A stretch of 64,000 nt of DNA. Source: Nodosilinea nodulosa PCC 7104. GTDB taxonomy: Bacteria > Cyanobacteriota > Cyanobacteriia > Phormidesmidales > Phormidesmidaceae. Each line of letters begins with the position of its first letter. The first letter of the stretch is position 1. Both the position numbers and the translations under genes were made by a program. Location: assembly GCF_000309385.1 (NCBI RefSeq), contig NZ_JH976537.1, positions 3,280,540-3,344,539 of the forward strand, given 5' to 3'. This document shows, in pieces, positions 1 through 64,000 of the stretch. The notes beneath the pieces are model-generated. The model was not told the origin of the DNA and did no database searches. It saw only the letters and a list, made by a program, of their open reading frames with translations.

Positions 1-326
1 CGGGCATTAGCTTTGCGGTGACCCTGGTGCTGTCGGCGGGCTGCCTGCTGCTGTGGCCCGGCGATCTGGCGGGGCTGCTGTGGCCCGCGCTGTGGGTGGG
101 GGGGCTGCTGTCGGCGATCGCGACTCTGACCGGCCACGTGCTCAACAACCTGGGCATTCGCACGGTGGGGGCCACCGCTGCCTCCATGCTCGGGGCCGCC
201 AACCCGGCCCTGACCGCCGTGCTCGCCTGGGGCCTCCTGCAAGAGCAGCTCTCGCTGGTGCAGGGGCTAGGGGTTCTGCTCGTGACCGTCAGCGTGGGCC
301 TGCTGAGCCTGACTAAGCCTGCCTAG
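1..326 (+). CDS. DMT/EamA-family transporter, C-terminal part (cut by window edge)
   Basis: The frame is open from the window edge and ends at a TAG at 324-326, giving the last ~107 residues of a membrane protein. Visible are alternating hydrophobic helices and the line GATAASMLGAANPALTAVLA, followed by a helix and a short GLLSLTKPA tail. The GA-x-x-AS-x-L-x-x-x-x-P pattern in the second-last helices is characteristic of EamA (drug/metabolite transporter) halves, which export amino acids, metabolites or drugs through the inner membrane. The substrate cannot be told from this fragment. The start lies upstream of the window, so neither the length nor the first EamA repeat can be checked. Confidence 0.8.
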   Translation, partial: GISFAVTLVLSAGCLLLWPGDLAGLLWPALWVGGLLSAIATLTGHVLNNLGIRTVGATAASMLGAANPALTAVLAWGLLQEQLSLVQGLGVLLVTVSVGLLSLTKPA

Positions 327-346
327 TCGCCCTGTCGCGCGGTCCT

Positions 347-1387
347 TTAGCTCGATAAATAGGGCGTATTGAAATCAAACTCCACCAGCGTTTCATCCAC
401 ATCTAGGGCCAGAAAGTTGTCCAGGGCAATGTAGTACCACCGCAGCGACGAGGCAAGATCTGCCTTCATGGGCTTAAAGCCCAGCGCCGCTGCAAAGGCC
501 TCCAAGCTGGGATGAATTGTGATGGTATAGATATCGCTGAGATTGGGAAACTCCTGCTGCATGGCGCTCAATGTCGCCTGGGAATCTGCCAAGAACTCAC
601 ACACATTCGAGTAAGACCAGTACTCGGGTTTGAACTGCCAGGCCCGCACAAACACCACGTAGCAATCTGGATCACCAGACGCTGCCAGCTGAATCGGGTC
701 GGCATCATTGAGCGTGACCAGATGGAGACTGGCACTCGGGGGGCTGTGAAACATGGCCTCAGAGTCGGGATGGGCGGGATAAAAGGCCGCAAAGCCAACC
801 GGCGCAGCATCCGTGACCTGCCTCAGCACCCTCAATCCCTGGGGATATTGGGTTGCCCATCGCCGCAGAACCCGGGTGATTTTAAACGATGCACCCTCGG
901 TGCGCTGGCTGACCCAGCTGTAGCTTTCATCCATAAACGACGCGACGAGGGGGGCATCTCTGCGGGCATCAAAGGCATCTGCCTTGACCTCGGTTGGCTT
1001 GTCAGGCGGGGTCTGAGGCAGAAAGCTGGGCGGAATCTGCAAACTCAACTGAGACGGATAGCCATCGAAGGTCGTTCGTTTTACCAAGTGCTTTCTCACC
1101 AGCTGATTGATCATCAGCCCAGCGGCGCGCTCGCTTCCCCGCGCCTGGTCTGCATAAAACAGATCGGCGGCTTCGCTGTGGGAGCAGGTGAGTTGGTTAA
1201 CCTCTGGGCTGAGGGTCTGGAGCGGACTTTGATCTTTTTGATAGCAGGCATAGGCCCAAAGTCTGACAAAGCAAATAGCCTGCCGCCGCGTCAAGCCAGA
1301 CTGCCCCGTCACCTGATCTACGTAGCGACGCTGAACCTCCGACGGAAACCAATGATTGATCTCTCCAGCGGCGGGAACGGTGGGCAT
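347..1387 (-). CDS. Uncharacterised 346-residue protein, possible GNAT-like C-terminal half
   Basis: The start at ATG 1387 (MPTVPAAGEINHWFP) is chosen because a perfect AGGAGG lies 5 nt upstream (1393-1398 on this strand); a longer reading frame exists upstream but has no such site. No signal peptide or membrane segment is visible. The N-terminal ~100 residues are helical and rich in W, Y and R. The C-terminal half alternates strands and helices, with VGFAAFYP, YVVFVRAW and a late HPSLEAFAAALGF segment, reminiscent of a GNAT acetyltransferase fold, but no clear acetyl-CoA R/Q-x-x-G-x-G/A loop is seen. The family is not recognised. It is convergent with the upstream transporter and divergent from the LuxR-type gene, so it is probably transcribed alone. 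Confidence 0.75.
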   Translation of the reverse strand: MPTVPAAGEINHWFPSEVQRRYVDQVTGQSGLTRRQAICFVRLWAYACYQKDQSPLQTLSPEVNQLTCSHSEAADLFYADQARGSERAAGLMINQLVRKHLVKRTTFDGYPSQLSLQIPPSFLPQTPPDKPTEVKADAFDARRDAPLVASFMDESYSWVSQRTEGASFKITRVLRRWATQYPQGLRVLRQVTDAAPVGFAAFYPAHPDSEAMFHSPPSASLHLVTLNDADPIQLAASGDPDCYVVFVRAWQFKPEYWSYSNVCEFLADSQATLSAMQQEFPNLSDIYTITIHPSLEAFAAALGFKPMKADLASSLRWYYIALDNFLALDVDETLVEFDFNTPYLSS

Positions 1388-1636
1388 AACAACCTCCTGA
1401 CGGGGCTGAATGGGACAGTAATATTTTTGTGCCCTGATGAAGTAAATTGTGACGCTGCCCGGGGCACACATCAAAAAAACTTCACCCTACTTCACCCCTG
1501 GCTGCTCTGCTTCAGAGACCTGTAGCCCTGATACCGAGACCTTTAGACCCTTGCGGGTTAGTCCTGGCTAGGGACAACGTTTGGCGGCACTGTAGTACCT
1601 AGATTGAGTTGCAGCCCCCTAACCCCTTCCCTGTAG

Positions 1637-2386
1637 ATGTCCCTTTCCTGCAATTCACTGCTGATGCCATTTCACTGTGAGGTCAGAAGGGTGTTTGATT
1701 CTACCAACCCATTTCAGAGTCAGGCTATGTATAGCCAGTCTTCGTCTAGCCCGATTGCTTCGGTTGACTCAGCTAGTCCTTCGGGACAGGCTGCTTCAAT
1801 TGATTTTTTGTCCGTGCTGTTCGAAACGATGCTAGATCAGTTATTTCCATCGCAGGGCTTACTCCTGCTCAGTCGGTCGGGCCAGGTGGTGCAGAGTAGC
1901 CCTAAAGCCAGGGCGCTCTGCCAGGCTTTGCAAACTGGCACTGCCTTTGCGCCCCGCAAAGCTGGCCGCAAATCTGGCCGTAAATCTGGCTGGAGAGGTC
2001 AAGATCTCTGGGCGTTGCCGTCTCAAATTCGGACCCTGTGTAAGGTCATGCTGGAAAGCCGGGAGGAGTTCCCCGACCAGCGCCTACAGCTCCACGAGGA
2101 AATTGATATCGGTAGTGAGGGCTGTATTCACCTCAATGGTGAATGGGTGGATTGGGGCGAGGCTGAGTCCACCTACCTGCTGATTACGCTGGAAAATCCG
2201 GCTGAGCTATCGGTGCAGCGGGCGGCTTTTGACGCCCATCGCTATCAGCTGACGGCTCGAGAGGCCGATGTCTGGCAGCTGGCGCTTCAGGGACTCTCCT
2301 ATGGCGATATTGCGGCTCAGCTCTTTGTGAGCTTGAACACGGTCAAGCGCCACATGAAGAGCATTTATGAAAAACGGCGGCGGTAG
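1637..2386 (+). CDS. LuxR/FixJ-type HTH transcriptional regulator
   Basis: A 249-residue reading frame whose last ~60 residues are a LuxR-type DNA-binding domain: LTAREADVWQLALQGLSYG, then DIAAQLFVSLNTVKRHMKSI, the scaffold and recognition helices. There is no receiver domain. The N-terminal part (residues ~55-200) looks like a PAS-type sensor module (LLLLSRSGQVVQSSPKARAL), so the signal is unknown. Between them lies a basic tandem stretch (RKAGRKSGRKSG) encoded by near-identical 12-nt units. ATG 1637 is the longest start; ATG 1727 (MYSQSSSS) is an alternative, as the first 30 residues look non-conserved. A strong terminator follows directly, so this is a monocistronic gene. The regulated genes cannot be inferred. 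Confidence 0.85.
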   Translation: MSLSCNSLLMPFHCEVRRVFDSTNPFQSQAMYSQSSSSPIASVDSASPSGQAASIDFLSVLFETMLDQLFPSQGLLLLSRSGQVVQSSPKARALCQALQTGTAFAPRKAGRKSGRKSGWRGQDLWALPSQIRTLCKVMLESREEFPDQRLQLHEEIDIGSEGCIHLNGEWVDWGEAESTYLLITLENPAELSVQRAAFDAHRYQLTAREADVWQLALQGLSYGDIAAQLFVSLNTVKRHMKSIYEKRRR

Positions 2387-2402
2387 GAGGGAGATTGCGA
2401 TC

Positions 2403-2443
2403 GCCCGGAGGAGCAGCGGGGCAGTCTGCTCCTCCGGGCTTTG
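2403..2443 (+). terminator. Rho-independent terminator after the LuxR-type gene
   Basis: A perfect 14-bp inverted repeat (GCCCGGAGGAGCAG, 2403-2416; CTGCTCCTCCGGGC, 2426-2439) with a 9-nt loop, followed by a short TTTG run. It begins 16 nt past the regulator's stop. Confidence 0.85.
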
Positions 2444-2532
2444 ATGGCCAATGGCCTAAGCGGGGGATGCCTTTGCACTTTCCCCATCAGCCCTGTGCGT
2501 GGAATTGCCGCTCCCCTGGAACCGAAAACGCC

Positions 2533-3222
2533 TCAGGGTGTAATTGCTGTTGTGGCTGGACTGGCGATCGGCGCAGCCTTGGCTGAAGGACAGAGATCCG
2601 CCAGCTCGCAGATGGCGCAGTTGGGGTTGCGGGCGTTGCATACCGCTCGCCCGTGGTACACCAGCCGAATCGACCAGTTTTCCCAGTCGGGCTGGGGCAG
2701 CAGCTTCATTAGATCGCGCTCAATTTTGACGGGGTCTGTATTTTGGGTTAGCCCCAGGAGTTTAGTGATTCGCTTGACGTGGGTATCGACCGTGACCCCA
2801 GCGTTGATGCCAAAGCCGTGGGCCAGCACCACATTGGCGGTTTTGCGGGCCACCCCCGGCAGGGTAATCAGGTCGTCCATGCGGGCGGGCACCTCACCGT
2901 TGAACTCGGTGATGATTTTTTGGCAGGCGGCGCGAATGTTTTTGGCCTTGTTGCGGTAAAACCCGGTGGATTTTACCAGTCGCTCCAGATCTTCTAGATC
3001 GGCCTGGGCGAAGGCGTAAACGTCGGGGTAGGCGGCAAAGAGGGCGGGCGTAACCAGGTTGACCCGCTCGTCGGTGCACTGGGCCGCCAGCATGGTGGCA
3101 ATCATCAGCTGGAGCGGATTGTCAAAGTCCAGGGAGCAGGGCGCTTCTGGGTAGAGTCGCTTGAGGCGCATGAGAATTTCAATTGCCCGCTGTTTCGTAG
3201 AGGCTCGCCGCTGGTTGGGCAT
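2533..3222 (-). CDS. nth: Endonuclease III (DNA glycosylase/AP lyase)
   Basis: A base-excision repair enzyme that removes oxidised pyrimidines and cleaves the abasic site. The 229-residue length is slightly longer than the bacterial norm (~211) because of a short Ala/Pro tail. The helix-hairpin-helix LPGVARKTANVV carries the catalytic Lys127, and VDTHV gives catalytic Asp146. The C-terminal [4Fe-4S] loop is intact with Cys195, Cys202, Cys205 and Cys211 in the C-x6-C-x2-C-x5-C spacing. It lies 74 nt downstream of rseP in the same direction, at the end of the rsmA-ispE-rseP-nth run, so cotranscription with rseP is plausible. Confidence 0.96.
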   Translation of the reverse strand: MPNQRRASTKQRAIEILMRLKRLYPEAPCSLDFDNPLQLMIATMLAAQCTDERVNLVTPALFAAYPDVYAFAQADLEDLERLVKSTGFYRNKAKNIRAACQKIITEFNGEVPARMDDLITLPGVARKTANVVLAHGFGINAGVTVDTHVKRITKLLGLTQNTDPVKIERDLMKLLPQPDWENWSIRLVYHGRAVCNARNPNCAICELADLCPSAKAAPIASPATTAITP

Positions 3223-3296
3223 GGCGGGGTGGGTAGGGGGTGGATGAGTAGGGGGTGGATTGGTAGCGATCTGCCATCTTGAGGTCGCACCGTTAC

Positions 3297-4388
3297 CTAT
3301 CGGAGGTTTTGGAAAATTTCGAGCTGAGTGGTGTCGCGGACGATCAAAAATACACCCAGCCCTAGCAGCAGCACCAGTCCGGTTTGCATGACGTTTTCTT
3401 GAATGCGATCGGGCAGGGGCTTGCCGCCGCGCAGGGCCTCAATGAGCAGAAAAGCCAGCTGCCCGCCATCCAGCGCAGGCAGGGGCAAAATGTTGATAAT
3501 CGCCAGGTTGATGCTGATGATGGCGGTAAAGGGGAACAGCATGGCCGCGCTCGATTTGGCCAGCCCTGCCCCCTGCTCGACAATTTTGACAGGCCCGGCC
3601 ACCTGACTGGCCATTTCGCCGAAGTTGGTTACCAGTTGAACAAATCCCTTTACGGTGCGCACCAGGGTATCTTGAAACTGCTGCGCCGCCAGGGTAAAGA
3701 CTTCGATGGGGTTTTTAGGGCGGCGGTAGCCGAAGTCGCCATTTGGCTGAAGCTGTACGCCAATCACCGCCTTGCCGTCGGCACCGATTTCGGGCGTTAC
3801 CGAGACATCTACTTCGCGGCCACCGCGCTGTACGGTGAGATCTACCGGCTGGCCAGCGCTGTCTTTGATTAGCTGAATGAAGGAGGGAATGCTCTCTTCG
3901 CCCGCCCCTAGGGGTTCGCCGTTGGCGGCTACCAGGATGTCGCCGGGGCGAATGCCCGCCTGACCTGCTGGGGAGCTTTCGGAGATGACCTGGGGCACTA
4001 GAATGCCGGGCTGGGGGTTAAAGGTTTCGGGAATGCCGACGGCGGTAAACTGGGCCACAAACACCAGATAGGCAAACACCAAATTGGCGATTACCCCAGC
4101 GCTGATCACGATCGCGCGATCTACAATCGGGCGGTTTTTAAGCAGGTCGGGGTCGGTGGTGGGAATGTCGCTGTCGGGGTCATCGTCGGGAAAACCCACG
4201 AAGCCGCCCAGGGGAATCGCCCGCAGGGAATACTCGGTCTCGGCTCCCTGGTATTTCCACAGAATGGGGCCAAAGCCAATGGCAAAGCGGTTGACGTGGA
4301 TGCCCTGTAGCCGAGCGGCCATGAAGTGCCCCGCCTCGTGGACGGCTACCAGCAGGGCAATGACCGCGATCGCAGCTAAAACCGACAT
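3297..4388 (-). CDS. rseP: Site-2 intramembrane zinc metalloprotease (RseP family)
   Basis: The product is 363 residues. The first transmembrane helix holds the zinc motif HEAGH (residues ~17-21), a PDZ domain follows in the middle (PGDILVAANGEPLGAGE), and the C-terminal membrane part has the second active-site motif NILPLPALDGGQ. This is the full S2P architecture; family members cut membrane-anchored anti-sigma factors or signal peptide remnants in the plasma membrane. ATG 4388 is preferred over an in-frame TTG at 4394. It is co-oriented with ispE upstream (100 nt) and nth downstream (74 nt). Cyanobacteria often carry several S2P paralogues, so the specific substrate is unknown. Confidence 0.94.
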   Translation of the reverse strand: MSVLAAIAVIALLVAVHEAGHFMAARLQGIHVNRFAIGFGPILWKYQGAETEYSLRAIPLGGFVGFPDDDPDSDIPTTDPDLLKNRPIVDRAIVISAGVIANLVFAYLVFVAQFTAVGIPETFNPQPGILVPQVISESSPAGQAGIRPGDILVAANGEPLGAGEESIPSFIQLIKDSAGQPVDLTVQRGGREVDVSVTPEIGADGKAVIGVQLQPNGDFGYRRPKNPIEVFTLAAQQFQDTLVRTVKGFVQLVTNFGEMASQVAGPVKIVEQGAGLAKSSAAMLFPFTAIISINLAIINILPLPALDGGQLAFLLIEALRGGKPLPDRIQENVMQTGLVLLLGLGVFLIVRDTTQLEIFQNLR

Positions 4389-4488
4389 AGACAAACCCGA
4401 TAGGTTAAGAACAGTCTCCCCATTCTAGCGCTGCTTCCTGTCCTCCACGGCTAGCGCTGCCCTGGCGGCCCCATTCTCTGTCTTAGGG

Positions 4489-5433
4489 CTAGCTGCCCAG
4501 CTGCACGCCGCCAGACAGGAACCGAGCCGTCCATACTCCCAAGTCGGGATCCGGTAGGGCCTGGCGCAGCTGCGCCGCCAGGGATTCTGCCTCGGCTGCC
4601 GACTCGGCCAGGGTAAACACCGAGGGGCCAGACCCCGACATCAGCGTGCCTAGGCCGCCCAGCTCGGCCATGGTGGCCTTGAGGGCAGCGGTTTTGGGAT
4701 GGGCAGGCAGCACAATTTTCTCAAAGTCGTTGTGGAGGTGCTGGCCTACGGCCCCGGCATTTCGCTGGGCGACCGCCCTCACCATTTCCCCCGATCGCAC
4801 CTGGGACTGCCGCTCTTGCCAGCTCTGGACATCTTCTAAATAGGTGTTGCCGTATTCGGCCCGGTAGGTTTTGTAGGCCCAGGGGGTGGAAACAAACTCC
4901 GACTCGTACTTGGCCAGCACCAGGTGCAGGCTGTCGATGCCGGGCAGGGAATCGAGCTGCTCGCCCCGTCCGGTGGCGATCGCGGTGCCCCCCGACACGC
5001 AAAAGGGAATGTCCGATCCCAACTCAGCCCCTAGATCTTGCAGCTCTGCTTGGGTTAGGCCTAAATTCCACAGCAGGTCTAGCCCCACCAGCACGGCGGC
5101 GGCGTTGGATGACCCCCCGGCCAGGCCCGCCCCCACCGGAATTTGCTTTTCGATGGTAATTTCGACGCCGCCCAGCTTGGCCATTACCCCAGGGCAGCGC
5201 TCGACCACCAGCGCCGCCGCCTTGTAGGCCAGATTTGTCTCATCGGCGGGTACCAGGGGGTGGTCGCAGCGTACCCGAATGGTGTCTACGCCGATGCTGC
5301 GCACGGTAATGCGATCGCACAGGCTAATGCTCTGCATCACCATAATCAGCTCGTGAAAACCGTCGGGGCGGCTGCCCACAATTTCGAGGTAGAGATTGAT
5401 TTTGGCGGCGGCCAGCAGCGAGTAGAGACGCAT
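4489..5433 (-). CDS. ispE: 4-diphosphocytidyl-2-C-methyl-D-erythritol kinase
   Basis: A GHMP-family kinase of the non-mevalonate isoprenoid pathway that phosphorylates CDP-ME; its products feed carotenoids, phytol and quinones. The start is ATG 5433 (MRLYSLLAAAKINLYLEI), with an AAGGA-type ribosome site upstream; the frame is open further upstream but that part is unrelated. The substrate-binding AKINLYLEI, the ATP loop PVGAGLAGGSSNAAAVL and the C-terminal GSGPSVF (third GHMP motif) are all present, and 314 residues is a normal length. It lies 111 nt downstream of rsmA on the same strand, a neighbour pair common in bacteria. The intergenic part contains a short GGGCGG/CCGCCC stem. Confidence 0.95.
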   Translation of the reverse strand: MRLYSLLAAAKINLYLEIVGSRPDGFHELIMVMQSISLCDRITVRSIGVDTIRVRCDHPLVPADETNLAYKAAALVVERCPGVMAKLGGVEITIEKQIPVGAGLAGGSSNAAAVLVGLDLLWNLGLTQAELQDLGAELGSDIPFCVSGGTAIATGRGEQLDSLPGIDSLHLVLAKYESEFVSTPWAYKTYRAEYGNTYLEDVQSWQERQSQVRSGEMVRAVAQRNAGAVGQHLHNDFEKIVLPAHPKTAALKATMAELGGLGTLMSGSGPSVFTLAESAAEAESLAAQLRQALPDPDLGVWTARFLSGGVQLGS

Positions 5434-5544
5434 TGAGCGATCCTTCGTGAATGGTGTGAGTATCCGTAGGGCAGGCAACTCACCTGCTTGGTTCCCGTGG
5501 GTTCCACAAGGGCGGGCACCGCCCACCAACCTTGTCAGCGCCCT

Positions 5545-6384
5545 TTAACCTGATGATGACGACTGCTTCAGGATTGTATTACTCAGCGCTACCCACTGCT
5601 CAACACTGAGGTCTTCCCCTCTGGCGGTGGGTTCGATGCCTAGGTTAGTCATGATCGCCTCCAGCTCGTCGCGATCGATCACGCCCTTGAGGTTGTTGCG
5701 CAGCATTTTGCGCTTGCTGCCAAAGCCCAGCTTTACCAGGCGATCGAACCCAGTCAGGTCATCGGACGGGGTAGCCGGGGGACGCGGCGTCAGCTTGACC
5801 ACCGCCGAATCGACCTGGGGCGGTGGCTGAAAAGCGCGAGCGGGCACGGGGCACACCAATTCACAATCGGCTAAATACTGCATCCGCACCGACAGCGCCC
5901 CAAAGGCTTTGGTGCCCGGCTTGGCGTAGAGCCGCTGGGCCACCTCCTTTTGCACCAGCAGCACAATCATGTCGTAGGGCTCTGGGTTCGGCGAGGCTAG
6001 AGTGCCCAGCAGCTTCTCTAAAATCGGCCCGGTGATGTAGTAGGGAATGTTGGCGACGACCTTGTTGGGCAGGCCAAAGTCGAAGTGTTTGTCCCGCGAG
6101 GCGGCAGCAATATCTAGCTCTAAAATGTCGCTGGGCACCAGCCGAAAGTTGTCGTGTTTGGCGAACTGATGGTTGAGTTTGCGGATCAGGTCGCGATCGA
6201 TTTCAACCGCTACTACCGCATTGGCGAGGGGCAGCAGCCAGCGGGTCAGCGCTCCGGTGCCGGGGCCAATCTCCAGCACGGTATCCTGCCGGGTGACGGC
6301 GGCGGCCTCCAGCATGCGGTGGAGCACCTTTTCGTCGGTAAGCCAGTGCTGGCCAAAGCGCTTGCGAGTACGTTGAGAAAACAT
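5545..6384 (-). CDS. rsmA: 16S rRNA dimethyladenosine transferase (RsmA/KsgA)
   Basis: It dimethylates two adjacent adenosines near the 3' end of 16S rRNA during 30S maturation. The N-terminal RKRFGQHWL and the SAM site VLEIGPGTGALT are characteristic, and the catalytic motif NIPYYI (N-I/L-P-Y) is present. The chosen start ATG 6384 (MFSQRTRKRFGQHW) gives 279 residues, close to the family norm. A further 21 codons upstream are open (ATG 6447) but encode a low-complexity extension and no clear ribosome site separates the two choices. It is first of the rsmA-ispE-rseP-nth run. Confidence 0.95.
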   Translation of the reverse strand: MFSQRTRKRFGQHWLTDEKVLHRMLEAAAVTRQDTVLEIGPGTGALTRWLLPLANAVVAVEIDRDLIRKLNHQFAKHDNFRLVPSDILELDIAAASRDKHFDFGLPNKVVANIPYYITGPILEKLLGTLASPNPEPYDMIVLLVQKEVAQRLYAKPGTKAFGALSVRMQYLADCELVCPVPARAFQPPPQVDSAVVKLTPRPPATPSDDLTGFDRLVKLGFGSKRKMLRNNLKGVIDRDELEAIMTNLGIEPTARGEDLSVEQWVALSNTILKQSSSSG

Positions 6385-6533
6385 TGCTGATTTTAGTGGG
6401 CTAGAGGGTTGATCTGCTGCTCCCTTCGGGACAGGACGTTGCGCCAAGGCGATTCATAGTCTGGCTCTAGACTGTCAGCAAGACGGTAAACCAGGGGAAA
6501 ACTGCACTATGGAATCGTGATTGAGGCTATTGG

Positions 6534-7187
6534 ATGGCAACCGTTCCACACAAAGGGCAACTGACAACCTGGAAAGATGAGCGGGGCTTTGGCTTCATCA
6601 AGCCTGATGGCGGCGGCAAAGAAATTTTCTTGCATATCAGCGCGTTGCCAAATGCCAGTCGCCGCCCAAAGGTGGGAGATACAATCTTATACGAGAAAGT
6701 TACTGCACCAGACGGTAAAGTTCGTGCCGCCAAAGCCTCCATTGAAGGTGTCACGCCCGCCCCAAGACAAATCACCCAAAGACAAATCACTAGACCAGTT
6801 CCAACGACCCGCCCCCTGCCCGCTAGGCGCAAGCCCAACCAAACGAGCTGGCTTCAATCTCTCGCAGGCATTGTTGGGCTGGTGGTACTTGCAGCTTCTA
6901 CTGTTCCCTCTGTTTATAAAAGCGTCTGGACTCGCTTTGACGCCAATCCTCCTGTCTCACCCAATCCGCCGTCAGAGACTACCACTCCTCCAACACCCAT
7001 TGAGGCGGTCATAGATCCCAACTGCATTATCAAAGGAAATATCTCGATTTCAACAGGAAAGAAGCTCTATCACGTTCCCGGCATGGAGGATTATGAGGGA
7101 ACACAAATTCACCTCGATGAGGGAGAACGGTGGTTTTGCACCGAGGCCGACGCGATCGCGGCGGGCTGGCATAGAGCACCTAGGTAA
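6534..7187 (+). CDS. Cold-shock domain protein with a membrane anchor and a C-terminal Cys/Trp domain
   Basis: Residues 1-70 form a cold-shock domain with both RNA-binding motifs (GFGFIKPD and EIFLHIS), normally a cytosolic single-stranded nucleic-acid binder. A proline/arginine linker follows, then one hydrophobic segment (about 105-128, AGIVGLVVLAASTVPSVY), a Pro-rich linker, and a ~60-residue C-terminal domain with C-I-I-K-G-N, GKKLYHVPGMEDY and GERWFCTEADAIAAGW. I recall similar C-terminal domains in cyanobacterial and rhizobial thermonuclease-like or Excalibur-type proteins. The CSD and the C-terminal domain would lie on opposite membrane faces. A GAGG ribosome site lies 6 nt before ATG 6534. 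The fusion is unusual; its function is unknown. Confidence 0.85.
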   Translation: MATVPHKGQLTTWKDERGFGFIKPDGGGKEIFLHISALPNASRRPKVGDTILYEKVTAPDGKVRAAKASIEGVTPAPRQITQRQITRPVPTTRPLPARRKPNQTSWLQSLAGIVGLVVLAASTVPSVYKSVWTRFDANPPVSPNPPSETTTPPTPIEAVIDPNCIIKGNISISTGKKLYHVPGMEDYEGTQIHLDEGERWFCTEADAIAAGWHRAPR

Positions 7188-7242
7188 GCCTATGACTGAG
7201 TAGCCCGGTTACACTCAAACCTAAGTGAAGTTGAATAAATCT

Positions 7243-7572
7243 ATGCCAGTCGTTACGGCCAAATCTTATGTTGAGTATCGCAACGAAGCCTACTGGGTTG
7301 AGGGCACTCGAATTTCCCTAGATTCTGTTGTCTATGCCTTCCGTGATGGCCTGGCACCCGAAAGCATTGTGCAGTCATTTCCACTGCTGACATTAGAGCA
7401 AGTGTATGGGGTGATCACCTTTTATCTGGCCAATCGTGATCAGGTTGACGCTTACCTAGCGGCAGGGCAAGCTGCCTTCGATGCCATGCCCCAACCCCTA
7501 CAAGCCTCTGATCCTGGTTTATACAACAAGCTCCTGGCAGCTAAAGCCTTGCAGCAGCAGGTAGATGCTTGA
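7243..7572 (+). CDS. DUF433-family antitoxin
   Basis: A 109-residue protein with the DUF433 signature (YVEYRNEAYWVEGTRISLDS, then LAPESIVQSFPLLTLEQVYG), a small helix-turn-helix-like fold that neutralises PIN-type toxins and usually represses its own operon. ATG 7243 is preferred; an upstream in-frame GTG (7225) would add MKLNKS. Its stop overlaps the start of the downstream PIN-like gene (TTGA), typical of translational coupling in type II toxin-antitoxin pairs. The GC content is somewhat below that of neighbouring housekeeping genes, as expected for a mobile module. Confidence 0.88.
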   Translation: MPVVTAKSYVEYRNEAYWVEGTRISLDSVVYAFRDGLAPESIVQSFPLLTLEQVYGVITFYLANRDQVDAYLAAGQAAFDAMPQPLQASDPGLYNKLLAAKALQQQVDA

Positions 7573-7919
7573 CTATCCTTTACCAAGCTGACGCTGATTT
7601 AAACCAATCAATTGTGACGGGGGTGCTGCGGCGAGAGCCTGCCATAGATTTTCAAAGTGCCTTTGCTGCTGGGCTGGATGGAATTATTGACGCAGAGGTA
7701 TTACGCCTCTCGGCACAGCAGGGGCGGATTCTTGTTAGCCACGATCGCAAGACAATGCCCTCAGAATTTGCTGCCTTTATCACTGATCAGCAAAGTGCTG
7801 GCGTTATCATCGTTTCTAGAAAACTACCGTTTGAAACGGTGATTGAGGAATTGCTGCTAATTTGGGCCGTATCCAGTGCTGAAGAGTGGGTCAACCGCAT
7901 CGCCAAGCTTCCCCTGTGA
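7569..7919 (+). CDS. DUF5615 PIN-like toxin
   Basis: A 116-residue protein beginning at TTG 7569, overlapping the antitoxin stop by 4 nt. Acidic residues expected in a PIN/Mut7-C type nuclease centre are visible: Asp in QADADLN near the N-terminus, IIDAEVLRLSAQQG, and ILVSHDRKTMP. The family is paired with DUF433 antitoxins, and RNA cleavage is the presumed activity. No promoter is seen between the two genes, so they form an operon. No sign of truncation. Confidence 0.86.
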   Translation: MTILYQADADLNQSIVTGVLRREPAIDFQSAFAAGLDGIIDAEVLRLSAQQGRILVSHDRKTMPSEFAAFITDQQSAGVIIVSRKLPFETVIEELLLIWAVSSAEEWVNRIAKLPL

Positions 7920-7963
7920 ACGACTCTACACCCCCTGATCCTTCTCAACTTTCCCATCTTCAG

Positions 7964-9475
7964 TTATCGCCCCAAATAGTTCAAAATGCCCCTAGCAATG
8001 CCGTCGGCGATGCGGTTGACGGCGGCGGGGTCACGGAAGCGGGCGGCATCCACTGATCCGGTGAGGAATCCTGTTTCCACCAGCACAGAAGGCATTGTCG
8101 TGTTAACCAGCACGTAGTATCGAGCCGTGCGTACGCCGCGATCGCTCATGTCGGTATTTCTCAGCACGCTGGCGTGAATGCTGCGGGCCAGGCGTTCGCC
8201 GCTGGAATAGTAGTAGGTCTCTAGCCCGTTGATGTCGGGGCGACTCATGTTAATGGCGTTGCCGTGGATGCTAACAAAGGCATCGGCGTGGGCGCGGTTG
8301 GCGAACTGGGCGCGGGCGTCGAGATCGACAAAGACATCGGTGCTGCGGGTCATCAGAACTGTAATGCCAGCGGCCTGGAGCTGCTGCTGCACTCGGGTTG
8401 CGATCGTGAGGGCAACCTGCTTATCTGTTAGGCCGCCGATGCCCACGGCCCCGGGGTCTTGCCCGCCATGGCCCGGATCGAGGACAACGACGACTGACCC
8501 CTGCGGGATAGTGGGCACAACCGGGGTAGACGCCACAGCCGGAGCCGAGGCTCCGACAATTTTGGCGGGCAGGTTAGCAGCAACCAGGGCGTTGTAGATT
8601 TCGTCAGCCCGCTGCTGCTCGCGAAATAGCCCCACCTGTACCACCGACTGACCATTGACGGTGGTGCGAAAGGCCTGGGGTTCTATGGCGCGCACTTGAT
8701 CTAATGTGCTGCCGCTGGTAATAGGAACGATGACGCGGTAGTAGTTGCCGCTGGGAGTGGTGCTGCTGGGCGGGGGCGGGGTGGGCAGGGGGCTGGTTTG
8801 GGCGGGGGTGGGCAGAGGGCTGGTTTGGGCTGGGGTGCTGGGTGGCGGCGGCGTGGTAGTGGCCTGGCTCAGGGCTGGAGCCGTCCCCTCGGCGTAGCGC
8901 ACATCCAGCGGCGCGTCGTGGGTGAGGTAGATGTGGCCGGTGGGCTGGCCGTTGTAGAGGCGGTGGGCCATCTGCCAGCCGGGGTTGAGCTGAATTTTGA
9001 GAAAGCCGTTGGTGCGGCCATGGGTGCGGCCAATTTCGATCGGAGGGGCCGAGCGATCGCGCGTGGGGCGGGCAAACAGCACCAGGTCATTCTGCCGGGC
9101 CGATACTTCTAGCCGGTACTGCACGCCGAGGTCCTGGCCGTTGACGCGCACCGAGTAGCCGTTGCCGTCGGTCTTGCGATCGCAGGCGCCGGTAAAGTCA
9201 AAATTCAGCAGCAGCGGGTCAATGGCCACTGGCCCGTTTCCGTCCCCCTGCCCCTGCTCCTGCCAGCACTGCTGCCGGTTGGGAATCTGCTCTAGGATCA
9301 TCAGGTTGTAGAAGGCCCCATCGCGCACGGGGCTGGCGATCGCGACGGCCAGGTTGGGGTCAATGGGCTGCTGGCCAAACTCCTGCGCCCTGGCCATCGG
9401 GGCCGCCGTTATGCCCGCCAGAACGATGGCGGCAGTGGTCATCAAAGTATTCAGCGGACGAGACAGCAGGGCCAT
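7964..9475 (-). CDS. N-acetylmuramoyl-L-alanine amidase (Amidase_3) with a SPOR-like domain
   Basis: An exported peptidoglycan amidase. ATG 9475 gives MALLSRPLNTLMTTAAIVLA and a signal peptide ending near ARAQ; an upstream TTG (9526) would bury that signal. The middle has a Pro-rich tandem linker (TSPLPTPAQ twice), then a SPOR-like segment (YYRVIVPITSGSTLDQVRAI ... VVQVGLFREQQRADEIYNAL), then the catalytic Amidase_3 domain with DPGHGGQDPGA, VSIHGNAIN and VLVETGFLTG. The zinc ligands His and His and the final catalytic Glu are present, but the position normally Glu in G-x-x-E-K is Asp here (GGLTDKQ). It likely acts at the septum or lateral wall in cell separation. Transcribed alone. Confidence 0.93.
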   Translation of the reverse strand: MALLSRPLNTLMTTAAIVLAGITAAPMARAQEFGQQPIDPNLAVAIASPVRDGAFYNLMILEQIPNRQQCWQEQGQGDGNGPVAIDPLLLNFDFTGACDRKTDGNGYSVRVNGQDLGVQYRLEVSARQNDLVLFARPTRDRSAPPIEIGRTHGRTNGFLKIQLNPGWQMAHRLYNGQPTGHIYLTHDAPLDVRYAEGTAPALSQATTTPPPPSTPAQTSPLPTPAQTSPLPTPPPPSSTTPSGNYYRVIVPITSGSTLDQVRAIEPQAFRTTVNGQSVVQVGLFREQQRADEIYNALVAANLPAKIVGASAPAVASTPVVPTIPQGSVVVVLDPGHGGQDPGAVGIGGLTDKQVALTIATRVQQQLQAAGITVLMTRSTDVFVDLDARAQFANRAHADAFVSIHGNAINMSRPDINGLETYYYSSGERLARSIHASVLRNTDMSDRGVRTARYYVLVNTTMPSVLVETGFLTGSVDAARFRDPAAVNRIADGIARGILNYLGR

Positions 9476-9611
9476 GGCGGTGGGTGTGGCGGTGTGAGGA
9501 GTGGGATCGGGAGCGAGCGTTGGCAAGACTCCCTATGCTACCCACGATTGTGGCGATGGCAAGGGCAGATTGCGCGGGTAACGTGTCGCAGTTTACCAAT
9601 TGTCCTTGCCC

Positions 9612-9643
9612 AAAACAAAACCGGCTCAGCACTGCTGAACCGG
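9612..9643 (-). terminator. Rho-independent terminator of desA
   Basis: Read on the minus strand, CCGGTTCAGCA-g-TGCTGAGCCGG forms an 11-bp hairpin followed by TTTTGTTTT. It lies about 50 nt past the desA stop. Confidence 0.88.
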
Positions 9644-9691
9644 TAAACGGGGGCTACAAGGCCCTGAATGAGTTGTTTCCCCAGGGATTTT

Positions 9692-10732
9692 CTAGCGCGC
9701 CAAATCCCGAAACGTATCGTAGGCATGGTCGGGATGATAGATATGACAGCGCCCGGTGATTGTCCGCATCAGCTGCCAGGAAAATTTGGTTTCCTTCATC
9801 AGCGGTGCCCAGTGTTCCTTCAGCGCAGCGTGGGCGGGCCGCAGGTTGTAGGACGGAATACCCACTGAGATATGGTGGGGAACATGGACGTTGATATCGT
9901 GGCACAGCACTTCCACCCAGTGGGGATAGTCGCAGTGCAGGGTGCCAGAGAGCTGCGCTTCTACTTCGTTCCAGGTGTCGCCGTAGCGAAACTGGATCTC
10001 AGGAATGGTGTGGTGCACCAGGGTAAAGGTGCTCATCCAGAAGTGGTAGCCAAGCCAGGGCATCAGCCAGTATTTCACCACGCCCCAGGGTCCAGCAAAA
10101 TAGAACAGGGTGGGAAAAAACACCAGCGCAAAAATCGCCACGGCGGCAATGGAGCGCTTGACCTTGGCGCGATCGCGGGGTTCAAAGTTGCGCAGGTCAA
10201 AGTGCAGCGCCCCCCAGTGGGCTACCGATGCCAGCCACCACAGCCAGCCCCGCATGCCCTGGTAAAACACCTGCAAAAACCCATTGGCCCCGGCATATTC
10301 CTCCCGGCTCCAGGGCGCCCAGGCGTTGTCGATCTCCATATTGTTGGTGTGGCGGTGGTGAATGTCGTGGAGCAGCCGCCAGCTGTGGAAGGGGTAGATC
10401 AGCGGCAGGAACATGATGTGCCCCAGCCAGTTGTTCACCCAGCGCCGATTGGCAAAGGAGCGGTGGCCGCAGTCGTGGCCAACCACAAAAAGGCCGGTCA
10501 GCGCCGTGCCGGTTACAAACCAGGCCACCGGCAGCAAGAACCAGGGGGAGAATGCGATCGCCACGTAGCCCAGGGCCACCGCCCCAACGCTCAGCAAGAC
10601 CGAAGTCCAGGCCTTGCGGGGGTCTTTTTGGAAATATGCTTTAGGAATAGTTTGAATAACCTGCTTTAGGGTCAGGTGGCTGTAGGCGGTCGCGTCCGCG
10701 ACTCTGGCGGAAGGCTCAAGAATTGCAGTCAA
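9692..10732 (-). CDS. desA: Acyl-lipid omega-6 (delta-12) fatty acid desaturase DesA
   Basis: A membrane di-iron desaturase that introduces the delta-12 double bond into fatty acids already esterified to glycerolipids, using ferredoxin; important in cold acclimation. The three histidine boxes are intact: HDCGH (86-90), HDIHH (122-126) and HVPHH (~287-291), separated by paired membrane helices. From memory the sequence is close to cyanobacterial DesA throughout ([44 protein letters not shown]), and the 346-residue length fits. The start is a TTG at 10732, with GGAGA 5 nt upstream and no nearby in-frame ATG. It has its own terminator and a 378-nt upstream region. Confidence 0.95.
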
Positions 10733-11110
10733 GGAAGATCTCCACGAAAGTTAAGTTGCGCGCATTTAAAGCTGGACTATTTTGCCCAAAAAAAATCTGT
10801 TCACCCCGTCAAGGGAGCCGAACAGAGGCTAAGCTTGATTGCAAAATCGAGATATCAATAAGCCGAACTAATTCAATAACTCTGATAACCGCCGCAAACA
10901 GCTTAATGGGGCAAAGATTGGCCCATGAGAATGCTTATAATTCCTTAACATTTATACCATGCGGGGTCTCGCTTGCCGCTGCGTCGGAAAGCTTGGTCCG
11001 AGATTTCTGCCGAATGAACGTTGCTATATGGCGCGCTATGCCATAAAAACCGAGTTTCTGCTGGGGGCGCCGGGGCAGCGCCGCCAGTGCAGAAACCCGG
11101 TCTTTGGAGC
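10733..11110. promoter_or_regulatory. desA upstream region / 3' region of the giant gene (no gene)
   Basis: No convincing coding frame. The part next to desA is AT-richer than its surroundings, as expected for a promoter region. It contains a short inverted repeat TCTGTTC ... GAACAGA (10796-10802 and 10820-10826). The far end is occupied by the long hairpin at 11045-11104. No specific promoter could be assigned. Confidence 0.5.
11045..11104 (-). terminator. Long hairpin terminator of the giant LamG/PKD gene
   Basis: Read on the minus strand just past the 11111 stop: GACCGGGTTTCTGC ... GCAGAAACTCGGTTTTT, an interrupted stem whose inner part is GC-rich (CTGGCGGCGC / GCGCCCCCAG), ending in a T run. 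The ACCGGGTTTCT/AGAAACCCGGT core resembles a hairpin type often repeated in filamentous cyanobacterial genomes (from memory). Confidence 0.8.
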
Positions 11111-14100
11111 TTACGCCAGGCTGGCGGCGAAGTTTTGGCTCACCTCCTCGGCGCTCAGGGCACGGTTGTAGAGGGCGACCAGGTGGTACTCGCCCAGCCA
11201 GGGGCGATCGCTGGTCAGCTCATTGCCCAGGGCCAGACGGTAGGCCTCATCCCAGTTGGAGAGGTTGCCGTCGATGGTCGTGCCCTGCTGAAGCTGCCCG
11301 TTGACATAGAAGGCGGCATGGCCAGAATTATCGCGGGTGTACACCAGGTGAGAAAGCTGGTTGAGGCTGACCTGGCCCGCTTCGAGCACCTTGCTGTCGC
11401 CATTGCCCCCCGTCGTGGTGGTGCGCAGGCGGGTCACGTAGCGGCTGTTGTCCTGCCCCAGGGTGACGTTGCGGTTGCCCGGATTGGCCGAGAGCGTGAC
11501 AATTCGCGCCGGTAGCTGGCTGTAGGTGGCCTGGGTTGGTTTAACCCAGGCTTCTACGGTCAGCGCCTGGGTGCGCCGAATTTCTTGGCTCAGCCGGGTG
11601 GCGGCCCCGCTGGTGGCCAGCAGGCTGGGCTGCTGGAGGGCAATGCCCTGGCCCTGGGGCAGCCGCGCGATCGCCCCATTCACCAGGGTTAGATCCAGGG
11701 CGGGCTGAATTCCCGACCGATCGCGAATCGTGTTGCCCGTACCCTCGCGGAAATCGTAGAGGGCCTGAACGCCGGCCACCACTCGGCGAGAGACGACGAT
11801 GCGAACGGTGCTGCGCCCGGTCAGCCGTCCGTCGCTGGCGCTCAGCTCCAGCACGTAGGTGCCCGCCTGGGCAAACGTCACCTGGGTAGCCGCCTGGGCA
11901 GGATTGGCGATCGCAGCGGCAGCGGGGCCACTGATCTGCTTCCAGAGGATGGTCAGGGTGCCAGCGGGCAGGCCGTCATCCTGAACGGTGCCGCTCAGGG
12001 TGGCGGTGGCGATCGCGGGCTGAGCTGCTCCTGCCGTTGCAGGTGGCAGGGTCAACACCTGGTCGGCCCCGGCGTTTACCACCGGGGGCTGGTTCACCTG
12101 AATGGTGAGCTCGTCAGCGGCGGCGATCGCCCCGTCGCTGGCCGTCAGCCGCAGCACGTACTGGCCGCCCTGGGAGAACTGGGCCGTGGTGATATCGCTG
12201 GCCGGGTCAGCAAATGTGACATTGCCGGGGCCACTGACTTTGCTCCAGGTCAGGGTCAGACGGCCCGGTCGGCTGGGGAAGCCGTCGTCGCTGGCGGTGC
12301 CGTCGAGTTCGGCCAGGGCCGGAAAGTCGATGGTCTGGTCTGGCCCGGCATCGACTACGGGGGCTTGGTTGGCCGTGAGGGTCACCTCCCGGCTGGTGGA
12401 GAGTTCCCCAGTGCTGACGGTCAGCCGCAGGGTGTACTCACCGCTGGCGCTAAAGGTGGCGGTGGTGGTCAGGGCATCGGCATCGGCAAAGGTGACGTTG
12501 CCGGGGCCACTGACGCGGCTCCACTGGGTGGTTACGGTACCGGCGGGGTCGGCCAGGCCGGTATCGACGATTTCGCCCTGGAGGGTAGCGGCGGCGGGCA
12601 GGTTGACCAGGGGGGCAGCGCTGGCGCGAATTTGGGGGGCTTTGTTGGCATAAACCGTGACATCGGCCACGGCGGTGAGCAGGCCGTTGCTAGCGGTCAG
12701 CCGCAGCAGGTAGGTGCCGCTTTCAGAAAACTGCGCCGTGGTGCGGGCCAGGGTGGGGTCCCCAAAGGAAACCGTACCCGGTCCGCTGAGCTGGCTCCAG
12801 GTCAGGGTGAGTCGCCCCTGCTGGGGGGTGCCCAGGCCGCTCTGCACCTCGGCGGTGAGCTGCGCCCGATTGGGCAACTGCACGACGAGGGCATTAGGTA
12901 CTGTGATCCTGGGCGCGTGGTTAACGGTAATGGTCACCTCATCGCTGATGGACTGGGCCTCGTCGCCCACGGTCAGCCGCAGGGTGTAGACGCCGCTGAC
13001 CTGGAAGGGCTGGCCCTTGTCTTCGCTGGTGCCGGGTGCCACAAAGCTGACCGTGGGCTCCAGGCTGCTGGGGTCGCTAAAGGTGACCGGGGAAGGGCCG
13101 CCGGGCTGGCTCCACAGCACCGAGAGGTCGCCGGTTAGCAGCTGGTCGTCGATGACGACGCCTTTTAGCGTCAGGCTGCCGGGCAGGTTGATCACCTGGT
13201 CGCCGCCAGCAGAGACCACCGGGGCCAGGTTGGCGTCGGCCCCCACCTCAAAGTTGGTGGCAATTTCGGCGGGGCTGAGGGCGCTGCTGTAGAGGGCGAC
13301 CAGGTGGAGGTCTCCCAGCCAGGCGCGCTCCTGGCTCAGGTTATCTCCCAGCTCGTTGCCCAGGGAGAGGGCAAAGCTCTCATCCCAGTTGGCCAGGCTG
13401 CCTGCGATCGCCCGCTGAGCCACCATCTGGTTGTTGATATAGAGGCGGGTCTGGCCGCTGGCCTCGCGGGTGCAGACCACATGGGTCAGGGTGCCGGGGG
13501 TGATGGTGCCCCCCGCCAGGGCGCGATCGCTGGCGTTGAGGTTGGTCTCGCTGGTGCGCACTCCCAGGTGGAACTGGCCCCCCGCCTGACCCAAAATCAG
13601 GTTGCGGCTGCTGGCCCCCCCGGACAGGGTGAGAATGCGCCCCAGGCCCGGCTGGTTGGCCTGGGATGGATTGATCCAGGCCTCCAGGGTAAATTCGCCG
13701 CTGGCCTTGATCGCCTGGTTCAGGCGGCTGGCGCTGGTGCTGGTCAGGCGGGCGAGGCTCTTCAGCGCCAGGGCAAAGGGTTTGGCCGCGCCGGGGGCGG
13801 TCAGGGCTACCGGCGTGCCGGTAATGGTCAGGTCGGCGGGCGCTCCGGTACCTGCCACATCGCGCACGGTACCGGCGGCCAAACTGTCGGCAAAGCTGTA
13901 GAGGCTGAGCAGGCTCCGGTTGATGCGGGCTCCCACAAACACCTGCAGGTCGTCGCTGTGGCTGAGCACGCCGCTGGCGGTGGTGGTTTCTGCGGTGAGC
14001 CGCAGCAGGTAGACGCCGCTGGCGCTGAAGACGGCGCGGGTGCGCAGGGCCGCCGGGTTGTCAAAGGTGACGGTGCCGGGGCCGCTGATCGCCTCCCAGC

Positions 14101-17100
14101 GGGTGGTCAGGGTTTGGAGCTGCCGCTCGCCCCGGCCATCGCGCACCAGTTCGCCCCGCAGTTCTAGGGGCTGGCGGAAGCCGATCTCCTGGTCGTCTCC
14201 GGCCCGCACGATGGGGGACTGGTTGACCAGCACATCGAGGGGTTCGGTGGTGGAGAGGGTGCCATCGCTGGCGGTGAGGGTGAGCTGGTAGCGGCCAAGG
14301 TTGCTGAAGCTGGCGATCGCAACCGGGCTGTGGCGATCGTCAAAGCTGACGGTGGCCCCAGCGGGCGCAGACTGCACCGCCCAGGTGACGAAGATGGCCT
14401 CGGGGGAGAGGCGATCGTCGGCCACCGAGCCGGGCAGGGTGGTTTGCACCGCCTCATCCTCTAGGCGCAGGGTTTGGCTGCGGCCCACCCGCACCACGGG
14501 GGGCGCGTTGGGGGCGCGATCGCCCTCCAGCAGAGCGGTTAGCTCGGGGCTGTCGGCCAGGCTGGTGGTTTCGGTAACGCCGTAGAACAGCCGCATAAAC
14601 TCGGTAATGGTGGCCAGGTGGGGCTGTAGCTCGGGCAGGTAGGTGGCGATGGTGTCGCGCACGGCCCGCGAGAACTCGCCAAAGTCATCCACCTTGTCGG
14701 CCACAAAGGGGTCGAGCCGCTTGATCAGCTCGAAGTTGCTGTCGATGCTCAGCTCCCGCAGGGTCGATTCCAGTGCGGGCAGGGGCTTGGTGCTGCCGAT
14801 CGGCGGCAGCACCCGGCTGACAAAGGTGACCCGGTGGAAAATGCGCCAGCAGGGGGGCTTGGTGCCGGGGCCTTTGTTGGCATCGCGCAGGCCGCGCAGG
14901 GCCAGGGCGTTGGCGTCGGTGCTCTGCTCCAGCCAGATTGGGTCCACCACCTGGCTAAAGAACTGGTCGAAGTGGTCGGCCTGGGGCTCCAGGTAAAAGG
15001 TCATAAACCGATAGGCATCCACCTTGCCGGGCTGGCGCAGGGCCTTGGGGCTGAGCGGGTTGCTGCGATCGAACAGCACATTCCCCGCCGCATCGCGCAA
15101 AAATACGTCGCGCTCCACACCGTCAACGCTGATATCGACCGAGAAAGCATTCTCAGACTGCACGCTCTTGTTGGCCTGCACGTTGAGCCGACCGCCAAAC
15201 AGCGCCTCAAAGCCCAACTTGAAGCCCACGCCGCCGATCGCTACGCTGAGATCGGCAAAGGCCCCAGCTAACCCCTTAAAGGCGTAGGAGCCGCCGTAGC
15301 TCTCCTGCACCACATCCATGGTTTCCTGGGTTTCGGCGAACAGGCCGCCGTCTGCGGTCCAGACGTAGGTGTTGGCCAGGTTGCGCTTTTCTAGCTGGGG
15401 CAGGGTTTTGAGCACTTCCTGGCTGCCCAGGTCGCCCTGCTGGCCGTACAGCACGTTCTGGCGACGGCCCACCGCGCCCGCATCGTACTGGTCGTAGTAG
15501 GCCCGCACCCGCTCCTCTTCGCGCTGGATGCGCTGCTTCAGGGCAAAGGCCTCGACCGGCTTGTAGAAGCTGCTGTCGTTGCTGTAGGTGAGGGCGTTGG
15601 GGTAGGCGGGGTCGGGGGTGAAGCCAACCTTGCCGTCCAGGCTGCCCTGCTTGGTGTAGGCCGGGTTGAGCGGGAAGTTGATGATGTTGCGATCGGGCGG
15701 AATGTCGGGGTTGGGGCGCATCTGGTACGACACCAGGGCGCTGTTGTGCTTGAGCCTGAGGGCAAACACATCGGCGGTTTGCGACTGCACCAGGGCAAAG
15801 CCCATGTTTTCGGTGACAAACCGGCGGCCCACATCGCCAAAGGCCACGGCATCGGGGGGTTCCACAAAGCCCTGGAGCTGCTGCTTGCTGGAGAGGTTGT
15901 TGGCCAGCTCCAGGCTGGTGCTGCCAGCGCTGAGCCAGCCCAGGGAGTTCTCAAACTTGGCCTTGATGCCAAAAGCCCCGTCGGTGTCTACCGTATCGAT
16001 GACCAGGCCAATTCCGGCCTTGACATTGAGCTTGGTGAGCAGCCCAGCGGTCAGATCAAAGCTGGAGTCGAAGCCGCTTTCTTTATCGGCGGAGAAGGTG
16101 AAGTTGGTTTTGCTGGCCTGCTTCAGCTCCACAGAGCTGGCCCCGTTGTAGTCGGCAAATTCGCCCAGCACCACGCTGGTGCTGGTGAGGTTTTCGCCGG
16201 GCACCGGGGGCGCCCCTTCAATAAAGCCGATCAGCTGCGGGTCAAACTGCACCTGGCCTACCCATTCGGTCACCAGTTCGCCCACCTTAAAGCCGGTGAT
16301 CAGCTCCCACTGGCCGTCTTTGATCAGGCCGTAGCAGCGCTTGTAGATGCCGAACAGGTTGCCGTCAACATCGGTTTGCAGGTCGCCATACTCCTGCACG
16401 GCGGGGGTGCTCTGGAGGCGATCGCTAAAGGGCGTTCTCACCCCGGCCAGGGCGCTGCGCACCTGGGGCGTGTCTTCGCCAATGGGGGCGGTGGAGAGCA
16501 CAAACTCGGTGTTGTAGGGAACCAGATCGTTGCCCAGCAGGGAATAGTCGGACAGCACCCCGGCTTTCTGGGTGTCGAAGGGGTAGTAGGCCAGCAGGTC
16601 TTCGCGGTTGTCGAGGAACTGCTCGTTTTCCCCCAGCAGGCGGCGGAACAGGTTGTCTTGAACCTGCTCCAGGGTGCGGGCGCTGTGCCAGATCCGCACT
16701 TCCTCCAGCTCGCCCTGGAAGAGTTCTTCGATCTGACCGTTGCGGCGAATGCCGCCCAGGGTGAATTGGGCGTGGGGCGAGAGCAGGGCGGCCTGCTCGG
16801 CTGCGGGCACCGGTTCACTGGGGATTAGCTGCCCGTTGCGGTACAGCACCAGCTGCGACCCGCTGGGGTTGGGGTCTTTGACCCACCGCACCGCGCCTTT
16901 GAAGCGGGCGTTGCTGCTGCCCTTACTGTCGAAGGCGAGGGTGCCTTCCGCCTCCTCAAAGCGCCACCAGGAGAGCAGCCCCTGTTCGCCGCCCTGAATA
17001 GTGGGCTTGAGGCTGCCCGCCTCCAGGGCCAGGTTCCAGAGGCGAATTTCGGCCAGTACGCCGTCTAGGGGCGCGATCGCCTGCCCGTTCTCAAACACCC

Positions 17101-20100
17101 GACGGGCCTGGGTCAGCAGGTTGCTGTTCCGCTCCAGCTCGGCGGCGGTGGCGGCGATACCGGCGGCCTGGGCAATTAAAACCCCCTCCTGGGGCCGGAA
17201 CAGCCTGCCGCCGTCGAGCAGCAACGCCGACGGGGAGAGCGTCACCCCGTTAATGCTGTCCAGGTCGCCGCTGAAATGCTTCAGGCCAGCCAGGGCAAAG
17301 CCCGAGCCAAACTCCAGCGGGTCGTTGCTGTTGCCGATGTCGACCGGCTGCTGGGGCTTGCCCGCGTTGAAGCCGGGGCTGGGGCTTTCCTCGTTGCGGC
17401 TGTCTTCCACACGGGGGGTGCCGGTGGTGTCGCTGCCCGCTTTTTTGTACTCAAACAGGCCGTAGGGCTGGCCGCTGGGGGTGTTGGCCTGACCATCGAC
17501 AAAGAACTGAATGACATCCCAGGAGACGATATCGACCCCGGTTTGCTGACCGTCGTTGTTGCGCACCGGGTTGGTAATGGTGTTGCGCTTGCGGCTGACG
17601 GTAACAGTGTGGAACGCGGTGGGGTTGGCGATCGGCTCGGAGACAAACAGGTGCTTGTTGCCCTGCACATCCTCAAAGGCGAAGACCGCCCGCCCGGCGG
17701 GGTTGAGGTACAGGGCGTAGGGCACGCGCTGCTCGGGGTCCTCGGTGGTGCTGATTTTGCCCTTGGTGAGCAGGGCGCGGGGCTGGCTCAGGTCGTTGAC
17801 CTGAAAGGCCACTTCCAGGGTGAGGTCGCGGTTGATGTCGAGGGTGAGATCTTTGCCCGCATCGAGGAAGGTGGCGGGCTGGCCGTCGAGCTGCACCCCG
17901 TAGGACTGGTTGAACACCGCCGCCAGATGGTTCCAGTTGCCTGCCGCGATGGTTTGCGGAGCCTGCACCAGCTGCGCGCCCACTCCGGCAAACACCGAGT
18001 AGGCGGGCAGGGGCGATTCGGTGGGCTGGGGGTTGCCCACCAGGGTGCCGTGGTGGCCAAAGCGGGAGTGGTCGGTGGCCCGCTGGTTGGCAAAGTCGTC
18101 GAAGCGCCAGCAGCCCACCAGGTCGGTTTCGCTGCCGCTGACCTCGCGGCTCATGTCGGCGGCAATTTCGGCCTGGGTGCGGCCCCGCTTCCAGATCCGG
18201 GCTTCGGCGATCGCGCCCCCCAGAATGCGGCTGCTGATGGTGGGGTGAGACCCCAGCCCCCAGGGGGCCGCCACCGGCACTGCCCCCACGGTATCGGCCT
18301 GCTCGCCGATGGCAATGCCGTTGCGGTAGAGCCGCCAGTGGCCGCCGTCGTAGACCCCGGCCAGGTGCACCCAGGCGGCCCCGGTGCGATCGGCGGCGGG
18401 CATCACCACCGAGACGCGGTGATCGACACCGCTCTGCTGGCAGCCGGTTTCGTAGCGCCCTTCGTTGAGGCGCAGGTAGACCTGGTCGCCGCCATTGTTG
18501 CCGTGGACGATGATGTTGCCGTTGTTTTCGTTGGCGGCGGGTTTGACCCAGGCCTCCAGGGTAATCACCCCGGCAAAATTGAGCGGGTCAGCTGCCGGAA
18601 TGGTGACTACCATGGTGCTGCCGTTGAGGGCGATCGCCGTATTCAGCTCCTCCCGCTTCAGGCCCAGCAGGTAGCGGCTGTCAGAATTACCCGGCTGGGG
18701 CTGGTAGTAGAGCACGCGCGATCGCAGGTTGGCCTCGGCAATCTGGCTGGGGCGCACCCAGGCCTCCAGGGTGAGGTCATCTTTGGGCGAGAACTTCCGC
18801 AGCTGCTGGTTAAAGGCGGCGGGGGTGGCTGCCTCCAGCCGGGCGGAGCTGTCCTTGCCGTTGAAGGCGTAGGTGTGGCCCGGAGATTCTGCCACCCAGC
18901 GACTGGTGAGGGTGACACCGCTGCGGACGGTGCCATTTTTGACCCCCTGCCCGGTTCCGTTGGCCACAAAGGCCAGCAGCCGCGAGCCGGAAGACAGATC
19001 GACCTCGCCCTGGGTGGTGCTGGCGTGCGCCGCGTAGTCGTACTCCAAAAAGAACACCGGCAGCAGTTCTACGGCGGGGTTGGCGACCTCGGTGCGAATC
19101 TCCAGCGCCGTTGCGCCCTGGTCTACGGCGGCGGCCAGGGTGGCCTTGAGGTCGCCGATAAACAGGGTGGCCCCGGCGGGCAGCGAGCGGTGGATGCCCT
19201 CGGCCACGGCCAGGGTTTCGGCCCGGCCATCGACAAGGCCGATTTCGCCGCGACCGACAAAGGTGCGATCGCCCGCCAGGCCGTTCAGCACCTTGGCAAA
19301 GCCCTGGGGCTGGCGCGGCACCTGCTGCCAGGTTTCCGTAATGCTCTGGTCGCCCGCTTTCACCGCCAGGGTGACGGTGCAGGTGGACTCGGTTTCCGGC
19401 CCGGTTATATCCAGGCGAATGCGATCCATCTCGGCCTCGGTGGCGCGGGCAAAGCCCACCACGGTTTCGGCTCCCAGGGCGTCGTTAAGGGCGTAGCGGG
19501 CGCGCTGGGTGAGGGTTTTGTAGTAGGCCACAAAGAACTGGTCGTCGCTGCCGCGAAAGTACATGGCCACGTTGCCCACGGCGCTGTCGAACAGCAGCGG
19601 CGTGTCGGTTGACCAGGCGAAGCTCAGCAGCCCCCCGGCGGTGGATAGCCCGCTGACATCGCTGTGCACCAGCGGCATGGTGGCGGCAAAGCCCTTGTTC
19701 AGCAGGTTTTGCAGGGCGGCCAGGGTGGTGCGATCGCTGATCACCGCCTGCTCTAGCTGCCGCCGCTGGCGGTCTTGATCAGTGCGCAGGGCGTCGATAT
19801 TGGCGCGAATGGTGGTCAGCTCGCCCAGCAGGCTGGCTAGGTCGGTGGCCAGGGCGTCGATCGATTGCTGCAAGTCGTCGCGGTAGCTGCGGAAAGCGGG
19901 GTTCTCGGCAATATCCAGGCTGGAGATGCGATCGTTGAAGTCGCGGCCAACAAAAGCCGTGGTTTCGCTAAAGGTGTGCACAAACCCGTCCTGGCGACCG
20001 CCATCGTTGCGGTTGGCGTGCTGATAGGCCGTCACCTGCAGGGCCGGAACGGCGGTTATCTGCCCCTGCACCACCCGAGCGACGCTTGAGATGCCAATGC

Positions 20101-22534
20101 TGCTGATCAGGTCGTTGAAGCTGTCCTGGTTGAGCTGGGTGTAGCCCACAAAGCGCGGCGAAAGCCCGTTTAGCCCGAAGGACAGGGCGCGACCGCCAAA
20201 GTTGGCGTGCTCGTAGACGGTGACGCGGGCCTGGCCCAGAAAATCGGTCAGCTGCTGCAAGTCGCGCTGGCCGTTGGCCTGGAGGTTGCGCAGATCGCGC
20301 AGACGGCTGAGCTTGGCGGGGATATTCAGGCTGTCTAAGCTGCCCGCCGGAACGCTGGAGGCGATGCTGCGGTTGGCGATCGCGTCATCCACAATCCTGT
20401 ACACCCGGTTCAGGTAGTCGATCTCCTCGCCCAGGCTGGTGGCCCGCTGGGTCTTCTGGGTGATCGACCCCTGCAACGTCTGAATCCGCTCCAGCTCGGC
20501 ATTGACATCCACGGTGCGGGCGGCCTGCTGCTTCTGGGTAATGGCGGTCTGCAAGGCCTCAATCTGGGCCAGTTCGGCGCTCACGTCGGCGGTGTCATCG
20601 GCGCTCAGCCGCTGGTCAATCACCTGCTGAATCGCCTGAATCTGGGCCATTTCCGCGCTCACATCCACCGGGTCGCCGTCGCGCTCCACCGCCACGGGCC
20701 GCAGGGCCAAATTGTCGGGAATTTTGGCCAGCCTGCCGCTGGCGGAAACGCCAAAGTCGAGGGTGGCGATCTGGTTTTGATCGTCCCCAGCGGCCTGGGT
20801 GGCCACCGCCAGCATCACCCGCGCCCCCTGGCGCAGGGGCTTGGCCTGCTGGTCGTAGCCGGTGCGGGCGGCTTCCTGCTGGAAGTAGAGCAGCGAGGCC
20901 ATTCCCGAGGCCACGGTGCGGCCCTCAACGCGGAAGCTGTCGCGGTTGACCCCGGCGTTTTCGCCGATTGGCGCGTCAGACACCACCCAGGCGCGGTCGG
21001 CAAAACCGGGGCTGAGGGTACCGGGGGCGTGGTTGCCGGTCTGGTCGAGAATGTCGCCGCCGGAACCTTCGTCCAGCCGCCAGTAGGCAATGAGTCCCAG
21101 TTCCTCCCCGGTCAGGCGCAGGCCGCGATCGCTGCGAATTTCCCGCTCCGAGCGGGGCCGATTCCACAGCCGAATCTCGTCAATCAGCCCGGCAAAGCTG
21201 CGGCTGGGTGCCCCAATCAGGCGCAGGGGCGCATTCACCGACTGCTTGCCCAGGCTGGCGCTGCCCTCGGCCTGCACCTCCACGGGCAGGCCGTTGACGT
21301 AGAGGTGGTAGCCCGCCTCCTCGGGGCGATCGCTAAACACCACGGCCAAATGGTTCCACTGGTTCGATCGCAGCACCTCGCCGGTCATAAACGAATGGAA
21401 CTCAGTGCCATCGCCAAAGCCCACCCGCACCCGGCGGTTGTCCACAATCCAGATCGAAGGCGGCGCGTCGGCGGTTTTCTCGTCGGCCCCCAGCAGCGCC
21501 TGCTCTAGCTCGGTGCCCGGCTCCGGCGCGGTGACGCGGGGAAAGATCCAGGTCTCCTGGCTAAAGCCCTGGCCCAGCAAAACCCCTGGGGCCAAAACGA
21601 TATGATCGCCAACCTGGCTAAAGTCCAGGGCCGTTTCGGCGGCATCGCTGGTGGTAATGGCCTGGGTGCCGCGAGTGTTGAACAGGCCCTCCAGGGAGCG
21701 CTCCACGTTGTAGGCATCGATCAGGCCGGTGGCGCTGTTAAAGGCAAAAATCTGCCAGCGCGACACCTCGGCAATGGTGGTGGGCAGCAGCACCATCGAG
21801 AAGCGGCCATCCTGCAAATTGCGAATAAACGACAGCTCCTGGGTGGGTTCAAAGAAGGGCTGATCCTGCATATCCCGGGCGCCGAGGCTGTCTTTGGTGC
21901 TCTGGGGCCGGGTTTTGCTGCGGCTGCGGCGAAAGCGCACCTCCATGTTGAGCTTGAGCTGAGGCGCTGGAGCCGCCTGGCCCGCTGGGGCGGTACTGGC
22001 CGAGGCCCCCGACAGCACAAAGCGATCGACCAGCAGGGTCGAGTCTACGATGGCAACCCGGGTCTGGTCGGGGCCTTCGACCGTAATTTGGTCGGGGTGA
22101 CCAGCCGCGATCGCCTGGCGAAACACGTACACAAACCGCCCGTCCGACATCGCCTGAAAGGGGGCGTCGGCGGTCAACCGCGCCGTTCTGGAGAGAAACT
22201 TGTCCTCCTCGTTGTCGGCGACCACCGCGCCGGGGTCTACCGGGTCGCGGCTGCCCTTCTTCACCGTCGGCAGCAGCAGCTGGTCGGCCAGGCCAAAGCC
22301 CACCTCGGCGATCTCTTTGGGAAACTCCAGCTCCTGGGGATGGTCGGCCCATTGGTTAACGTCCAGAGCACTGTCCTGACCATTCAGGTTCAGCACAGAA
22401 TAATAGATGCGGCGCTGGTCATCCATGGCTAGGGCAATCACCGTGCCCTGGTGGCGCACCAGCACGGGGTATTTGTAGTTGCGATCGCTGTAGCGCTTGA
22501 TGAAGCTATCTAAAACGGGGGCTTGAGCAGTCAT
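11111..22534 (-). CDS. Giant 3807-residue LamG/PKD multidomain protein
   Basis: The start is well set: AGGAGA lies 7 nt before ATG 22534. Approximate order: LamG-like domain 312-510; three-fold coiled-coil repeat 622-705 (units beginning DVSAE or DVNAE); two beta/gamma-crystallin-like motifs (VTVYEHANFGGRALSF near 770, VTAYQHANRNDGG near 832); coiled coil 885-949; LamG-like jelly rolls 1235-1509, 1525-1879 and 1888-2012; a conserved-looking region 2109-2665 with CWRIFHRVTFVSRVLPP; PKD/Ig-like repeats at about 2679-2870 (two); LamG 2874-3100; five more PKD repeats to 3579; a last LamG to the C-terminus. PKD units show P-V-V-x-A-G-x-D-Q and SGPG-x-V-x-F. No signal peptide, membrane helix, RTX nonapeptides or sorting tail is visible, odd for an adhesin-like protein. 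Adhesion or large extracellular structure is inferred only. Confidence 0.93.
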   Translation of the reverse strand: MTAQAPVLDSFIKRYSDRNYKYPVLVRHQGTVIALAMDDQRRIYYSVLNLNGQDSALDVNQWADHPQELEFPKEIAEVGFGLADQLLLPTVKKGSRDPVDPGAVVADNEEDKFLSRTARLTADAPFQAMSDGRFVYVFRQAIAAGHPDQITVEGPDQTRVAIVDSTLLVDRFVLSGASASTAPAGQAAPAPQLKLNMEVRFRRSRSKTRPQSTKDSLGARDMQDQPFFEPTQELSFIRNLQDGRFSMVLLPTTIAEVSRWQIFAFNSATGLIDAYNVERSLEGLFNTRGTQAITTSDAAETALDFSQVGDHIVLAPGVLLGQGFSQETWIFPRVTAPEPGTELEQALLGADEKTADAPPSIWIVDNRRVRVGFGDGTEFHSFMTGEVLRSNQWNHLAVVFSDRPEEAGYHLYVNGLPVEVQAEGSASLGKQSVNAPLRLIGAPSRSFAGLIDEIRLWNRPRSEREIRSDRGLRLTGEELGLIAYWRLDEGSGGDILDQTGNHAPGTLSPGFADRAWVVSDAPIGENAGVNRDSFRVEGRTVASGMASLLYFQQEAARTGYDQQAKPLRQGARVMLAVATQAAGDDQNQIATLDFGVSASGRLAKIPDNLALRPVAVERDGDPVDVSAEMAQIQAIQQVIDQRLSADDTADVSAELAQIEALQTAITQKQQAARTVDVNAELERIQTLQGSITQKTQRATSLGEEIDYLNRVYRIVDDAIANRSIASSVPAGSLDSLNIPAKLSRLRDLRNLQANGQRDLQQLTDFLGQARVTVYEHANFGGRALSFGLNGLSPRFVGYTQLNQDSFNDLISSIGISSVARVVQGQITAVPALQVTAYQHANRNDGGRQDGFVHTFSETTAFVGRDFNDRISSLDIAENPAFRSYRDDLQQSIDALATDLASLLGELTTIRANIDALRTDQDRQRRQLEQAVISDRTTLAALQNLLNKGFAATMPLVHSDVSGLSTAGGLLSFAWSTDTPLLFDSAVGNVAMYFRGSDDQFFVAYYKTLTQRARYALNDALGAETVVGFARATEAEMDRIRLDITGPETESTCTVTLAVKAGDQSITETWQQVPRQPQGFAKVLNGLAGDRTFVGRGEIGLVDGRAETLAVAEGIHRSLPAGATLFIGDLKATLAAAVDQGATALEIRTEVANPAVELLPVFFLEYDYAAHASTTQGEVDLSSGSRLLAFVANGTGQGVKNGTVRSGVTLTSRWVAESPGHTYAFNGKDSSARLEAATPAAFNQQLRKFSPKDDLTLEAWVRPSQIAEANLRSRVLYYQPQPGNSDSRYLLGLKREELNTAIALNGSTMVVTIPAADPLNFAGVITLEAWVKPAANENNGNIIVHGNNGGDQVYLRLNEGRYETGCQQSGVDHRVSVVMPAADRTGAAWVHLAGVYDGGHWRLYRNGIAIGEQADTVGAVPVAAPWGLGSHPTISSRILGGAIAEARIWKRGRTQAEIAADMSREVSGSETDLVGCWRFDDFANQRATDHSRFGHHGTLVGNPQPTESPLPAYSVFAGVGAQLVQAPQTIAAGNWNHLAAVFNQSYGVQLDGQPATFLDAGKDLTLDINRDLTLEVAFQVNDLSQPRALLTKGKISTTEDPEQRVPYALYLNPAGRAVFAFEDVQGNKHLFVSEPIANPTAFHTVTVSRKRNTITNPVRNNDGQQTGVDIVSWDVIQFFVDGQANTPSGQPYGLFEYKKAGSDTTGTPRVEDSRNEESPSPGFNAGKPQQPVDIGNSNDPLEFGSGFALAGLKHFSGDLDSINGVTLSPSALLLDGGRLFRPQEGVLIAQAAGIAATAAELERNSNLLTQARRVFENGQAIAPLDGVLAEIRLWNLALEAGSLKPTIQGGEQGLLSWWRFEEAEGTLAFDSKGSSNARFKGAVRWVKDPNPSGSQLVLYRNGQLIPSEPVPAAEQAALLSPHAQFTLGGIRRNGQIEELFQGELEEVRIWHSARTLEQVQDNLFRRLLGENEQFLDNREDLLAYYPFDTQKAGVLSDYSLLGNDLVPYNTEFVLSTAPIGEDTPQVRSALAGVRTPFSDRLQSTPAVQEYGDLQTDVDGNLFGIYKRCYGLIKDGQWELITGFKVGELVTEWVGQVQFDPQLIGFIEGAPPVPGENLTSTSVVLGEFADYNGASSVELKQASKTNFTFSADKESGFDSSFDLTAGLLTKLNVKAGIGLVIDTVDTDGAFGIKAKFENSLGWLSAGSTSLELANNLSSKQQLQGFVEPPDAVAFGDVGRRFVTENMGFALVQSQTADVFALRLKHNSALVSYQMRPNPDIPPDRNIINFPLNPAYTKQGSLDGKVGFTPDPAYPNALTYSNDSSFYKPVEAFALKQRIQREEERVRAYYDQYDAGAVGRRQNVLYGQQGDLGSQEVLKTLPQLEKRNLANTYVWTADGGLFAETQETMDVVQESYGGSYAFKGLAGAFADLSVAIGGVGFKLGFEALFGGRLNVQANKSVQSENAFSVDISVDGVERDVFLRDAAGNVLFDRSNPLSPKALRQPGKVDAYRFMTFYLEPQADHFDQFFSQVVDPIWLEQSTDANALALRGLRDANKGPGTKPPCWRIFHRVTFVSRVLPPIGSTKPLPALESTLRELSIDSNFELIKRLDPFVADKVDDFGEFSRAVRDTIATYLPELQPHLATITEFMRLFYGVTETTSLADSPELTALLEGDRAPNAPPVVRVGRSQTLRLEDEAVQTTLPGSVADDRLSPEAIFVTWAVQSAPAGATVSFDDRHSPVAIASFSNLGRYQLTLTASDGTLSTTEPLDVLVNQSPIVRAGDDQEIGFRQPLELRGELVRDGRGERQLQTLTTRWEAISGPGTVTFDNPAALRTRAVFSASGVYLLRLTAETTTASGVLSHSDDLQVFVGARINRSLLSLYSFADSLAAGTVRDVAGTGAPADLTITGTPVALTAPGAAKPFALALKSLARLTSTSASRLNQAIKASGEFTLEAWINPSQANQPGLGRILTLSGGASSRNLILGQAGGQFHLGVRTSETNLNASDRALAGGTITPGTLTHVVCTREASGQTRLYINNQMVAQRAIAGSLANWDESFALSLGNELGDNLSQERAWLGDLHLVALYSSALSPAEIATNFEVGADANLAPVVSAGGDQVINLPGSLTLKGVVIDDQLLTGDLSVLWSQPGGPSPVTFSDPSSLEPTVSFVAPGTSEDKGQPFQVSGVYTLRLTVGDEAQSISDEVTITVNHAPRITVPNALVVQLPNRAQLTAEVQSGLGTPQQGRLTLTWSQLSGPGTVSFGDPTLARTTAQFSESGTYLLRLTASNGLLTAVADVTVYANKAPQIRASAAPLVNLPAAATLQGEIVDTGLADPAGTVTTQWSRVSGPGNVTFADADALTTTATFSASGEYTLRLTVSTGELSTSREVTLTANQAPVVDAGPDQTIDFPALAELDGTASDDGFPSRPGRLTLTWSKVSGPGNVTFADPASDITTAQFSQGGQYVLRLTASDGAIAAADELTIQVNQPPVVNAGADQVLTLPPATAGAAQPAIATATLSGTVQDDGLPAGTLTILWKQISGPAAAAIANPAQAATQVTFAQAGTYVLELSASDGRLTGRSTVRIVVSRRVVAGVQALYDFREGTGNTIRDRSGIQPALDLTLVNGAIARLPQGQGIALQQPSLLATSGAATRLSQEIRRTQALTVEAWVKPTQATYSQLPARIVTLSANPGNRNVTLGQDNSRYVTRLRTTTTGGNGDSKVLEAGQVSLNQLSHLVYTRDNSGHAAFYVNGQLQQGTTIDGNLSNWDEAYRLALGNELTSDRPWLGEYHLVALYNRALSAEEVSQNFAASLA

Positions 22535-22560
22535 GGGGGTTCTCCTGAGAGGTTGCGAAC

Positions 22561-22613
22561 CCTACCTGCGGTGTTGGCCCATGCCGAAGCGCCGAGCCAA
22601 CACCGCAAGTAGG
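22561..22613 (-). promoter_or_regulatory. 18-bp stem hairpin in the leader of the giant gene
   Basis: CCTACCTGCGGTGTTGGC (22561-22578) and GCCAACACCGCAAGTAGG (22596-22613) are complementary over 18 positions with one G-U pair in the minus-strand RNA and a 17-nt loop. It sits 27 nt upstream of the start codon, immediately before the ribosome site. A role in attenuation, mRNA stability or protein binding is inferred; no U tract follows, so it is not a classic terminator. Confidence 0.7.
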
Positions 22614-22818
22614 TCTTGGGGACGCAGAACAACTACAGAGAGCCATCAGAGGACTGCGGCAGCATTTTGGTGATCCTTCTCACCAGCGGCGATGATGCTT
22701 GCCCCCACAGCTCAGTGACCCATCGCTGCATACAGGCCCCAAAAAATGGCCCGCCTAACGTTTAGACGAGCCAGCCCAGCGAGCTAATTAATTGTTTCCT
22801 CAACCATTTCTGCCCCAA

Positions 22819-22926
22819 GGTATAGCTACAGTCACGCTGGTTAGAACATCTAGAAACCCTATGAACGTTCAACTGTTTGAGCGTTCATAGGAGACCTGTC
22901 CTAACCAGACTGGCTACAGCCATACC
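22819..22926. repeat. ~107-nt compound palindrome
   Basis: Nested inverted repeats. Inner arms CCTATGAACGTTCAA (22858-22872) and TTGAGCGTTCATAGG (22877-22891) match at 14 of 15 positions. Middle arms CTGGTTAG (22837-22844) and CTAACCAG (22901-22908) are perfect. Outer arms beginning GGTAT (22819) and ending ATACC (22926) match partly. Several outer mismatches are G-U compatible in minus-strand RNA. It could be a structured RNA, a miniature mobile element or a phage/plasmid-type cruciform; the sequence alone does not decide. Confidence 0.6.
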
Positions 22927-23007
22927 TGCCCTCGGGCGCTGAATGGGCGGCAACCGCTTTACCCAGACAGCCCAAACGCAAAGCTCGATGCAGCAGTACC
23001 CGATGCC

Positions 23008-23475
23008 CTAGCGACGGCGGCGACGGGTAAAGCCCAGCCAGGCCAGCGCCCCACCGATGGAGATGCCCAGCGGTGCCATGGCCGCTGCGGCCCGGTAGTG
23101 CACATCCTCGGTGGAGTTAAAGCTAATGCCGTCGTAGATAATGCCTTTGTCGCCTACGGGCACCGTCCAGTAGTCGGCATGGCTTTTGAATTCGTCTTCG
23201 ATCGCCACTTCCCAATCGCCCGGAATTGACTCATCGGGCAAAAAGGCAAACCGCCCCTCGCTGTCGGTAGTGGTGGTCATCCAGGGTTCGTCGGGGTTGT
23301 TGGGGGCGTAAATGCTCACCGTGGCCCCGGCAAAGGGCTCCCCAGAACTAAACTTAGACTGAAACTCCAGTTGGGTGTCCATGGTGTAGAAGGTTTCGAC
23401 CTGGTGCGCCCACGCCTGGGCCGGAAACCCCACCAGAGCTAAAACCATCACTAGAGCAAGGAGCAAGCGTTTCAT
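23008..23475 (-). CDS. Secreted Ig-like protein with C-terminal membrane anchor, NikL/CopC-like N-terminus
   Basis: ATG 23475 begins a clear signal peptide (MKRLLLALVMVLALVGFPAQ-AWA), so the mature protein starts with His (HQVETFYTMD). It is followed by a beta-sandwich with GEPFAGATVSIYAPNNPDE and TTTDSEGRFAFLPDE, the pattern of carboxypeptidase-regulatory-like domains, then a C-terminal hydrophobic helix (LGISIGGALAWLGF) and five arginines. An exposed N-terminal His after the signal cleavage is typical of periplasmic metal proteins (CopC, nickel NikL/NikK-type). Metal handling is therefore possible, but no transporter gene is adjacent. The longer frame to 23592 is rejected because it would bury the signal peptide and overlap the DUF2087 gene. 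Confidence 0.82.
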   Translation of the reverse strand: MKRLLLALVMVLALVGFPAQAWAHQVETFYTMDTQLEFQSKFSSGEPFAGATVSIYAPNNPDEPWMTTTTDSEGRFAFLPDESIPGDWEVAIEDEFKSHADYWTVPVGDKGIIYDGISFNSTEDVHYRAAAAMAPLGISIGGALAWLGFTRRRRR

Positions 23476-23565
23476 AGCCAAGCATTCCGTAATTGGTCTG
23501 CCGCCTATTGTAGCGAGAGATTTGTAGCGAGAGATTGATGGCAGCTTAAAACTGGGACTATAAAT

Positions 23566-23868
23566 ATGGACTACGCCACCGCGCTTGAGCATTATTTAGA
23601 CCCCCAGGGTCGGCTTAAAGAGTGGCCCTCAAAGCGCAACAAAGGCCGTTTCCAACAGCTGGCGCTCGACTATTTGGCCACCAAGTTTGAACCCGGTACC
23701 CGCTATCGCGAGCGCGAAGTCAACGCCTTGCTCAACCAGCACCACACCTTCGGTGACCCGGCCCTGCTGCGCCGCGAACTTTTTGAGCGCGGCCTGGTCA
23801 ATCGCCTGCGCGACGGCTCAGCTTACTGGCTCAAAGTATCGCTCACTGCTTCCCCCCAAACCCCGTAG
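23566..23868 (+). CDS. DUF2087 domain protein
   Basis: A 100-residue protein that is essentially one DUF2087 domain: LDPQGRLKEWPSKRNKGRF, LDYLATKFEPGTRYREREVN, LLRRELFERGLVNRLRDGSA. The fold is a winged-helix-like module, found alone or at the C-terminus of regulators, and is presumed to bind nucleic acid. Divergent from the secreted Ig-like gene with 90 nt between starts. No partner domain is present here; its target is unknown. Confidence 0.85.
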   Translation: MDYATALEHYLDPQGRLKEWPSKRNKGRFQQLALDYLATKFEPGTRYREREVNALLNQHHTFGDPALLRRELFERGLVNRLRDGSAYWLKVSLTASPQTP

Positions 23869-23967
23869 GACACCGCCCACTATCGCCCCTGTTAGCAATG
23901 GTGAATTCAAGCCTAGCGATCGCCCGCTAGAGGGGATGACCTGGTGGGGCGATCGCTCACACGCTCA

Positions 23968-23992
23968 CAGCCCCAATTAGGAGTTGGGGCTG
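23968..23992. terminator. Hairpin between the convergent DUF2087 and lipoprotein-like genes
   Basis: Perfect 9-bp inverted repeat CAGCCCCAA (23968-23976) and TTGGGGCTG (23984-23992) with a 7-nt loop. It includes the stop codon of the minus-strand gene at 23977, so it may serve both convergent genes. No long T run follows in either direction. Confidence 0.6.
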
Positions 23993-24570
23993 GTGTTGGC
24001 CGGCAGTTGGGGCATCAGCACGGGGGAATCTTCTACCGGTTCGACCTGGTAAAACAGAGAACTGGACTGGGATGCACAGCAGAGCGCATCGTCGGGCGTA
24101 TAGCGGTTAAACGATGCGCTCAAATAGCCCTCGCGGTACAGGTCAACCGTAACCAGGCTGCCATCGGTGCGAGAATCCATTGGGGTTGGCGACAGCGTGC
24201 CGGAAAATTTGCCCTTGGTAAACACAAAGACTTGATACGCCAGGGGCCGACACATCCCATCGGCATTGGCCATGCCGGTAACGACAGTGGTGTCGCCAAA
24301 GATTTGGGCGGCGCCAGTCAGGGTCCAGCCCGCCGATTCCACCAGCGCATCCTCGTAGAGGGCAGGTGGACGGGCACCGTCTAGACAGCTCGACAAATTA
24401 CCGCCCCCCTCGATGACCGGGGCCGCCGGTATGGGGGCGCTGGGCTCATTCCAGTTGGTAACGCCGTCTAGCCAGGCGCCGCCTTCGTCAGGCTGGGCCA
24501 TGGCCACGGGTGCCAGCAGCATCGACCCCGTTACCAGGGCACCCGAAATCAAAGAAATAAAAGATTTCAT
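23977..24570 (-). CDS. Secreted protein, possibly LppP/LprE-like
   Basis: A 197-residue protein with a signal peptide (MKSFISLISGALVTGSMLLA ending near VAMA-Q). The mature part has four or more cysteines (SSCLDG, GMCRPL, ALCCAS). A central region (AYQVFVFTKGKFSGTLSPTP-MDSRTDGS) resembles proteins annotated in cyanobacteria as LppP/LprE family, although the signal lacks a lipobox cysteine. ATG 24570 is preferred over the GTG at 24576. Function unknown; periplasmic or extracellular location is inferred from the signal. Confidence 0.72.
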   Translation of the reverse strand: MKSFISLISGALVTGSMLLAPVAMAQPDEGGAWLDGVTNWNEPSAPIPAAPVIEGGGNLSSCLDGARPPALYEDALVESAGWTLTGAAQIFGDTTVVTGMANADGMCRPLAYQVFVFTKGKFSGTLSPTPMDSRTDGSLVTVDLYREGYLSASFNRYTPDDALCCASQSSSLFYQVEPVEDSPVLMPQLPANTSPNS

Positions 24571-24659
24571 TGTCACTCGCCCGTTAGCATCAATCTATTG
24601 ATATCACCTGTTGAGTCCAACATCTACTAGCCTTAGAAGGCCTGAGGCGATCTGCTCTT

Positions 24660-24983
24660 TTAGGATCTTGGAGCGTACATCATGATACAGACTCCAAGGA
24701 GAGCAATCCAGCCGCCAAGCAGGTCAAAGCGATCGGGCTTCACCTGATCAACGAACCATCCCCAGGCTATGGATAGCACAATGAAAACGCCGCCGTAGGC
24801 CGCATAGACCCGCCCAAAATGAGCCGGCTGTAGGGTGGGAACTACCCCATAAATGCCCAAAATAATGACTCCCAGCAGCGCCAGCCAGGGGCTTTTCCCT
24901 TCCCGCAGCGCTAGCCAGACCAAATAGCCGCCGCCGATTTCACACAGGCCAGCGAGTACGAAAAACAGCATTGATTGAGCCAT
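24660..24983 (-). CDS. YnfA/UPF0060 small membrane protein
   Basis: A 107-residue protein with four hydrophobic helices and the family motifs [30 protein letters not shown], and [18 protein letters not shown]0060 members are distant relatives of the small multidrug resistance transporters; the substrate is unproven in most species. Full length. It lies between two other minus-strand genes but with more than 50 nt on each side, so an operon is uncertain. Confidence 0.93.
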
Positions 24984-25033
24984 GGATTCGCCTCAGCTAA
25001 AAAAATGGCAGCAGTGGATATTTGAAAAACCAG

Positions 25034-25636
25034 TTAGATTCCCATATCTTGCTTTACGGTGTCTAGGGGCAGCGCCCACAGCTCTTCAAACCGCACGCTC
25101 AATAAACACCTGGCCTGCTGCCCCAGGGCCAATCCGCGGCGACGATTGGCAAAGATATTCCTGATTTGCCCCGGGGCCATGATGGGATACAGCGCGCTGG
25201 CCAACCACAGTCCGAGACGCTGCGAGCGGCTGTAGTTCTGGGCTGCGGCAAAAGCTAACACGCCTATTTCTCCGGCGTAGCTGGTATCAAACCCCAGCAG
25301 CACGTGAAAAATATCGTGGGTGATGGCGTAGCGCAGGGCAAACACGTTGCGCCGCGCTACCTGATCGAGATCTGGGCTGACGGTAAACGGGCTGAGGTGA
25401 TTGATCTGCATGTGATGGGCGTACTCGTAGCCAAAGCTGCCCTGGGGCAGCTGGCTCAGGGCCTCTAAGTCAATCGGTGGATAGTAGCCCACCACAGGTT
25501 CCAGCTGGGCCAGCACCTCAGGGTTGGCTTGAGCACCCAGGGCATCGGCTTTGAGAACGGCAAAGTCGCCCAGGTGCGTGGGCGACTGGCTGCGGACCCT
25601 ACGAATCGCTTCAAGCAGCTGCTTGGGCCTGAGCAT
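25034..25636 (-). CDS. Coq4 family protein
   Basis: The 200-residue product carries the Coq4 zinc motif HDxxH-x11-E intact (HDIFH VLLGFDTSYAG E) and the YPPIDLEAL and FGYEYAHHM segments. In eukaryotes and some bacteria Coq4 acts in ubiquinone assembly, recently linked to C1 decarboxylation/hydroxylation of the ring. Cyanobacteria use plastoquinone and phylloquinone, so the substrate here must differ. ATG 25636 lies within the 3' end of the upstream P450 gene (26-nt overlap), which indicates translational coupling and a shared pathway. A TTG at 25657 is a weaker alternative start. Confidence 0.88.
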   Translation of the reverse strand: MLRPKQLLEAIRRVRSQSPTHLGDFAVLKADALGAQANPEVLAQLEPVVGYYPPIDLEALSQLPQGSFGYEYAHHMQINHLSPFTVSPDLDQVARRNVFALRYAITHDIFHVLLGFDTSYAGEIGVLAFAAAQNYSRSQRLGLWLASALYPIMAPGQIRNIFANRRRGLALGQQARCLLSVRFEELWALPLDTVKQDMGI

Positions 25637-26960
25637 GGTCGCGTTTCTTAAAGACAACGTTGAGGCCAGACTTGGGCCTGAGGGTTGGAATAGAGATCAT
25701 GTGCAAGTCTTGGTTGGGGACTAGCTCCCAGGTGTAGTGGCGCAGCAGATGGGCGGCCACCAGCTTGATTTCGAGCTGGGCGAAGGCCAGACCCAGGCAC
25801 ACCCGTGGCCCGCCGCCAAAGCCCACCAGGCTAAAGTCGGAGCGCTTGTGCTCGGCGCGATCGGGGCTAAAGCGATCGGGGTCAAAGCTTTCGGGACTGG
25901 TGTAGATGGTGCGATCGCGGTGGGCCGCATCGATTCTGTACAGCGCCATCCAGCCCTCGGGCACGCGGTAGCCGTTGAACTCAAACGCTTTTACCACGCC
26001 GCGAAAGCCTCCGGCTACGGGCGGGTAGAGCCGCTCCACCTCTTTGACAATTTGGTCGAGGTACGGCATCTGCCGGATCTGCTCCAGGGCAACGGGGCCA
26101 CTCGCGGCCATCAGTGCCTCCTGCTCCTGCCGCGCTTTTTCCCACACATCGGGATGCTGCGCCAGCGCCATGACCAGCGAGGTCAGCATCGAGGTGGTGG
26201 TTTCGTGCCCGGCAAACAGCATCAGCAGGGCCTGAACTTTGATTTCTTCTATGCTGAGGCGATTGCCCTCCTCGTCTTCGCTCTGCACCAGCAGGCCCAG
26301 GGCATCGTGGGTGGGGTGGGCCTGGCGGGCTTTGACCACCTGCTCAATGTGGTCTAGCAGGCGATCGCGCGCGCTGATCGCCCTGCCAAAGGTCGTCCAG
26401 CCCCAGCGAATTGGCGGAGCAAACAACCCGTTGGTCAACTCCGTGAACCACCTTGAGAGCTGCGCCGTTTCGGCCCCCGGCTCGCTACCCAGCAGCAGGG
26501 TGCTGGCAATGTCGAAGGTGAGCTGCTTCATTTCGTCGAACCAGGTGAACTGGCCCATCTCTTCCCACCGCCGGGCGTAGCGATCGGTGAGGCGCTGCAT
26601 TGTATCTATGTAGCCAACCAGGGCCGGACCGTGGAAGGCGGGCATGAGCAGCTTGCGGTTGCGGTGGTGCTCTTCACCTTCCTGCAAAAACAGCGATTCG
26701 CCCAGCAGCTCTTTGAATGTGCCGGGCCACCCCTCCCGCCAGGAGAAGCAGTCCATATTCGTAGACAGCAGAAACTGGTTGGCCTCTGGCCCCGTCATCA
26801 CCACCGTAGGGCGGCCCAAAATGCGGGTTTTAAAGACCGGACCATACTGGGCCTGGCGCTTGCGGGCAAATTCAGGATCGAACAAAAAACTGAGGGTTTC
26901 CCCCAGAATCGGTAGTCCAAAGCTGCCGGGGGGCAGCGGTTTTTGAGCGGAAGATGCCAT
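25611..26960 (-). CDS. Cytochrome P450, CYP120-like
   Basis: A complete P450 of 449 residues. It has the PPGSFGLPILGET N-terminus typical of CYP120/CYP26-like enzymes, the I-helix AGHETTT, the K-helix E-V-E-R (ExxR), the PERF-region FDPDRFSP, and the heme loop FGGGPRVCLG with the thiolate ligand Cys388. There is no membrane anchor, so it is soluble. CYP120A1 of Synechocystis hydroxylates retinoic acid and related apocarotenoids; a retinoid/apocarotenoid substrate is therefore likely. It overlaps the downstream Coq4 gene, so the two are probably one operon. Confidence 0.93.
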   Translation of the reverse strand: MASSAQKPLPPGSFGLPILGETLSFLFDPEFARKRQAQYGPVFKTRILGRPTVVMTGPEANQFLLSTNMDCFSWREGWPGTFKELLGESLFLQEGEEHHRNRKLLMPAFHGPALVGYIDTMQRLTDRYARRWEEMGQFTWFDEMKQLTFDIASTLLLGSEPGAETAQLSRWFTELTNGLFAPPIRWGWTTFGRAISARDRLLDHIEQVVKARQAHPTHDALGLLVQSEDEEGNRLSIEEIKVQALLMLFAGHETTTSMLTSLVMALAQHPDVWEKARQEQEALMAASGPVALEQIRQMPYLDQIVKEVERLYPPVAGGFRGVVKAFEFNGYRVPEGWMALYRIDAAHRDRTIYTSPESFDPDRFSPDRAEHKRSDFSLVGFGGGPRVCLGLAFAQLEIKLVAAHLLRHYTWELVPNQDLHMISIPTLRPKSGLNVVFKKRDHAQAQAAA

Positions 26961-27049
26961 AGAAACCCGTGCAAGGCGTTGGCCAAAGACCGACTTTGCG
27001 GGACCAACGCCCTCTAGGGTAGCGTAGAGCTGTGGCAGTACGCCCGAGG

Positions 27050-27250
27050 CTAGGCGGAGGCTATGTTGTGGCCAGCGGCAACAATCAGCTCCCTGAAGGT
27101 TTCTTCCGAAGCCCTGGAGCTGATGGTGACCGTTTTGGCCTGGGAATTGATGTCAATATTGGCATCAGGTTCAGACGTAAGAATGTGCTCTTTGAGATTT
27201 TTCTCCGACTGCTGATCGCTCAGCGTGGGGACTTTAAATTGCCAGGGCAT
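27050..27250 (-). CDS. HMA-fold protein lacking the metal-binding cysteines
   Basis: A 66-residue protein from ATG 27250: MPWQFKVPTLSDQQSEKNLK, continuing with PDANIDINSQAKTVTIS and ASEETFRELIVAAGH. The length, beta-alpha-beta-beta-alpha-beta rhythm and the VPTL and AAGH ends match cyanobacterial heavy-metal-associated (HMA) domain proteins, but the C-x-x-C loop that binds copper or other soft metals is replaced by SDQQSEK; no cysteine occurs in the protein. It may be a decayed or repurposed chaperone. An in-frame GTG (27292) is rejected because it would place the 27271-27299 palindrome inside the gene. Transcribed alone. Confidence 0.72.
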   Translation of the reverse strand: MPWQFKVPTLSDQQSEKNLKEHILTSEPDANIDINSQAKTVTISSRASEETFRELIVAAGHNIASA

Positions 27251-27270
27251 AGCGGTATCTCTACTTATGT

Positions 27271-27299
27271 GACTAAGGTTTTCGTAGTACACCTTAGTC
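27271..27299 (-). promoter_or_regulatory. Operator-like palindrome upstream of the HMA-like gene
   Basis: Perfect 9-bp inverted repeat GACTAAGGT (27271-27279) and ACCTTAGTC (27291-27299), 11-nt spacer, 20 nt upstream of ATG 27250. Spacing and symmetry fit a dimeric repressor or MerR-type site, or a leader hairpin. No regulator gene is adjacent. Confidence 0.55.
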
Positions 27300-27455
27300 A
27301 GCTCCTAGCGGAGTTGTCGTCTACAGAAAGGCCTAATTTCGGGGGATGAACTCGATTTAGTCCGCTCTCAGCCATAAATTGGCCGCCTCGCCGCCATCCG
27401 CCGTAGCGACCATCCCTACCCTGTTTAACGCCCCATCTCCTGCGGGGCTGACGGC

Positions 27456-28472
27456 CTAGCTTAGGGCTGGCGGCACCGCTTCACCGCCGTAGCTGCGGGT
27501 GGGGGCAGGAAAGCCGCAGGAGGTGCCATCGGTGTGAATGACCTGATCGTCCCAGGGCAGTTGATAGACCTCTTTCACCATGTCCTTCATGTAGGTGTAG
27601 GGGCAGTCCTGGGCACCGCCTTTGACGGCCACATAGCCGCGATGGCCAAACTGGTAGATGTTGTTCTCCACGCCCCAGTGGAGGCGGGCCTCGCGCACCA
27701 GGTCGGGGCGCACCTCGGCGGTGATGATTTCGTCGGGGCGGTGGCTGCCCATGACCAGGGGGGTGCCGTCAAAGTTGACGATCATGCCCTCGCCCATGGA
27801 GTCAAAGCTGCCGTCGCTGCCGCACATGCATACCGACGCTGTCACCATCAGGTTGCAGAAGGCGTTGGCCTGGTTGGTGATCTGCCAGGAGTGGCGAATG
27901 GGGGCGGTGTAGCCCGCCGTGCGAATCATGATCTCGGCTCCCTTGTAGGCGCACTCGCGGGCCATCTCGGGGAACATGCCGTCGTGGCAGATGATCAGGG
28001 CAATCTTGCTGCCGTTGGGGCCGTCGCAGACCGGAATGCCTATATTCCCCGGTTCCCAGGGCTCGACCGGCACCCAGGGGTGCAGCTTGCGGTAGTAGAG
28101 CTTGAGTTCGCCCGCACTGTCGATGATGATGCCGCTGTTGTAGGGGTAGCCCTCCGGGTTGTACTCCATGATCGAGAAGCAGCCCCAGATGTTGTTGTCG
28201 ATGCAGGCCTGGCGAAAGGCCGCGACCTCAGGGCCATCTAAACGGCACATGATCTCGGGGTTGGTGTCCATCGACAGGCCGTGGAGCGAGTATTCGGGGA
28301 AGACCACCAGATCCATCGTGGGCATGTTGCGGCGGGCCTTGGCGACCATGGCGCAGATGCGATTGGTCTGGGCGGCCAAGTCGTCGGGGGTGACGACGTT
28401 GGGCAGCTGGAGCTGCACCATGCCCAGCACGACGCCGTTGGGCGATTTATTGAGGCCACCAAGTCCGCTCAT
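27456..28472 (-). CDS. amiF: Formamidase AmiF
   Basis: A nitrilase-superfamily enzyme that hydrolyses formamide to formate and ammonia. The catalytic triad is present: Glu60 (FPEYS), Lys129 (YYRKLHPW), Cys162 (ICHDG). From memory the sequence is colinear with Helicobacter AmiF (FSIMEYNP, PVEPWEPGN, SKIALIICHDGMFPE, ENNIYQFGHRGYVA), and the 338-residue length matches. The related aliphatic amidase AmiE is the main alternative. It may allow use of formamide or the product of cyanide hydratase as a nitrogen source. No other nitrogen gene is adjacent. Confidence 0.92.
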   Translation of the reverse strand: MSGLGGLNKSPNGVVLGMVQLQLPNVVTPDDLAAQTNRICAMVAKARRNMPTMDLVVFPEYSLHGLSMDTNPEIMCRLDGPEVAAFRQACIDNNIWGCFSIMEYNPEGYPYNSGIIIDSAGELKLYYRKLHPWVPVEPWEPGNIGIPVCDGPNGSKIALIICHDGMFPEMARECAYKGAEIMIRTAGYTAPIRHSWQITNQANAFCNLMVTASVCMCGSDGSFDSMGEGMIVNFDGTPLVMGSHRPDEIITAEVRPDLVREARLHWGVENNIYQFGHRGYVAVKGGAQDCPYTYMKDMVKEVYQLPWDDQVIHTDGTSCGFPAPTRSYGGEAVPPALS

Positions 28473-28592
28473 ATGTCTCTCTCTGGAACAACCTGACGCA
28501 AAAGTCGAATAGCACTATAGGCCGATCGCGCCGCAAAGTATAGTGTTGAAAATTACGCAATCGCCGCCGCTCGCCGGGATTCAAAACCGCGC

Positions 28593-30362
28593 CTAGCTGG
28601 TCAGGATAGAAGCCTCAATGTCGCAGGCGCTGAGGGGTTTGTAAAAAAGATAGCCCTGGCCCAGCTCGCAGCCGAGCTGCCGCAGCTGGTCGAGCTGCTG
28701 GCGGGTCTCGATGCCCTCGGCGACAACGGTGAGTTCTAGCTGATTGCTCAGGGAAACGATGGTGCTGACGATCTTAAAGTTGCGGCTGCTCTCGCTCATC
28801 TGGTTGACGAAGGAGCGATCGATTTTGAGGTCATTTAAGGGGAAGCGGTGCAGGCAGCTGAGGGAGGAATAGCCGGTGCCAAAGTCGTCGACGCTGATGC
28901 GAATCTGGCGCGATCGCAGCTGGTCCATGATTTCTATGGCTCGCTCGGGGTTGTCCAGAAGGGCGCTTTCGGTAATTTCCAGCTTGAGGCTGGCTGGGCT
29001 GACGCCCGTTTCGGCTAAAACGCGATCGATATCCGCCAGCAGGGTGGGCGAGGCAAACTGGCGTACCGATAGGTTGACACTCATAATCAGGTGGGGCCAA
29101 CCCCGGTGATGCCAGTCCAGCAGCTGCTGGGCGGCCTGCCGCAGCATCACAATGCCAACGGGCACGATCAGCCCGGTCTCTTCCATGCAGGGGATGAAGG
29201 CTCCCGGTGGCACCAGGCCCCGGCTGGAGTGCTGCCAGCGCACCAGAGCTTCAAATCCACAAATTGTTTCGGTCTGTAGATCGATAATGGGCTGATAGTA
29301 GGCGATAAATTCCTGCTGTTCGAGGGCGCGCTGCAATTCGGTCTCGAGGGTCAGACGATTGAGCATGGCCACAGACATCTGACGGTCGAAGAGTTGGTAG
29401 ACGTTTTTGCCGCGCAGCTTGGCTTTATACATGGCCGTATCGGCGTCTTGCAGCGGCTCTTCGGGATGCTGGTAGGCGCTGTTGCCCAGCGCAATACCAA
29501 TGCAGGCAGTCATAAAAATTTCGCAGTCGTTGACTTTAAATGAGGTGGTAAAACTCTGGAGTATGCTCTGGATAATCGGCTTAAGGGCGGCTTCATCCTC
29601 TACGTGGTGAAGTAAAAAGCAAAATTCATCTTCCCCTACCCGCGCGAGCATATCGCCAGGGCACAAAAGCTGCTTTAGGCGCTCAGCGATCGCCAGCAGG
29701 AGCTGGTTGCCGACGGTGTAGCCAAAAGAGCTGTTGACCAGCTTGAACTGATCGCAATCTAAATAAATTACCGCAAAGGAAAAGTGCCTGACGTGCAGCA
29801 TCTCGGCCAGCCGCTGGAGCACACCAGCTCGGCTGGAGAGCTGAGTCAGGGCATCCTGGGAGATGATGGTTTGGAGCTGTTGCGTGCGCTCTTGTACGGT
29901 TTTCTCTAAATGATTATTAAAGAGCATTAATTCCTGATGCTGCCGCCGAATCCGCAGCATCGATCGCACTCGGGCCATCAGTTCTAGGGAGCCTAGGGGC
30001 TTACCGATAAAATCGTCGGCCCCGGCCGCAAAACACTGGGCCAGGGTATTTTGAGACGCCAGCGAAGTGACCATAATAATGGGCACCGCCTGCCACTGGG
30101 GCATGGCTTTGATGCGTTGGCAGACCTCTAGCCCATTGATGCCCGGCATCATGACGTCTAGCAAAATAATATCGGGCTGAAAGAGATCCAGGCTGGCGAT
30201 CGCCTCTGCCCCACTGGCCGCATAGTGAAGCTGATGGGGGTGGGTATCAGTTAAGCGGCTTGCAGCCCCTGACGATGGTATAGACAGAAGCGTTTCAATC
30301 ACTTCGAAGTTACTGGCTTCATCGTCAACGACAAGAATTGAAAAGGGGCGTGCACCGACCAT
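28593..30362 (-). CDS. Response regulator with degenerate GGDEF and intact EAL domains
   Basis: A 589-residue signalling protein. Residues ~5-130 are a receiver (ILVVDDEASN, phospho-acceptor in DIILLDVMMPG, SLAS, GKPLG). A short coiled coil leads to a GGDEF domain (~165-325) whose signature is GEDEF with VG before it, so cyclase activity is doubtful. The EAL domain (~340-589) keeps E-A-L-V-R-W, DDFGTGYSSL and VVAEGIET, so c-di-GMP hydrolysis is expected, possibly with the GGDEF remnant as a GTP-sensing module. It is divergent from the hybrid histidine kinase gene across 596 nt, a possible cognate pair. Confidence 0.94.
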   Translation of the reverse strand: MVGARPFSILVVDDEASNFEVIETLLSIPSSGAASRLTDTHPHQLHYAASGAEAIASLDLFQPDIILLDVMMPGINGLEVCQRIKAMPQWQAVPIIMVTSLASQNTLAQCFAAGADDFIGKPLGSLELMARVRSMLRIRRQHQELMLFNNHLEKTVQERTQQLQTIISQDALTQLSSRAGVLQRLAEMLHVRHFSFAVIYLDCDQFKLVNSSFGYTVGNQLLLAIAERLKQLLCPGDMLARVGEDEFCFLLHHVEDEAALKPIIQSILQSFTTSFKVNDCEIFMTACIGIALGNSAYQHPEEPLQDADTAMYKAKLRGKNVYQLFDRQMSVAMLNRLTLETELQRALEQQEFIAYYQPIIDLQTETICGFEALVRWQHSSRGLVPPGAFIPCMEETGLIVPVGIVMLRQAAQQLLDWHHRGWPHLIMSVNLSVRQFASPTLLADIDRVLAETGVSPASLKLEITESALLDNPERAIEIMDQLRSRQIRISVDDFGTGYSSLSCLHRFPLNDLKIDRSFVNQMSESSRNFKIVSTIVSLSNQLELTVVAEGIETRQQLDQLRQLGCELGQGYLFYKPLSACDIEASILTS

Positions 30363-30958
30363 CGGGTTAGCTTTTAAAGGGACTGTTTTACAATGTGGTT
30401 AGAGTTTGTCAGTCAGGGTTCGCAGTCAACGTTCTCTAGGCTACAAAATCAACTCTAGTCATTAGTTGAACGATCAGCTGGACTGACGTTAGAATGCCCA
30501 GATTTTTTATGCACACTCGGGTTGGTTAGCCAGAATTAGCTAAACAGCGCAAAACTTAAGACGATCAAAATAGACGCGAAAAGGGGCGAATAAAACGCCT
30601 GTTGTCAAGTAAGTTTATCTGCCTCCAAAAGCAGTTTTTGCGGGCTTAGCTAAAATTTAAGTAAAATATTTAAATAAAGTATGATTAGCGCCTGCGCCTC
30701 TCGCTTGTTATGACAAGTATAGGTGTCGGCAGCTTTAGTATAACAAAGTAAAGCGGGCTGGTAATATGCCGAGAGAGGCTCAAAACTGGATTGTCTAAAC
30801 CTGAGTCAGTCTCCCGGGCAGCGCACCTACACCGCTCTTTAGATTTGAAGCCTGTAGCTATCACTGAAATTACCACGGGTTTTATTTTTCCCGATAGAAT
30901 CTGGGCAACCTATGGGCGGGGAAACTATGTGAGTCTAGTCTTCCCCTAAGTTTGTTTT
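30363..30958. promoter_or_regulatory. AT-rich divergent intergenic region (596 nt)
   Basis: Lies between the REC-GGDEF-EAL gene and the hybrid kinase gene, transcribed away from each other. It is clearly more AT-rich than the surrounding genes, especially 30480-30700. Only tiny frames without coding character occur. It must contain both promoters, but no specific box or operator could be assigned. Confidence 0.5.
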
Positions 30959-33900
30959 ATGGACCATGCTTTTGTTGGTGCCACCGTCGCCGTGAGCAGC
31001 GATACATCGGTTGCCGATGTGTTGAGCCTCATGGACGATAGCCAGCTGCCGCTCCCCTGTGTTTTTGTCGTTGACAGGGGCCATTTAGAGGGTTTCTTTA
31101 CGGAGCGCGATTTGCTGTCGCTGGTGGCGGCGGGGCGATCGCTGGCCGATCTGCCCATTGCGGAGGTGATGCAGAGGCCGGTGATTAGCGTGCGGCGCTC
31201 TGAGCTGGGCGATCTCTCGGTGCCGGTGCAGCTTCTGCGGCAGCACGCCGTTGACTATCTGGCTGTCTTAGGGGAAGGCGGCGAGTTGCATGGGGTGATT
31301 GCCCAGGCGAGTTTGCCCGCCCATCTGTGGGAGGTGGTTCAGGCCCAGCGGGCCGAATTGGACCACCGTCAGGCGAGCGAGGCCGCTCTGCGCAAGGGAG
31401 ATGCCCAGCGCCGGGCTTTAATCAACGCGCTGCCCGACCTCATTTTGCGCACCTCGGCTGAGGGAGTCTATCTCGATCGCATTATGTCGGCGAATTTTCA
31501 TACCTGCTGCGGCGGGGATGCCATCGTTGGCAAGCGGCTAGATCAGGTTCTGCCGACGGAGCTGGCTACCCTCCGCTTGCGGCATATTCAGCGGGCGCTG
31601 CGCACGGGAGACCTGCAAGTCTACGAACAGCAGATCGTTGTCCACGACAGCCTGCGCATTGAGGAGATTAGAATTACCCCCTGCGGCGACGGTGAGGTGC
31701 TGGTGATTGTGCGCGACATCACCGATCGCAAAGCCCTGGAGGCTACCAACCGCGCCATCATGGGTGCCATTCCCGATCTGCTGATTCGCATCGACCGGTG
31801 GGGGCAATACCTCGACCTACTGGGGGGTGACTCGGTTAAAAAAGTGCTGCTGCCCACCGACAATCAGCCCGTCCACACGGTCTATGACGTGCTGCCCACC
31901 CCCCTGGCTGAGCAAAAGATCTGGGCCGCCCAGCAGGCCCTGGACACCGGACTTGTGCAGGCCTACGAGCAGCAGATCGAAATCGACGGCGAGCGGCGCT
32001 GGGAGGAGGTGCGGGTTAGCCCAGTCGGGGACGATGAAGTGCTGATGATGATTCGCGACATCAGCGATCGCAAACAGGCCGAACTGGCCCTCTGTGAGAG
32101 CGAGGCGACCAATCGCGCCCTGCTGGAGGCAATACCGGATTTGCTGGTGCGGGTCAGCGCCGAGGGGGAGTATCTCGACTTCATTGGCCCCGATCGCAGT
32201 TTTAACCTGTTAGATCCAAAGGTGGTGGTGCCGGGCGGTTCGATATCGGCGCTGCTGCCGCCAGCGGCTGCCCAGGCCCAGATGGCGGTTCTGCGGCGTG
32301 CCCTCGAGACCCGGCAGCTACAGGTCTACGAACAGGAAATTCAGGTGGGCGATCGCATTCAGTACGAAGAGGTGCGGGCGATCTGCCTGGGGGACGAAGA
32401 GGTGCTGCTGATCATTCGCGATATTAGCGACCGCAAGCGAGCCGAAGTAGCCCTCCAGGAGTTCAATCAGGTGCTAGAGGCGAAAGTCAACGAGCGCACC
32501 GCCGCCCTCCGGGAGAGCGAAGAACGCTGGCAACTCGCCATCCAGGGCAGCAATGCCTCCCTCTGGGATTGGAATGTGAAAACCAACCAGGTCTTTCGCA
32601 CCCGGCGCTGGTACGACCTGCGCGGTCTGCCTGAGGGCCAACCCAGCGATACCCTGGAGGCGTGGTCCGAAGTCATCCATCCGGAGGATCGCGATCGCGT
32701 GCTGGCGGCGATGGCCGACCATCTGGCCCAAAAAACAGCCTTCTACCAGCAGGAGTACCGCCTCCGGCGCCAGGACGGTGGCTATGTTTGGATTCTCGAT
32801 CGCGGCCAGGCCGTCTGGGATGAGGACGGCAGCCCGGTGCGCATGATCGGCTCCGAGATGAACATCACCCAGCGCAAAGAGGCCGAGCTAGAGGCCCAGC
32901 GGCTGAGGGAACAGCTGGAGTTTGTGCTGTCGTCAAACCCGGCCGCCATTTTTACCTGCTCGCCCGCCGGGGTCTGTGCGCCTACGTTTGTCAGCGACAA
33001 CATTGTCAACCTGAGTGGGTACACCCAGGAGGAATTTTTGGCCGACCCCAACTTTTGGGCCAGCCACCTCCATCCCCAGGATGCGCCCCGCCTGTTTGCG
33101 GAGCTGCCAGCCCTGTTTGAGCGGGGCCAGCATATCCACGAATACCGCTTTCTGCACAGGGCTGGCCACTACATGTGGGTGCGCAATGAGCTGCGGCTGA
33201 TCCGCGATGCCCAGGGCAACCCCCTCGAAATTGTGGGATATTTTGCCGATATTGGCGATCGCAAGCAGATTGAGAACCAGCTCCGCAGCAGCGAAGCCGC
33301 CCTGACCGAGGCCCAGCACATGGTGCACCTGGGCAGTTGGGAACTCGATACCCTCACCCATGACCTGACTTGGTCCGAGGAAATGTTCCGCATTTTTGGC
33401 CTGGACCCCCGCCAGCCCGAACCGGCCTATGTCGAGCATCTCAAGTCCATTCATCCAGAGGACCGCGATCGCCTGGAACACCACCTCGCCCAGGCCATGG
33501 AGCAGGGCATTCCCTATCAAATAGAGCTGCGAATTTTCAGGGCCGACGGGTCTACGGGCTACCTAGAGTCGCGCGGCGAAGCTAAATGGAATGACCAGGG
33601 GCAAATTTCAAAAATTTTTGGGACGGCCCTCGACATCACGGAGCGCAAGCAGGCCGAAGTGCAACTCCAGCGCATGAATGAGCGCCTGAGTTTAACCAAC
33701 GCCGAACTCGACCGCGCCACCCGCCTCAAAGACGAGTTTTTGGCCAACATGAGCCATGAGCTGCGCACCCCTCTGAACGCGATTTTGGGCATGGCGGAGG
33801 GGCTAAAAGAGCAGGTCTTTGGCTACATCAACGACCGTCAAAGCCATGCCCTCGAAACGATCGAGCGCAGCGGCACGCACCTGCTAGAGCTGATCGACGA

Positions 33901-34984
33901 CATTCTCGATCTGTCTAAAATTGAGGCGGATAAGCTCGAGCTAGACATCGCCTCAGTCAGCGTTCACCATCTCTGTGAGACCAGCCTCAGCTTTGTCAGG
34001 CAGATGGCATTATCCAAATCCATTGGCCTGAGGTTTGAACCGCTTCAGCTAATTCCAGAGCTGGCGATGGACGAGCGGCGCATGCGCCAGGTGCTGATCA
34101 ACTTACTCAGCAATGCGGTGAAATTTACCCCCGCTGGCGGGCAGGTCACCCTGCGGGTTCAGGTGGAGTCGCGCCACGACAGAAATTTTCTCAGCCTGTC
34201 GGTCATCGACACAGGCATTGGCATTGCGCCAGACAATATGGCCAAACTGTTTCAGCCCTTTGTGCAAATAGACAGCAGCCTCAGCCGCCAATACACGGGC
34301 ACGGGCCTGGGCCTGGCCCTGGTGCGCAAAATTGCCGAGCTGCACGGGGGCACCGTAGCGGTCACCAGCACCGTTGGCCAGGGCAGCTGCTTTACCGTGC
34401 GCTTGCCCTGGGCGGCAGCCCTCAACGCCAGCGATACCGACCTGCCGATGGGGGAAAACTCGGCTGCCGCCGAAGGCGCGATCGCCCCCTGCCCGCCAGG
34501 GCAAAGCCTAGACGCCGCTCTCTGCCCCGGCGACCCGGCCTCCCTGGCGTCGATGCCGATTGCCACCTCGCCCGCTGGGGCTGACCGCCAAAGGGCAACA
34601 CCGCTGATTTTGCTGGTGGAAGACAACGCCACGACCGTGGCCACCATTTCGAGCTTCCTCACCGCCTCGGGGTATCGCCTGATCTACGCCAAAAATGGCC
34701 AGGACGCGATCGAGCTGACCCGCACCCATACCCCCGACTTGATCCTGATGGATATTCAAATGCCGGGCACGGACGGTCTGGAGGCCCTGCGGCAGATTCG
34801 CCGCGATGGGCGATTTGCCGATCTGCCTGTGATTGCCATTACCGCCCTGGCTATGGCGGGCGATCGCGATCGCTGCCTGGCGGCGGGCGCTAGCCAGTAC
34901 CTCACCAAGCCCGTCAAAATGCGAAAGCTAAAGCTCTCGATTCAGCAACTGCTAGAGTCGGGCTGGATGTCGGCCCGGCCCTAG
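30959..34984 (+). CDS. Hybrid histidine kinase: CBS pair, multiple PAS, HisKA, HATPase, receiver
   Basis: A 1341-residue soluble sensor kinase. Residues 1-120 are a CBS pair (SVADVLSLMDDSQLP ... VMQRPVISVRR). Three near-repeat PAS units follow (each ending RDITDRK or RDISDRK), then three further PAS/PAC units (WDWNVKTNQVF, FVSDNIVNLSGYTQ, LGSWELDTLTHDL). The HisKA phospho-acceptor is His933 (NMSHELRTPLNAI), followed by an HATPase with intact N and G boxes (LINLLSNAVKF, TGTGLGLAL). A C-terminal receiver has Asp1265 (LILMDIQMPG). CBS input suggests adenylate sensing, inferred only. The stop codon lies in the target duplication of the adjacent insertion sequence, which left the protein intact but removed its terminator hairpin. 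Confidence 0.94.
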   Translation: MDHAFVGATVAVSSDTSVADVLSLMDDSQLPLPCVFVVDRGHLEGFFTERDLLSLVAAGRSLADLPIAEVMQRPVISVRRSELGDLSVPVQLLRQHAVDYLAVLGEGGELHGVIAQASLPAHLWEVVQAQRAELDHRQASEAALRKGDAQRRALINALPDLILRTSAEGVYLDRIMSANFHTCCGGDAIVGKRLDQVLPTELATLRLRHIQRALRTGDLQVYEQQIVVHDSLRIEEIRITPCGDGEVLVIVRDITDRKALEATNRAIMGAIPDLLIRIDRWGQYLDLLGGDSVKKVLLPTDNQPVHTVYDVLPTPLAEQKIWAAQQALDTGLVQAYEQQIEIDGERRWEEVRVSPVGDDEVLMMIRDISDRKQAELALCESEATNRALLEAIPDLLVRVSAEGEYLDFIGPDRSFNLLDPKVVVPGGSISALLPPAAAQAQMAVLRRALETRQLQVYEQEIQVGDRIQYEEVRAICLGDEEVLLIIRDISDRKRAEVALQEFNQVLEAKVNERTAALRESEERWQLAIQGSNASLWDWNVKTNQVFRTRRWYDLRGLPEGQPSDTLEAWSEVIHPEDRDRVLAAMADHLAQKTAFYQQEYRLRRQDGGYVWILDRGQAVWDEDGSPVRMIGSEMNITQRKEAELEAQRLREQLEFVLSSNPAAIFTCSPAGVCAPTFVSDNIVNLSGYTQEEFLADPNFWASHLHPQDAPRLFAELPALFERGQHIHEYRFLHRAGHYMWVRNELRLIRDAQGNPLEIVGYFADIGDRKQIENQLRSSEAALTEAQHMVHLGSWELDTLTHDLTWSEEMFRIFGLDPRQPEPAYVEHLKSIHPEDRDRLEHHLAQAMEQGIPYQIELRIFRADGSTGYLESRGEAKWNDQGQISKIFGTALDITERKQAEVQLQRMNERLSLTNAELDRATRLKDEFLANMSHELRTPLNAILGMAEGLKEQVFGYINDRQSHALETIERSGTHLLELIDDILDLSKIEADKLELDIASVSVHHLCETSLSFVRQMALSKSIGLRFEPLQLIPELAMDERRMRQVLINLLSNAVKFTPAGGQVTLRVQVESRHDRNFLSLSVIDTGIGIAPDNMAKLFQPFVQIDSSLSRQYTGTGLGLALVRKIAELHGGTVAVTSTVGQGSCFTVRLPWAAALNASDTDLPMGENSAAAEGAIAPCPPGQSLDAALCPGDPASLASMPIATSPAGADRQRATPLILLVEDNATTVATISSFLTASGYRLIYAKNGQDAIELTRTHTPDLILMDIQMPGTDGLEALRQIRRDGRFADLPVIAITALAMAGDRDRCLAAGASQYLTKPVKMRKLKLSIQQLLESGWMSARP

Positions 34985-34988
34985 GCGC
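34979..34988. repeat. Target site duplication, left copy
   Basis: CCCTAGGCGC, identical to 36319-36328 at the other end of the element. The copy contains the TAG stop codon (34982-34984) of the hybrid kinase. Confidence 0.93.
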
Positions 34989-36318
34989 CAGGGTAAGCGC
35001 AAGAAAACTATCGATACATTGTGCTAGGTTGCGAGCCCTGCAGCAAGGACAGTGAGCATGTAGTCAGGACTCATTGAGGCTCGCTTTGCCTTCTGCTTAA
35101 GACTTCGTTTTTTTGAGGTTTCTTGGTTCAGCACACTGATGGCCAAGCGCCTCAGGAGCGCCATATTCTCGCCACCGTGGCCCCGCCTGATGCGAGACTT
35201 ATCCTCGCCCCAGGTGACATCGAGCACCCAATGGAGTTGATTTTCGATACCCCAATGGGTGCGAATCGCCCGGCCAGCCATGGCGGCATCACAGGGCAAT
35301 GACGTGAGATAAACCATCGTCTCTCGGGTGATCTTGTTCCAGAGATGTCGGACTCGCTTCACGAAGACGATGGTTTTGAGGCCCACCCATTGCTCGATTT
35401 GGTGTAGGTCTCCCATGGCGGCGATGGGTACAGCCCACACCTGCCGATGCTCCCGCCGATGATGGCCCGACTCCACCCGAGCGTCATAACTGTGCTCTAG
35501 AGCGGTAAAGTTACCGGCTTCAGCCTGCTCAAACCAGGCCGTGACCTCGGCCCACAGGGTGGGGTGATTGGCCTTGAGACAGAGGACATAGTCGGCCCCG
35601 TGCCCAACGATCTCACGAGCAATTTCCTTCTGGGTGCCCATGGCATCGAGGGTGATGATGCAGCCGCTGATATCGAGAAGTTTCAGCAACGCAGGAATGG
35701 CGGTGATCTCGTTGCTCTTGGAGGCAACTTTGACTTGCCCTAACAACAGCCGATGCTCGCTGGCCCAGGCGCTGACGACGTGGAGCGCAGACTGCTTGGC
35801 GTTGCGGTCATAGGAGCCTTTAATCGTCTTGCCATCGATGGGAATCACTTGGGCTCCACTGCTCTCAACGATCTGCTTCACCCAGCCCAGAAAGCAACGC
35901 TCTAGGGCTTCAGGGGCCATCCGCTCGAACAAACGACGATAGGTGTCGGCATGGGGCACGCCGTTCGGTATCGAGAACAGGGTACTCAGCCACGCCTCGT
36001 GACTCTCGGCATAGGTTTCGATGTCCTCCCACCCCGTCGCGCCGCCGATGACGGCCAGAATCGCGATCATCACAATGCTCAAGAACGGGTGCTCTACCCC
36101 TTGACTGCCACGCGGGTCTTCTAGTTCAGCAAAGTGTGATTCCCACTGCTGCTGAATGGAGTTAGCATCGGTAGCCGCGCTCAAGGGTGGCTTGGTCTGA
36201 CCGGCTTTAGCCGTCTCTTCATTGGGAGCAAAGCCTTGGCTCATGGGGACTCGCTAAGGGTCGCAGTGATAGCATGCCCCTAGCATGTCACAGACCTATT
36301 TTTCTTGCGCTTACCCTG
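34989..36318 (-). mobile_element. Complete ISAs1-family insertion sequence
   Basis: About 1330 bp. The ends are inverted repeats: CAGGGTAAGCGCAAGAAAA at 34989-35007, and its complement at 36300-36318. Both ends are flanked by an identical 10-bp direct repeat CCCTAGGCGC (34979-34988 and 36319-36328), the target duplication. One intact transposase gene lies inside. The perfect duplication and the absence of frameshifts indicate a recent insertion. Confidence 0.95.
35024..36244 (-). CDS. ISAs1-family transposase
   Basis: A full-length 406-residue DDE transposase. The N-terminal DUF4372-like segment is FAELEDPRGSQGVEHPFLSI; the catalytic acidic residues are in IPIDGKTIKGSYD, IITLDAMGTQKEIA and the THWGIENQLHWVLDV block with its downstream acidic GEDKSR. 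These are the hallmarks of the ISAs1 (H-repeat) group. The gene fills the element, ending 17 nt from the left inverted repeat. No interruption, so it may still be active. Confidence 0.95.
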   Translation of the reverse strand: MSQGFAPNEETAKAGQTKPPLSAATDANSIQQQWESHFAELEDPRGSQGVEHPFLSIVMIAILAVIGGATGWEDIETYAESHEAWLSTLFSIPNGVPHADTYRRLFERMAPEALERCFLGWVKQIVESSGAQVIPIDGKTIKGSYDRNAKQSALHVVSAWASEHRLLLGQVKVASKSNEITAIPALLKLLDISGCIITLDAMGTQKEIAREIVGHGADYVLCLKANHPTLWAEVTAWFEQAEAGNFTALEHSYDARVESGHHRREHRQVWAVPIAAMGDLHQIEQWVGLKTIVFVKRVRHLWNKITRETMVYLTSLPCDAAMAGRAIRTHWGIENQLHWVLDVTWGEDKSRIRRGHGGENMALLRRLAISVLNQETSKKRSLKQKAKRASMSPDYMLTVLAAGLAT

Positions 36319-36348
36319 CCCTAGGCGCCACCGCTGTAGCGCCTAGGG
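36319..36348. terminator. Bidirectional terminator hairpin, target of the IS
   Basis: Perfect 10-bp inverted repeat CCCTAGGCGC (36319-36328) and GCGCCTAGGG (36339-36348), 10-nt loop. Each arm contains a TAG: the right one is the azlD stop (36343-36345), the left one is the copy of the kinase stop. Before the IS inserted, this hairpin joined the two convergent genes. Confidence 0.8.
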
Positions 36349-36660
36349 CACCAGCCAGCCCCAGAACCAAAATACGGCCATGCCGCCAGCGATGGTCAGC
36401 AGCAGGTTTTGGCAACCCAGGGCCAGGGCCACGCAGGCGATCGCCCCCACCAGCCGCGCATTGTGCCAGCCCAGCCACAGCTCGCCCTCAGGCAGCACCA
36501 CCGCTGGCACCACGATCGCCGTCAGCACCACCGGAGGCACGTAGCCCAGCGCCCGCACCAGGGTGGGTGACAGCCGAATGCGCCCGCTAACGGCCAGCAG
36601 CACGTAGCGAATTGAGAAGGTCACCAGGGCCATCGCCCCGACTAAAAGCCAGTCGTTCAT
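36343..36660 (-). CDS. azlD: AzlD-family branched-chain amino acid exporter subunit
   Basis: A 105-residue membrane protein with the AzlD pattern: a first helix with SIRYVLLAVSGRIRL, then LVRALGYVPPVVLTAIVVPA and a last helix GGMAVFWFWGWL. AzlD is the small partner of AzlC in branched-chain amino acid/azaleucine export. Normally it follows azlC directly; here azlC is 8 kb away at 44734-45474 on the same strand, in the expected order but with oppositely oriented genes between. Full length, ATG 36660. Confidence 0.9.
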   Translation of the reverse strand: MNDWLLVGAMALVTFSIRYVLLAVSGRIRLSPTLVRALGYVPPVVLTAIVVPAVVLPEGELWLGWHNARLVGAIACVALALGCQNLLLTIAGGMAVFWFWGWLVP

Positions 36661-36895
36661 CGCAGGTTCCGTGGCCGGTGATTGGGGTCGGCTCTGCCCA
36701 CAGTTTAAAGGCTAATGCGGGGGCGGAGACTTTTTGGCGAGTAGCTGAAGCCTTTACCTGATCAGGCTTGGGGCCTGTGGGAAGGCTGTTGTGGAGGCCT
36801 CGATCGTGCCAGCCCGACACCCAGCCCAGGGATTGCGAAGATTTGTTGCGCTGTTCCGGGTTTAAATCTGCTTTACAAACTCAGGCGTAATAGCC

Positions 36896-37993
36896 ATGAA
36901 AGCCTTAAACATCTGGTTGCTTGCCCCAAGCGCCAAGCCTAGGAGTTTTTACAACATGCCCCCTTCCGATTCCGCAGCCCCCGCTGCCGACTTTTCGTTC
37001 GTCGAAGTTGACGATGCTGGAGAGCAAATCAGTGGGGCCACCCCCATTTTTGCTGACCTGGTGCAACCATTGACCTCAATCTCTGGAACCCTTTCTGGAG
37101 ATGCCGATCTCTTTCAAATCTATATTTCGGGCGATCGGCCCTTTTCTGCGACCACCCTGAGTCCAGCAACGCTGCTGGGCCTACCCATCGACAATGCGCT
37201 CGGGATTCCCAATCCTTTGCTAGAAGACCCCCAGCTGTTTCTGTTCGATGCCGCTGGTAACGGCATCTATGGCAACGACGATTTATTTGGTTCGGCCCAG
37301 GCGACCTTACCGTCAATGATTGCCCCACTTGATGCAGGCATTTATTACCTGGCCATTTCTGGGTTCGATTATGACCCCATCAGCGCTGGAGGGGAGATCT
37401 TTCCCGATGACTCCTTGGATGGCGTGTTGTTGCCCACTGGGCCGGGAAGAGAGTCGCCTCTGATTGGGTTTGCCGGAGACGGTTCAGCCGGAGGCAACTA
37501 CACCATTGCACTCACGGGTGCCCAAACTATCCAGCCAGGCGCCGCTGTCTCACCGCTGCCTGAGTTAGTTGACCTGACCGGCTTTGACGGCAACGTTACG
37601 GTCAACGCTATCCAACAGCTCGCCCGTGAAGCCTTTTTTGACAACGTGCTGGCCTTTTACAAGACCGATGCCCAGGGCCAGGTGGCTGGCCTGCTGCCCG
37701 GCGACCCAGGCTATGAGGCTGCGGCTGCCGCTAATCTCATTGATGGCATCAGATTGACCGTTGGCAACAACCAAACTATCGATGCCTCCCTGAACCTCCA
37801 AGGCGGAGCGTACTATGCGCCCGCCTTGCTGATTGATGGCAGTCTGCAAAACCTCGCGACGGTGGGTGATGCAGCCCTAGGTCAGGCGCGTATTCAACGA
37901 TCGGGCAATACCTGGCAATTTGAGGATGCTGGAGATTGTGACTTTAACGACTTAATCGTGACGCTTACCCCTGAAATCACTGGAATGGGCTAG
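36896..37993 (+). CDS. PPC-like/DUF4114 domain protein
   Basis: A 365-residue protein. The N-terminal half (~60-210) is a DVUA0089/pre-peptidase-like beta domain (ISGTLSGDADLFQIYISGDR, DAGIYYLAISGFDYDP). The C-terminal ~120 residues are a DUF4114-type domain ending WQFEDAGDCDFNDLIVTLTP, the usual W-x-F-E-D-x-x-x-x-D-x-N-D-L-I-V calcium-type signature. Such proteins are often exported or surface-bound in cyanobacteria, yet no standard signal peptide or PEP-CTERM tail is visible. The start could be ATG 36896 or ATG 36956 (MPPSDSAAP). Acidic and repeat-poor. Confidence 0.82.
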   Translation: MKALNIWLLAPSAKPRSFYNMPPSDSAAPAADFSFVEVDDAGEQISGATPIFADLVQPLTSISGTLSGDADLFQIYISGDRPFSATTLSPATLLGLPIDNALGIPNPLLEDPQLFLFDAAGNGIYGNDDLFGSAQATLPSMIAPLDAGIYYLAISGFDYDPISAGGEIFPDDSLDGVLLPTGPGRESPLIGFAGDGSAGGNYTIALTGAQTIQPGAAVSPLPELVDLTGFDGNVTVNAIQQLAREAFFDNVLAFYKTDAQGQVAGLLPGDPGYEAAAAANLIDGIRLTVGNNQTIDASLNLQGGAYYAPALLIDGSLQNLATVGDAALGQARIQRSGNTWQFEDAGDCDFNDLIVTLTPEITGMG

Positions 37994-38138
37994 GCGATCG
38001 CGCATAGGCGATCGCTCAGTCGTAGCTATTTTCTAACCGAACCGATTGACTGCTTCGAAAATTCTTGGGATCTAAGCCGTTTAGGTCCTGGGGATTAGAC
38101 CCGAATATGCACATCCACAATCAAGGGTTATATCTACT

Positions 38139-39362
38139 ATGAAAACCATGAAACAGATCTCCAGAAAAGCTCTACTTGCCACTGGTTTACTATTTGGGCT
38201 AGCGACCAGCATGGGCGTGGGAGCGTTGTTTGTAAACGCCTCTGACCACGATGACGGCGAATCGGAAATCAAAGGGCGCAACCTGAACCTGACCGATTTA
38301 TACGTGTTTCGGGAAATGGATCAAAATCCCTACGCTTCGCCAGATAACTTGGTTCTGATTATGGACACCAATCCTCGCTCGGTGGCGGGGCAACAGTATT
38401 ATTTCAGCACCCGTGCGAAGTATACGTTTAATATTTCTCGGGTTACCGACAACGATGCGACGCCCACTGGAAAGACTGATGTTGTCCTAGAGTTTGAGTT
38501 TGATGCGCCGGATAGCAACAATCAGCAAGACTACACGCTAACGATTATAAAAGATGGCAGCAGCGACAAGGTCGAGGGCCAGACCACCGCGCTGCAGACG
38601 ACTCCGGTCGTGAATACAGACACCGTAGACGGTTCAGAGGTTCAGGTATTTGCCGGGCTGCGCGAAGATCCGTTCTATTTTGATGTGGAGCAGTTCTTTC
38701 GAGTTCGGGCTGGGGCGTTGGGTAAAGGGCCTGCCGTTGGCTTTCGCGAACCCAACCAGGCGGTAGACTTTGCCCAGGGGTACAACGTCAATGCGATCGC
38801 CGTTAATCTCCCAATCGAACTATTGCAGGGTTCGGAAAGGGCTAAGACCTTTGATGTATGGATGACGGTAACGCTGCCGGGAAGCAAGAACTTTAGCCAG
38901 GTGGAGCGGTTAGCCCGTCCGGCGGTAAACGAGGGCTTGATCGTCACTAACGACTTTTTAAATACCCTAAACAGCGTTGACCCTGCCTTTGAGGCATCGG
39001 CCCTGGCCGGCCAAGAACCGGCCGCCAGTGCGGCAGCTCCCATTGTGGGAGAGGCGAAACAAACGCTGCTCGCGCTTGGCAATAGCGATGCCAGAGCCGA
39101 TGCTCTGCTTCAGGCATTTTTGCCCGATGTCATGCGCATTGACACTACCGACATCAGTGGCTACGCCAATGCCCTGAATGCTAAGGGCAGCCCCATTCGC
39201 GGGCGACTGCTGAAGGATGACGTTATCGATATCACGCTCTCGGTACTCACCAACGGCGCGGTCACCAGCGACAACGTCTCCTATGAAGGAACGCCCGGCA
39301 ACCCGGCCCAGGGCCACGATCCCCTGGTGAACTCATTCCCCTATCTGGCCCCTGCCAACTAG
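38139..39362 (+). CDS. DUF4331 family secreted protein
   Basis: A 407-residue protein with a signal peptide (ARG/LYS-rich start then LLATGLLFGLATSMGVGALF) and the DUF4331 opening SDHDDGESEIKGRNLNLTDL followed by YVFRE. Other family blocks are visible (NLVLIMDTNPRS, YYFSTRAKYTF, VFAGLREDPFYFDVEQFF, GNSDARADAL). DUF4331 proteins are exported and of unknown function. The following genes (TPR protein, NicO-type exporter) are on the same strand; I recall this trio being found together elsewhere. A terminator after it suggests its own transcription unit. Confidence 0.9.
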   Translation: MKTMKQISRKALLATGLLFGLATSMGVGALFVNASDHDDGESEIKGRNLNLTDLYVFREMDQNPYASPDNLVLIMDTNPRSVAGQQYYFSTRAKYTFNISRVTDNDATPTGKTDVVLEFEFDAPDSNNQQDYTLTIIKDGSSDKVEGQTTALQTTPVVNTDTVDGSEVQVFAGLREDPFYFDVEQFFRVRAGALGKGPAVGFREPNQAVDFAQGYNVNAIAVNLPIELLQGSERAKTFDVWMTVTLPGSKNFSQVERLARPAVNEGLIVTNDFLNTLNSVDPAFEASALAGQEPAASAAAPIVGEAKQTLLALGNSDARADALLQAFLPDVMRIDTTDISGYANALNAKGSPIRGRLLKDDVIDITLSVLTNGAVTSDNVSYEGTPGNPAQGHDPLVNSFPYLAPAN

Positions 39363-39409
39363 CGCTGGCCGACGAAGTAAGTAGGTCTGATTATCTATAG
39401 GACGCATTT

Positions 39410-39465
39410 CGACTCCGCTCAATGCTCGGTTCTTTGCTGGGCAGGGGGTTGAGCGGAGTCGTTTT
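39410..39465 (+). terminator. Terminator after the DUF4331 gene
   Basis: Perfect 13-bp inverted repeat CGACTCCGCTCAA (39410-39422) and TTGAGCGGAGTCG (39449-39461) with a 26-nt loop, followed by TTTTG. Confidence 0.8.
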
Positions 39466-39648
39466 GCTCCGCAACGCGATCGCGAACACGAAGTGTCTCC
39501 CGAAGGGAGAAAACCCAGAAACTTAAGCTGGATTTAATTTGGCCCTCCTCCTTATCTGCCCAGGCCATTCCTCTAAGGGGTAAGGGAGGGTGGCGCTTTG
39601 GGCACTGACGGCAGGCCAGTGGCCGTATGAGCAGGTCAACCCATTTTG

Positions 39649-41004
39649 ATGAGTACAGGAACCGATCGCATGGTAACCATTAAATCCATCACCTCTCGAT
39701 CTGGCCGAGCCCATAGATTTCGGCTGCTGGCGTTGAGCTTGCTATCGTTTGGGATCGTAGCGCTAGCGCAGTCACGCGGTTGGCAACATTGGCCAGCGTT
39801 TGGCAGCCAGAGCCCCTATAGCTACTCGTTTGCCGGGTCTGCCTCTAGTCAAAATCAGCAGACCCTAGAAAAGTCGATTTCGTTCTACCAGGGGCGAATT
39901 CAGAAAAATCCGACCGATGGCCTGGATCAAGCTGCCCTGGCCAATCTCTATATTCAGCTGGCCCGCACCACTCAAAACTACAGCTGGTACCTGCTGGCCG
40001 ATAGATCTGCGCAGCAGTCGCTGGCCAATTTGCCCTTCGACAACAAGGGGGCGATCCTGGCCCTGGCCAAGATTGCTGAGGCTCAGCACGACTTTGCCAC
40101 CACCGTCAGCCTCGCCGAAAGCGTGGGGAATCCCGATGCGTTGGGGCTGGTGGTCACAGCCAAGTTGGCGATGGGCCAGGTCGAAGCAGCCACCGCTGTG
40201 GCCAACTCGCTGGCAGAGCAGTATCCCTCCCTGGGCAGCCTGACCCTGAGGGCGCTGACCCACGAGGCCCAGGGGCAGGATGATTTGGCCCTGGCGGATT
40301 ATCAGGCGGCGATCGCCGCCGAGGAACCCTCCAACACCGCCGGGTCTGCGCAGACCCGCGTGTTTCTGGGCCGGTTCTACGTTCGGCGGGGCAATTACAA
40401 AATGGCTCAAGCCCTTTACCGTGAGGCGCTGCGGATTGTGCCCGACTATCCGCTGGCGCATCTCCAGATGGCTGAGTTGGCCACGGTGAAAGGCCAGTAC
40501 CGCAGGGCCAATTACCACTACCACGAGGTCGGCGGGCCGATCGCGCTCCACGGCCTGGCCCGCATTCAAGCCCTCCAGGGGCGATCGGCCACGGACGCCT
40601 GGGCTGTGGCCGAAACCGAGCTTCGGCGCAGCGTGGCGGGCAACGCCCTGGGGCATCGGCGAGATTTGGCCCACCTGCTGCTGGAGCGGGGTGACCCCGA
40701 CGATGTGGCGGAGGCGGTGACGCTGCTGGAGGCCGAAACCGTCAACCGCCGCGATCCTAAAACCCTGGATTTGCTGGCCTGGGCGCTGATGGCGGCGGGC
40801 CGCTGGCCCGACGCCCAGCAGGCCATCCACGGGGCGCTAGAGCAGGGGGTGCGGGACGCCGATATTGCCTATCGAGCGGGGGAAATTGAGGCAACCCTGA
40901 AGCATTCCCAGCAGGCGGAGCAGTTTTTTCGCCTGGCGCAGGATATTGACCCCGCATTTAACGACCAGACTCGCCAGCGCTTAGGACTCGTCAAGCAGGA
41001 TTAG
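39649..41004 (+). CDS. Membrane-anchored TPR protein
   Basis: About 451 residues with one N-terminal hydrophobic segment (FRLLALSLLSFGIVALAQS) and then helical TPR-type repeats across ~70-445, for example QAALANLYIQLARTTQ, VFLGRFYVRRGNYKMAQALY, and DIAYRAGEIEATLKHSQQAE. It probably acts as a periplasmic or lumenal scaffold. ATG 39649 is taken; a TTG directly before it and an ATG at 39670 are alternatives. Only 11 nt separate its stop from the start of the NicO-type exporter gene, so the two are almost certainly cotranscribed. Function is inferred only as protein-protein interaction. Confidence 0.88.
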   Translation: MSTGTDRMVTIKSITSRSGRAHRFRLLALSLLSFGIVALAQSRGWQHWPAFGSQSPYSYSFAGSASSQNQQTLEKSISFYQGRIQKNPTDGLDQAALANLYIQLARTTQNYSWYLLADRSAQQSLANLPFDNKGAILALAKIAEAQHDFATTVSLAESVGNPDALGLVVTAKLAMGQVEAATAVANSLAEQYPSLGSLTLRALTHEAQGQDDLALADYQAAIAAEEPSNTAGSAQTRVFLGRFYVRRGNYKMAQALYREALRIVPDYPLAHLQMAELATVKGQYRRANYHYHEVGGPIALHGLARIQALQGRSATDAWAVAETELRRSVAGNALGHRRDLAHLLLERGDPDDVAEAVTLLEAETVNRRDPKTLDLLAWALMAAGRWPDAQQAIHGALEQGVRDADIAYRAGEIEATLKHSQQAEQFFRLAQDIDPAFNDQTRQRLGLVKQD

Positions 41005-41015
41005 AGGCTATTGTG

Positions 41016-42452
41016 ATGACTCAGCAGTTGCGCCCATACTTTCCCCGTTTTCCCCGACACCGCCGCCGATACGGTGTTTTAGGCCTACTGGCCGCGATCG
41101 CCTGCCTGGTAATCGGGCTGGCGATCGCCCCGCCCGCCGCCGCCGACTGGAATAATCTAGCGACGGCTGAGATTACGCTGGATGAGCTGCAAACGCGAAT
41201 GACGCTGACCTACCCCACGGGTGTCACCGCCTTTGCCGATGACGACAGCAGCGGGCGGCTCTCCAACGACGAACTGGCGCGCCACCGCGAGGCGCTAACC
41301 CAGCAGCTTGAGGCAGCGATCGCCCTCAAAGACAGCCGCAGTCAAACGCCCAGTCTGACGATTCAGCCCACTGTAGATGTGGCCTCTACCAACGCGAGGG
41401 TCGCCCCCAACACCCACACCACGCTGCAGCTGGTCTATGCCTGGGCAACGCCGCCGTCAGGATTGATAGTGAACTACACCTTCCTGCCCGCCGATGACCC
41501 CCTGGCGAGCTGTCTGGCCACTATCGTCCAAAACGGCGACCTCACCACCCACGTCTTTACCCCCCAAGACAGGCAGCTGACCGTGATGCCAGCGGACTCA
41601 GCGCCTTTGGGCAGCCGGGCCTGGTTTTTGACCCTAGTAGGTGCGTTTATGTGGGGGGCGGTGCACTCGCTATCGCCGGGGCACGGCAAAACGCTGGTGG
41701 GGGCGTACCTGGTGGGCGAACGGGCGAACCCCCGCCACGCCTTGTTTTTGGCGCTGACCACCACCCTGACCCACACCATCGGCGTTTTTGCCCTGGGGCT
41801 GATTACCCTGGCGGCGGCCCGCTACGTGCTGCCCGAGCAAATTTACCCGTGGCTGAGCCTGTGCTCGGGCGGGCTGATTGTGTACATTGGCGCAACCCTG
41901 ATTGCCCAGCGATCCCAGCGCCAGCGCCCCGACCACCACGGCGATCAGGCCCACAGCCATGGTCAACCGGGTCGCCAGCTGGCCTACGCCCACGGCCGCG
42001 ATTCCGGCTCTGACCACGGACATGGCGATCCCCATCATGCCTCCCACAGCCACGCCTCCCACAACCACGCCTACCACGAACACTCCCACGGCGGTCATTC
42101 CCACAGCCATTTGCCCCTGGCGAGCGACGGTAACGACGTCACCTGGCGCAGCCTGATGATGCTGGGCCTCTCGGCGGGGCTGGTACCCTGTCCGGCGGCC
42201 CTGGTGCTGCTGCTGGGGGCGATCGCCTTTGGCAATCCGATCTCGGGGCTGCTGCTGGTAGTCGCGTTTAGCCTGGGGCTGGCCAGCGTTTTAGCAGGGT
42301 TGGGCCTGCTGCTGGTTTCGGCCAAGCGGATGTTCAAGCAGGTGCCCATGCCTCGCATGCAGGCGTTGCAGTGGCTGCCGCTGGCCAGCGCTGTGGGCAT
42401 TACCGTAATCGGCCTCGGCATTTCGACCCGATCGCTCATGCAGCTGATCTAA
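41016..42452 (+). CDS. NicO/RcnA-type nickel/cobalt exporter with long periplasmic N-domain
   Basis: 478 residues: a signal/anchor (YGVLGLLAAIACLVIGLAIA), a ~180-residue extracytoplasmic beta domain, then the NicO membrane domain with HSLSPGHGKTLVGAYLVG and the partner motif GLVPCPAALVLLLG. Between them is a very His-rich cytoplasmic loop (~305-370, more than 20 His), the usual metal-sequestering insertion of RcnA-like Ni/Co exporters. Transport of Ni2+ or Co2+ is known for the family; the N-domain resembles those fused to HupE/UreJ-like proteins. GAGG lies before the GTG-ATG start. In one unit with the TPR gene upstream. Confidence 0.9.
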   Translation: MTQQLRPYFPRFPRHRRRYGVLGLLAAIACLVIGLAIAPPAAADWNNLATAEITLDELQTRMTLTYPTGVTAFADDDSSGRLSNDELARHREALTQQLEAAIALKDSRSQTPSLTIQPTVDVASTNARVAPNTHTTLQLVYAWATPPSGLIVNYTFLPADDPLASCLATIVQNGDLTTHVFTPQDRQLTVMPADSAPLGSRAWFLTLVGAFMWGAVHSLSPGHGKTLVGAYLVGERANPRHALFLALTTTLTHTIGVFALGLITLAAARYVLPEQIYPWLSLCSGGLIVYIGATLIAQRSQRQRPDHHGDQAHSHGQPGRQLAYAHGRDSGSDHGHGDPHHASHSHASHNHAYHEHSHGGHSHSHLPLASDGNDVTWRSLMMLGLSAGLVPCPAALVLLLGAIAFGNPISGLLLVVAFSLGLASVLAGLGLLLVSAKRMFKQVPMPRMQALQWLPLASAVGITVIGLGISTRSLMQLI

Positions 42453-42538
42453 GGCTCCGCAGCCCCAGCGAGGTTTTCCAATTTTTTTCAGCTCGACCAC
42501 GCTTGACTTGACCACCCATTCACACCAGGACGCCTACC

Positions 42539-42856
42539 ATGCCACCCCTCTCTCGCTGGACCATGACCCTGCCCCTGGCGATCGCCTGCCTGTCGCCCGC
42601 CCTTGTCGCCCCCGCCGTGGCTGATCCGGCTGCGACCCCGTCGCCCAGGGCTGAACCCGTCGTATCTCTCTTTTGCTACATGGTCACCACCGACGGCCAG
42701 GTGCGCGACCTGTCCTCGCTGTGCGGCGACACCTCTGAAACCGCCGTTGCCCCCCGTCAGGCGGTGGCCCAAAACCAGAACGGTGAGGTCTGCTATTTCC
42801 TCGACAGCAACGGCAAGCCCTGTACGGTGGCGGGTCGACCTGCGGCTGGGAATTAG
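42539..42856 (+). CDS. Small secreted cysteine-containing protein
   Basis: A 105-residue reading frame with a signal peptide (MTLPLAIACLSPALVAPAVA-D) and a ~75-residue mature part with four cysteines (LFCYMV, SSLCGD, EVCYFL, KPCTVA) and the repeated idea C-Y followed by DG/NG. Two disulfides are possible. The family is not recognised. It follows the NicO-type gene by 86 nt on the same strand and may belong to the same unit. Codon composition matches neighbouring genes, which supports it being real. Confidence 0.7.
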   Translation: MPPLSRWTMTLPLAIACLSPALVAPAVADPAATPSPRAEPVVSLFCYMVTTDGQVRDLSSLCGDTSETAVAPRQAVAQNQNGEVCYFLDSNGKPCTVAGRPAAGN

Positions 42857-42981
42857 GCCCGGATCTGGCTGACAGTTCAGCGCATTCCCCCTAAAAAAAT
42901 ATCTCGTTCAGGAGTGCGGCAGGCCCCAGCAAAGCCGCCCCAGAGCAGCAAGCAGCACCTATTTTGGAGTGAGATTAGACC

Positions 42982-44670
42982 ATGACAACAGCAGGCTCGG
43001 TATGGCAGCAGCTCCGACACAAAAAACTCGATCTGGATCAGGCTCTATCGCTGCTGGTGAATGAGCAGGGCCGGGTGAATCTGGTTTTACTCGATCGCGA
43101 AGTCAGCGATCGCTTTTTTCGAGACTGCCAAGATCATCCTGCGCTGCCGCCGATTTTGCCGCTGCTGCTGTGGCGCAACCGCTACTACCTGGGCAGCCCC
43201 TCGCCGCTAGCGCCAGAGGACATTGATCAGCTCAGCGATCGCACCTCGACCGAAATTGTCATTATCAACATCAGCACCAAAAGCTATCACGCCTGGTTTC
43301 GCTTGCAGCGGCTCGACACCAACAAAATCGACGCCGAGCAGGTGATCAACCCGCTGACCGGCGAGCTGGAATCGGAGGATATTGGCGAGATTACCGAGCT
43401 GTTTCTGTCCAAAGCCGTCGATCAAATCAGCCGGATTAAAACGATTATTTCGGGCGCGCTGCGCAACCGGGCCAGCGATATTCACCTGGAGCCGATCCGC
43501 GCAGGGCTGCTGGTGCGCTACCGCATTGACGGCATTTTGCACGACATTACAACGCTGCCCCCCGACATCAGCCGCCGGGTGATCGTCGCCCTCAAGGTGA
43601 TGTGCAAAATGAACATTGCCGAAAGCCGGGTGCCCCAGGATGCCCGGATTGGCGATCGCTACTCGAAGACCTCCGACCTCGATGTCGAGCTGGACATGCG
43701 GGTCAGCACCCTGCCCTGCATCAACGGCGAAAAGGCCGTCATTCGCTTGCTGCCCCAGGAAAACCCCTTCACCACCATCAAAGAGCTGGGCTTTACCCCC
43801 CCGGCCCTTGAAATCTACGAAAACTGGCTGCGCCAGCCCCAGGGCATGATTATCTTTACCGGGCCAACCGGCTCGGGCAAAACCAGCACCCTCTACACCA
43901 GCCTGCAGCGGGTGGCCACCGAGCAGGTCAACGTGGTGACGGTGGAAGACCCGGTCGAGTACATTCTGCCGCGCATTACCCAAACCCAGGTGCACGAGGC
44001 GGCGGGCATGACCTTCGCCGCCGGAATGCGGGCCATTCTGCGCCAGGACCCCGACATCATTATGGTGGGCGAAGTGCGCGACAACGAAACCGCCGAGACC
44101 GCCGTGCGCGCCGCCCTTACCGGCCACCTGGTGCTGACCACCCTGCACACCAACGACGCGGTCAGCGCCATCCCCCGCCTCAAGGACATTGGCCCCGACC
44201 CCAGCCTGATCAGCGATGCCCTGCTGGGAATTGTAGCCCAGCGCCTGGTGCGCAAGGTCTGTCCCCACTGCGCCGTGCCCCACGAGCCGACCGCCCAGGA
44301 CCTCAAAATGCTCGGCATTACCTACGATCAGGCCCATGCCGACCAGTGGCGCATCGGCAAAGGCTGTCTGAAATGCTTTAACTCCGGCTACGCAGGCCGC
44401 GAAGCCGTAGTGGAACTGCTCAACGTAGACGATACCGTTCGCCAGATTATCTACGAAGGCACCCTGACCCAGCTCCACCGCTACCTGCACAAGTGCGGGC
44501 TGGAGTCTTTCCGAAAGGCGGCGATCGCCAAAGTCACCACCGGCCTCACCACCATGTCCGAAATTCTGCGGGTGCTCCCCTACAGCGCCTTCCACAAGCG
44601 CCATCACCTCCAAGAAGGAGCGGCCTTCAAGGCAAATCTGCGCAAACCCAGCCTCCACACCGCCGGCTAA
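42982..44670 (+). CDS. GspE/PilB-family secretion ATPase
   Basis: 562 residues. The ATPase core has Walker A GPTGSGKTS (~294-302), the Asp box VNVVTVEDPVEY, Walker B IIMVGEVRDNETAE and the His box LTTLHTND. A tetra-cysteine zinc module follows (CPHC at 427 and CLKC at 462). These define the motor of type IV pili or type II secretion (PilB/GspE). It is shorter than cyanobacterial PilB1 (about 670) and its N-terminal ~150 residues do not show a clear MshEN domain, so it is probably a second PilB-like paralogue. No pilC or pilT is adjacent. A GGAGTGAG-type ribosome site precedes ATG 42982. Confidence 0.93.
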   Translation: MTTAGSVWQQLRHKKLDLDQALSLLVNEQGRVNLVLLDREVSDRFFRDCQDHPALPPILPLLLWRNRYYLGSPSPLAPEDIDQLSDRTSTEIVIINISTKSYHAWFRLQRLDTNKIDAEQVINPLTGELESEDIGEITELFLSKAVDQISRIKTIISGALRNRASDIHLEPIRAGLLVRYRIDGILHDITTLPPDISRRVIVALKVMCKMNIAESRVPQDARIGDRYSKTSDLDVELDMRVSTLPCINGEKAVIRLLPQENPFTTIKELGFTPPALEIYENWLRQPQGMIIFTGPTGSGKTSTLYTSLQRVATEQVNVVTVEDPVEYILPRITQTQVHEAAGMTFAAGMRAILRQDPDIIMVGEVRDNETAETAVRAALTGHLVLTTLHTNDAVSAIPRLKDIGPDPSLISDALLGIVAQRLVRKVCPHCAVPHEPTAQDLKMLGITYDQAHADQWRIGKGCLKCFNSGYAGREAVVELLNVDDTVRQIIYEGTLTQLHRYLHKCGLESFRKAAIAKVTTGLTTMSEILRVLPYSAFHKRHHLQEGAAFKANLRKPSLHTAG

Positions 44671-44673
44671 CGA

Positions 44674-44752
44674 TCCCCCACCCTCCCCCATCTCCCCCAT
44701 CTCCCCCACCTCCCCTATCTCCCCCACCTCCCTTTATCTCCCCACTTCCCCA
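44674..44752. repeat. C-rich heptamer-type minisatellite
   Basis: Tandem variants of CCCCCAT/CTCCCCCA between the secretion ATPase gene and azlC. It runs into azlC: the last codons of azlC (GEVGR and stop) are formed by it. Similar tracts lie at 52208-52270, 54757-54932 and 58204-58292. Confidence 0.85.
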
Positions 44753-45474
44753 TCCGGTGAAAACAGCCGCGTTTCGAGCCAGTAACCCACTGCTACCCCC
44801 GCGATCGCCGCCACCATTAGCCCCAATTTATGAGGCAATCCATTCGCCAAAACAGATGCCAGGGCCGCAACGGCGATCGCTCCCACCATCGGCCTCGTCG
44901 TCGCGTAGGGCACGACCATGCCAATAAACGTCGCCACCATGGCAAAGTCCAGCCCCCAGGCCGCCGCGTTGGGGATCAGCTGCCCCGCCGTCAGCCCCAG
45001 CAGGGTGCAAAACACCCAGTTGATGTACATGGCCAGGGCCGCACCCAGGTAGTACCAGTGCTTGTGGGGGCTGGGGTCGGGCTGCTGGTAGCGGCGAATG
45101 GTGACAGCAAAGACTTCATCGGCCAGAAAAAAGCCGATCGCCGCTTTCCACTTCTGGGGCGCTCCCTGCACATAGGGCAGCAGGCTGGCGGAATAGAGCA
45201 TGTGCCGCAGGTTTACCACCACCGTGGTGAGCACCACCAGCGGCAGGGTGCTGCCCGCCGCCAGCAGCCCCAGGGCAATAAACTGGGCTGAGCCAGCAAA
45301 CACAAAGACCGACATGCCCAGGGTGGCCCCAAAAGACAGGCCGCTGCCCTGGGCCAGGGTGCCAAAAATAATGCCAAAGGGAATCGCCCCCACCACCAGG
45401 GGAAAAATGTCGCGGGCCCCGGCCCGGCTCTCTTGCCAGGGCGATTTCACGATGAACTCGGTTGAGCTAGACAA
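44734..45474 (-). CDS. azlC: AzlC-family branched-chain amino acid exporter
   Basis: A 246-residue membrane protein with AzlC blocks: ARDIFPLVVGAIPFGIIFGT, FVFAGSAQFIALGLL, NLRHMLYSASL and FFLADEVFAVTI. With AzlD it exports branched-chain amino acids or their analogues. The start is TTG 45474, supported by AGGAG about 7 nt upstream; no better ATG is near. It is divergent from ndbB (74 nt). The C-terminus is encoded in a C-rich minisatellite, so the final residues are probably variable. Its partner azlD is displaced to 36343. Confidence 0.92.
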   Translation of the reverse strand: MSSSTEFIVKSPWQESRAGARDIFPLVVGAIPFGIIFGTLAQGSGLSFGATLGMSVFVFAGSAQFIALGLLAAGSTLPLVVLTTVVVNLRHMLYSASLLPYVQGAPQKWKAAIGFFLADEVFAVTIRRYQQPDPSPHKHWYYLGAALAMYINWVFCTLLGLTAGQLIPNAAAWGLDFAMVATFIGMVVPYATTRPMVGAIAVAALASVLANGLPHKLGLMVAAIAGVAVGYWLETRLFSPDGEVGR

Positions 45475-45548
45475 AAGAAATCTCCTAAACCCGGATGACT
45501 CTCTCTATTTTGAGTTAGAAGAAAGAAGAGGTATCACGATTTTTCGCT

Positions 45549-46748
45549 ATGGCAGACGCTCCCCAATCGATTTGCATTCTCGGCGGCGGCTTTGGCGGCC
45601 TCTACACGGCCCTGCGCCTGAGCCAGCTGCCCTGGGAGGGCACCTCGCCCACCATTACCCTGGTGGACTGCAACGATCGCTTTCTCTTTCTGCCCCTCCT
45701 CTACGAACTGGTCACCGACGAGCTGCAAACCTGGGAAATTGCCCCCCCCTACACCGAACTGCTGGCCGGTACCCCGGTGCAGTTTCGCCAGGCCGCAGTT
45801 GCCGCCATTGATTTGGATCAACACCGGGTCAGCCTCGGCGACGGCATGATGCTCACCTACGATCGCCTGGTGCTGGCCCTGGGGGGCACCACGCCCATGG
45901 ACATGGCCCCCGGCGTGGCCGAGCACGCCCTGGCCTTTCGCACCCTCGACGATGCCTACCAGCTCAAGGAGCGCCTGCGCCTGCTAGAAGCCTCCGACGC
46001 TGAGAAAATCCGCGTGGCGGTGGTGGGCGGCGGCTACAGCGGCGTGGAGCTGGCCTGCAAAGTGGCGGAACATTTAGGAGAGCGCGGCCGCATCCGCCTG
46101 ATTGAACGCACCGACATGATTCTCCGCACCTCGCCAGAGCACAACCGCGAGGTGGCCCAGAAAGCTCTCTCGGACCTGGGCGTGTGGGTTGATCTCGAAA
46201 CCGCCGTGGATAGCGTCACCGCCGACACCATTACCCTCACCTACCGCGAACAGACCGACATTTTGCCCGTCGATCTGGTGCTCTGGACGGTGGGTACTAA
46301 GGTAAACGAGGTGATTGCCAACCTGCCGCTGAAGCACAGCGATCGCCAGCAGGTCGTCGTGCAGCCCACGCTGGAGTCGGTCGATCGCCCCGGCGTGTAT
46401 GCCCTGGGCGATGTGGCCGACTGCCGCGATGCCGAGGGCCAGCAGATGGCCGCCACCGCCCAGGTGGCCCTGCAACAGGCCGACTTTGTGGGGTGGAATA
46501 TCTGGGCAGCTCTGTGCGATCGCCCCCAGCTGCCCTTCCGCTACAACCACCTGGGCGAAATGATGACCCTCGGCACCAGCCGCGCCACCCTCACCGGGCT
46601 AGGCGTGCAGCTCGACGGCGAACTGGCCCACGTGGCGCGCCGCCTGGCCTACCTCTACCGCATGCCCACCTTTAACCACCAGGTGCGCGTCGGCATCAAC
46701 TGGATGACAAAGCCGCTGCGGGATCTGCTGGCGGGGTCTGCCTCTTAG
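45549..46748 (+). CDS. ndbB: Type II NAD(P)H dehydrogenase, NdbB group (demethylphylloquinone reductase)
   Basis: 399 residues with two Rossmann folds: the FAD-binding ICILGGGFGGLYTALRL near the N-terminus and the NAD(P)H-binding VAVVGGGYSGVELACK near 155, plus the FAD-closing GVYALGDVADC. From memory the sequence follows Synechocystis Slr1743 (NdbB) closely (FLPLLYELVTDELQTWEIAP, HLGERGRIRLIER, LYRMPTFNHQVRVGINW). NdbB reduces demethylphylloquinone, allowing its methylation to phylloquinone for photosystem I. No transmembrane helix, as expected of a membrane-associated NDH-2. Complete. Confidence 0.93.
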   Translation: MADAPQSICILGGGFGGLYTALRLSQLPWEGTSPTITLVDCNDRFLFLPLLYELVTDELQTWEIAPPYTELLAGTPVQFRQAAVAAIDLDQHRVSLGDGMMLTYDRLVLALGGTTPMDMAPGVAEHALAFRTLDDAYQLKERLRLLEASDAEKIRVAVVGGGYSGVELACKVAEHLGERGRIRLIERTDMILRTSPEHNREVAQKALSDLGVWVDLETAVDSVTADTITLTYREQTDILPVDLVLWTVGTKVNEVIANLPLKHSDRQQVVVQPTLESVDRPGVYALGDVADCRDAEGQQMAATAQVALQQADFVGWNIWAALCDRPQLPFRYNHLGEMMTLGTSRATLTGLGVQLDGELAHVARRLAYLYRMPTFNHQVRVGINWMTKPLRDLLAGSAS

Positions 46749-46775
46749 CTCGAAATCTAGCGCCCCCAAGCCAGC

Positions 46776-47264
46776 ATTGTCGTCAGCGATACCTCTCCAA
46801 TCTCCAATCTCATCTTAGTGGGACAGATTGATCTGCTCCCCCAGCTTTTTGGTACCGTTATCATCCCCGCCGCCGTTTATCAAGAACTCCTCGCTAACGG
46901 CAAAAATCACCCGGTTACCCAAACCCTACAGTCCCTGGAGTGGCTAGAAATCCGTTCCATCAGCGACCAGGGTCGCGTAGATGCCCTTGAGCGCGATCGC
47001 AACCTTGACCCTGGAGAAGCCAATGCGATCGTCTTAGCGTTAGAGCTTCAAGCTACTCAACCCCTCATCGACGAGCGCTTGGGACGCCTCGAAGCGAAGC
47101 GACAGGGCTTGCGCGTCACCGGCATATTAGGCGTTTTATTGGCGGCCAAGCGGCAAACCTTACTTTCAGAAATTCGCCCAGTCATGAATGCGCTGATTCA
47201 GCAAGCCAACTTTCGCATTAGCCCCCAGCTCTATCGTGAAGTTTTGCAGCTAGCAGGAGAGTAA
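46776..47264 (+). pseudogene. Orphan DUF3368 PIN-like toxin without a normal start codon
   Basis: The conserved N-terminus IVVSDTSPISNLILVGQIDL is encoded in frame from 46776, including the catalytic Asp in SDTSP. However, no ATG, GTG or TTG lies between the upstream stop (46758-46760) and that motif: the expected start position is AGC, followed by ATT. The first standard start in frame is GTG 46818, which would drop the catalytic Asp. The rest (DPGEANAIVLALELQATQPL, IDERLGRLEAKRQGLRVTG) is intact to 47264. The usual upstream UPF0175 antitoxin is absent, as ndbB ends 28 nt before. Either a decayed toxin or one translated from a rare ATT. Confidence 0.75.
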
Positions 47265-47350
47265 CCAGGCTATAGTGAAAAAACTCCTCAAAGCCCTATT
47301 TTCTCGTTTTCTTGTACTGGGCGGCAAAACGTCAAGAGCGGCCAAATTGC

Positions 47351-49405
47351 CTATGATTTACAATTGGCAAGTCTGGATGCAAGAGAAAAGAATCCGCCCA
47401 CCCGTCCACCGCCCAGCATAGGGAGATGACCGACTGGTGCGGAAGTTCTAAAAGTTACATCGGAGTAGTAAATTACGCTATCTATCGAACTGTTCTTCCA
47501 TCGCCAGCCGACTTTGTCGCCAAACTTTTCCCAAGTCTTATCACCCGGATAGTGGCCGTCGAGTTTTGCCCCACACTCAACGTAAATTTGCTTTTGCACG
47601 CTAAAGCCGAATCGCCCCTTACTATAGTTTACCCATAGCTGGTCAATGGTCAGTAGGTCAGCGCAGGGAAAGCTTAATAGCTCTGCATCTCGAATCCAGT
47701 CACCATCTTGGCGACCAACGACCTCCAACATACGGAGATAAGTTTCATAATCAGCGGCTTCCCAGTCACCTGTCTTGAGAAAGCCGTGTAGCTTTCTATA
47801 GTCGATACCTTTATCTGAATTGAGCAAGTCTTTAGCATCAGAGGAAAACGCAGTTTCACACTCCTGAAGCCTGGACATGAGAGTGTGTAGACATTGCATG
47901 CTACCTCCCCAGGCAGGAATGAAGGGCAAGTGCCCTTGAGGAGCTAAATTGCTAAAATCCAGGTCTTTGCGTCTTTTCCAAGCAATTTTGAGCCAGCCTA
48001 CTCTTTCCCCAAAGCAACGAGCAATATCAATATCCAATAACTTGTCTTTGAAATTGTCTCCGCATTCAAGGAGAATCCTCTTTTGCACGGTGAGTCCAAA
48101 ATTTTCATTACTGTACTTTGTCCACAACCTGTCAATGGTCAGTAAATCAGTGCTAGGGAAGTTCGCAAAGTCATCATCAGTTAAATAACCTTCGGTTTCT
48201 TTCCTGAGAACTCGTAATGTGATTGCTTGAGTTTCTTGATCAGCGGCATTCCAGCTACCTATCCTCAACAAATCTCGCAGATTTCTGTAGTCGATTCCTG
48301 TCTCAGATTCCAATAAATCTTCGCTAGCGGTTTCACTGCTCAATACTGGTTCCGGAGAAGTTTCATCAGTTCCACAGAAATCTGCTGTAAGCACATCGTT
48401 AACCGTTGTAGTGGAAGCAGTGACCGACCGGCTTGAGATGTCTCCAGTGTTAGGCGTCTGAATCTTGTCAGGTTCCTGAATCGCTCGATTCTGGAGCTGA
48501 CTACGAATCTCTGCCCACAGGTTCATCACCTCCAGATCGGCTCCCATTGCCAGGGCATTAAGCCGAATGCAGATTTGCTCAGCCAGGGCTGGATTGGTCT
48601 GCTTATATCGATGTACATCCAGCTTTAGCAGGTCGATATCGGCCTGTCGGGCATACTGCGGAATCAGAATAAAGTGCTGCTTTTCGATCGGGTCTACGCT
48701 GATGCGGGGCACCTGGGCCGGAGCTTTGCCGTACTGTTGGCAGAGAGCGGGTACTCGCTGCGTTAAGTAGCGGCCCAGGCGCTCTACAGTGGCGCAGCTG
48801 CGCTCTCCTGATAGCTGCAGGGCTTCCAAAAAAGCATAGGTAAACGCCCCCTGCCCCAGCTCCTCAATTTCCCAGGCTTTTTGCGTTGGCTGGCACGAGG
48901 CCAGAGTAATCACGCCCTTCTGGCTGTCTCGGCCAATGCCTAACCCGTCGCGGCTGCCCTGGCTGCGGCAGGCATCTAAAATCATAATCACGTTATCGGC
49001 CCCGCAGCGGCTGAGGCGCTCTTGCACATAGTTCACCGTCAGCCCGGCGATCACCTCGGCCCCGCGCGAGTTGGCATCCATCGGCATCAGGTAATCGCGG
49101 TCTTGGTGGCGCTCGCCATGGCCCGCAAAGAAAAACCAGCAGTTGTCGCCCGTGCTCAAAAAGGGGCTCTCGAAGCGATCTTGCAAAAAGGTGATCAGGT
49201 TGCCGTAGGTGGGTTGGGTAGGAATGGTTTGACCCGTAGGCAGAGTCAGCGGAGGTGAATTGTCGGTAAAAAAGCACACCTCGAACCCGGCACTGGCAAA
49301 AAAATCTTTGACCCGCTCGGCATCTTGCTTGGCATACTTCAGCGGAGCAAAGTTCACCGGGTTGTAGTCGTTAATGCCAATGACCAGCGCCCAGTTTTTC
49401 GCCAT
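47351..49405 (-). CDS. Caspase-like protease fused to two GUN4 domains
   Basis: 684 residues. Residues 1-250 are a peptidase C14 (orthocaspase) domain with the catalytic dyad His96 (FFAGHGE) and Cys146 (ILDACRSQG). A helical and then low-complexity linker spans 251-364. Two tandem GUN4 domains follow, 365-517 and 529-681, each with GIDYR-x-L, a LLTID-x-LW-x-x-Y-S motif, and G-x-VGW then GHLP. GUN4 binds Mg-porphyrin intermediates and stimulates Mg-chelatase, or serves as a signalling module in fusion proteins. Cyanobacterial caspases fused to other domains are known; this duplication is unusual. The 3' part has lower GC than the 5' part. Likely cotranscribed with the small gene 21 nt upstream. 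Confidence 0.93.
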   Translation of the reverse strand: MAKNWALVIGINDYNPVNFAPLKYAKQDAERVKDFFASAGFEVCFFTDNSPPLTLPTGQTIPTQPTYGNLITFLQDRFESPFLSTGDNCWFFFAGHGERHQDRDYLMPMDANSRGAEVIAGLTVNYVQERLSRCGADNVIMILDACRSQGSRDGLGIGRDSQKGVITLASCQPTQKAWEIEELGQGAFTYAFLEALQLSGERSCATVERLGRYLTQRVPALCQQYGKAPAQVPRISVDPIEKQHFILIPQYARQADIDLLKLDVHRYKQTNPALAEQICIRLNALAMGADLEVMNLWAEIRSQLQNRAIQEPDKIQTPNTGDISSRSVTASTTTVNDVLTADFCGTDETSPEPVLSSETASEDLLESETGIDYRNLRDLLRIGSWNAADQETQAITLRVLRKETEGYLTDDDFANFPSTDLLTIDRLWTKYSNENFGLTVQKRILLECGDNFKDKLLDIDIARCFGERVGWLKIAWKRRKDLDFSNLAPQGHLPFIPAWGGSMQCLHTLMSRLQECETAFSSDAKDLLNSDKGIDYRKLHGFLKTGDWEAADYETYLRMLEVVGRQDGDWIRDAELLSFPCADLLTIDQLWVNYSKGRFGFSVQKQIYVECGAKLDGHYPGDKTWEKFGDKVGWRWKNSSIDSVIYYSDVTFRTSAPVGHLPMLGGGRVGGFFSLASRLANCKS

Positions 49406-49426
49406 CTCGCCAAATAAGCTACTGAT

Positions 49427-49780
49427 TTAAGCCTTTTTCTTGAAGCGCAGCGTCATTGCGCCGCTGCCGCCCACCTTTGTGCCCGATCCTAACAGGCTCA
49501 ACTGCCCTTCGCCACTGACCTCAACTGACAGCTCAATCTCGTCAAGCTCCATACTGCCGAGTTCCGTCGCGCGAGCCTGGGCGTGCTGTATCACCCGACC
49601 CATGGTTTGCAAAAAGTCGGCCATGCCCTGCTCTAGCTTCTCCGCCGAAACCGGAATGCCAGGACGACTGACCGCTGATGTACGGGGTTGGTCATCGGCG
49701 TAGGGGTTGCGAGGATTGTTGCCATCCCGCCCCCCACTAGGGGCTGTATCTGTAATGACGTAGATATAGTCGTCAGCCAT
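49427..49780 (-). CDS. Small protein with Pepco/Trypco-like character, caspase partner
   Basis: 117 residues from ATG 49780 (MADDYIYVITDTAPSGGRDG). The N-terminus is polar and disordered. A helical segment follows (VSAEKLEQGMADFLQTMGRV), then a C-terminal strand-rich part (MELDEIELSVEVSGEGQLSL, LGSGTKVGGSGAMTLRFKKK). This ending is typical of the small peptidase-associated Pepco/Trypco families described in bacterial conflict and apoptosis-like systems (assignment from memory). The next gene downstream, 21 nt away, is a caspase, which fits the association. It is likely a substrate, adaptor or regulator of the caspase. Confidence 0.72.
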   Translation of the reverse strand: MADDYIYVITDTAPSGGRDGNNPRNPYADDQPRTSAVSRPGIPVSAEKLEQGMADFLQTMGRVIQHAQARATELGSMELDEIELSVEVSGEGQLSLLGSGTKVGGSGAMTLRFKKKA

Positions 49781-49978
49781 GGCAGATTTCAGTAATGACG
49801 GAGGTTGCGTGCTCTGCAAGTTTAACCTTCAAAACTGGGTTCCCTCATATCCTTCTTGAGCTGTGGCAGTGATCACGCTCAGAACAACGCTCTAGTCGCC
49901 CGAAATGCAGCCGGTGAAAAACTCCCTGCAACAGTCTGTCATAATGCATCTGAGAATTTTGGACGCCAGGACAGGCCC

Positions 49979-51085
49979 ATGAAAATCAACGACAAGCCCA
50001 CCAGAACCATTCGCCTGCACGAAGATAATCCTCGCGTGGTGCAGGTGATCGATCAGCGCCAGCTGCCCCACCAGCTCACCTGGATGGACCTGAATTCAGT
50101 GAATGAAGCCGCCTACGCGATCAAAGACATGGTGGTGCGGGGCGCGCCGCTGATTGGGGCCACCGCCGCCATGGGCATGTACCTGGCTGCCCTGGAAGCC
50201 GTTGATGTAGACGACTTTCGCGACTTCTTGCACCAGGCTGCCCACACCCTGGGCCAGACCCGCCCCACCGCCGTCAATTTGCACTGGGCGCTGACCTCCC
50301 AGCTCCACGCCCTGCGAGAGGTGGCCACGGCCCCAGAGGCGGTCGATCGCCTGCGCCAAAATGCCGAAGCCATCATCGACGCCGATGAAGAGCAGTGCCG
50401 CCAGATCGGCCTCCACGGCGTCAAATTGATCGAGGAGATCCACGATCGCACCGGGCAGACCGTCAACATTTTGACTCACTGCAATGCTGGCTGGCTGGCC
50501 TGCGTCGACTGGGGCACCGCCACCTCGCCCATCTACCACGCCCACGATCGCGGCATTCCGGTGCATGTCTGGGTCGATGAGACTCGTCCGCGTAACCAGG
50601 GGGCCAAGCTCACCGCCTGGGAACTGGGCCAGCACGGCGTACCCCACACGGTGATACCCGACAACGCCGGGGGGCACCTGATGCAGCACGGCATGGTCGA
50701 TCTGGCGATCGTGGGCAGCGATCGCACCACCCGCCAGGGCGATGTCGCCAACAAAATCGGCACCTACCTCAAGGCCCTAGCCGCCCACGACAACGGCGTG
50801 CCCTTCTACGTCGCTCTGCCCTCCTCTACCCTCGACTGGACGCTGCGGGATGGGGTGAAAGAAATCCCCATCGAGCAGCGCAGCCCGGACGAGGTGAAAT
50901 ATATGGATGGCCTCTCGCCCCACGGCGTTACTTCGGTGCTGATTTGCCCTGAGTCTTCCCCAGCGGCCAACTATGGGTTTGACGTTACGCCCGCCCGCCT
51001 GGTGACGGGGCTGATTACCGAACGGGGTATTTGCCCAGCCTCGGAGGCTGGGCTGCTGGGCCTGTTTCCCGAGCAGACGGCATAA
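49979..51085 (+). CDS. mtnA: Methylthioribose-1-phosphate isomerase
   Basis: A methionine-salvage enzyme converting MTR-1-P to MTRu-1-P. The start is ATG 49979 (MKINDKPTRTIRL); the frame extends upstream but without conserved sequence. Motifs: VRGAPLIGATAAMG, THCNAGWLACVDWGTA with the catalytic Cys, VDETRPRNQGAKLTAWEL, and VGSDRTTRQGDVANKIGTY with the catalytic Asp. 368 residues. No other mtn gene is next to it. A perfect hairpin follows the stop directly. Confidence 0.95.
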   Translation: MKINDKPTRTIRLHEDNPRVVQVIDQRQLPHQLTWMDLNSVNEAAYAIKDMVVRGAPLIGATAAMGMYLAALEAVDVDDFRDFLHQAAHTLGQTRPTAVNLHWALTSQLHALREVATAPEAVDRLRQNAEAIIDADEEQCRQIGLHGVKLIEEIHDRTGQTVNILTHCNAGWLACVDWGTATSPIYHAHDRGIPVHVWVDETRPRNQGAKLTAWELGQHGVPHTVIPDNAGGHLMQHGMVDLAIVGSDRTTRQGDVANKIGTYLKALAAHDNGVPFYVALPSSTLDWTLRDGVKEIPIEQRSPDEVKYMDGLSPHGVTSVLICPESSPAANYGFDVTPARLVTGLITERGICPASEAGLLGLFPEQTA

Positions 51086-51110
51086 GGCCATGGTTTATGA
51101 CCATGGCCTT
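51084..51110 (+). terminator. Hairpin directly after mtnA
   Basis: AAGGCCATGGT (51084-51094) and ACCATGGCCTT (51100-51110): perfect 11-bp stem, 5-nt loop, overlapping the mtnA stop codon. Confidence 0.8.
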
Positions 51111-51127
51111 GGGGGGCATTCTGTGAC

Positions 51128-51154
51128 ACGGGCTCATCTGCCAGACGAGCCCGT
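51128..51154 (-). terminator. Hairpin after the sulfotransferase gene
   Basis: ACGGGCTC ... GAGCCCGT with further inner pairing (TCTG/AGA), lying 4 nt past the minus-strand stop at 51158. It faces the mtnA hairpin; each convergent gene has its own structure. Confidence 0.72.
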
Positions 51155-51157
51155 AGC

Positions 51158-52120
51158 CTATTTCGCTGGGGTTTCGCCGTTGGCCAGCCAGTGGGCGCAG
51201 TCGGCCCCGAGCTGGGTTTCGGCTACGGTCTCATACCAGTGGATATCTTCGGTGGTGAGGGTATCGCGCCAGCGGCCATTGGTGCCCTTGTTGATAAAGG
51301 TTTTGGCCCCGCCCTCAAAGATTTGGCCCGCCAGGGGCACGACCTGCTCGGCGTGGTTCTTCATGTAGTCAAAGGTGCAGTGCTCTACGATCGCGTCCCA
51401 GCGGGCCTGATCGATGGGGATGTCGAGAAACGCGGCGATGCGGCGCATTTGGCCGGGCATGTCCTGCTTGAGCTGGGCGTAGTGCACCATCAGCACGTTG
51501 GGCAGGTGGCGAATCTCCCACCAGGAGCGCACATTCTCCCACATCGACCAGAAGGGATAGCCATCCCCCTGTAGCCAGTCGTGGAAGTACTGGCGAATGG
51601 AGCTGGGGGGCGGCTCAATCGGTGGCCCCACCAGGCCGGGGGTGTTGTTCAAAATGTCGTAAAACATGCCGTTGGCGCTGGCGTGGTGGTTGTAGAGGCT
51701 CCAGAGCACGTCGCGCCCATCGCGGCCAATGTAGATGTACTTGGCCTGGGGCGAAAAGACCAGGGCATCGACGGGCAGGTGGGTCTTGAGAAAGCGGCGG
51801 TGAGTTTGGGCTTCCACCGCCGCCATTTTCTCCGGGGCGGGGGGCACCCGCAGATCCATCCAGGGCGACATTTCGCTGACGTTGAGCCCTTCCTGGCCGT
51901 TGAAAATCAGCTGGGCCACGATCTGCTGCATCCACGTGGTGCCCGATTTGGCGTAGGTGGCAATGATGACGTCGTCGTCGCGAAACTGAAAGTCGTTCCA
52001 AATAGTTGAATCGAAATGGTGGCTGTGCAGCTCGCGGGTTTTGCTTGGCCAAAAATGGGTTCCTGCGCCGGACTGATTTGCCAATGGGGGTTGAGCAGGC
52101 TTGTCGATGGCTTGGGTCAT
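51158..52120 (-). CDS. PAPS-dependent sulfotransferase (Sulfotransfer_1)
   Basis: 320 residues. The 5'-phosphosulfate loop is YAKSGTTWMQQ (Lys58-Trp63), the catalytic base is in FLKTHLP (His114), and the 3'-phosphate region is IYIGRDGRDVLWSLYNH. The C-terminal G-x-x-G-x-W segment is KGTNGRWRDTLT. These define cytosolic-type sulfotransferases acting on small hydroxylated or amine metabolites. There is no signal or membrane helix. GAAGGAGA lies 7 nt before ATG 52120. The acceptor is unknown; no biosynthetic cluster is adjacent. Confidence 0.92.
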   Translation of the reverse strand: MTQAIDKPAQPPLANQSGAGTHFWPSKTRELHSHHFDSTIWNDFQFRDDDVIIATYAKSGTTWMQQIVAQLIFNGQEGLNVSEMSPWMDLRVPPAPEKMAAVEAQTHRRFLKTHLPVDALVFSPQAKYIYIGRDGRDVLWSLYNHHASANGMFYDILNNTPGLVGPPIEPPPSSIRQYFHDWLQGDGYPFWSMWENVRSWWEIRHLPNVLMVHYAQLKQDMPGQMRRIAAFLDIPIDQARWDAIVEHCTFDYMKNHAEQVVPLAGQIFEGGAKTFINKGTNGRWRDTLTTEDIHWYETVAETQLGADCAHWLANGETPAK

Positions 52121-52207
52121 GAATGGGTCTCCTTCGGAAACGTAAAACGTAGTGGTTGTTACACAGCTCTGGTAGCTACAAGCTGTTGGGCAGAGTTTTC
52201 GGATGCA

Positions 52208-52270
52208 TGGGAGGGGGGATGGGGGGAGGGGGAGATGGGGGGGATGGAGGGGATGGGGGAGAAGGGGGGC
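52208..52270. repeat. G-rich minisatellite
   Basis: Variants of GGGGGAT/GGGGGAGAT in tandem; the complement of the CCCCCAT-type tracts at 44674 and in the STAND gene. Confidence 0.8.
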
Positions 52271-52354
52271 TATCTCTGGCGATTAGGAAGGTATTTCAAT
52301 GACGGACCTCGCGCTGGCTCCCTGGTGGAGTGGGAGGAACTCTTGGTTTGCGGC

Positions 52355-52381
52355 TCTGCCGCCTGAAATTGGCGGCAGAGT
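52355..52381 (-). terminator. Hairpin downstream of the double-GNAT gene
   Basis: Perfect 10-bp stem CTCTGCCGCC (52355-52364) and GGCGGCAGAG (52372-52381), 7-nt loop, about 60 nt past the minus-strand stop. No T tract, so termination is likely but not certain. Confidence 0.6.
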
Positions 52382-52441
52382 TGCTAAAGTGCATTCCAAG
52401 GCAGAGCATGGGCACCAGAGGCCGCGAAGGCTACCGAGGAT

Positions 52442-53323
52442 CTAGAACAAAATCGACGGCAGAAAGGCCCCGGCGGGCTGGTGGTAGAGGCCGCGGCTCA
52501 TGAGCGTCATGGGTTGAACGACGCGCAGGCCATGCTCCAGGCACCAGCGAAACAGGGAACTGTTGCGGGTGGGCAGCAAAAAGCCGGGACCGTCGAAGGC
52601 GGGAGCCGCGCCAATTAGGGCTTTGAGGGCTTCGTTGTGGTAACCCACCGCATGGCCAAAGAAGCCCAGCCCCGTGGCGTAGCCGACGATCTGGCCGTTG
52701 TGCTCGACCAGGGTGGCGGTGCCCTGGTCGATGGCTTGGCGCAGTTCGCTGCTGCGGGTGAAGCCGTGGACTTGCAGGCAGAGGCGATCGCACTCTGCCA
52801 CATCCACCTCGGTGGCGGGCCGCACCGGGTAGCCGGGGATGGCCAGGTTAAGCGCTGGCCCCTGGAGGTTGGCCAGGGGTTCTTGCACATCAAAGCCCAG
52901 CTTGATGTAGAGCGACAGCGATCGGTTGTGGAAGGCGGTCTGGACCAGGCGCACGCCAGCGAATCCCTGCTGCTCGGCGCGATCGAGCACAGATTCCATC
53001 AGGCGGCGGCCCAGGCTGGCGTTTTGAACCGCCGGGGTGACGGTGATGGGGCCAACGCCTGCGATCGCAGACTCTTCCCAGAGAAAGTTGCTGCCCACGA
53101 CCTGCCCGGCCGCCTCCGCCACCACTGAGTAGACGTTGGGGTGGGCAAACAGCATGCCCATCATGCCCTGAACCACCTCCTGGTTGGAAAAGTCGGGCGG
53201 GAAGTTGTGCTGTGCGGAAATTTGCCTGAAGGCGTCGTAGCAAATCTGGCCGCAGATCGCGGCATCAGCCGGGGTGCCCCGCCGCAGCGTGAGGGCGGCG
53301 GGTGGGGTGGTGGTGTAGACCAT
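52442..53323 (-). CDS. Tandem GNAT acetyltransferase
   Basis: 293 residues in two GNAT-like halves. The first (~10-150) is complete, with VVGSNFLWEES, the acetyl-CoA region VTPAVQNASLGRRLMESVLD and NRSLSLYIKLGFDVQEP. The second (~165-290) is more degenerate, ending with a DUF4922-type or SCP2-less tail (PTRNSSLFRWCLEHGLRVVQ and PMTLMSRGLY). Tandem GNATs of this type are common in bacteria; the acceptor is unknown. It begins 4 nt after the stop of the VOC gene, so the two form an operon. Confidence 0.9.
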   Translation of the reverse strand: MVYTTTPPAALTLRRGTPADAAICGQICYDAFRQISAQHNFPPDFSNQEVVQGMMGMLFAHPNVYSVVAEAAGQVVGSNFLWEESAIAGVGPITVTPAVQNASLGRRLMESVLDRAEQQGFAGVRLVQTAFHNRSLSLYIKLGFDVQEPLANLQGPALNLAIPGYPVRPATEVDVAECDRLCLQVHGFTRSSELRQAIDQGTATLVEHNGQIVGYATGLGFFGHAVGYHNEALKALIGAAPAFDGPGFLLPTRNSSLFRWCLEHGLRVVQPMTLMSRGLYHQPAGAFLPSILF

Positions 53324-53327
53324 GGCG

Positions 53328-53813
53328 CTAGCTCCGGGCCTCCACTAGGGTCATCTGGTCGATCAGGGCGGGCAGGTGCTCGGGGCTGAGGGCGGCCTGG
53401 TACTTGGCGGCCATGGCCGGAGTCAGCAGCTCCAGCATGAGCCGGTTTTCAACCCAAAATTCCACTACGTCAAACAGTCCATCGCGGTTGGCGGCCAGCA
53501 CTCGCCAGCCTTCGCGATCGCCGATGCGCTCGATTTCTTCTAAGCTAACGGGCACCGAAATCGCCGCATGGAAAGAGATGTACTGGGATTGTTGAGGGGT
53601 GACGCGGAACCCAGACTGCCCCTGGTGGGCGCCGGGAATTAGCTCTGAGCCAGCCGGGTAAAACTCGATCAGGGTGCCAAAATCATCCCCCGCCAGGGCC
53701 ACGTAGCTGCCGGGGTTGGGGGGAAAGGGCGCTACCCGGCCCTGAAAAATCTCGGCCATGACGGTGGCCACGTGCAGAGGGTCGTTGACGCTGACAGAAA
53801 TGTGGTGAAGCAT
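53328..53813 (-). CDS. VOC (glyoxalase/dioxygenase-fold) family protein
   Basis: 161 residues from ATG 53813 (MLHHISVSVNDPLHVATVMA), supported by AAGGAGA 7 nt upstream; a 39-codon upstream extension is rejected. The LHHISVSV start, FGTLIEFYPAG and the late LMLELLTPA glutamate strand are typical of the vicinal oxygen chelate superfamily. Metal-ligand candidates are His3 or His4 and the Glu residues in these strands. The reaction cannot be inferred. Cotranscribed with the double-GNAT gene. Confidence 0.86.
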   Translation of the reverse strand: MLHHISVSVNDPLHVATVMAEIFQGRVAPFPPNPGSYVALAGDDFGTLIEFYPAGSELIPGAHQGQSGFRVTPQQSQYISFHAAISVPVSLEEIERIGDREGWRVLAANRDGLFDVVEFWVENRLMLELLTPAMAAKYQAALSPEHLPALIDQMTLVEARS

Positions 53814-54236
53814 GGGGTTCTCCTTACAGCTGAGTGAAGGCAATTCTGCGCCGGGTTGGCGCCGCAGAACCGCCGGGGGCATTTCCCCTGGGGAAATGAG
53901 AGCCAAAGCCATGGAGCCAGGCCGGGGCAACCTATATCACGGCCTGGTTGCCCCTTCGGCCCTGCTCAATGGTCGGTGTTAACCATGTCCTCAATATCGT
54001 CAGAAAGCCCCTGGGCTACCAGAGAAGATACCGACAGATAAGCGGTGACTTAACACCCTCACTTAAGCGTTAGGCGATCGCCCTGGATCGACGGCAGGTT
54101 AAAGGGTTGCGCGATCGCCCCAAGCCGTCCTTAACTCGAACTTATCTCGGTTAACTGGCGTAAAATAGATGAACAATTTAGGTGCCATCGCTACGCCCAC
54201 TCCTTCACGGCGTCCTTCGCCAAACCGTGACCTTAT
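53814..54236. promoter_or_regulatory. 423-nt divergent region with hairpins upstream of the VOC gene
   Basis: Between the VOC gene and the STAND gene, transcribed away from each other. Two perfect inverted repeats lie close to the VOC start: CATTTCCCC-t-GGGGAAATG (53880-53898), and GGGGCAACC / GGTTGCCCC (53924-53932 and 53946-53954). The rest is AT-richer towards the STAND gene. No coding frame is supportable. Confidence 0.55.
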
Positions 54237-57200
54237 ATGACCGCCAAAAAGAGTCGCAGACGGGGAGTCGTGCTATCCCTCACGGGCCAGCGTAAACTTG
54301 ACGCGGCCCGGCGGCAGCTTGAGCAAACCCTCAACAACGGCGATCGCTTCACCCTCGAAGAACTCAGCGATCGCACCCGCCTCGCCCTCAGCACCGTCAC
54401 CCGCGTCCTCGACAGCCACCACGGCGTCGACAAGCAAACCCTCGACCAGTTCTTCGCCGCCTTTGGCCTGCTGCTCGAGCGCACCGACTACCAACACCCC
54501 AACCCTATTGACCCAACCCCTATCGACCCACCGACCCACCGACCTCTCACTCCCCCATCCCCCCCTCTCCCCTGCTTCCCCTCCACTCCCACCATCGACT
54601 GGGGCGAAGCCATCGACGCCTCCCTCTTCTACGGACGCGCCACCGAACTCGACACCCTGGCGCAGTGGATTCAGCGCGATCGCTGCCGCCTGATCGCCAT
54701 CCTCGGCATGGGTGGGATTGGCAAGACAGCCCTGTCGGTGAAGCTGGCCCAGCGGGTGGGGGCGTGGGAGCGTGGGAGCGTGGGAGCGTGGGAAGGTAAG
54801 GAAGGTGAGGGAGATAGGGAAGGTGAGGGAGATAGGGAAGGTAGGGGAGTTATTTCTTCCCCATCTCCCCCATCCCCTTATCCCCTCATCCCCCCATCTC
54901 CTCATCCCCCCATCCCCCCATCCCCCTTCTCCGCCATCATCTGGCGCACCCTCCGCAACGCCCCGCCCCTGGAACTCCTGCTGAGCGATCTCATTCAGGT
55001 GCTCTCGGGGCAGCAGGAAAGTCCGTCATCGCTGGCGGTGGGGCCGCTGCTCGCGCGGGTGATGCACTACCTGCGGCAGCAGCGCTGTTTGCTGGTGCTC
55101 GACAATGGCGAAACCCTGCTGCAAGAGGGGAAGCTCACTGGCGCCTACCGGGAGGGCTACGAGGCCTATGGCGAACTGCTGCGCCAGGTGGGGGAGCTGC
55201 CCCACCAGAGCTGTGTGGTGCTGACCAGCCGCGAAAAGCCTTCGACCCTGGCGGCGCTGGAGGGGGAGATGCTGCCGGTGCGATCGCTCACCCTGCCCGG
55301 CCTGCACGCCACCGAAACCGATCTGCTGTTTGACACCATTGGCCTATCGCGATCGCCCCAGGGTCGCCACCGACTGCTCGACAGCTACGGCGGCAACCCC
55401 CTGGCACTTAAGATCGTGGCCACCTCCATTCGCGAGCTGTTTGGCGGCGATGTCGAAGCCTTTGTGCAGGAAGAAACCACCGTTTTCAACGGTATTCGGC
55501 GCCTGCTCGACCAGCAGTATCAGCGCCTCAGCCCCCTGGAGCAGCAGGTGATGGTGTGGCTGGCCATTGACCGCGACTGGGTAGCGATCGCCGATTTGCA
55601 AGACGACATTGTGCCCGCCATCCCCAAGCAGCGGCTGCTCGAAACCCTGGAGTCGCTGGCCCGGCGCAGCCTGATTGAGCAAAAACAGGCCCGCTTTACC
55701 CAGCAGCCGGTGGTCATGGAGTACGTGACCGAACGCCTGATTGAGCAGATCAGCGACGAAATCATCAACCTGCCCCAGGTGGCCCCAACCGAAGGGCTCC
55801 TGATTGACCACTACGCCCTGATCAAGGCCACCGCCAAGGAATACATCCGCGACAGTCAAACCCGCCTGATTTTGCAGCCCATTGTTCACAACCTGTGCGC
55901 CCGGTTCAACTCCACCGCTGCCCTCGACCAGCAGATGCAGCGCCTGCTGAGGCTGCTCCGCCAGACCTTTACCCAGAGCTATAGCTACGGCGTCGGCAAC
56001 CTGATCAACCTGATGCAGGCCCTCAAGCTCGATCTCACCGGCTACGACCTGTCGAGTTTGACCATCCGGCAGGCCTGTCTGCAAAAGACACCCATGCACC
56101 GGGTCAACCTGGCCCAGGCTCACCTGATGGCTTGCCGCTTTGCGGAGCCGGTTTCCCACCCCAACTCCATTGCGGTCAGCCCCGACGGCGATTTGGTCGC
56201 TACCGGCGGCGAAGACGGCATCGTGCAGATGTGGCAGGTGTCTACCGGGCAGCCAGTGCTCATGCTTCAGGCCCATTCCACCTACGTCTTTGCCCTCACC
56301 TTTAGCCCCGACGGCAAAACCCTGGTCAGCGGCAGCATGGATACGGGCATTCGCTTTTGGGATGTGGCCACCGGCAACTGCCTGCAAACCTGGCACTACC
56401 AGCATCCCTGGGGGCTGGCCTTTAGCCCCGATGGCACCGTGCTGGCGGGCAGCCTGGGCGACAGCGATCGCTCCATTTTGCTGTGGAACTGGCGCACGGG
56501 CGAATGCCTCAAAACCCTCGTCGGCCACAGAGGCCCGGCCAATGGGCTGGCCTTTGCCACCCGCCCCATCAGCCTCGCCCCCGGCGCGCCGCCGCGTCAG
56601 CTGCTGGCCAGCTGCGGGCAGGACGGCCTGGTCAAAATTTGGGACGTGGAGAGCGGTGAGTGCCTCCACACCCTGACCGAGCACACCAGCATGTGCTGGG
56701 CGATCGCGCTGCATCCCGAGGGCGATCGCGTGGTCACCAGCAGCTTTGACCACACCCTCAAGCTCTGGGATCTGGCCACGGGCACCTGCCTGCAAACCCT
56801 GCGCGGACACACGGGCGAAGTCTTTGGGGTCAGCTTTAGCCCCGCCAGCGACCTGGTCTCCGGCGACACCAGATACCTGCTGGCCAGCGCCAGCAGCGAT
56901 CGCACCATCCGCCTGTGGGATGTGGCCACGGGGCAATGTCTTAACCTGCTCCAGGGCCACGACGACGCTGTTTGGGGAGTCAGATTTGCCGCTGGCCGCG
57001 CCCCCGACGGCCAGTGGGCACCCGGCCAAACCCTAGTCAGCATCGGCATGGACCAAACCGTCCGCTTCTGGGACCTCAGCCGCCCCCTCCCCCCCTCCCC
57101 CTCTCCCCTCCCTGGCCACTGCCTCAAAACCATCCACGGCGGCAACTCCGGTCTTCGCTCCATCGCCTGCCACCCTCACCAACCCCTGATCGCCAGCGGC

Positions 57201-58145
57201 GGCCTCGGGCGCGCGATTCGGCTTTGGGATGCAGCGGGCCGCTGTGTGCAAGAACTCACGGGCTACGGCAGCAGCCTGTGGAAGGTGGCCTTTCACCCCC
57301 AGGGCGACCTGCTGGCCAGCGCTAGCCTCAACGGCGAAGTGCGAATTTGGGAACTGGCCACCGGACGCTGCCGCCACGTGCTGCGCCGCAACAACTCCTG
57401 GATTCAGGCGTTTGGCTATACTCCCCAGGGCTATTTGCTCAGCGCCAGCAGCTCCGATGCCACCCTGCGCTTTTGGGATAGCGACAGCGGCGAATGCTGG
57501 CGCAGCATCACCCTAGACTCCGATGCCTACATTCTGGGGCTGGCAGTTCACCCCCAGGGGCACTACTTCGTCACCACCGGCAACGACGGTGCGCTGCGCT
57601 GGTGGGATACCGAAACCGGCGCATGTCTGCGGGTCGGCGGCGGCCAGGAAGGCCACACCTGGGGCGTGGCTTTTCATCCCCAGGGGCACCTGATGGCGAC
57701 AGTGGGCAACAATATCGACATCAAGCTCTGGAATGCCGATACCGGCGAATACCTGGGCCTGCTGATGGGTCACACCGGCATCCACGGCGGGCTGGCGTTT
57801 AGCCCCGATGGGTCGCTGATGGTGAGCGGCCGCAGCGATCGCACCCTCCGCGTGTGGGATGTCGCCACCTGGCAGTGCCTGCGGGTGCTCGAAGGCCATA
57901 CGGGCGTAGTCACCTCCGTCATTTTTCTCAACGCCGTGGCCCCTGGCCATCAGCATCCCCTGGTCGCCACCGGCAGCCTCGACGAAACCATTCGCCTGTG
58001 GAGCATCGAAACCGGGGAATGCCTCGCCGTACTGCGCCCCGATCGCCTCTACGAAGCCATGAACATTGCTGGCGTCACCGGCCTCTCGCCCGGAGAAATC
58101 GCCACCCTCAAACGCCTGGGCGCCGTAGAGGGACAAGCCGAATGA
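54237..58145 (+). CDS. STAND protein: HTH-like, NB-ARC ATPase, 14 WD40 repeats
   Basis: 1302 residues. The N-terminal ~80 residues (VVLSLTGQRKLDAARRQLEQ, FTLEELSDRTRLALSTVTRV) form a helix-turn-helix-like module typical of cyanobacterial STAND proteins. The NB-ARC ATPase has the P-loop GMGGIGKTA (157-165), Walker B CLLVLDNGET (~283-292), the sensor VLTSREKP and the GNPLALK motif, then winged-helix/helical parts. Residues from ~640 form 14 WD40 repeats, enough for two seven-bladed propellers. Three C- or G-rich minisatellites lie in frame: residues ~100-118, ~174-232 just after the P-loop, and ~946-959 in the seventh WD repeat. STAND proteins act as signal-gated switches, some in antiphage defence; the ligand here is unknown. 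Confidence 0.94.
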   Translation: MTAKKSRRRGVVLSLTGQRKLDAARRQLEQTLNNGDRFTLEELSDRTRLALSTVTRVLDSHHGVDKQTLDQFFAAFGLLLERTDYQHPNPIDPTPIDPPTHRPLTPPSPPLPCFPSTPTIDWGEAIDASLFYGRATELDTLAQWIQRDRCRLIAILGMGGIGKTALSVKLAQRVGAWERGSVGAWEGKEGEGDREGEGDREGRGVISSPSPPSPYPLIPPSPHPPIPPSPFSAIIWRTLRNAPPLELLLSDLIQVLSGQQESPSSLAVGPLLARVMHYLRQQRCLLVLDNGETLLQEGKLTGAYREGYEAYGELLRQVGELPHQSCVVLTSREKPSTLAALEGEMLPVRSLTLPGLHATETDLLFDTIGLSRSPQGRHRLLDSYGGNPLALKIVATSIRELFGGDVEAFVQEETTVFNGIRRLLDQQYQRLSPLEQQVMVWLAIDRDWVAIADLQDDIVPAIPKQRLLETLESLARRSLIEQKQARFTQQPVVMEYVTERLIEQISDEIINLPQVAPTEGLLIDHYALIKATAKEYIRDSQTRLILQPIVHNLCARFNSTAALDQQMQRLLRLLRQTFTQSYSYGVGNLINLMQALKLDLTGYDLSSLTIRQACLQKTPMHRVNLAQAHLMACRFAEPVSHPNSIAVSPDGDLVATGGEDGIVQMWQVSTGQPVLMLQAHSTYVFALTFSPDGKTLVSGSMDTGIRFWDVATGNCLQTWHYQHPWGLAFSPDGTVLAGSLGDSDRSILLWNWRTGECLKTLVGHRGPANGLAFATRPISLAPGAPPRQLLASCGQDGLVKIWDVESGECLHTLTEHTSMCWAIALHPEGDRVVTSSFDHTLKLWDLATGTCLQTLRGHTGEVFGVSFSPASDLVSGDTRYLLASASSDRTIRLWDVATGQCLNLLQGHDDAVWGVRFAAGRAPDGQWAPGQTLVSIGMDQTVRFWDLSRPLPPSPSPLPGHCLKTIHGGNSGLRSIACHPHQPLIASGGLGRAIRLWDAAGRCVQELTGYGSSLWKVAFHPQGDLLASASLNGEVRIWELATGRCRHVLRRNNSWIQAFGYTPQGYLLSASSSDATLRFWDSDSGECWRSITLDSDAYILGLAVHPQGHYFVTTGNDGALRWWDTETGACLRVGGGQEGHTWGVAFHPQGHLMATVGNNIDIKLWNADTGEYLGLLMGHTGIHGGLAFSPDGSLMVSGRSDRTLRVWDVATWQCLRVLEGHTGVVTSVIFLNAVAPGHQHPLVATGSLDETIRLWSIETGECLAVLRPDRLYEAMNIAGVTGLSPGEIATLKRLGAVEGQAE
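54757..54932. repeat. In-frame minisatellite inside the STAND ATPase domain
   Basis: A purine-rich half (GTGGGAGC-type units about four times, then an 18-nt unit twice) is followed by a pyrimidine-rich half of CCCCCAT-type units. The halves are partly complementary and could fold. It codes for about 58 residues (V-G-A-W-E-R then E-G-D-R-E-G repeats, then S-P-P and P-H-P-P repeats). Confidence 0.88.
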
Positions 58146-58203
58146 ACTGGCTCACCTCATCGCCATCGCCCTAGCCATTCCAGTTAAGTCATTCCCCCTC
58201 AAA

Positions 58204-58292
58204 ACGCCCCCACGCCCCACGCCCCCACGCTCCAACACTCCAACACCCCCACACCCCCACGCCCCCACGCCCCCACGCTCAAACGCCCCCAC
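58204..58292. repeat. CCCCCACG heptamer-type minisatellite
   Basis: Tandem ACGCCCC/CCCCACG units between the STAND gene and the diguanylate cyclase gene, with sporadic substitutions (CCAACACT). Confidence 0.88.
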
Positions 58293-58324
58293 CTACAAAG
58301 ATTTACCGTCGATCGCGCAACAAC

Positions 58325-59806
58325 CTACGACGCCAACTCAGAGGTCAGCCTATACCGATTGCGCCCGGCCTCCTTCGCGGCATAGAGAGCCCGATCGGCC
58401 AGGGCCATAGCGTCTATAGCATCGGCGGCATCGGCCAGAGGTTTGGGCACCACCAGGTGAATGCCAAAACTCAGGGTGATCTGGCTTGTCGGGGTAGGGC
58501 AAGGGTGGGCAATCTGAAGGGCTGCGATCGCGCTTTGAATTTGCTCGACCACTTCCACCGCCCCAGCCAGCTCGGTATTGGGTAAGAGCACCACAAACTC
58601 TTCGCCGCCGTAGCGCGCCACGCAGTCGGCGGGCCGCTTGAGGCAGCCCTGCAAGGCCTGGGCCACGGCAACCAGGCAGCGATCGCCACTGGGGTGGCCA
58701 AAGGTATCGTTAAACTGTTTGAAATAGTCGATATCGCACAAGATCAGCGCTAGGGGCTGTTTTTCCCGCTGTAGGCGTCGCCATTCCTGCTCTAGCCGGT
58801 TATCAAAGCAGCGGCGGTTGGAAATTTGCGTCAACCCATCGGTATTGGAGATCCGTTTTAGCTCCTGGTTGGCCAAACTTAAGCGCTGGTGCAGCTCGGC
58901 ATGCTGGATTGAAATTTCTAGCTGCTGCACAATTAGGCTCAGCGTCTCTGCCTCCTGCTGCGCCCAGATATGGTTAGAGCAGGCGCTCTGCACCACCAGG
59001 CCGCCCCACAGACGACCGTGCTGATAAATCGGTAGGTGCAGGTCTTGGGGGGCGGTGACCAAAAACTTATGGCCTTCGCCCTGGGGGGAGCAGGTCGCGG
59101 ATTCGGCCAGACAACTCGGCTGGTCTTTGTCCTTTGGGAACGTCAAGGAATTGTGCTGAAGATAGGGGCAGCCTAAGTCCTCGGAATAGAAGTCTGAGGT
59201 GGGGATATGCCCTGCGATCGCCAGCAGTTTGTAGCGGTGCGGGGCACACCAGCGGTACACCAGCGCGCGACTGGCTTGCAGCAGGTCTTGAATGGCCTGA
59301 ACCGTGTTGTTCAGGGTGTCTTGCAGGTTGATTGAGGCATGGATGCCCTGCACAATCTGCCGGGAAATGGTTTCCCACTGGGCCTGGCGCTGGGCCTGTC
59401 TGCGCAGCTGACTGAGGTCTAAATGGGTGCGAACCCGGGCCAGCAGTTCGGTGGTATTGAAGGGTTTAGTGATGTAGTCTACCGCGCCACAGTCAAAGGC
59501 CTGCCCCAGATGCGCAACCTCATGGCTGGCCGTCAAAAAAATGATGGGAATGTGCACCGTTTCCGGATTTTGTTTCAGTCGATAGCACACGTCGAGGCCG
59601 CTCATTTCCGGCATCATTAAGTCCAGCAAAATTAGATCGGGCTTGACATCGGCCAGGCGTTCTAAAACCTGCTGGCCTCGCGTTGCAAAGGTCGTTCGAT
59701 AGTCCGCCGCCGCCAGCACCCCGTGCAAAATCTTGAGATTTACGGGGACATCATCGACGGCCATAATCAGGGGTTTGGCGGCCTTAAAACCCAGAGACTC
59801 AGGCAT
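58325..59806 (-). CDS. Response regulator diguanylate cyclase (REC-GAF-GGDEF)
   Basis: 493 residues. The receiver domain occupies ~12-130 (MAVDDVPVN, DLILLDLMMPEMSG, LTAS, TKPFN). A GAF domain follows (~150-310), in a form similar to those of phytochrome-linked proteins (ALVYRWCAPH, GGLVVQSACSNHIWAQQEAE). The C-terminal GGDEF domain has the intact active site RYGGEEF and, five residues before it, the inhibitory site RPAD (RxxD). An active, product-inhibited c-di-GMP synthase is expected. Its start overlaps the end of the phytochrome kinase gene by 8 nt, which implies translational coupling and a light-controlled phosphorelay. Confidence 0.95.
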   Translation of the reverse strand: MPESLGFKAAKPLIMAVDDVPVNLKILHGVLAAADYRTTFATRGQQVLERLADVKPDLILLDLMMPEMSGLDVCYRLKQNPETVHIPIIFLTASHEVAHLGQAFDCGAVDYITKPFNTTELLARVRTHLDLSQLRRQAQRQAQWETISRQIVQGIHASINLQDTLNNTVQAIQDLLQASRALVYRWCAPHRYKLLAIAGHIPTSDFYSEDLGCPYLQHNSLTFPKDKDQPSCLAESATCSPQGEGHKFLVTAPQDLHLPIYQHGRLWGGLVVQSACSNHIWAQQEAETLSLIVQQLEISIQHAELHQRLSLANQELKRISNTDGLTQISNRRCFDNRLEQEWRRLQREKQPLALILCDIDYFKQFNDTFGHPSGDRCLVAVAQALQGCLKRPADCVARYGGEEFVVLLPNTELAGAVEVVEQIQSAIAALQIAHPCPTPTSQITLSFGIHLVVPKPLADAADAIDAMALADRALYAAKEAGRNRYRLTSELAS

Positions 59807-62800
59807 CGGTAGGGTCTCCCGAAGGGGTTGCTAAGCGAGCCATCAGCGGGTGAGTCAGGCTGTCTAGCAGGGGCGCAAACGCATTTACGGTGTGGGGTAA
59901 ATGTTCCCAGTCAAATTCATTGAGCTGCCTGGAAAGGGTGTCGATGTAGACAGAGAGCCGCTCATCGGGGTAATCAGCGACCACGGCTCGCAGGCGGTCC
60001 AGGAAGGTTTCGAGCGATCGCGTGTCCAGGGTGTGCCGCAGGGTTTGCCATGGGTCCACCGCGATCGCCTCCAGCCGGGCAATCACCTCAGCCAGCCGCT
60101 GCTGCGGCAGGGGCGCTGGGTCAGCCGGGGCGGCGGTTGACGGTGGCTGCCCTGGGCTGACAATCTGCTGAATCAGCTTAAACAGCCGCTGGCGCTTCAC
60201 GGGCTTGTGCAGTAGCTCGGCGTACAGGCCGCTAGCGATCAGCGCGTCGTCGTCGTGGCTCAGGGAAGCCGTGATCAGAATAATGGGAATCGAGCGGGTT
60301 AGGTCCTGCTGCTTGAGGATGTGGGCGGCGGCCTGGCCGTCCATGAGGGGCATGCGCAAATCCAGCAAAATCAGGTCCGGCAGGTGCGTCTGGGCCAGCT
60401 GCACCCCCTCTAGCCCGTCCTGGGCAAACAACAGCTGGTGGTGGGTGTTTCTAAAGTAGCCGGCAATTAAATCCTGGTTGGATTTGGCGTCGTCTATCAC
60501 CAAAATGGTCAGCGCTGGCCACTGGTTTACGTCAGCGTCCGCCTCTGCATTGGCTGCGATCGGGCTGTCCTCCGCAGCAATGGCCACCTGGTGGAACCTA
60601 CAGGTAAACTTACTCCCCTGGCCCAGCTGGCTCTGCACCTCAATGGTGCCGCCCATGAGATGCGTGAGGCGATAGGTAATGGCCAACCCCAGGCCGGTGC
60701 CGCCAAACTTGCGATCGCTCTGGCCATAGCTCTGGGTAAAGGCATTAAAAATTAGCTGCTGATCGGCCGTCACAATGCCCATGCCCGTGTCGGAAACGGC
60801 GATCGTCAGATCGACCGACTGCTGGTTCGGGCCATCGGGGGGAGGCGCGCAGGAAACCTCGATATCGACGTAGCCCTGTTCCGTAAACTTGAGCGCATTG
60901 CCCACCAGATTGAACAAAATCTGCCGCAGCCGCACTTCGTCGAACAGGAGTGCGGTGGGCAGCTCGCTAGCCAAAATCACCCGCAGCTGAACATCTTTCT
61001 GGGCGGCTTTCTGCTGAAAAATATGCTGAATGTCCTGAACCAGCAGCGCGATGTTCGTCGGTTCTGGCCGAATGTCCATCTGACCAGCCTCAATTTTAGA
61101 CAGGTCAAGGATGTCGTTGATGAGCGACATCAGGGTTTTGCCGCTGGACGAGATGGCATCGAGGTAGTCGAGCGCGACCGGATTTTTGATGATGGTTTGC
61201 AGCAGATCGCTAAACCCCAGCACGGCGTTCATGGGCGTGCGAATTTCATGGCTCATGTTGGCTAAAAATTCGCTCTTGGCCCGGTTGGCCACCTCGGCAT
61301 GGGCCGCCGCTTTTTCGAGGGCCACATTGGAAAAGTTGAGCACCGCCAGCATCAGCGTGCTGCGTAAATCTGCGGCGGCTTCGATCTGCTGGGGTAGCCA
61401 ATCTAGCGACTTGCCGCTGACCAACTCCTTCCACAGGTTAAAGGAGTTGCGGGGGCAAAGCTTTGCCTGCCCGGCCTCATCGACGGTGACGCTGGCGCTG
61501 AGTTCACCGGCCCAGTTCACGGTTTGCAGCTGCTCTGAGCGAAACAGCAAAATGTGGTACGAAACCGGCCGAGGCTGCTGCAAGAAAATGGAAATGCCCA
61601 GCACCCCCGCCGGTTGGGTATCCCAGGTCTGGCTGGGGGGATAGACATTCCCCAGACATGGGGTGACAAAAATTTGCTCCGGTTCCTGGTGAAACAGCCA
61701 TTCGATAAAGGTTTGAATATCGGCCTTGGCAGGGGTGCGCCCGACTAGGGCATAGTCCTGGTCTAGCACCAGGGCAACTCCCTCGGCTTCAAACATATCC
61801 AGCAGGATCTGGGCATTGGCTGTGAGGGTCTTGAGCACCGCATCTTCGGTTTCGTTGATGTCGATTCTGAGCTGGGCCAGCAGGGCTTTGTTTTGGGTTT
61901 GGTAGTAGCTGCGATCGCGCTCTTGGTAGCGCGTGATCTCCAGGCTGGCGACCTTGGCCAGCAGGGTAAACGCCTGCCGAGCCATGGTGGACAGTGGTTT
62001 GGGCTGGTAGTGGTGGCAGGCAATCAGCCCCCACAGCCCCTGCTCATCGGTGAGCGAAAGGGACATCGAGCCGCCCACCCCCATCACCTGTAGGTAGTCA
62101 ATGTGGGGTGATGAGACTCCCCGCAGACTGGCGCTGCCCAGGTCTAGGGGGGCATTGGTGAGGGGGCTGGTGGCTGGCACCAGGGGAACCGGGACATAGC
62201 TGAGATCGGGAATAAACCGAAGGGAATTTTTGTAAAACAGCTCCCGCGCCTCGCGGGGAATGTCGGTGGCCGGGTAGTGAAGCCCCAGGTAGCTCTCGCG
62301 ATCGCTGGCGTTGACCTCGGCGACTACAACCCCGCTCAAGTCGGGCTTAAAACGATAGACCATCACCCGGTCAAACCCCGTGAGCCGCTGGGTTTCGCGG
62401 GCAAAGATATCCACTAGCGATTGCAGATCCGAGGCGGTGCTAAAGGCTGCGATCGCCGTGTGGATTTGCCCCAAAAGGTCGTCCACCCCAGCGGCGTCCG
62501 ACGCCTGAGGCTCCAGCTCCATAAGCAAGGCGTCTTTTTGCCAATGAACCCCAGCCGCAAAGTGCTGCCCGGTGGTGGGGTGGGTCAGCACCCGGTAGGT
62601 CGGGGCCTGACTCTGGGCCAGATCGTGCCTCAACGATTTCACGTCGAGTTCGGCAAAGACAGCCGTCAGGGGCTGCCCCATCAGCTCCGCCGCGGGCTGC
62701 CGCAAAAACTCTTCGGCGTTGGCGCTGAGCTGCAAAATGTCTAAATCTGGGTAGCCCAGGGAGAGCAAAACACCGTGGGGCTGGATGGTGTCAATAAAGC

Positions 62801-62888
62801 GAATCGGGTATACGTCGCAGGACTCTAGGGCCAGCAGGTCGGCGTTGTTGAGCGATCGCGAGATTTTTTGGGTAGAAGTGCCAGCCAT
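59799..62888 (-). CDS. Bacteriophytochrome-type hybrid histidine kinase
   Basis: 1029 residues. The PAS domain carries Cys24 (LESCDVYPI), at the place of the biliverdin-linking cysteine of bacteriophytochromes, and IQPHG. The GAF domain has PATDIP with the conserved Asp; its chromophore cysteine of Cph1-type is replaced by Pro (GVSSPHIDYL). The PHY tongue PR-x-SF (CPRNSFNLWKELVSGKS) is present. The kinase part has His547 (NMSHEIRTPMNAV) and N and G boxes (LVGNALKFTE, GGTGLGLAI). A receiver follows (LILLDLRMPLMDG), then a ~110-residue helical tail without a clear phosphotransfer His. It probably senses red/far-red light and phosphorylates the downstream diguanylate cyclase. Confidence 0.95.
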   Translation of the reverse strand: MAGTSTQKISRSLNNADLLALESCDVYPIRFIDTIQPHGVLLSLGYPDLDILQLSANAEEFLRQPAAELMGQPLTAVFAELDVKSLRHDLAQSQAPTYRVLTHPTTGQHFAAGVHWQKDALLMELEPQASDAAGVDDLLGQIHTAIAAFSTASDLQSLVDIFARETQRLTGFDRVMVYRFKPDLSGVVVAEVNASDRESYLGLHYPATDIPREARELFYKNSLRFIPDLSYVPVPLVPATSPLTNAPLDLGSASLRGVSSPHIDYLQVMGVGGSMSLSLTDEQGLWGLIACHHYQPKPLSTMARQAFTLLAKVASLEITRYQERDRSYYQTQNKALLAQLRIDINETEDAVLKTLTANAQILLDMFEAEGVALVLDQDYALVGRTPAKADIQTFIEWLFHQEPEQIFVTPCLGNVYPPSQTWDTQPAGVLGISIFLQQPRPVSYHILLFRSEQLQTVNWAGELSASVTVDEAGQAKLCPRNSFNLWKELVSGKSLDWLPQQIEAAADLRSTLMLAVLNFSNVALEKAAAHAEVANRAKSEFLANMSHEIRTPMNAVLGFSDLLQTIIKNPVALDYLDAISSSGKTLMSLINDILDLSKIEAGQMDIRPEPTNIALLVQDIQHIFQQKAAQKDVQLRVILASELPTALLFDEVRLRQILFNLVGNALKFTEQGYVDIEVSCAPPPDGPNQQSVDLTIAVSDTGMGIVTADQQLIFNAFTQSYGQSDRKFGGTGLGLAITYRLTHLMGGTIEVQSQLGQGSKFTCRFHQVAIAAEDSPIAANAEADADVNQWPALTILVIDDAKSNQDLIAGYFRNTHHQLLFAQDGLEGVQLAQTHLPDLILLDLRMPLMDGQAAAHILKQQDLTRSIPIILITASLSHDDDALIASGLYAELLHKPVKRQRLFKLIQQIVSPGQPPSTAAPADPAPLPQQRLAEVIARLEAIAVDPWQTLRHTLDTRSLETFLDRLRAVVADYPDERLSVYIDTLSRQLNEFDWEHLPHTVNAFAPLLDSLTHPLMARLATPSGDPTDA

Positions 62889-63212
62889 CTCAGCTCAGTA
62901 AAATCAGTAGAAATTTAGTCACGAGAACCCTTGAAAAAATGAGAAGCAGCTCGCTCCTCAGCCCGATCAGCAATGGATTCTAGGTGTACCCTTAAACCCA
63001 ATTATTACGCCGATCTCGATCAGATACATAGCTTTAGCAAACAAAACATGACGTTACAATTTGAGTCAGAAACTAATTGAAACTCAAAAATGTCGCCATA
63101 GAGCTATCTAGTATGTAGAGCCGTTTAGTACACAGAGTGCCCAAAACTCAGTACAGCTTTCTCTGCTGCCGCAGGATTTGGCCCCATCGCTGGGCCGCTC
63201 GTTAGGCCGGGC
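62889..63212. promoter_or_regulatory. Upstream region of the phytochrome gene (324 nt)
   Basis: AT-richer than its surroundings. No gene, strong hairpin or repeat was found. Probably contains the phytochrome promoter and the 3' end of the HD gene's transcript. Confidence 0.45.
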
Positions 63213-63794
63213 TCAATGGGGTTGCGCGGTGTCCGCCAGCGCCGCTTGCCCCCGGGCGATGACCTGGTCATAGAACGCCTCCAGGGCTGGGTTGCAGCCC
63301 CGGCAGCCGCTCACGACCTGCTCGGCCCAGGCGAGGTACTCGCGCCGCCGTTCCGTCGACCAGTCTGCGGGGGGCGAGGCGGTAATATCCTGCACGTTGG
63401 CGGTTTTATCGGCAATTTTGATCTGCTGGGCGCGGTGCGACAGATGGGGCGCGTGCTCAATTTGCAGGCGCTTGCGATCGCCCTTGGGCAAGCTCTTGTC
63501 GTCGGTCACCTCGTCCACCACCTGCCGCACCTCGGGGCCAAAGAGGCTCTCCAACTCCTCCGGCGTGGTCTCGGTATCCTCTACCGTGTCGTGGAGAATC
63601 GCCCCCTGCAGCGTTACCAGGTCGGTTACGCCGCCTTCGCTGGCCAGCAGCCGCGCCACGGCAATGGGGTGATTGATATAGGGCGACGCCGCCCTGTCTT
63701 TGCGGCGCTGGTCGCTGTGCTTGGTGGCGGCAAAATGCAGCGCCTCCAGCAGGGCAGCGGCGGCGTTGGATGCGGCTGGGGATGGTTGAGTCAT
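63213..63794 (-). CDS. MESH1-like HD-domain (p)ppGpp hydrolase
   Basis: 193 residues from ATG 63794; ATG 63824 is an alternative. The HD signature of RelA/SpoT-type hydrolases is clear: [61 protein letters not shown], and [10 protein letters not shown]. No synthetase domain is fused, as in the small alarmone hydrolase/MESH1 group, which cleaves (p)ppGpp and in animals NADPH. It may fine-tune the stringent response. Apparently transcribed alone. Confidence 0.9.
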
Positions 63795-63876
63795 GGGTTC
63801 TAAAATAATCACTCTGTTCAGCATGACCGATCTGGCCGCGCAATTGGCTCTGCCCTAAATGGGACTGGCGCTGGGG

Positions 63877-64000
63877 TTATGCCGAAGGCCCCAGGGGACG
63901 GATGGCGGTGGTATTGTCCGGCACGGAGGGCTGCTGGGGCAGCAGAGCAATAATTAAGCCCGCCCTGCTACGTATTAACCCTGAGCCGAGCGCCAAAATG
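63877..64000 (-). CDS. Possible C-terminus of a gene running off the window
   Basis: A minus-strand frame is open from the window edge to a TAA at 63877-63879, giving ~40 residues (GLIIALLPQQPSVPDNTTAI and a P-L-G-P-S-A end). Codon third positions are GC-rich, like real genes nearby. Too short to identify; may be spurious. Confidence 0.3.
   Translation of the reverse strand, partial: ILALGSGLIRSRAGLIIALLPQQPSVPDNTTAIRPLGPSA

What the first reader, a model, noticed from the sequence alone, without database searches (positions are those of the whole stretch)
47351..49780. Two-gene unit: small Pepco-like protein and caspase fused to tandem GUN4 domains
Seen: a 117-residue protein 21 nt before a caspase with intact His96/Cys146 and two C-terminal GUN4 domains. 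Known: GUN4 binds Mg-porphyrins and regulates chlorophyll synthesis; caspase-like proteases and their small associated proteins take part in cell-death or immunity circuits. A protease gated by tetrapyrrole state would join photo-oxidative stress to programmed death or defence. This is the most promising candidate system in the window.
Basis: partly seen in the sequence, partly recalled or inferred. Interest (0 to 1): 0.76.

Follow-up and report, generated by a model that had tools for sequence, protein, structure and literature searches.

The report
Hypervariable GUN4 tails on immune effectors
A cyanobacterial death-type protease and its small partner carry GUN4 domains from a family whose ligand-pocket end has been replaced, again and again, by random-looking DNA between conserved borders, sometimes beside one particular transposase clade, which looks like an undescribed way for bacteria to vary an immune sensor.

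Summary
In detail: Pepco (117 aa), 21 nt, then a caspase (His96/Cys146) with two GUN4 units, minus strand. A caspase ORF follows Pepco in 36 of 41 loci, but its C-terminal domain is swapped (FGE-sulfatase, GUN4, STAND, DnaJ_C, RDD). Tetrapyrrole gating is weakened: binding residues fall where fused GUN4s are replaced. There the gene end after G-H-L-P is a cassette: conserved border, G/T-rich tract of 25–155 nt without codon signature, conserved DNA element ending the protein in any of three frames. In 181 sites 8 tracts have an in-frame stop (112 expected). Of 170 pairs with ≥88% identical upstream DNA, 164 have unrelated tracts, 6 the same, none partial; at ≥98% identity 5 of 6 are the same, so turnover is not instantaneous. 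Effectors fused to it are kinases, TIR, caspase, NACHT. One RAYT (Y1 transposase) clade has GUN4 beside it in 19 of 25 loci found by RAYT alone (related RAYTs 0 of 6), but most element-bearing sites lack a RAYT. The window copy is old: decayed element, no RAYT. I read it as a hypervariable sensor on immune effectors; the RAYT as cutter is likely but unproven.

The parts
49427..49780 (-). Pepco protein gene, 117 aa; predicted N-terminal strand, low-confidence 13-37, long helix 46-73, C-terminal strands
   Evidence: Pfam PF24393 99.3 bits; weak Trypco1 similarity E 0.0078, below its cut-off; model mean pLDDT 67.3
47351..49405 (-). caspase-GUN4-GUN4 gene, 684 aa, 21 nt after Pepco
   Evidence: model mean pLDDT 72.9
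48695..49396 (-). caspase (Peptidase_C14) domain, aa 4-237, His96 and Cys146 present
   Evidence: Foldseek best match MALT1 8v4x E 1.9e-10
47924..48301 (-). GUN4 unit 1, about aa 369-494, ending in G-H-L-P (47924-47935)
47858..47923 (-). segment after G-H-L-P of unit 1 (replaces the Synechocystis N211/R214 region); no recognisable element
   Evidence: no HMM hit here
47420..47818 (-). GUN4 unit 2, about aa 530-662, ending in G-H-L-P; 5' border GGTCATCTCCC at 47421-47431
47390..47420 (-). variable G-rich tract of unit 2 (about 31 nt)
   Evidence: read, bounded by the 5' border and the element
47348..47389 (-). decayed copy of the conserved 3' element (protein end S-L-A-S-R-L-A-N-C-K-S, stop, and just past it)
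   Evidence: nhmmer hit 47387-47348, HMM positions 3-42, E 0.0012, 19.2 bits

Best explanation
The window unit is an effector-sensor pair of a cyanobacterial conflict system. Pepco is the constant partner of a caspase effector (regulator or docking subunit, inferred), and the C-terminal domain is the swappable sensor. GUN4 in this slot is not the chlorophyll regulator but a recognition scaffold whose pocket end is a hypervariable cassette. Shown: fixed DNA borders; a tract replaced wholesale between relatives; a reading frame kept open through the tract; a 3' element that ends the protein in all three frames; N-terminal kinase, TIR, caspase or NACHT partners; one RAYT (Y1/HUH single-strand transposase) clade convergent beside part of such genes. 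Inferred: the RAYT nicks at C|T dinucleotides around the element hairpins, the tract is lost, and an unidentified polymerase adds non-templated G/T-rich sequence before rejoining; variants with an open tract keep a new specificity, and ligand binding turns on the effector. In the window the element is decayed and no RAYT is near, so this copy is probably fixed. Likelihoods: hypervariable translated cassette about 0.95; immune-type sensor role about 0.6; RAYT as the cutter about 0.4.
For: Cassette: 181 usable sites out of 209: tract 25-155 nt, lengths mod 3 = 49/57/75, composition A .18 C .11 G .38 T .33, nearly equal at the three codon positions. Replacement (merging only sites identical over all shared flank, 183 sites): of 170 pairs with >=88% identity over 150 nt upstream, tract same in 6, partial in 0, unrelated in 164; of all 16,653 pairs, 8 related. 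Syntenic examples: L146/L190 upstream 97.0% over 263 nt, downstream 96.8% over 1024 nt, tracts 48 and 102 nt unrelated; L153/L202 upstream 92.7% over 1399 nt, tracts 84 and 69. DNA-level border: CTC in 118 of 169 CTN Leu codons of the motif, against 317 of 1315 CTN codons upstream. Found without using the element: 45 non-canonical GUN4s have 0.09 identity after the motif, 3 canonical 0.89. Effectors: of 106 element-bearing GUN4 proteins (of 113 candidates), Pkinase 64, TIR_2 22, Peptidase_C14 14, CHAT 1; own genome two TIR-GUN4 and one NACHT-GUN4. RAYT: Y1_Tnp in 5 of 5 scanned; catalytic motifs in 15 of 16; GUN4 beside the RAYT in 19 of 25 loci found by RAYT alone, 0 of 6 for related RAYTs; genomes with the clade have the element in 22 of 31, the others in 31 of 355 (tallied by hand; Fisher p 1e-14). 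Module swap.
Against: 31 of the 53 element-bearing genomes show no RAYT of this clade at E<=1e-40, and only 26 of 144 sites with >=1000 nt downstream have a RAYT-like gene there; 6 of 25 clade RAYTs have no GUN4 within 1500 nt. Turnover is slow against the closest divergences: at >=98% upstream identity 5 of 6 pairs keep the tract, and L344/L250 and L164/L296 keep related tracts at 83-84% flank identity. No polymerase that could add the tract was found. Most sites were collected by matching the element, so its conservation is partly ascertainment. Many compared pairs are paralogs; one genome per species was at hand, so no within-species rate could be measured. The second hairpin has weak covariation (58% paired; column shuffles mean 55%, max 57%), and the own-genome element folds no better than 56 of 200 shuffles. 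The window element is decayed and no RAYT lies in the window. No experiment ties these proteins to defence.
Confidence: 0.55

Rival explanations
1. Selfish RAYT/REP element: the RAYT and its hairpin element are parasites that use the 3' ends of GUN4 genes as a harmless landing site; the tract is junction debris tolerated because the GUN4 end is dispensable.
For: RAYT + element + a stop in every frame is what a mild insertion would look like; many elements lack a RAYT, as REPs do; element copies with no GUN4 detected upstream exist (L181, L175, L173; L173 looks like a GUN4 remnant); tails differ freely.
Against: Dispensable debris should tolerate in-frame stops, yet 8 of 181 are seen against 112 expected; the tract is wholly replaced while the flanks stay; Trp is 1.5-fold over and Cys half of what base composition gives; this RAYT clade is tied to GUN4, related RAYTs are not.
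Confidence: 0.25
2. Tetrapyrrole-gated protease (first reader; also proposed for GUN4 fusions in PMC7159879, passages): GUN4 binds porphyrin or bilin and gates the caspase by photosynthetic state.
For: GUN4 family match is clear (Foldseek 1z3y and 4xkc); unit 2 has Arg at the R214 position and Tyr at W192.
Against: N211 and R214 positions are inside the hypervariable segment; unit 1 lacks all four tested residues; GUN4 alternates with FGE-sulfatase, STAND, DnaJ_C and RDD in the same position, and with FGE-sulfatase in the closest congener.
Confidence: 0.12
3. Diversity-generating retroelement acting in trans: an RT copies a template with adenine mutations into the GUN4 tail.
For: DGRs exist in cyanobacteria and vary the FGE/C-type lectin domain that alternates with GUN4 (PMC7517822, PMC7159879, passages); Avd-like proteins match at E<=0.001 in 9 of 10 element-bearing genomes, above cut-off in 4.
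Against: Tract length varies 25-155 nt and unrelated tracts share no positions; none of the 25 largest neighbour clusters looked like an RT by eye; no element or GUN4 within 1500 nt of 9 RT/Avd loci examined.
Confidence: 0.05
4. Gene conversion from silent cassettes, as in antigenic variation.
For: Wholesale replacement between fixed borders is typical of it.
Against: One 81-nt own tract searched in the whole own genome matched only itself fully (next best E 0.006 over 29 nt); of 16,653 site pairs only 8 have related tracts, those listed with related upstream DNA.
Confidence: 0.05

Closest known systems
Caspase-GUN4 orthocaspases of cyanobacteria (PMC2853523, PMC8283722; passages)
   Same: same domain order, catalytic dyad intact; GUN4 in 29 of 473 orthocaspases in PMC8283722
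   Different: the passages seen do not mention the Pepco partner, the C-terminal swap or a variable tail
Trypco-protease and VMAP/STAND conflict systems (PMC7159879, PMC8195603; passages)
   Same: peptidase with a small co-occurring gene and exchangeable domains; GUN4 named as a cyanobacterial component
   Different: here a stand-alone Pepco-caspase pair; the word Pepco has 0 occurrences in both papers
Diversity-generating retroelements
   Same: targeted hypervariation of a ligand-binding protein end, in immune-like fusions
   Different: no fixed positions, variable length and frame, no template found; a Y1 transposase beside part of the targets instead
RAYT/REP systems (REPtrons; PMC8266576, PMC6006769; passages)
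   Same: Y1 HUH transposase with NH[VI]H and Tyr motifs, short hairpins beside C/T-rich DNA
   Different: the element is the coding end of one gene family and the RAYT is convergent with it; the passages seen give no link of RAYTs to protein variation
V(D)J junctional diversity of vertebrates (recalled)
   Same: random nucleotides of any length between two fixed borders at a binding-site loop
   Different: no segment choice, different enzyme family, seen here only between species, not in somatic cells

Membership tests
Orthocaspase (Peptidase_C14) with GUN4 | caspase domain with His/Cys dyad | tested here: met
Orthocaspase (Peptidase_C14) with GUN4 | proteolytic activity | not testable with these tools
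   needs enzyme assay
Pepco | Pfam PF24393 above gathering score, beside a peptidase gene | tested here: met
   caspase adjacency 36 of 41 loci
Tetrapyrrole-binding GUN4 | porphyrin residues (Syn W192, F196, R214) | tested here: not met
   unit 1 none of three; unit 2 only the R214 position, with Tyr at W192 (unit 1 counted by hand)
Tetrapyrrole-binding GUN4 | bilin motif LxNxLR | tested here: not met
   absent in both units; a regular expression found it in 3 of 48 GUN4s, the 3 canonical ones
Diversity-generating retroelement | template and variable repeat of equal length, differing at template adenines | tested here: not met
   variable tract length, no shared positions, no template seen
Diversity-generating retroelement | RT linked to target or template | tested here: inconclusive
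   no RT seen among the 25 largest neighbour clusters (by eye); 9 RT/Avd loci without element; whole genomes not searched for a template
RAYT/REP | Y1_Tnp domain with HUH and Tyr motifs | tested here: met
   5 of 5; 15 of 16
RAYT/REP | hairpin with GTAG/GTGG 0-2 nt at its 5' foot | tested here: inconclusive
   consensus has GTA(A/G) just 5' of the second hairpin; covariation weak; the first hairpin was in the search pattern and could not be tested
RAYT/REP | RAYT cleaves its element | not testable with these tools
   needs biochemistry
Anti-phage defence system | shown protection against phage | not testable with these tools
   only profile matches: PADLOC PD-T4-6, caspase, ThsB-type TIR

The most novel reading that the evidence does not exclude
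Cyanobacteria run a transposase-driven receptor-diversification system: a domesticated RAYT cuts the 3' end of GUN4 genes at fixed borders, random nucleotides are added in any frame, and a three-frame terminator makes any open product a complete protein. This gives kinase, TIR, caspase and NACHT immune effectors new pocket loops, a bacterial counterpart of junctional diversity that is not a retroelement.
Probability: 0.32. Interest if true: 0.96.

Novelty: categorically new. Interest (0 to 1): 0.86.

Why it matters
Targeted protein hypervariation in bacteria is known mainly from retroelements (DGRs) and from recombination or slippage (recalled). A further route, using a single-strand transposase clade and non-templated sequence of free length and frame, would be a new kind of diversifying machinery, acting on a domain usually treated as a chlorophyll regulator. 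It would explain why cyanobacterial kinases, TIRs and caspases carry GUN4, and it can be tested with one gene deletion. Even if the RAYT is only a passenger, GUN4 fusions annotated as tetrapyrrole sensors need re-reading.

Tried and rejected
DGR template: RVT_1 search of the own genome gave 4 RTs; none has the element or GUN4 within the 1500-nt flanks. Silent donors: one tract against the own genome, full match only to itself. Viral origin: the exact element pattern is in 0 viral contigs. Tract as captured coding DNA: rejected, because the three codon positions have nearly the same composition. Tract as slippage of a repeat: rejected as the general source, because none of 170 close pairs has a partly similar tract, though L044/L045 contain a real tandem repeat and L137/L294 differ mainly in the last ~20 nt. 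Known RNA family over 46700-50200: none at gathering score. Pepco fold: no convincing PDB match (best E 2.5), so its mechanism stays inferred. PD-T4-6: the PADLOC model hit by GUN4 (PDLC04062, 450 positions) includes a GUN4-like end; whether the tested E. coli protein has one was not checked. Papers: ten queries; no listed paper was found, from titles, abstract starts and the passages read, to join GUN4 with a RAYT or with tail hypervariation. Only open PMC papers and no preprints were covered; of the cited papers I saw passages (for PMC10156173 also abstract and outline).

Dropped rows and corrections: 28 of 209 sites (no 5' border within 2 mismatches, tract >160 nt, short upstream, or second element of a tandem). 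Searches merged sites identical just before the element, which undercounts same-tract pairs; one search recounts with stricter merging (same 6 instead of 4, unrelated 164 in both), and by it I lowered the novel-case odds from 0.35 to 0.32. 7 of 113 ORFs were left out before A2 (duplicates or length limit); 3 of 44 Pepco matches not fetched; RAYT matches without a locus were not inspected; Pepco-caspases L070 and L071 were not Pfam-scanned, and L048, L059, L065 are truncated; L063's FGE part was seen by eye only.
Full report
1. What is there. The window is part of one cyanobacterial chromosome (G000:C1:3280540-3344539). On the minus strand a 117-aa gene (49427-49780) is followed after 21 nt by a 684-aa gene (47351-49405). 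Pfam names them Pepco and Peptidase_C14 plus two GUN4 domains, all well over the cut-offs. His96 and Cys146 are present and invariant in nine caspase-GUN4 proteins. The AlphaFold model has mean pLDDT 72.9; Foldseek finds MALT1 paracaspases for the protease and solved GUN4 structures, including a Mg-porphyrin complex, for the rest.

2. Pepco-caspase is a module with a swappable end. Pepco occurs in 34 of 292 sampled genomes of the phylum. In 41 inspected loci (of 44 matches) a caspase ORF lies within 700 nt downstream in 36, within 60 nt in 31. Among these 36 the C-terminal domain is FGE-sulfatase in 17, GUN4 in 10 (one, L063, with an FGE-like part seen by eye), and STAND NTPase, DnaJ_C, RDD and iHD-CE/Hsp90-associated in 1 each; 5 are unscanned or truncated. 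In the closest congener found, the Pepco (E 4e-59) and caspase (69% identical over aa 1-377) are kept, but the end is FGE-sulfatase-like (the end recognised by eye, not Pfam-scanned). FGE-sulfatase is the C-type-lectin fold that DGRs vary in cyanobacterial conflict systems (PMC7159879, PMC10907252, passages). So GUN4 sits in a sensor slot. Pepco is weakly similar to Trypco1 (E 0.0078, below cut-off), a small partner of trypsin-type conflict proteases.

3. The GUN4 units mostly lack the known tetrapyrrole residues. Against Synechocystis GUN4, W192/F196/N211/R214 are R/L/P/G in unit 1 (counted by hand) and Y/V/G/R in unit 2. F196 and R214 contribute to porphyrin binding (PMC8967248) and N211 to bilin binding (PMC10156173; passages). 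The latter paper also notes that paralogs lack the bilin motif.

4. The tail is hypervariable. In GUN4 domains fused to other modules, the residues after the conserved G-H-L-P are unrelated. Among 45 non-canonical GUN4s found through GUN4, Pepco or RAYT searches, mean identity is 0.34 in the 12 residues before and 0.09 in the 12 after; 3 canonical GUN4s give 0.86 and 0.89 (motif misplaced in 2 of the 45 rows). At DNA level there are three parts: a border GGNCAYCTNCC; a tract rich in G and T; and a conserved element TCTTCTCTCGCRTCGAGACTTGTARA that continues past the stop. The element is read as LLSRRDL-stop, LFSRVETCKL-stop or SSLASRLVNCNI-stop, according to tract length.

5. Statistics of the tract. 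181 usable sites (92 from earlier loci, 89 from the named-genome scan): length 25-155 nt, median 59; length mod 3 is 49/57/75 (p 0.05 against equal). Composition is A .18 C .11 G .38 T .33 and nearly the same at all three codon positions, while the upstream coding DNA shows a codon signature. Yet only 8 tracts have a stop in the reading frame, against 120 and 109 in the other frames, and 111.9 +/- 5.9 when each tract is shuffled. The tract is therefore random-looking DNA that is translated. Its amino acids roughly follow base composition, with Trp 1.5-fold over and Cys half.

6. Replacement is all or none. After merging only sites identical over all shared flank (183 sites), 170 pairs have at least 88% identity over the preceding 150 nt: 6 share the tract, 0 are partial, 164 are unrelated. 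By upstream identity: >=98%, 5 same and 1 unrelated; 95-98%, 1 and 17; 92-95%, 0 and 45; 88-92%, 0 and 101. Turnover is thus fast on the scale of 2-5% divergence, but not within it. Of all 16,653 pairs, 8 are related; the 6 listed have upstream identity 0.83-0.99. So tracts are not copied from a common donor or template. The best syntenic case, two genomes of one genus (Microcystis, inferred because the contig of L046 has the length of the named contig of L301), has 97.0% identity over 263 nt upstream and 96.8% over 1024 nt downstream with unrelated tracts of 48 and 102 nt; the 48-nt one starts with an in-frame stop. Counter-cases: L137/L139, L140/L188 and L203/L207 keep the same tract, and L137/L294 differ mainly in the last part next to the element.

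7. Borders are conserved as DNA. Among CTN Leu codons of G-H-L-P, CTC is 118 of 169, against 317 of 1315 upstream. As single-stranded DNA a consensus-like copy forms a 5-bp and a 7-bp hairpin (z -2.5), the own-genome copy the same shape without excess stability (z -0.5). The second hairpin is paired in 58% of cells against 22-32% when slid, but only slightly above column shuffles. Most sites were collected by this element, so its information content (1.76 bits per base) is partly ascertainment; the 25 bases after it, not in the search pattern, still hold 0.83 bits against 0.45 at upstream third positions.

8. The partners are immune-type effectors. Of 106 element-bearing GUN4 proteins, 64 match Pkinase, 22 TIR_2, 14 Peptidase_C14 and 1 CHAT. 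The own genome has two TIR-GUN4 and one NACHT-GUN4. PADLOC gives PD-T4-6 for the kinase forms and Thoeris-like or SAVED-TIR models for the TIR forms; these are profile names, not tests.

9. A linked transposase clade. Clustering of neighbours showed a RAYT family in 14 of 116 loci; it is Y1_Tnp in 5 of 5 scanned. In 144 sites with at least 1000 nt downstream, 26 have a RAYT-like gene, all convergent, median 118 nt past the element. Starting from the RAYT instead, GUN4 is the convergent neighbour in 19 of 25 loci of this clade and 13 have a recognisable element (E<=0.003), while related RAYTs of 42-47% identity have GUN4 in 0 of 6. In the own genome both close members sit beside element-bearing GUN4 genes. 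Genomes with the clade carry the element in 22 of 31 cases, others in 31 of 355. TnpA-REP proteins cut single-stranded DNA at C|T beside a hairpin and leave a 3'-OH that can prime synthesis (PMC8266576, passages). Both borders here are C/T-rich: CACCTCCC and TCTCTTCTCTCG. That the RAYT makes the cut is inference; 31 of 53 element genomes have no such RAYT at the threshold used.

10. The window copy. Unit 2 has a G-rich tract of about 31 nt and a decayed element (E 0.0012); unit 1 has no recognisable element; no RAYT lies in the window. Other Pepco-caspase-GUN4 genes have fresh elements (L046, L060) or an adjacent RAYT (L044, L045). So the window is an old, probably fixed member of the family.

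11. Verdict. The two-gene unit on its own is a new example of known parts. The variable GUN4 cassette, its three-frame terminator and its RAYT are, as far as the ten paper searches show, undescribed. I place them outside DGRs (equal-length template/variable repeats tested and not met) and silent-cassette conversion (no shared tracts; donors tested for one tract only), and outside plain REP biology, which in the passages seen has no role in varying a protein.

Noticed in passing
46818-47264 (+): 148-aa DUF3368 gene (PADLOC PDC-S70, E 4e-53; PIN/VapC-like from recall) convergent with the caspase-GUN4 gene, in the place where some relatives carry a RAYT.
   Followed up: partly
L066:7549-7964 (-): Pepco-caspase-DnaJ_C gene followed in another frame by a GUN4 domain that lacks G-H-L-P and tract and runs straight into the element: a possible empty-tract product.
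   Followed up: partly
L078:5097-5753 (+): Pepco fused to the first half of a GUN4 domain; the next ORF has Hpt and a weak match to the second GUN4 half.
   Followed up: no
L147:1430-1530; L165:2487-2570: Two elements in tandem 70 and 51 nt apart; in L046 unit 2 and L086 the 5' border GGACACCTCCC is duplicated instead. Such doubles may record the mechanism.
   Followed up: no
L044, L045: Caspase-GUN4 tail with a true tandem repeat (GFLGVRRGS twice) that runs on past the usual end and overlaps the RAYT gene.
   Followed up: no
L076, L077: Pepco beside iHD-CE and wHTH-Hsp90-associated proteins, one fused to a caspase in a 1797-aa protein.
   Followed up: no
L181:4153; L175:2363: Element copies with no GUN4 detected upstream: possible solo elements or remnants.
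   Followed up: no
PADLOC PDLC04062 (PD-T4-6): The model's positions from about 300 to 450 match GUN4, so a kinase-GUN4 architecture is already filed under an anti-phage name.
   Followed up: partly
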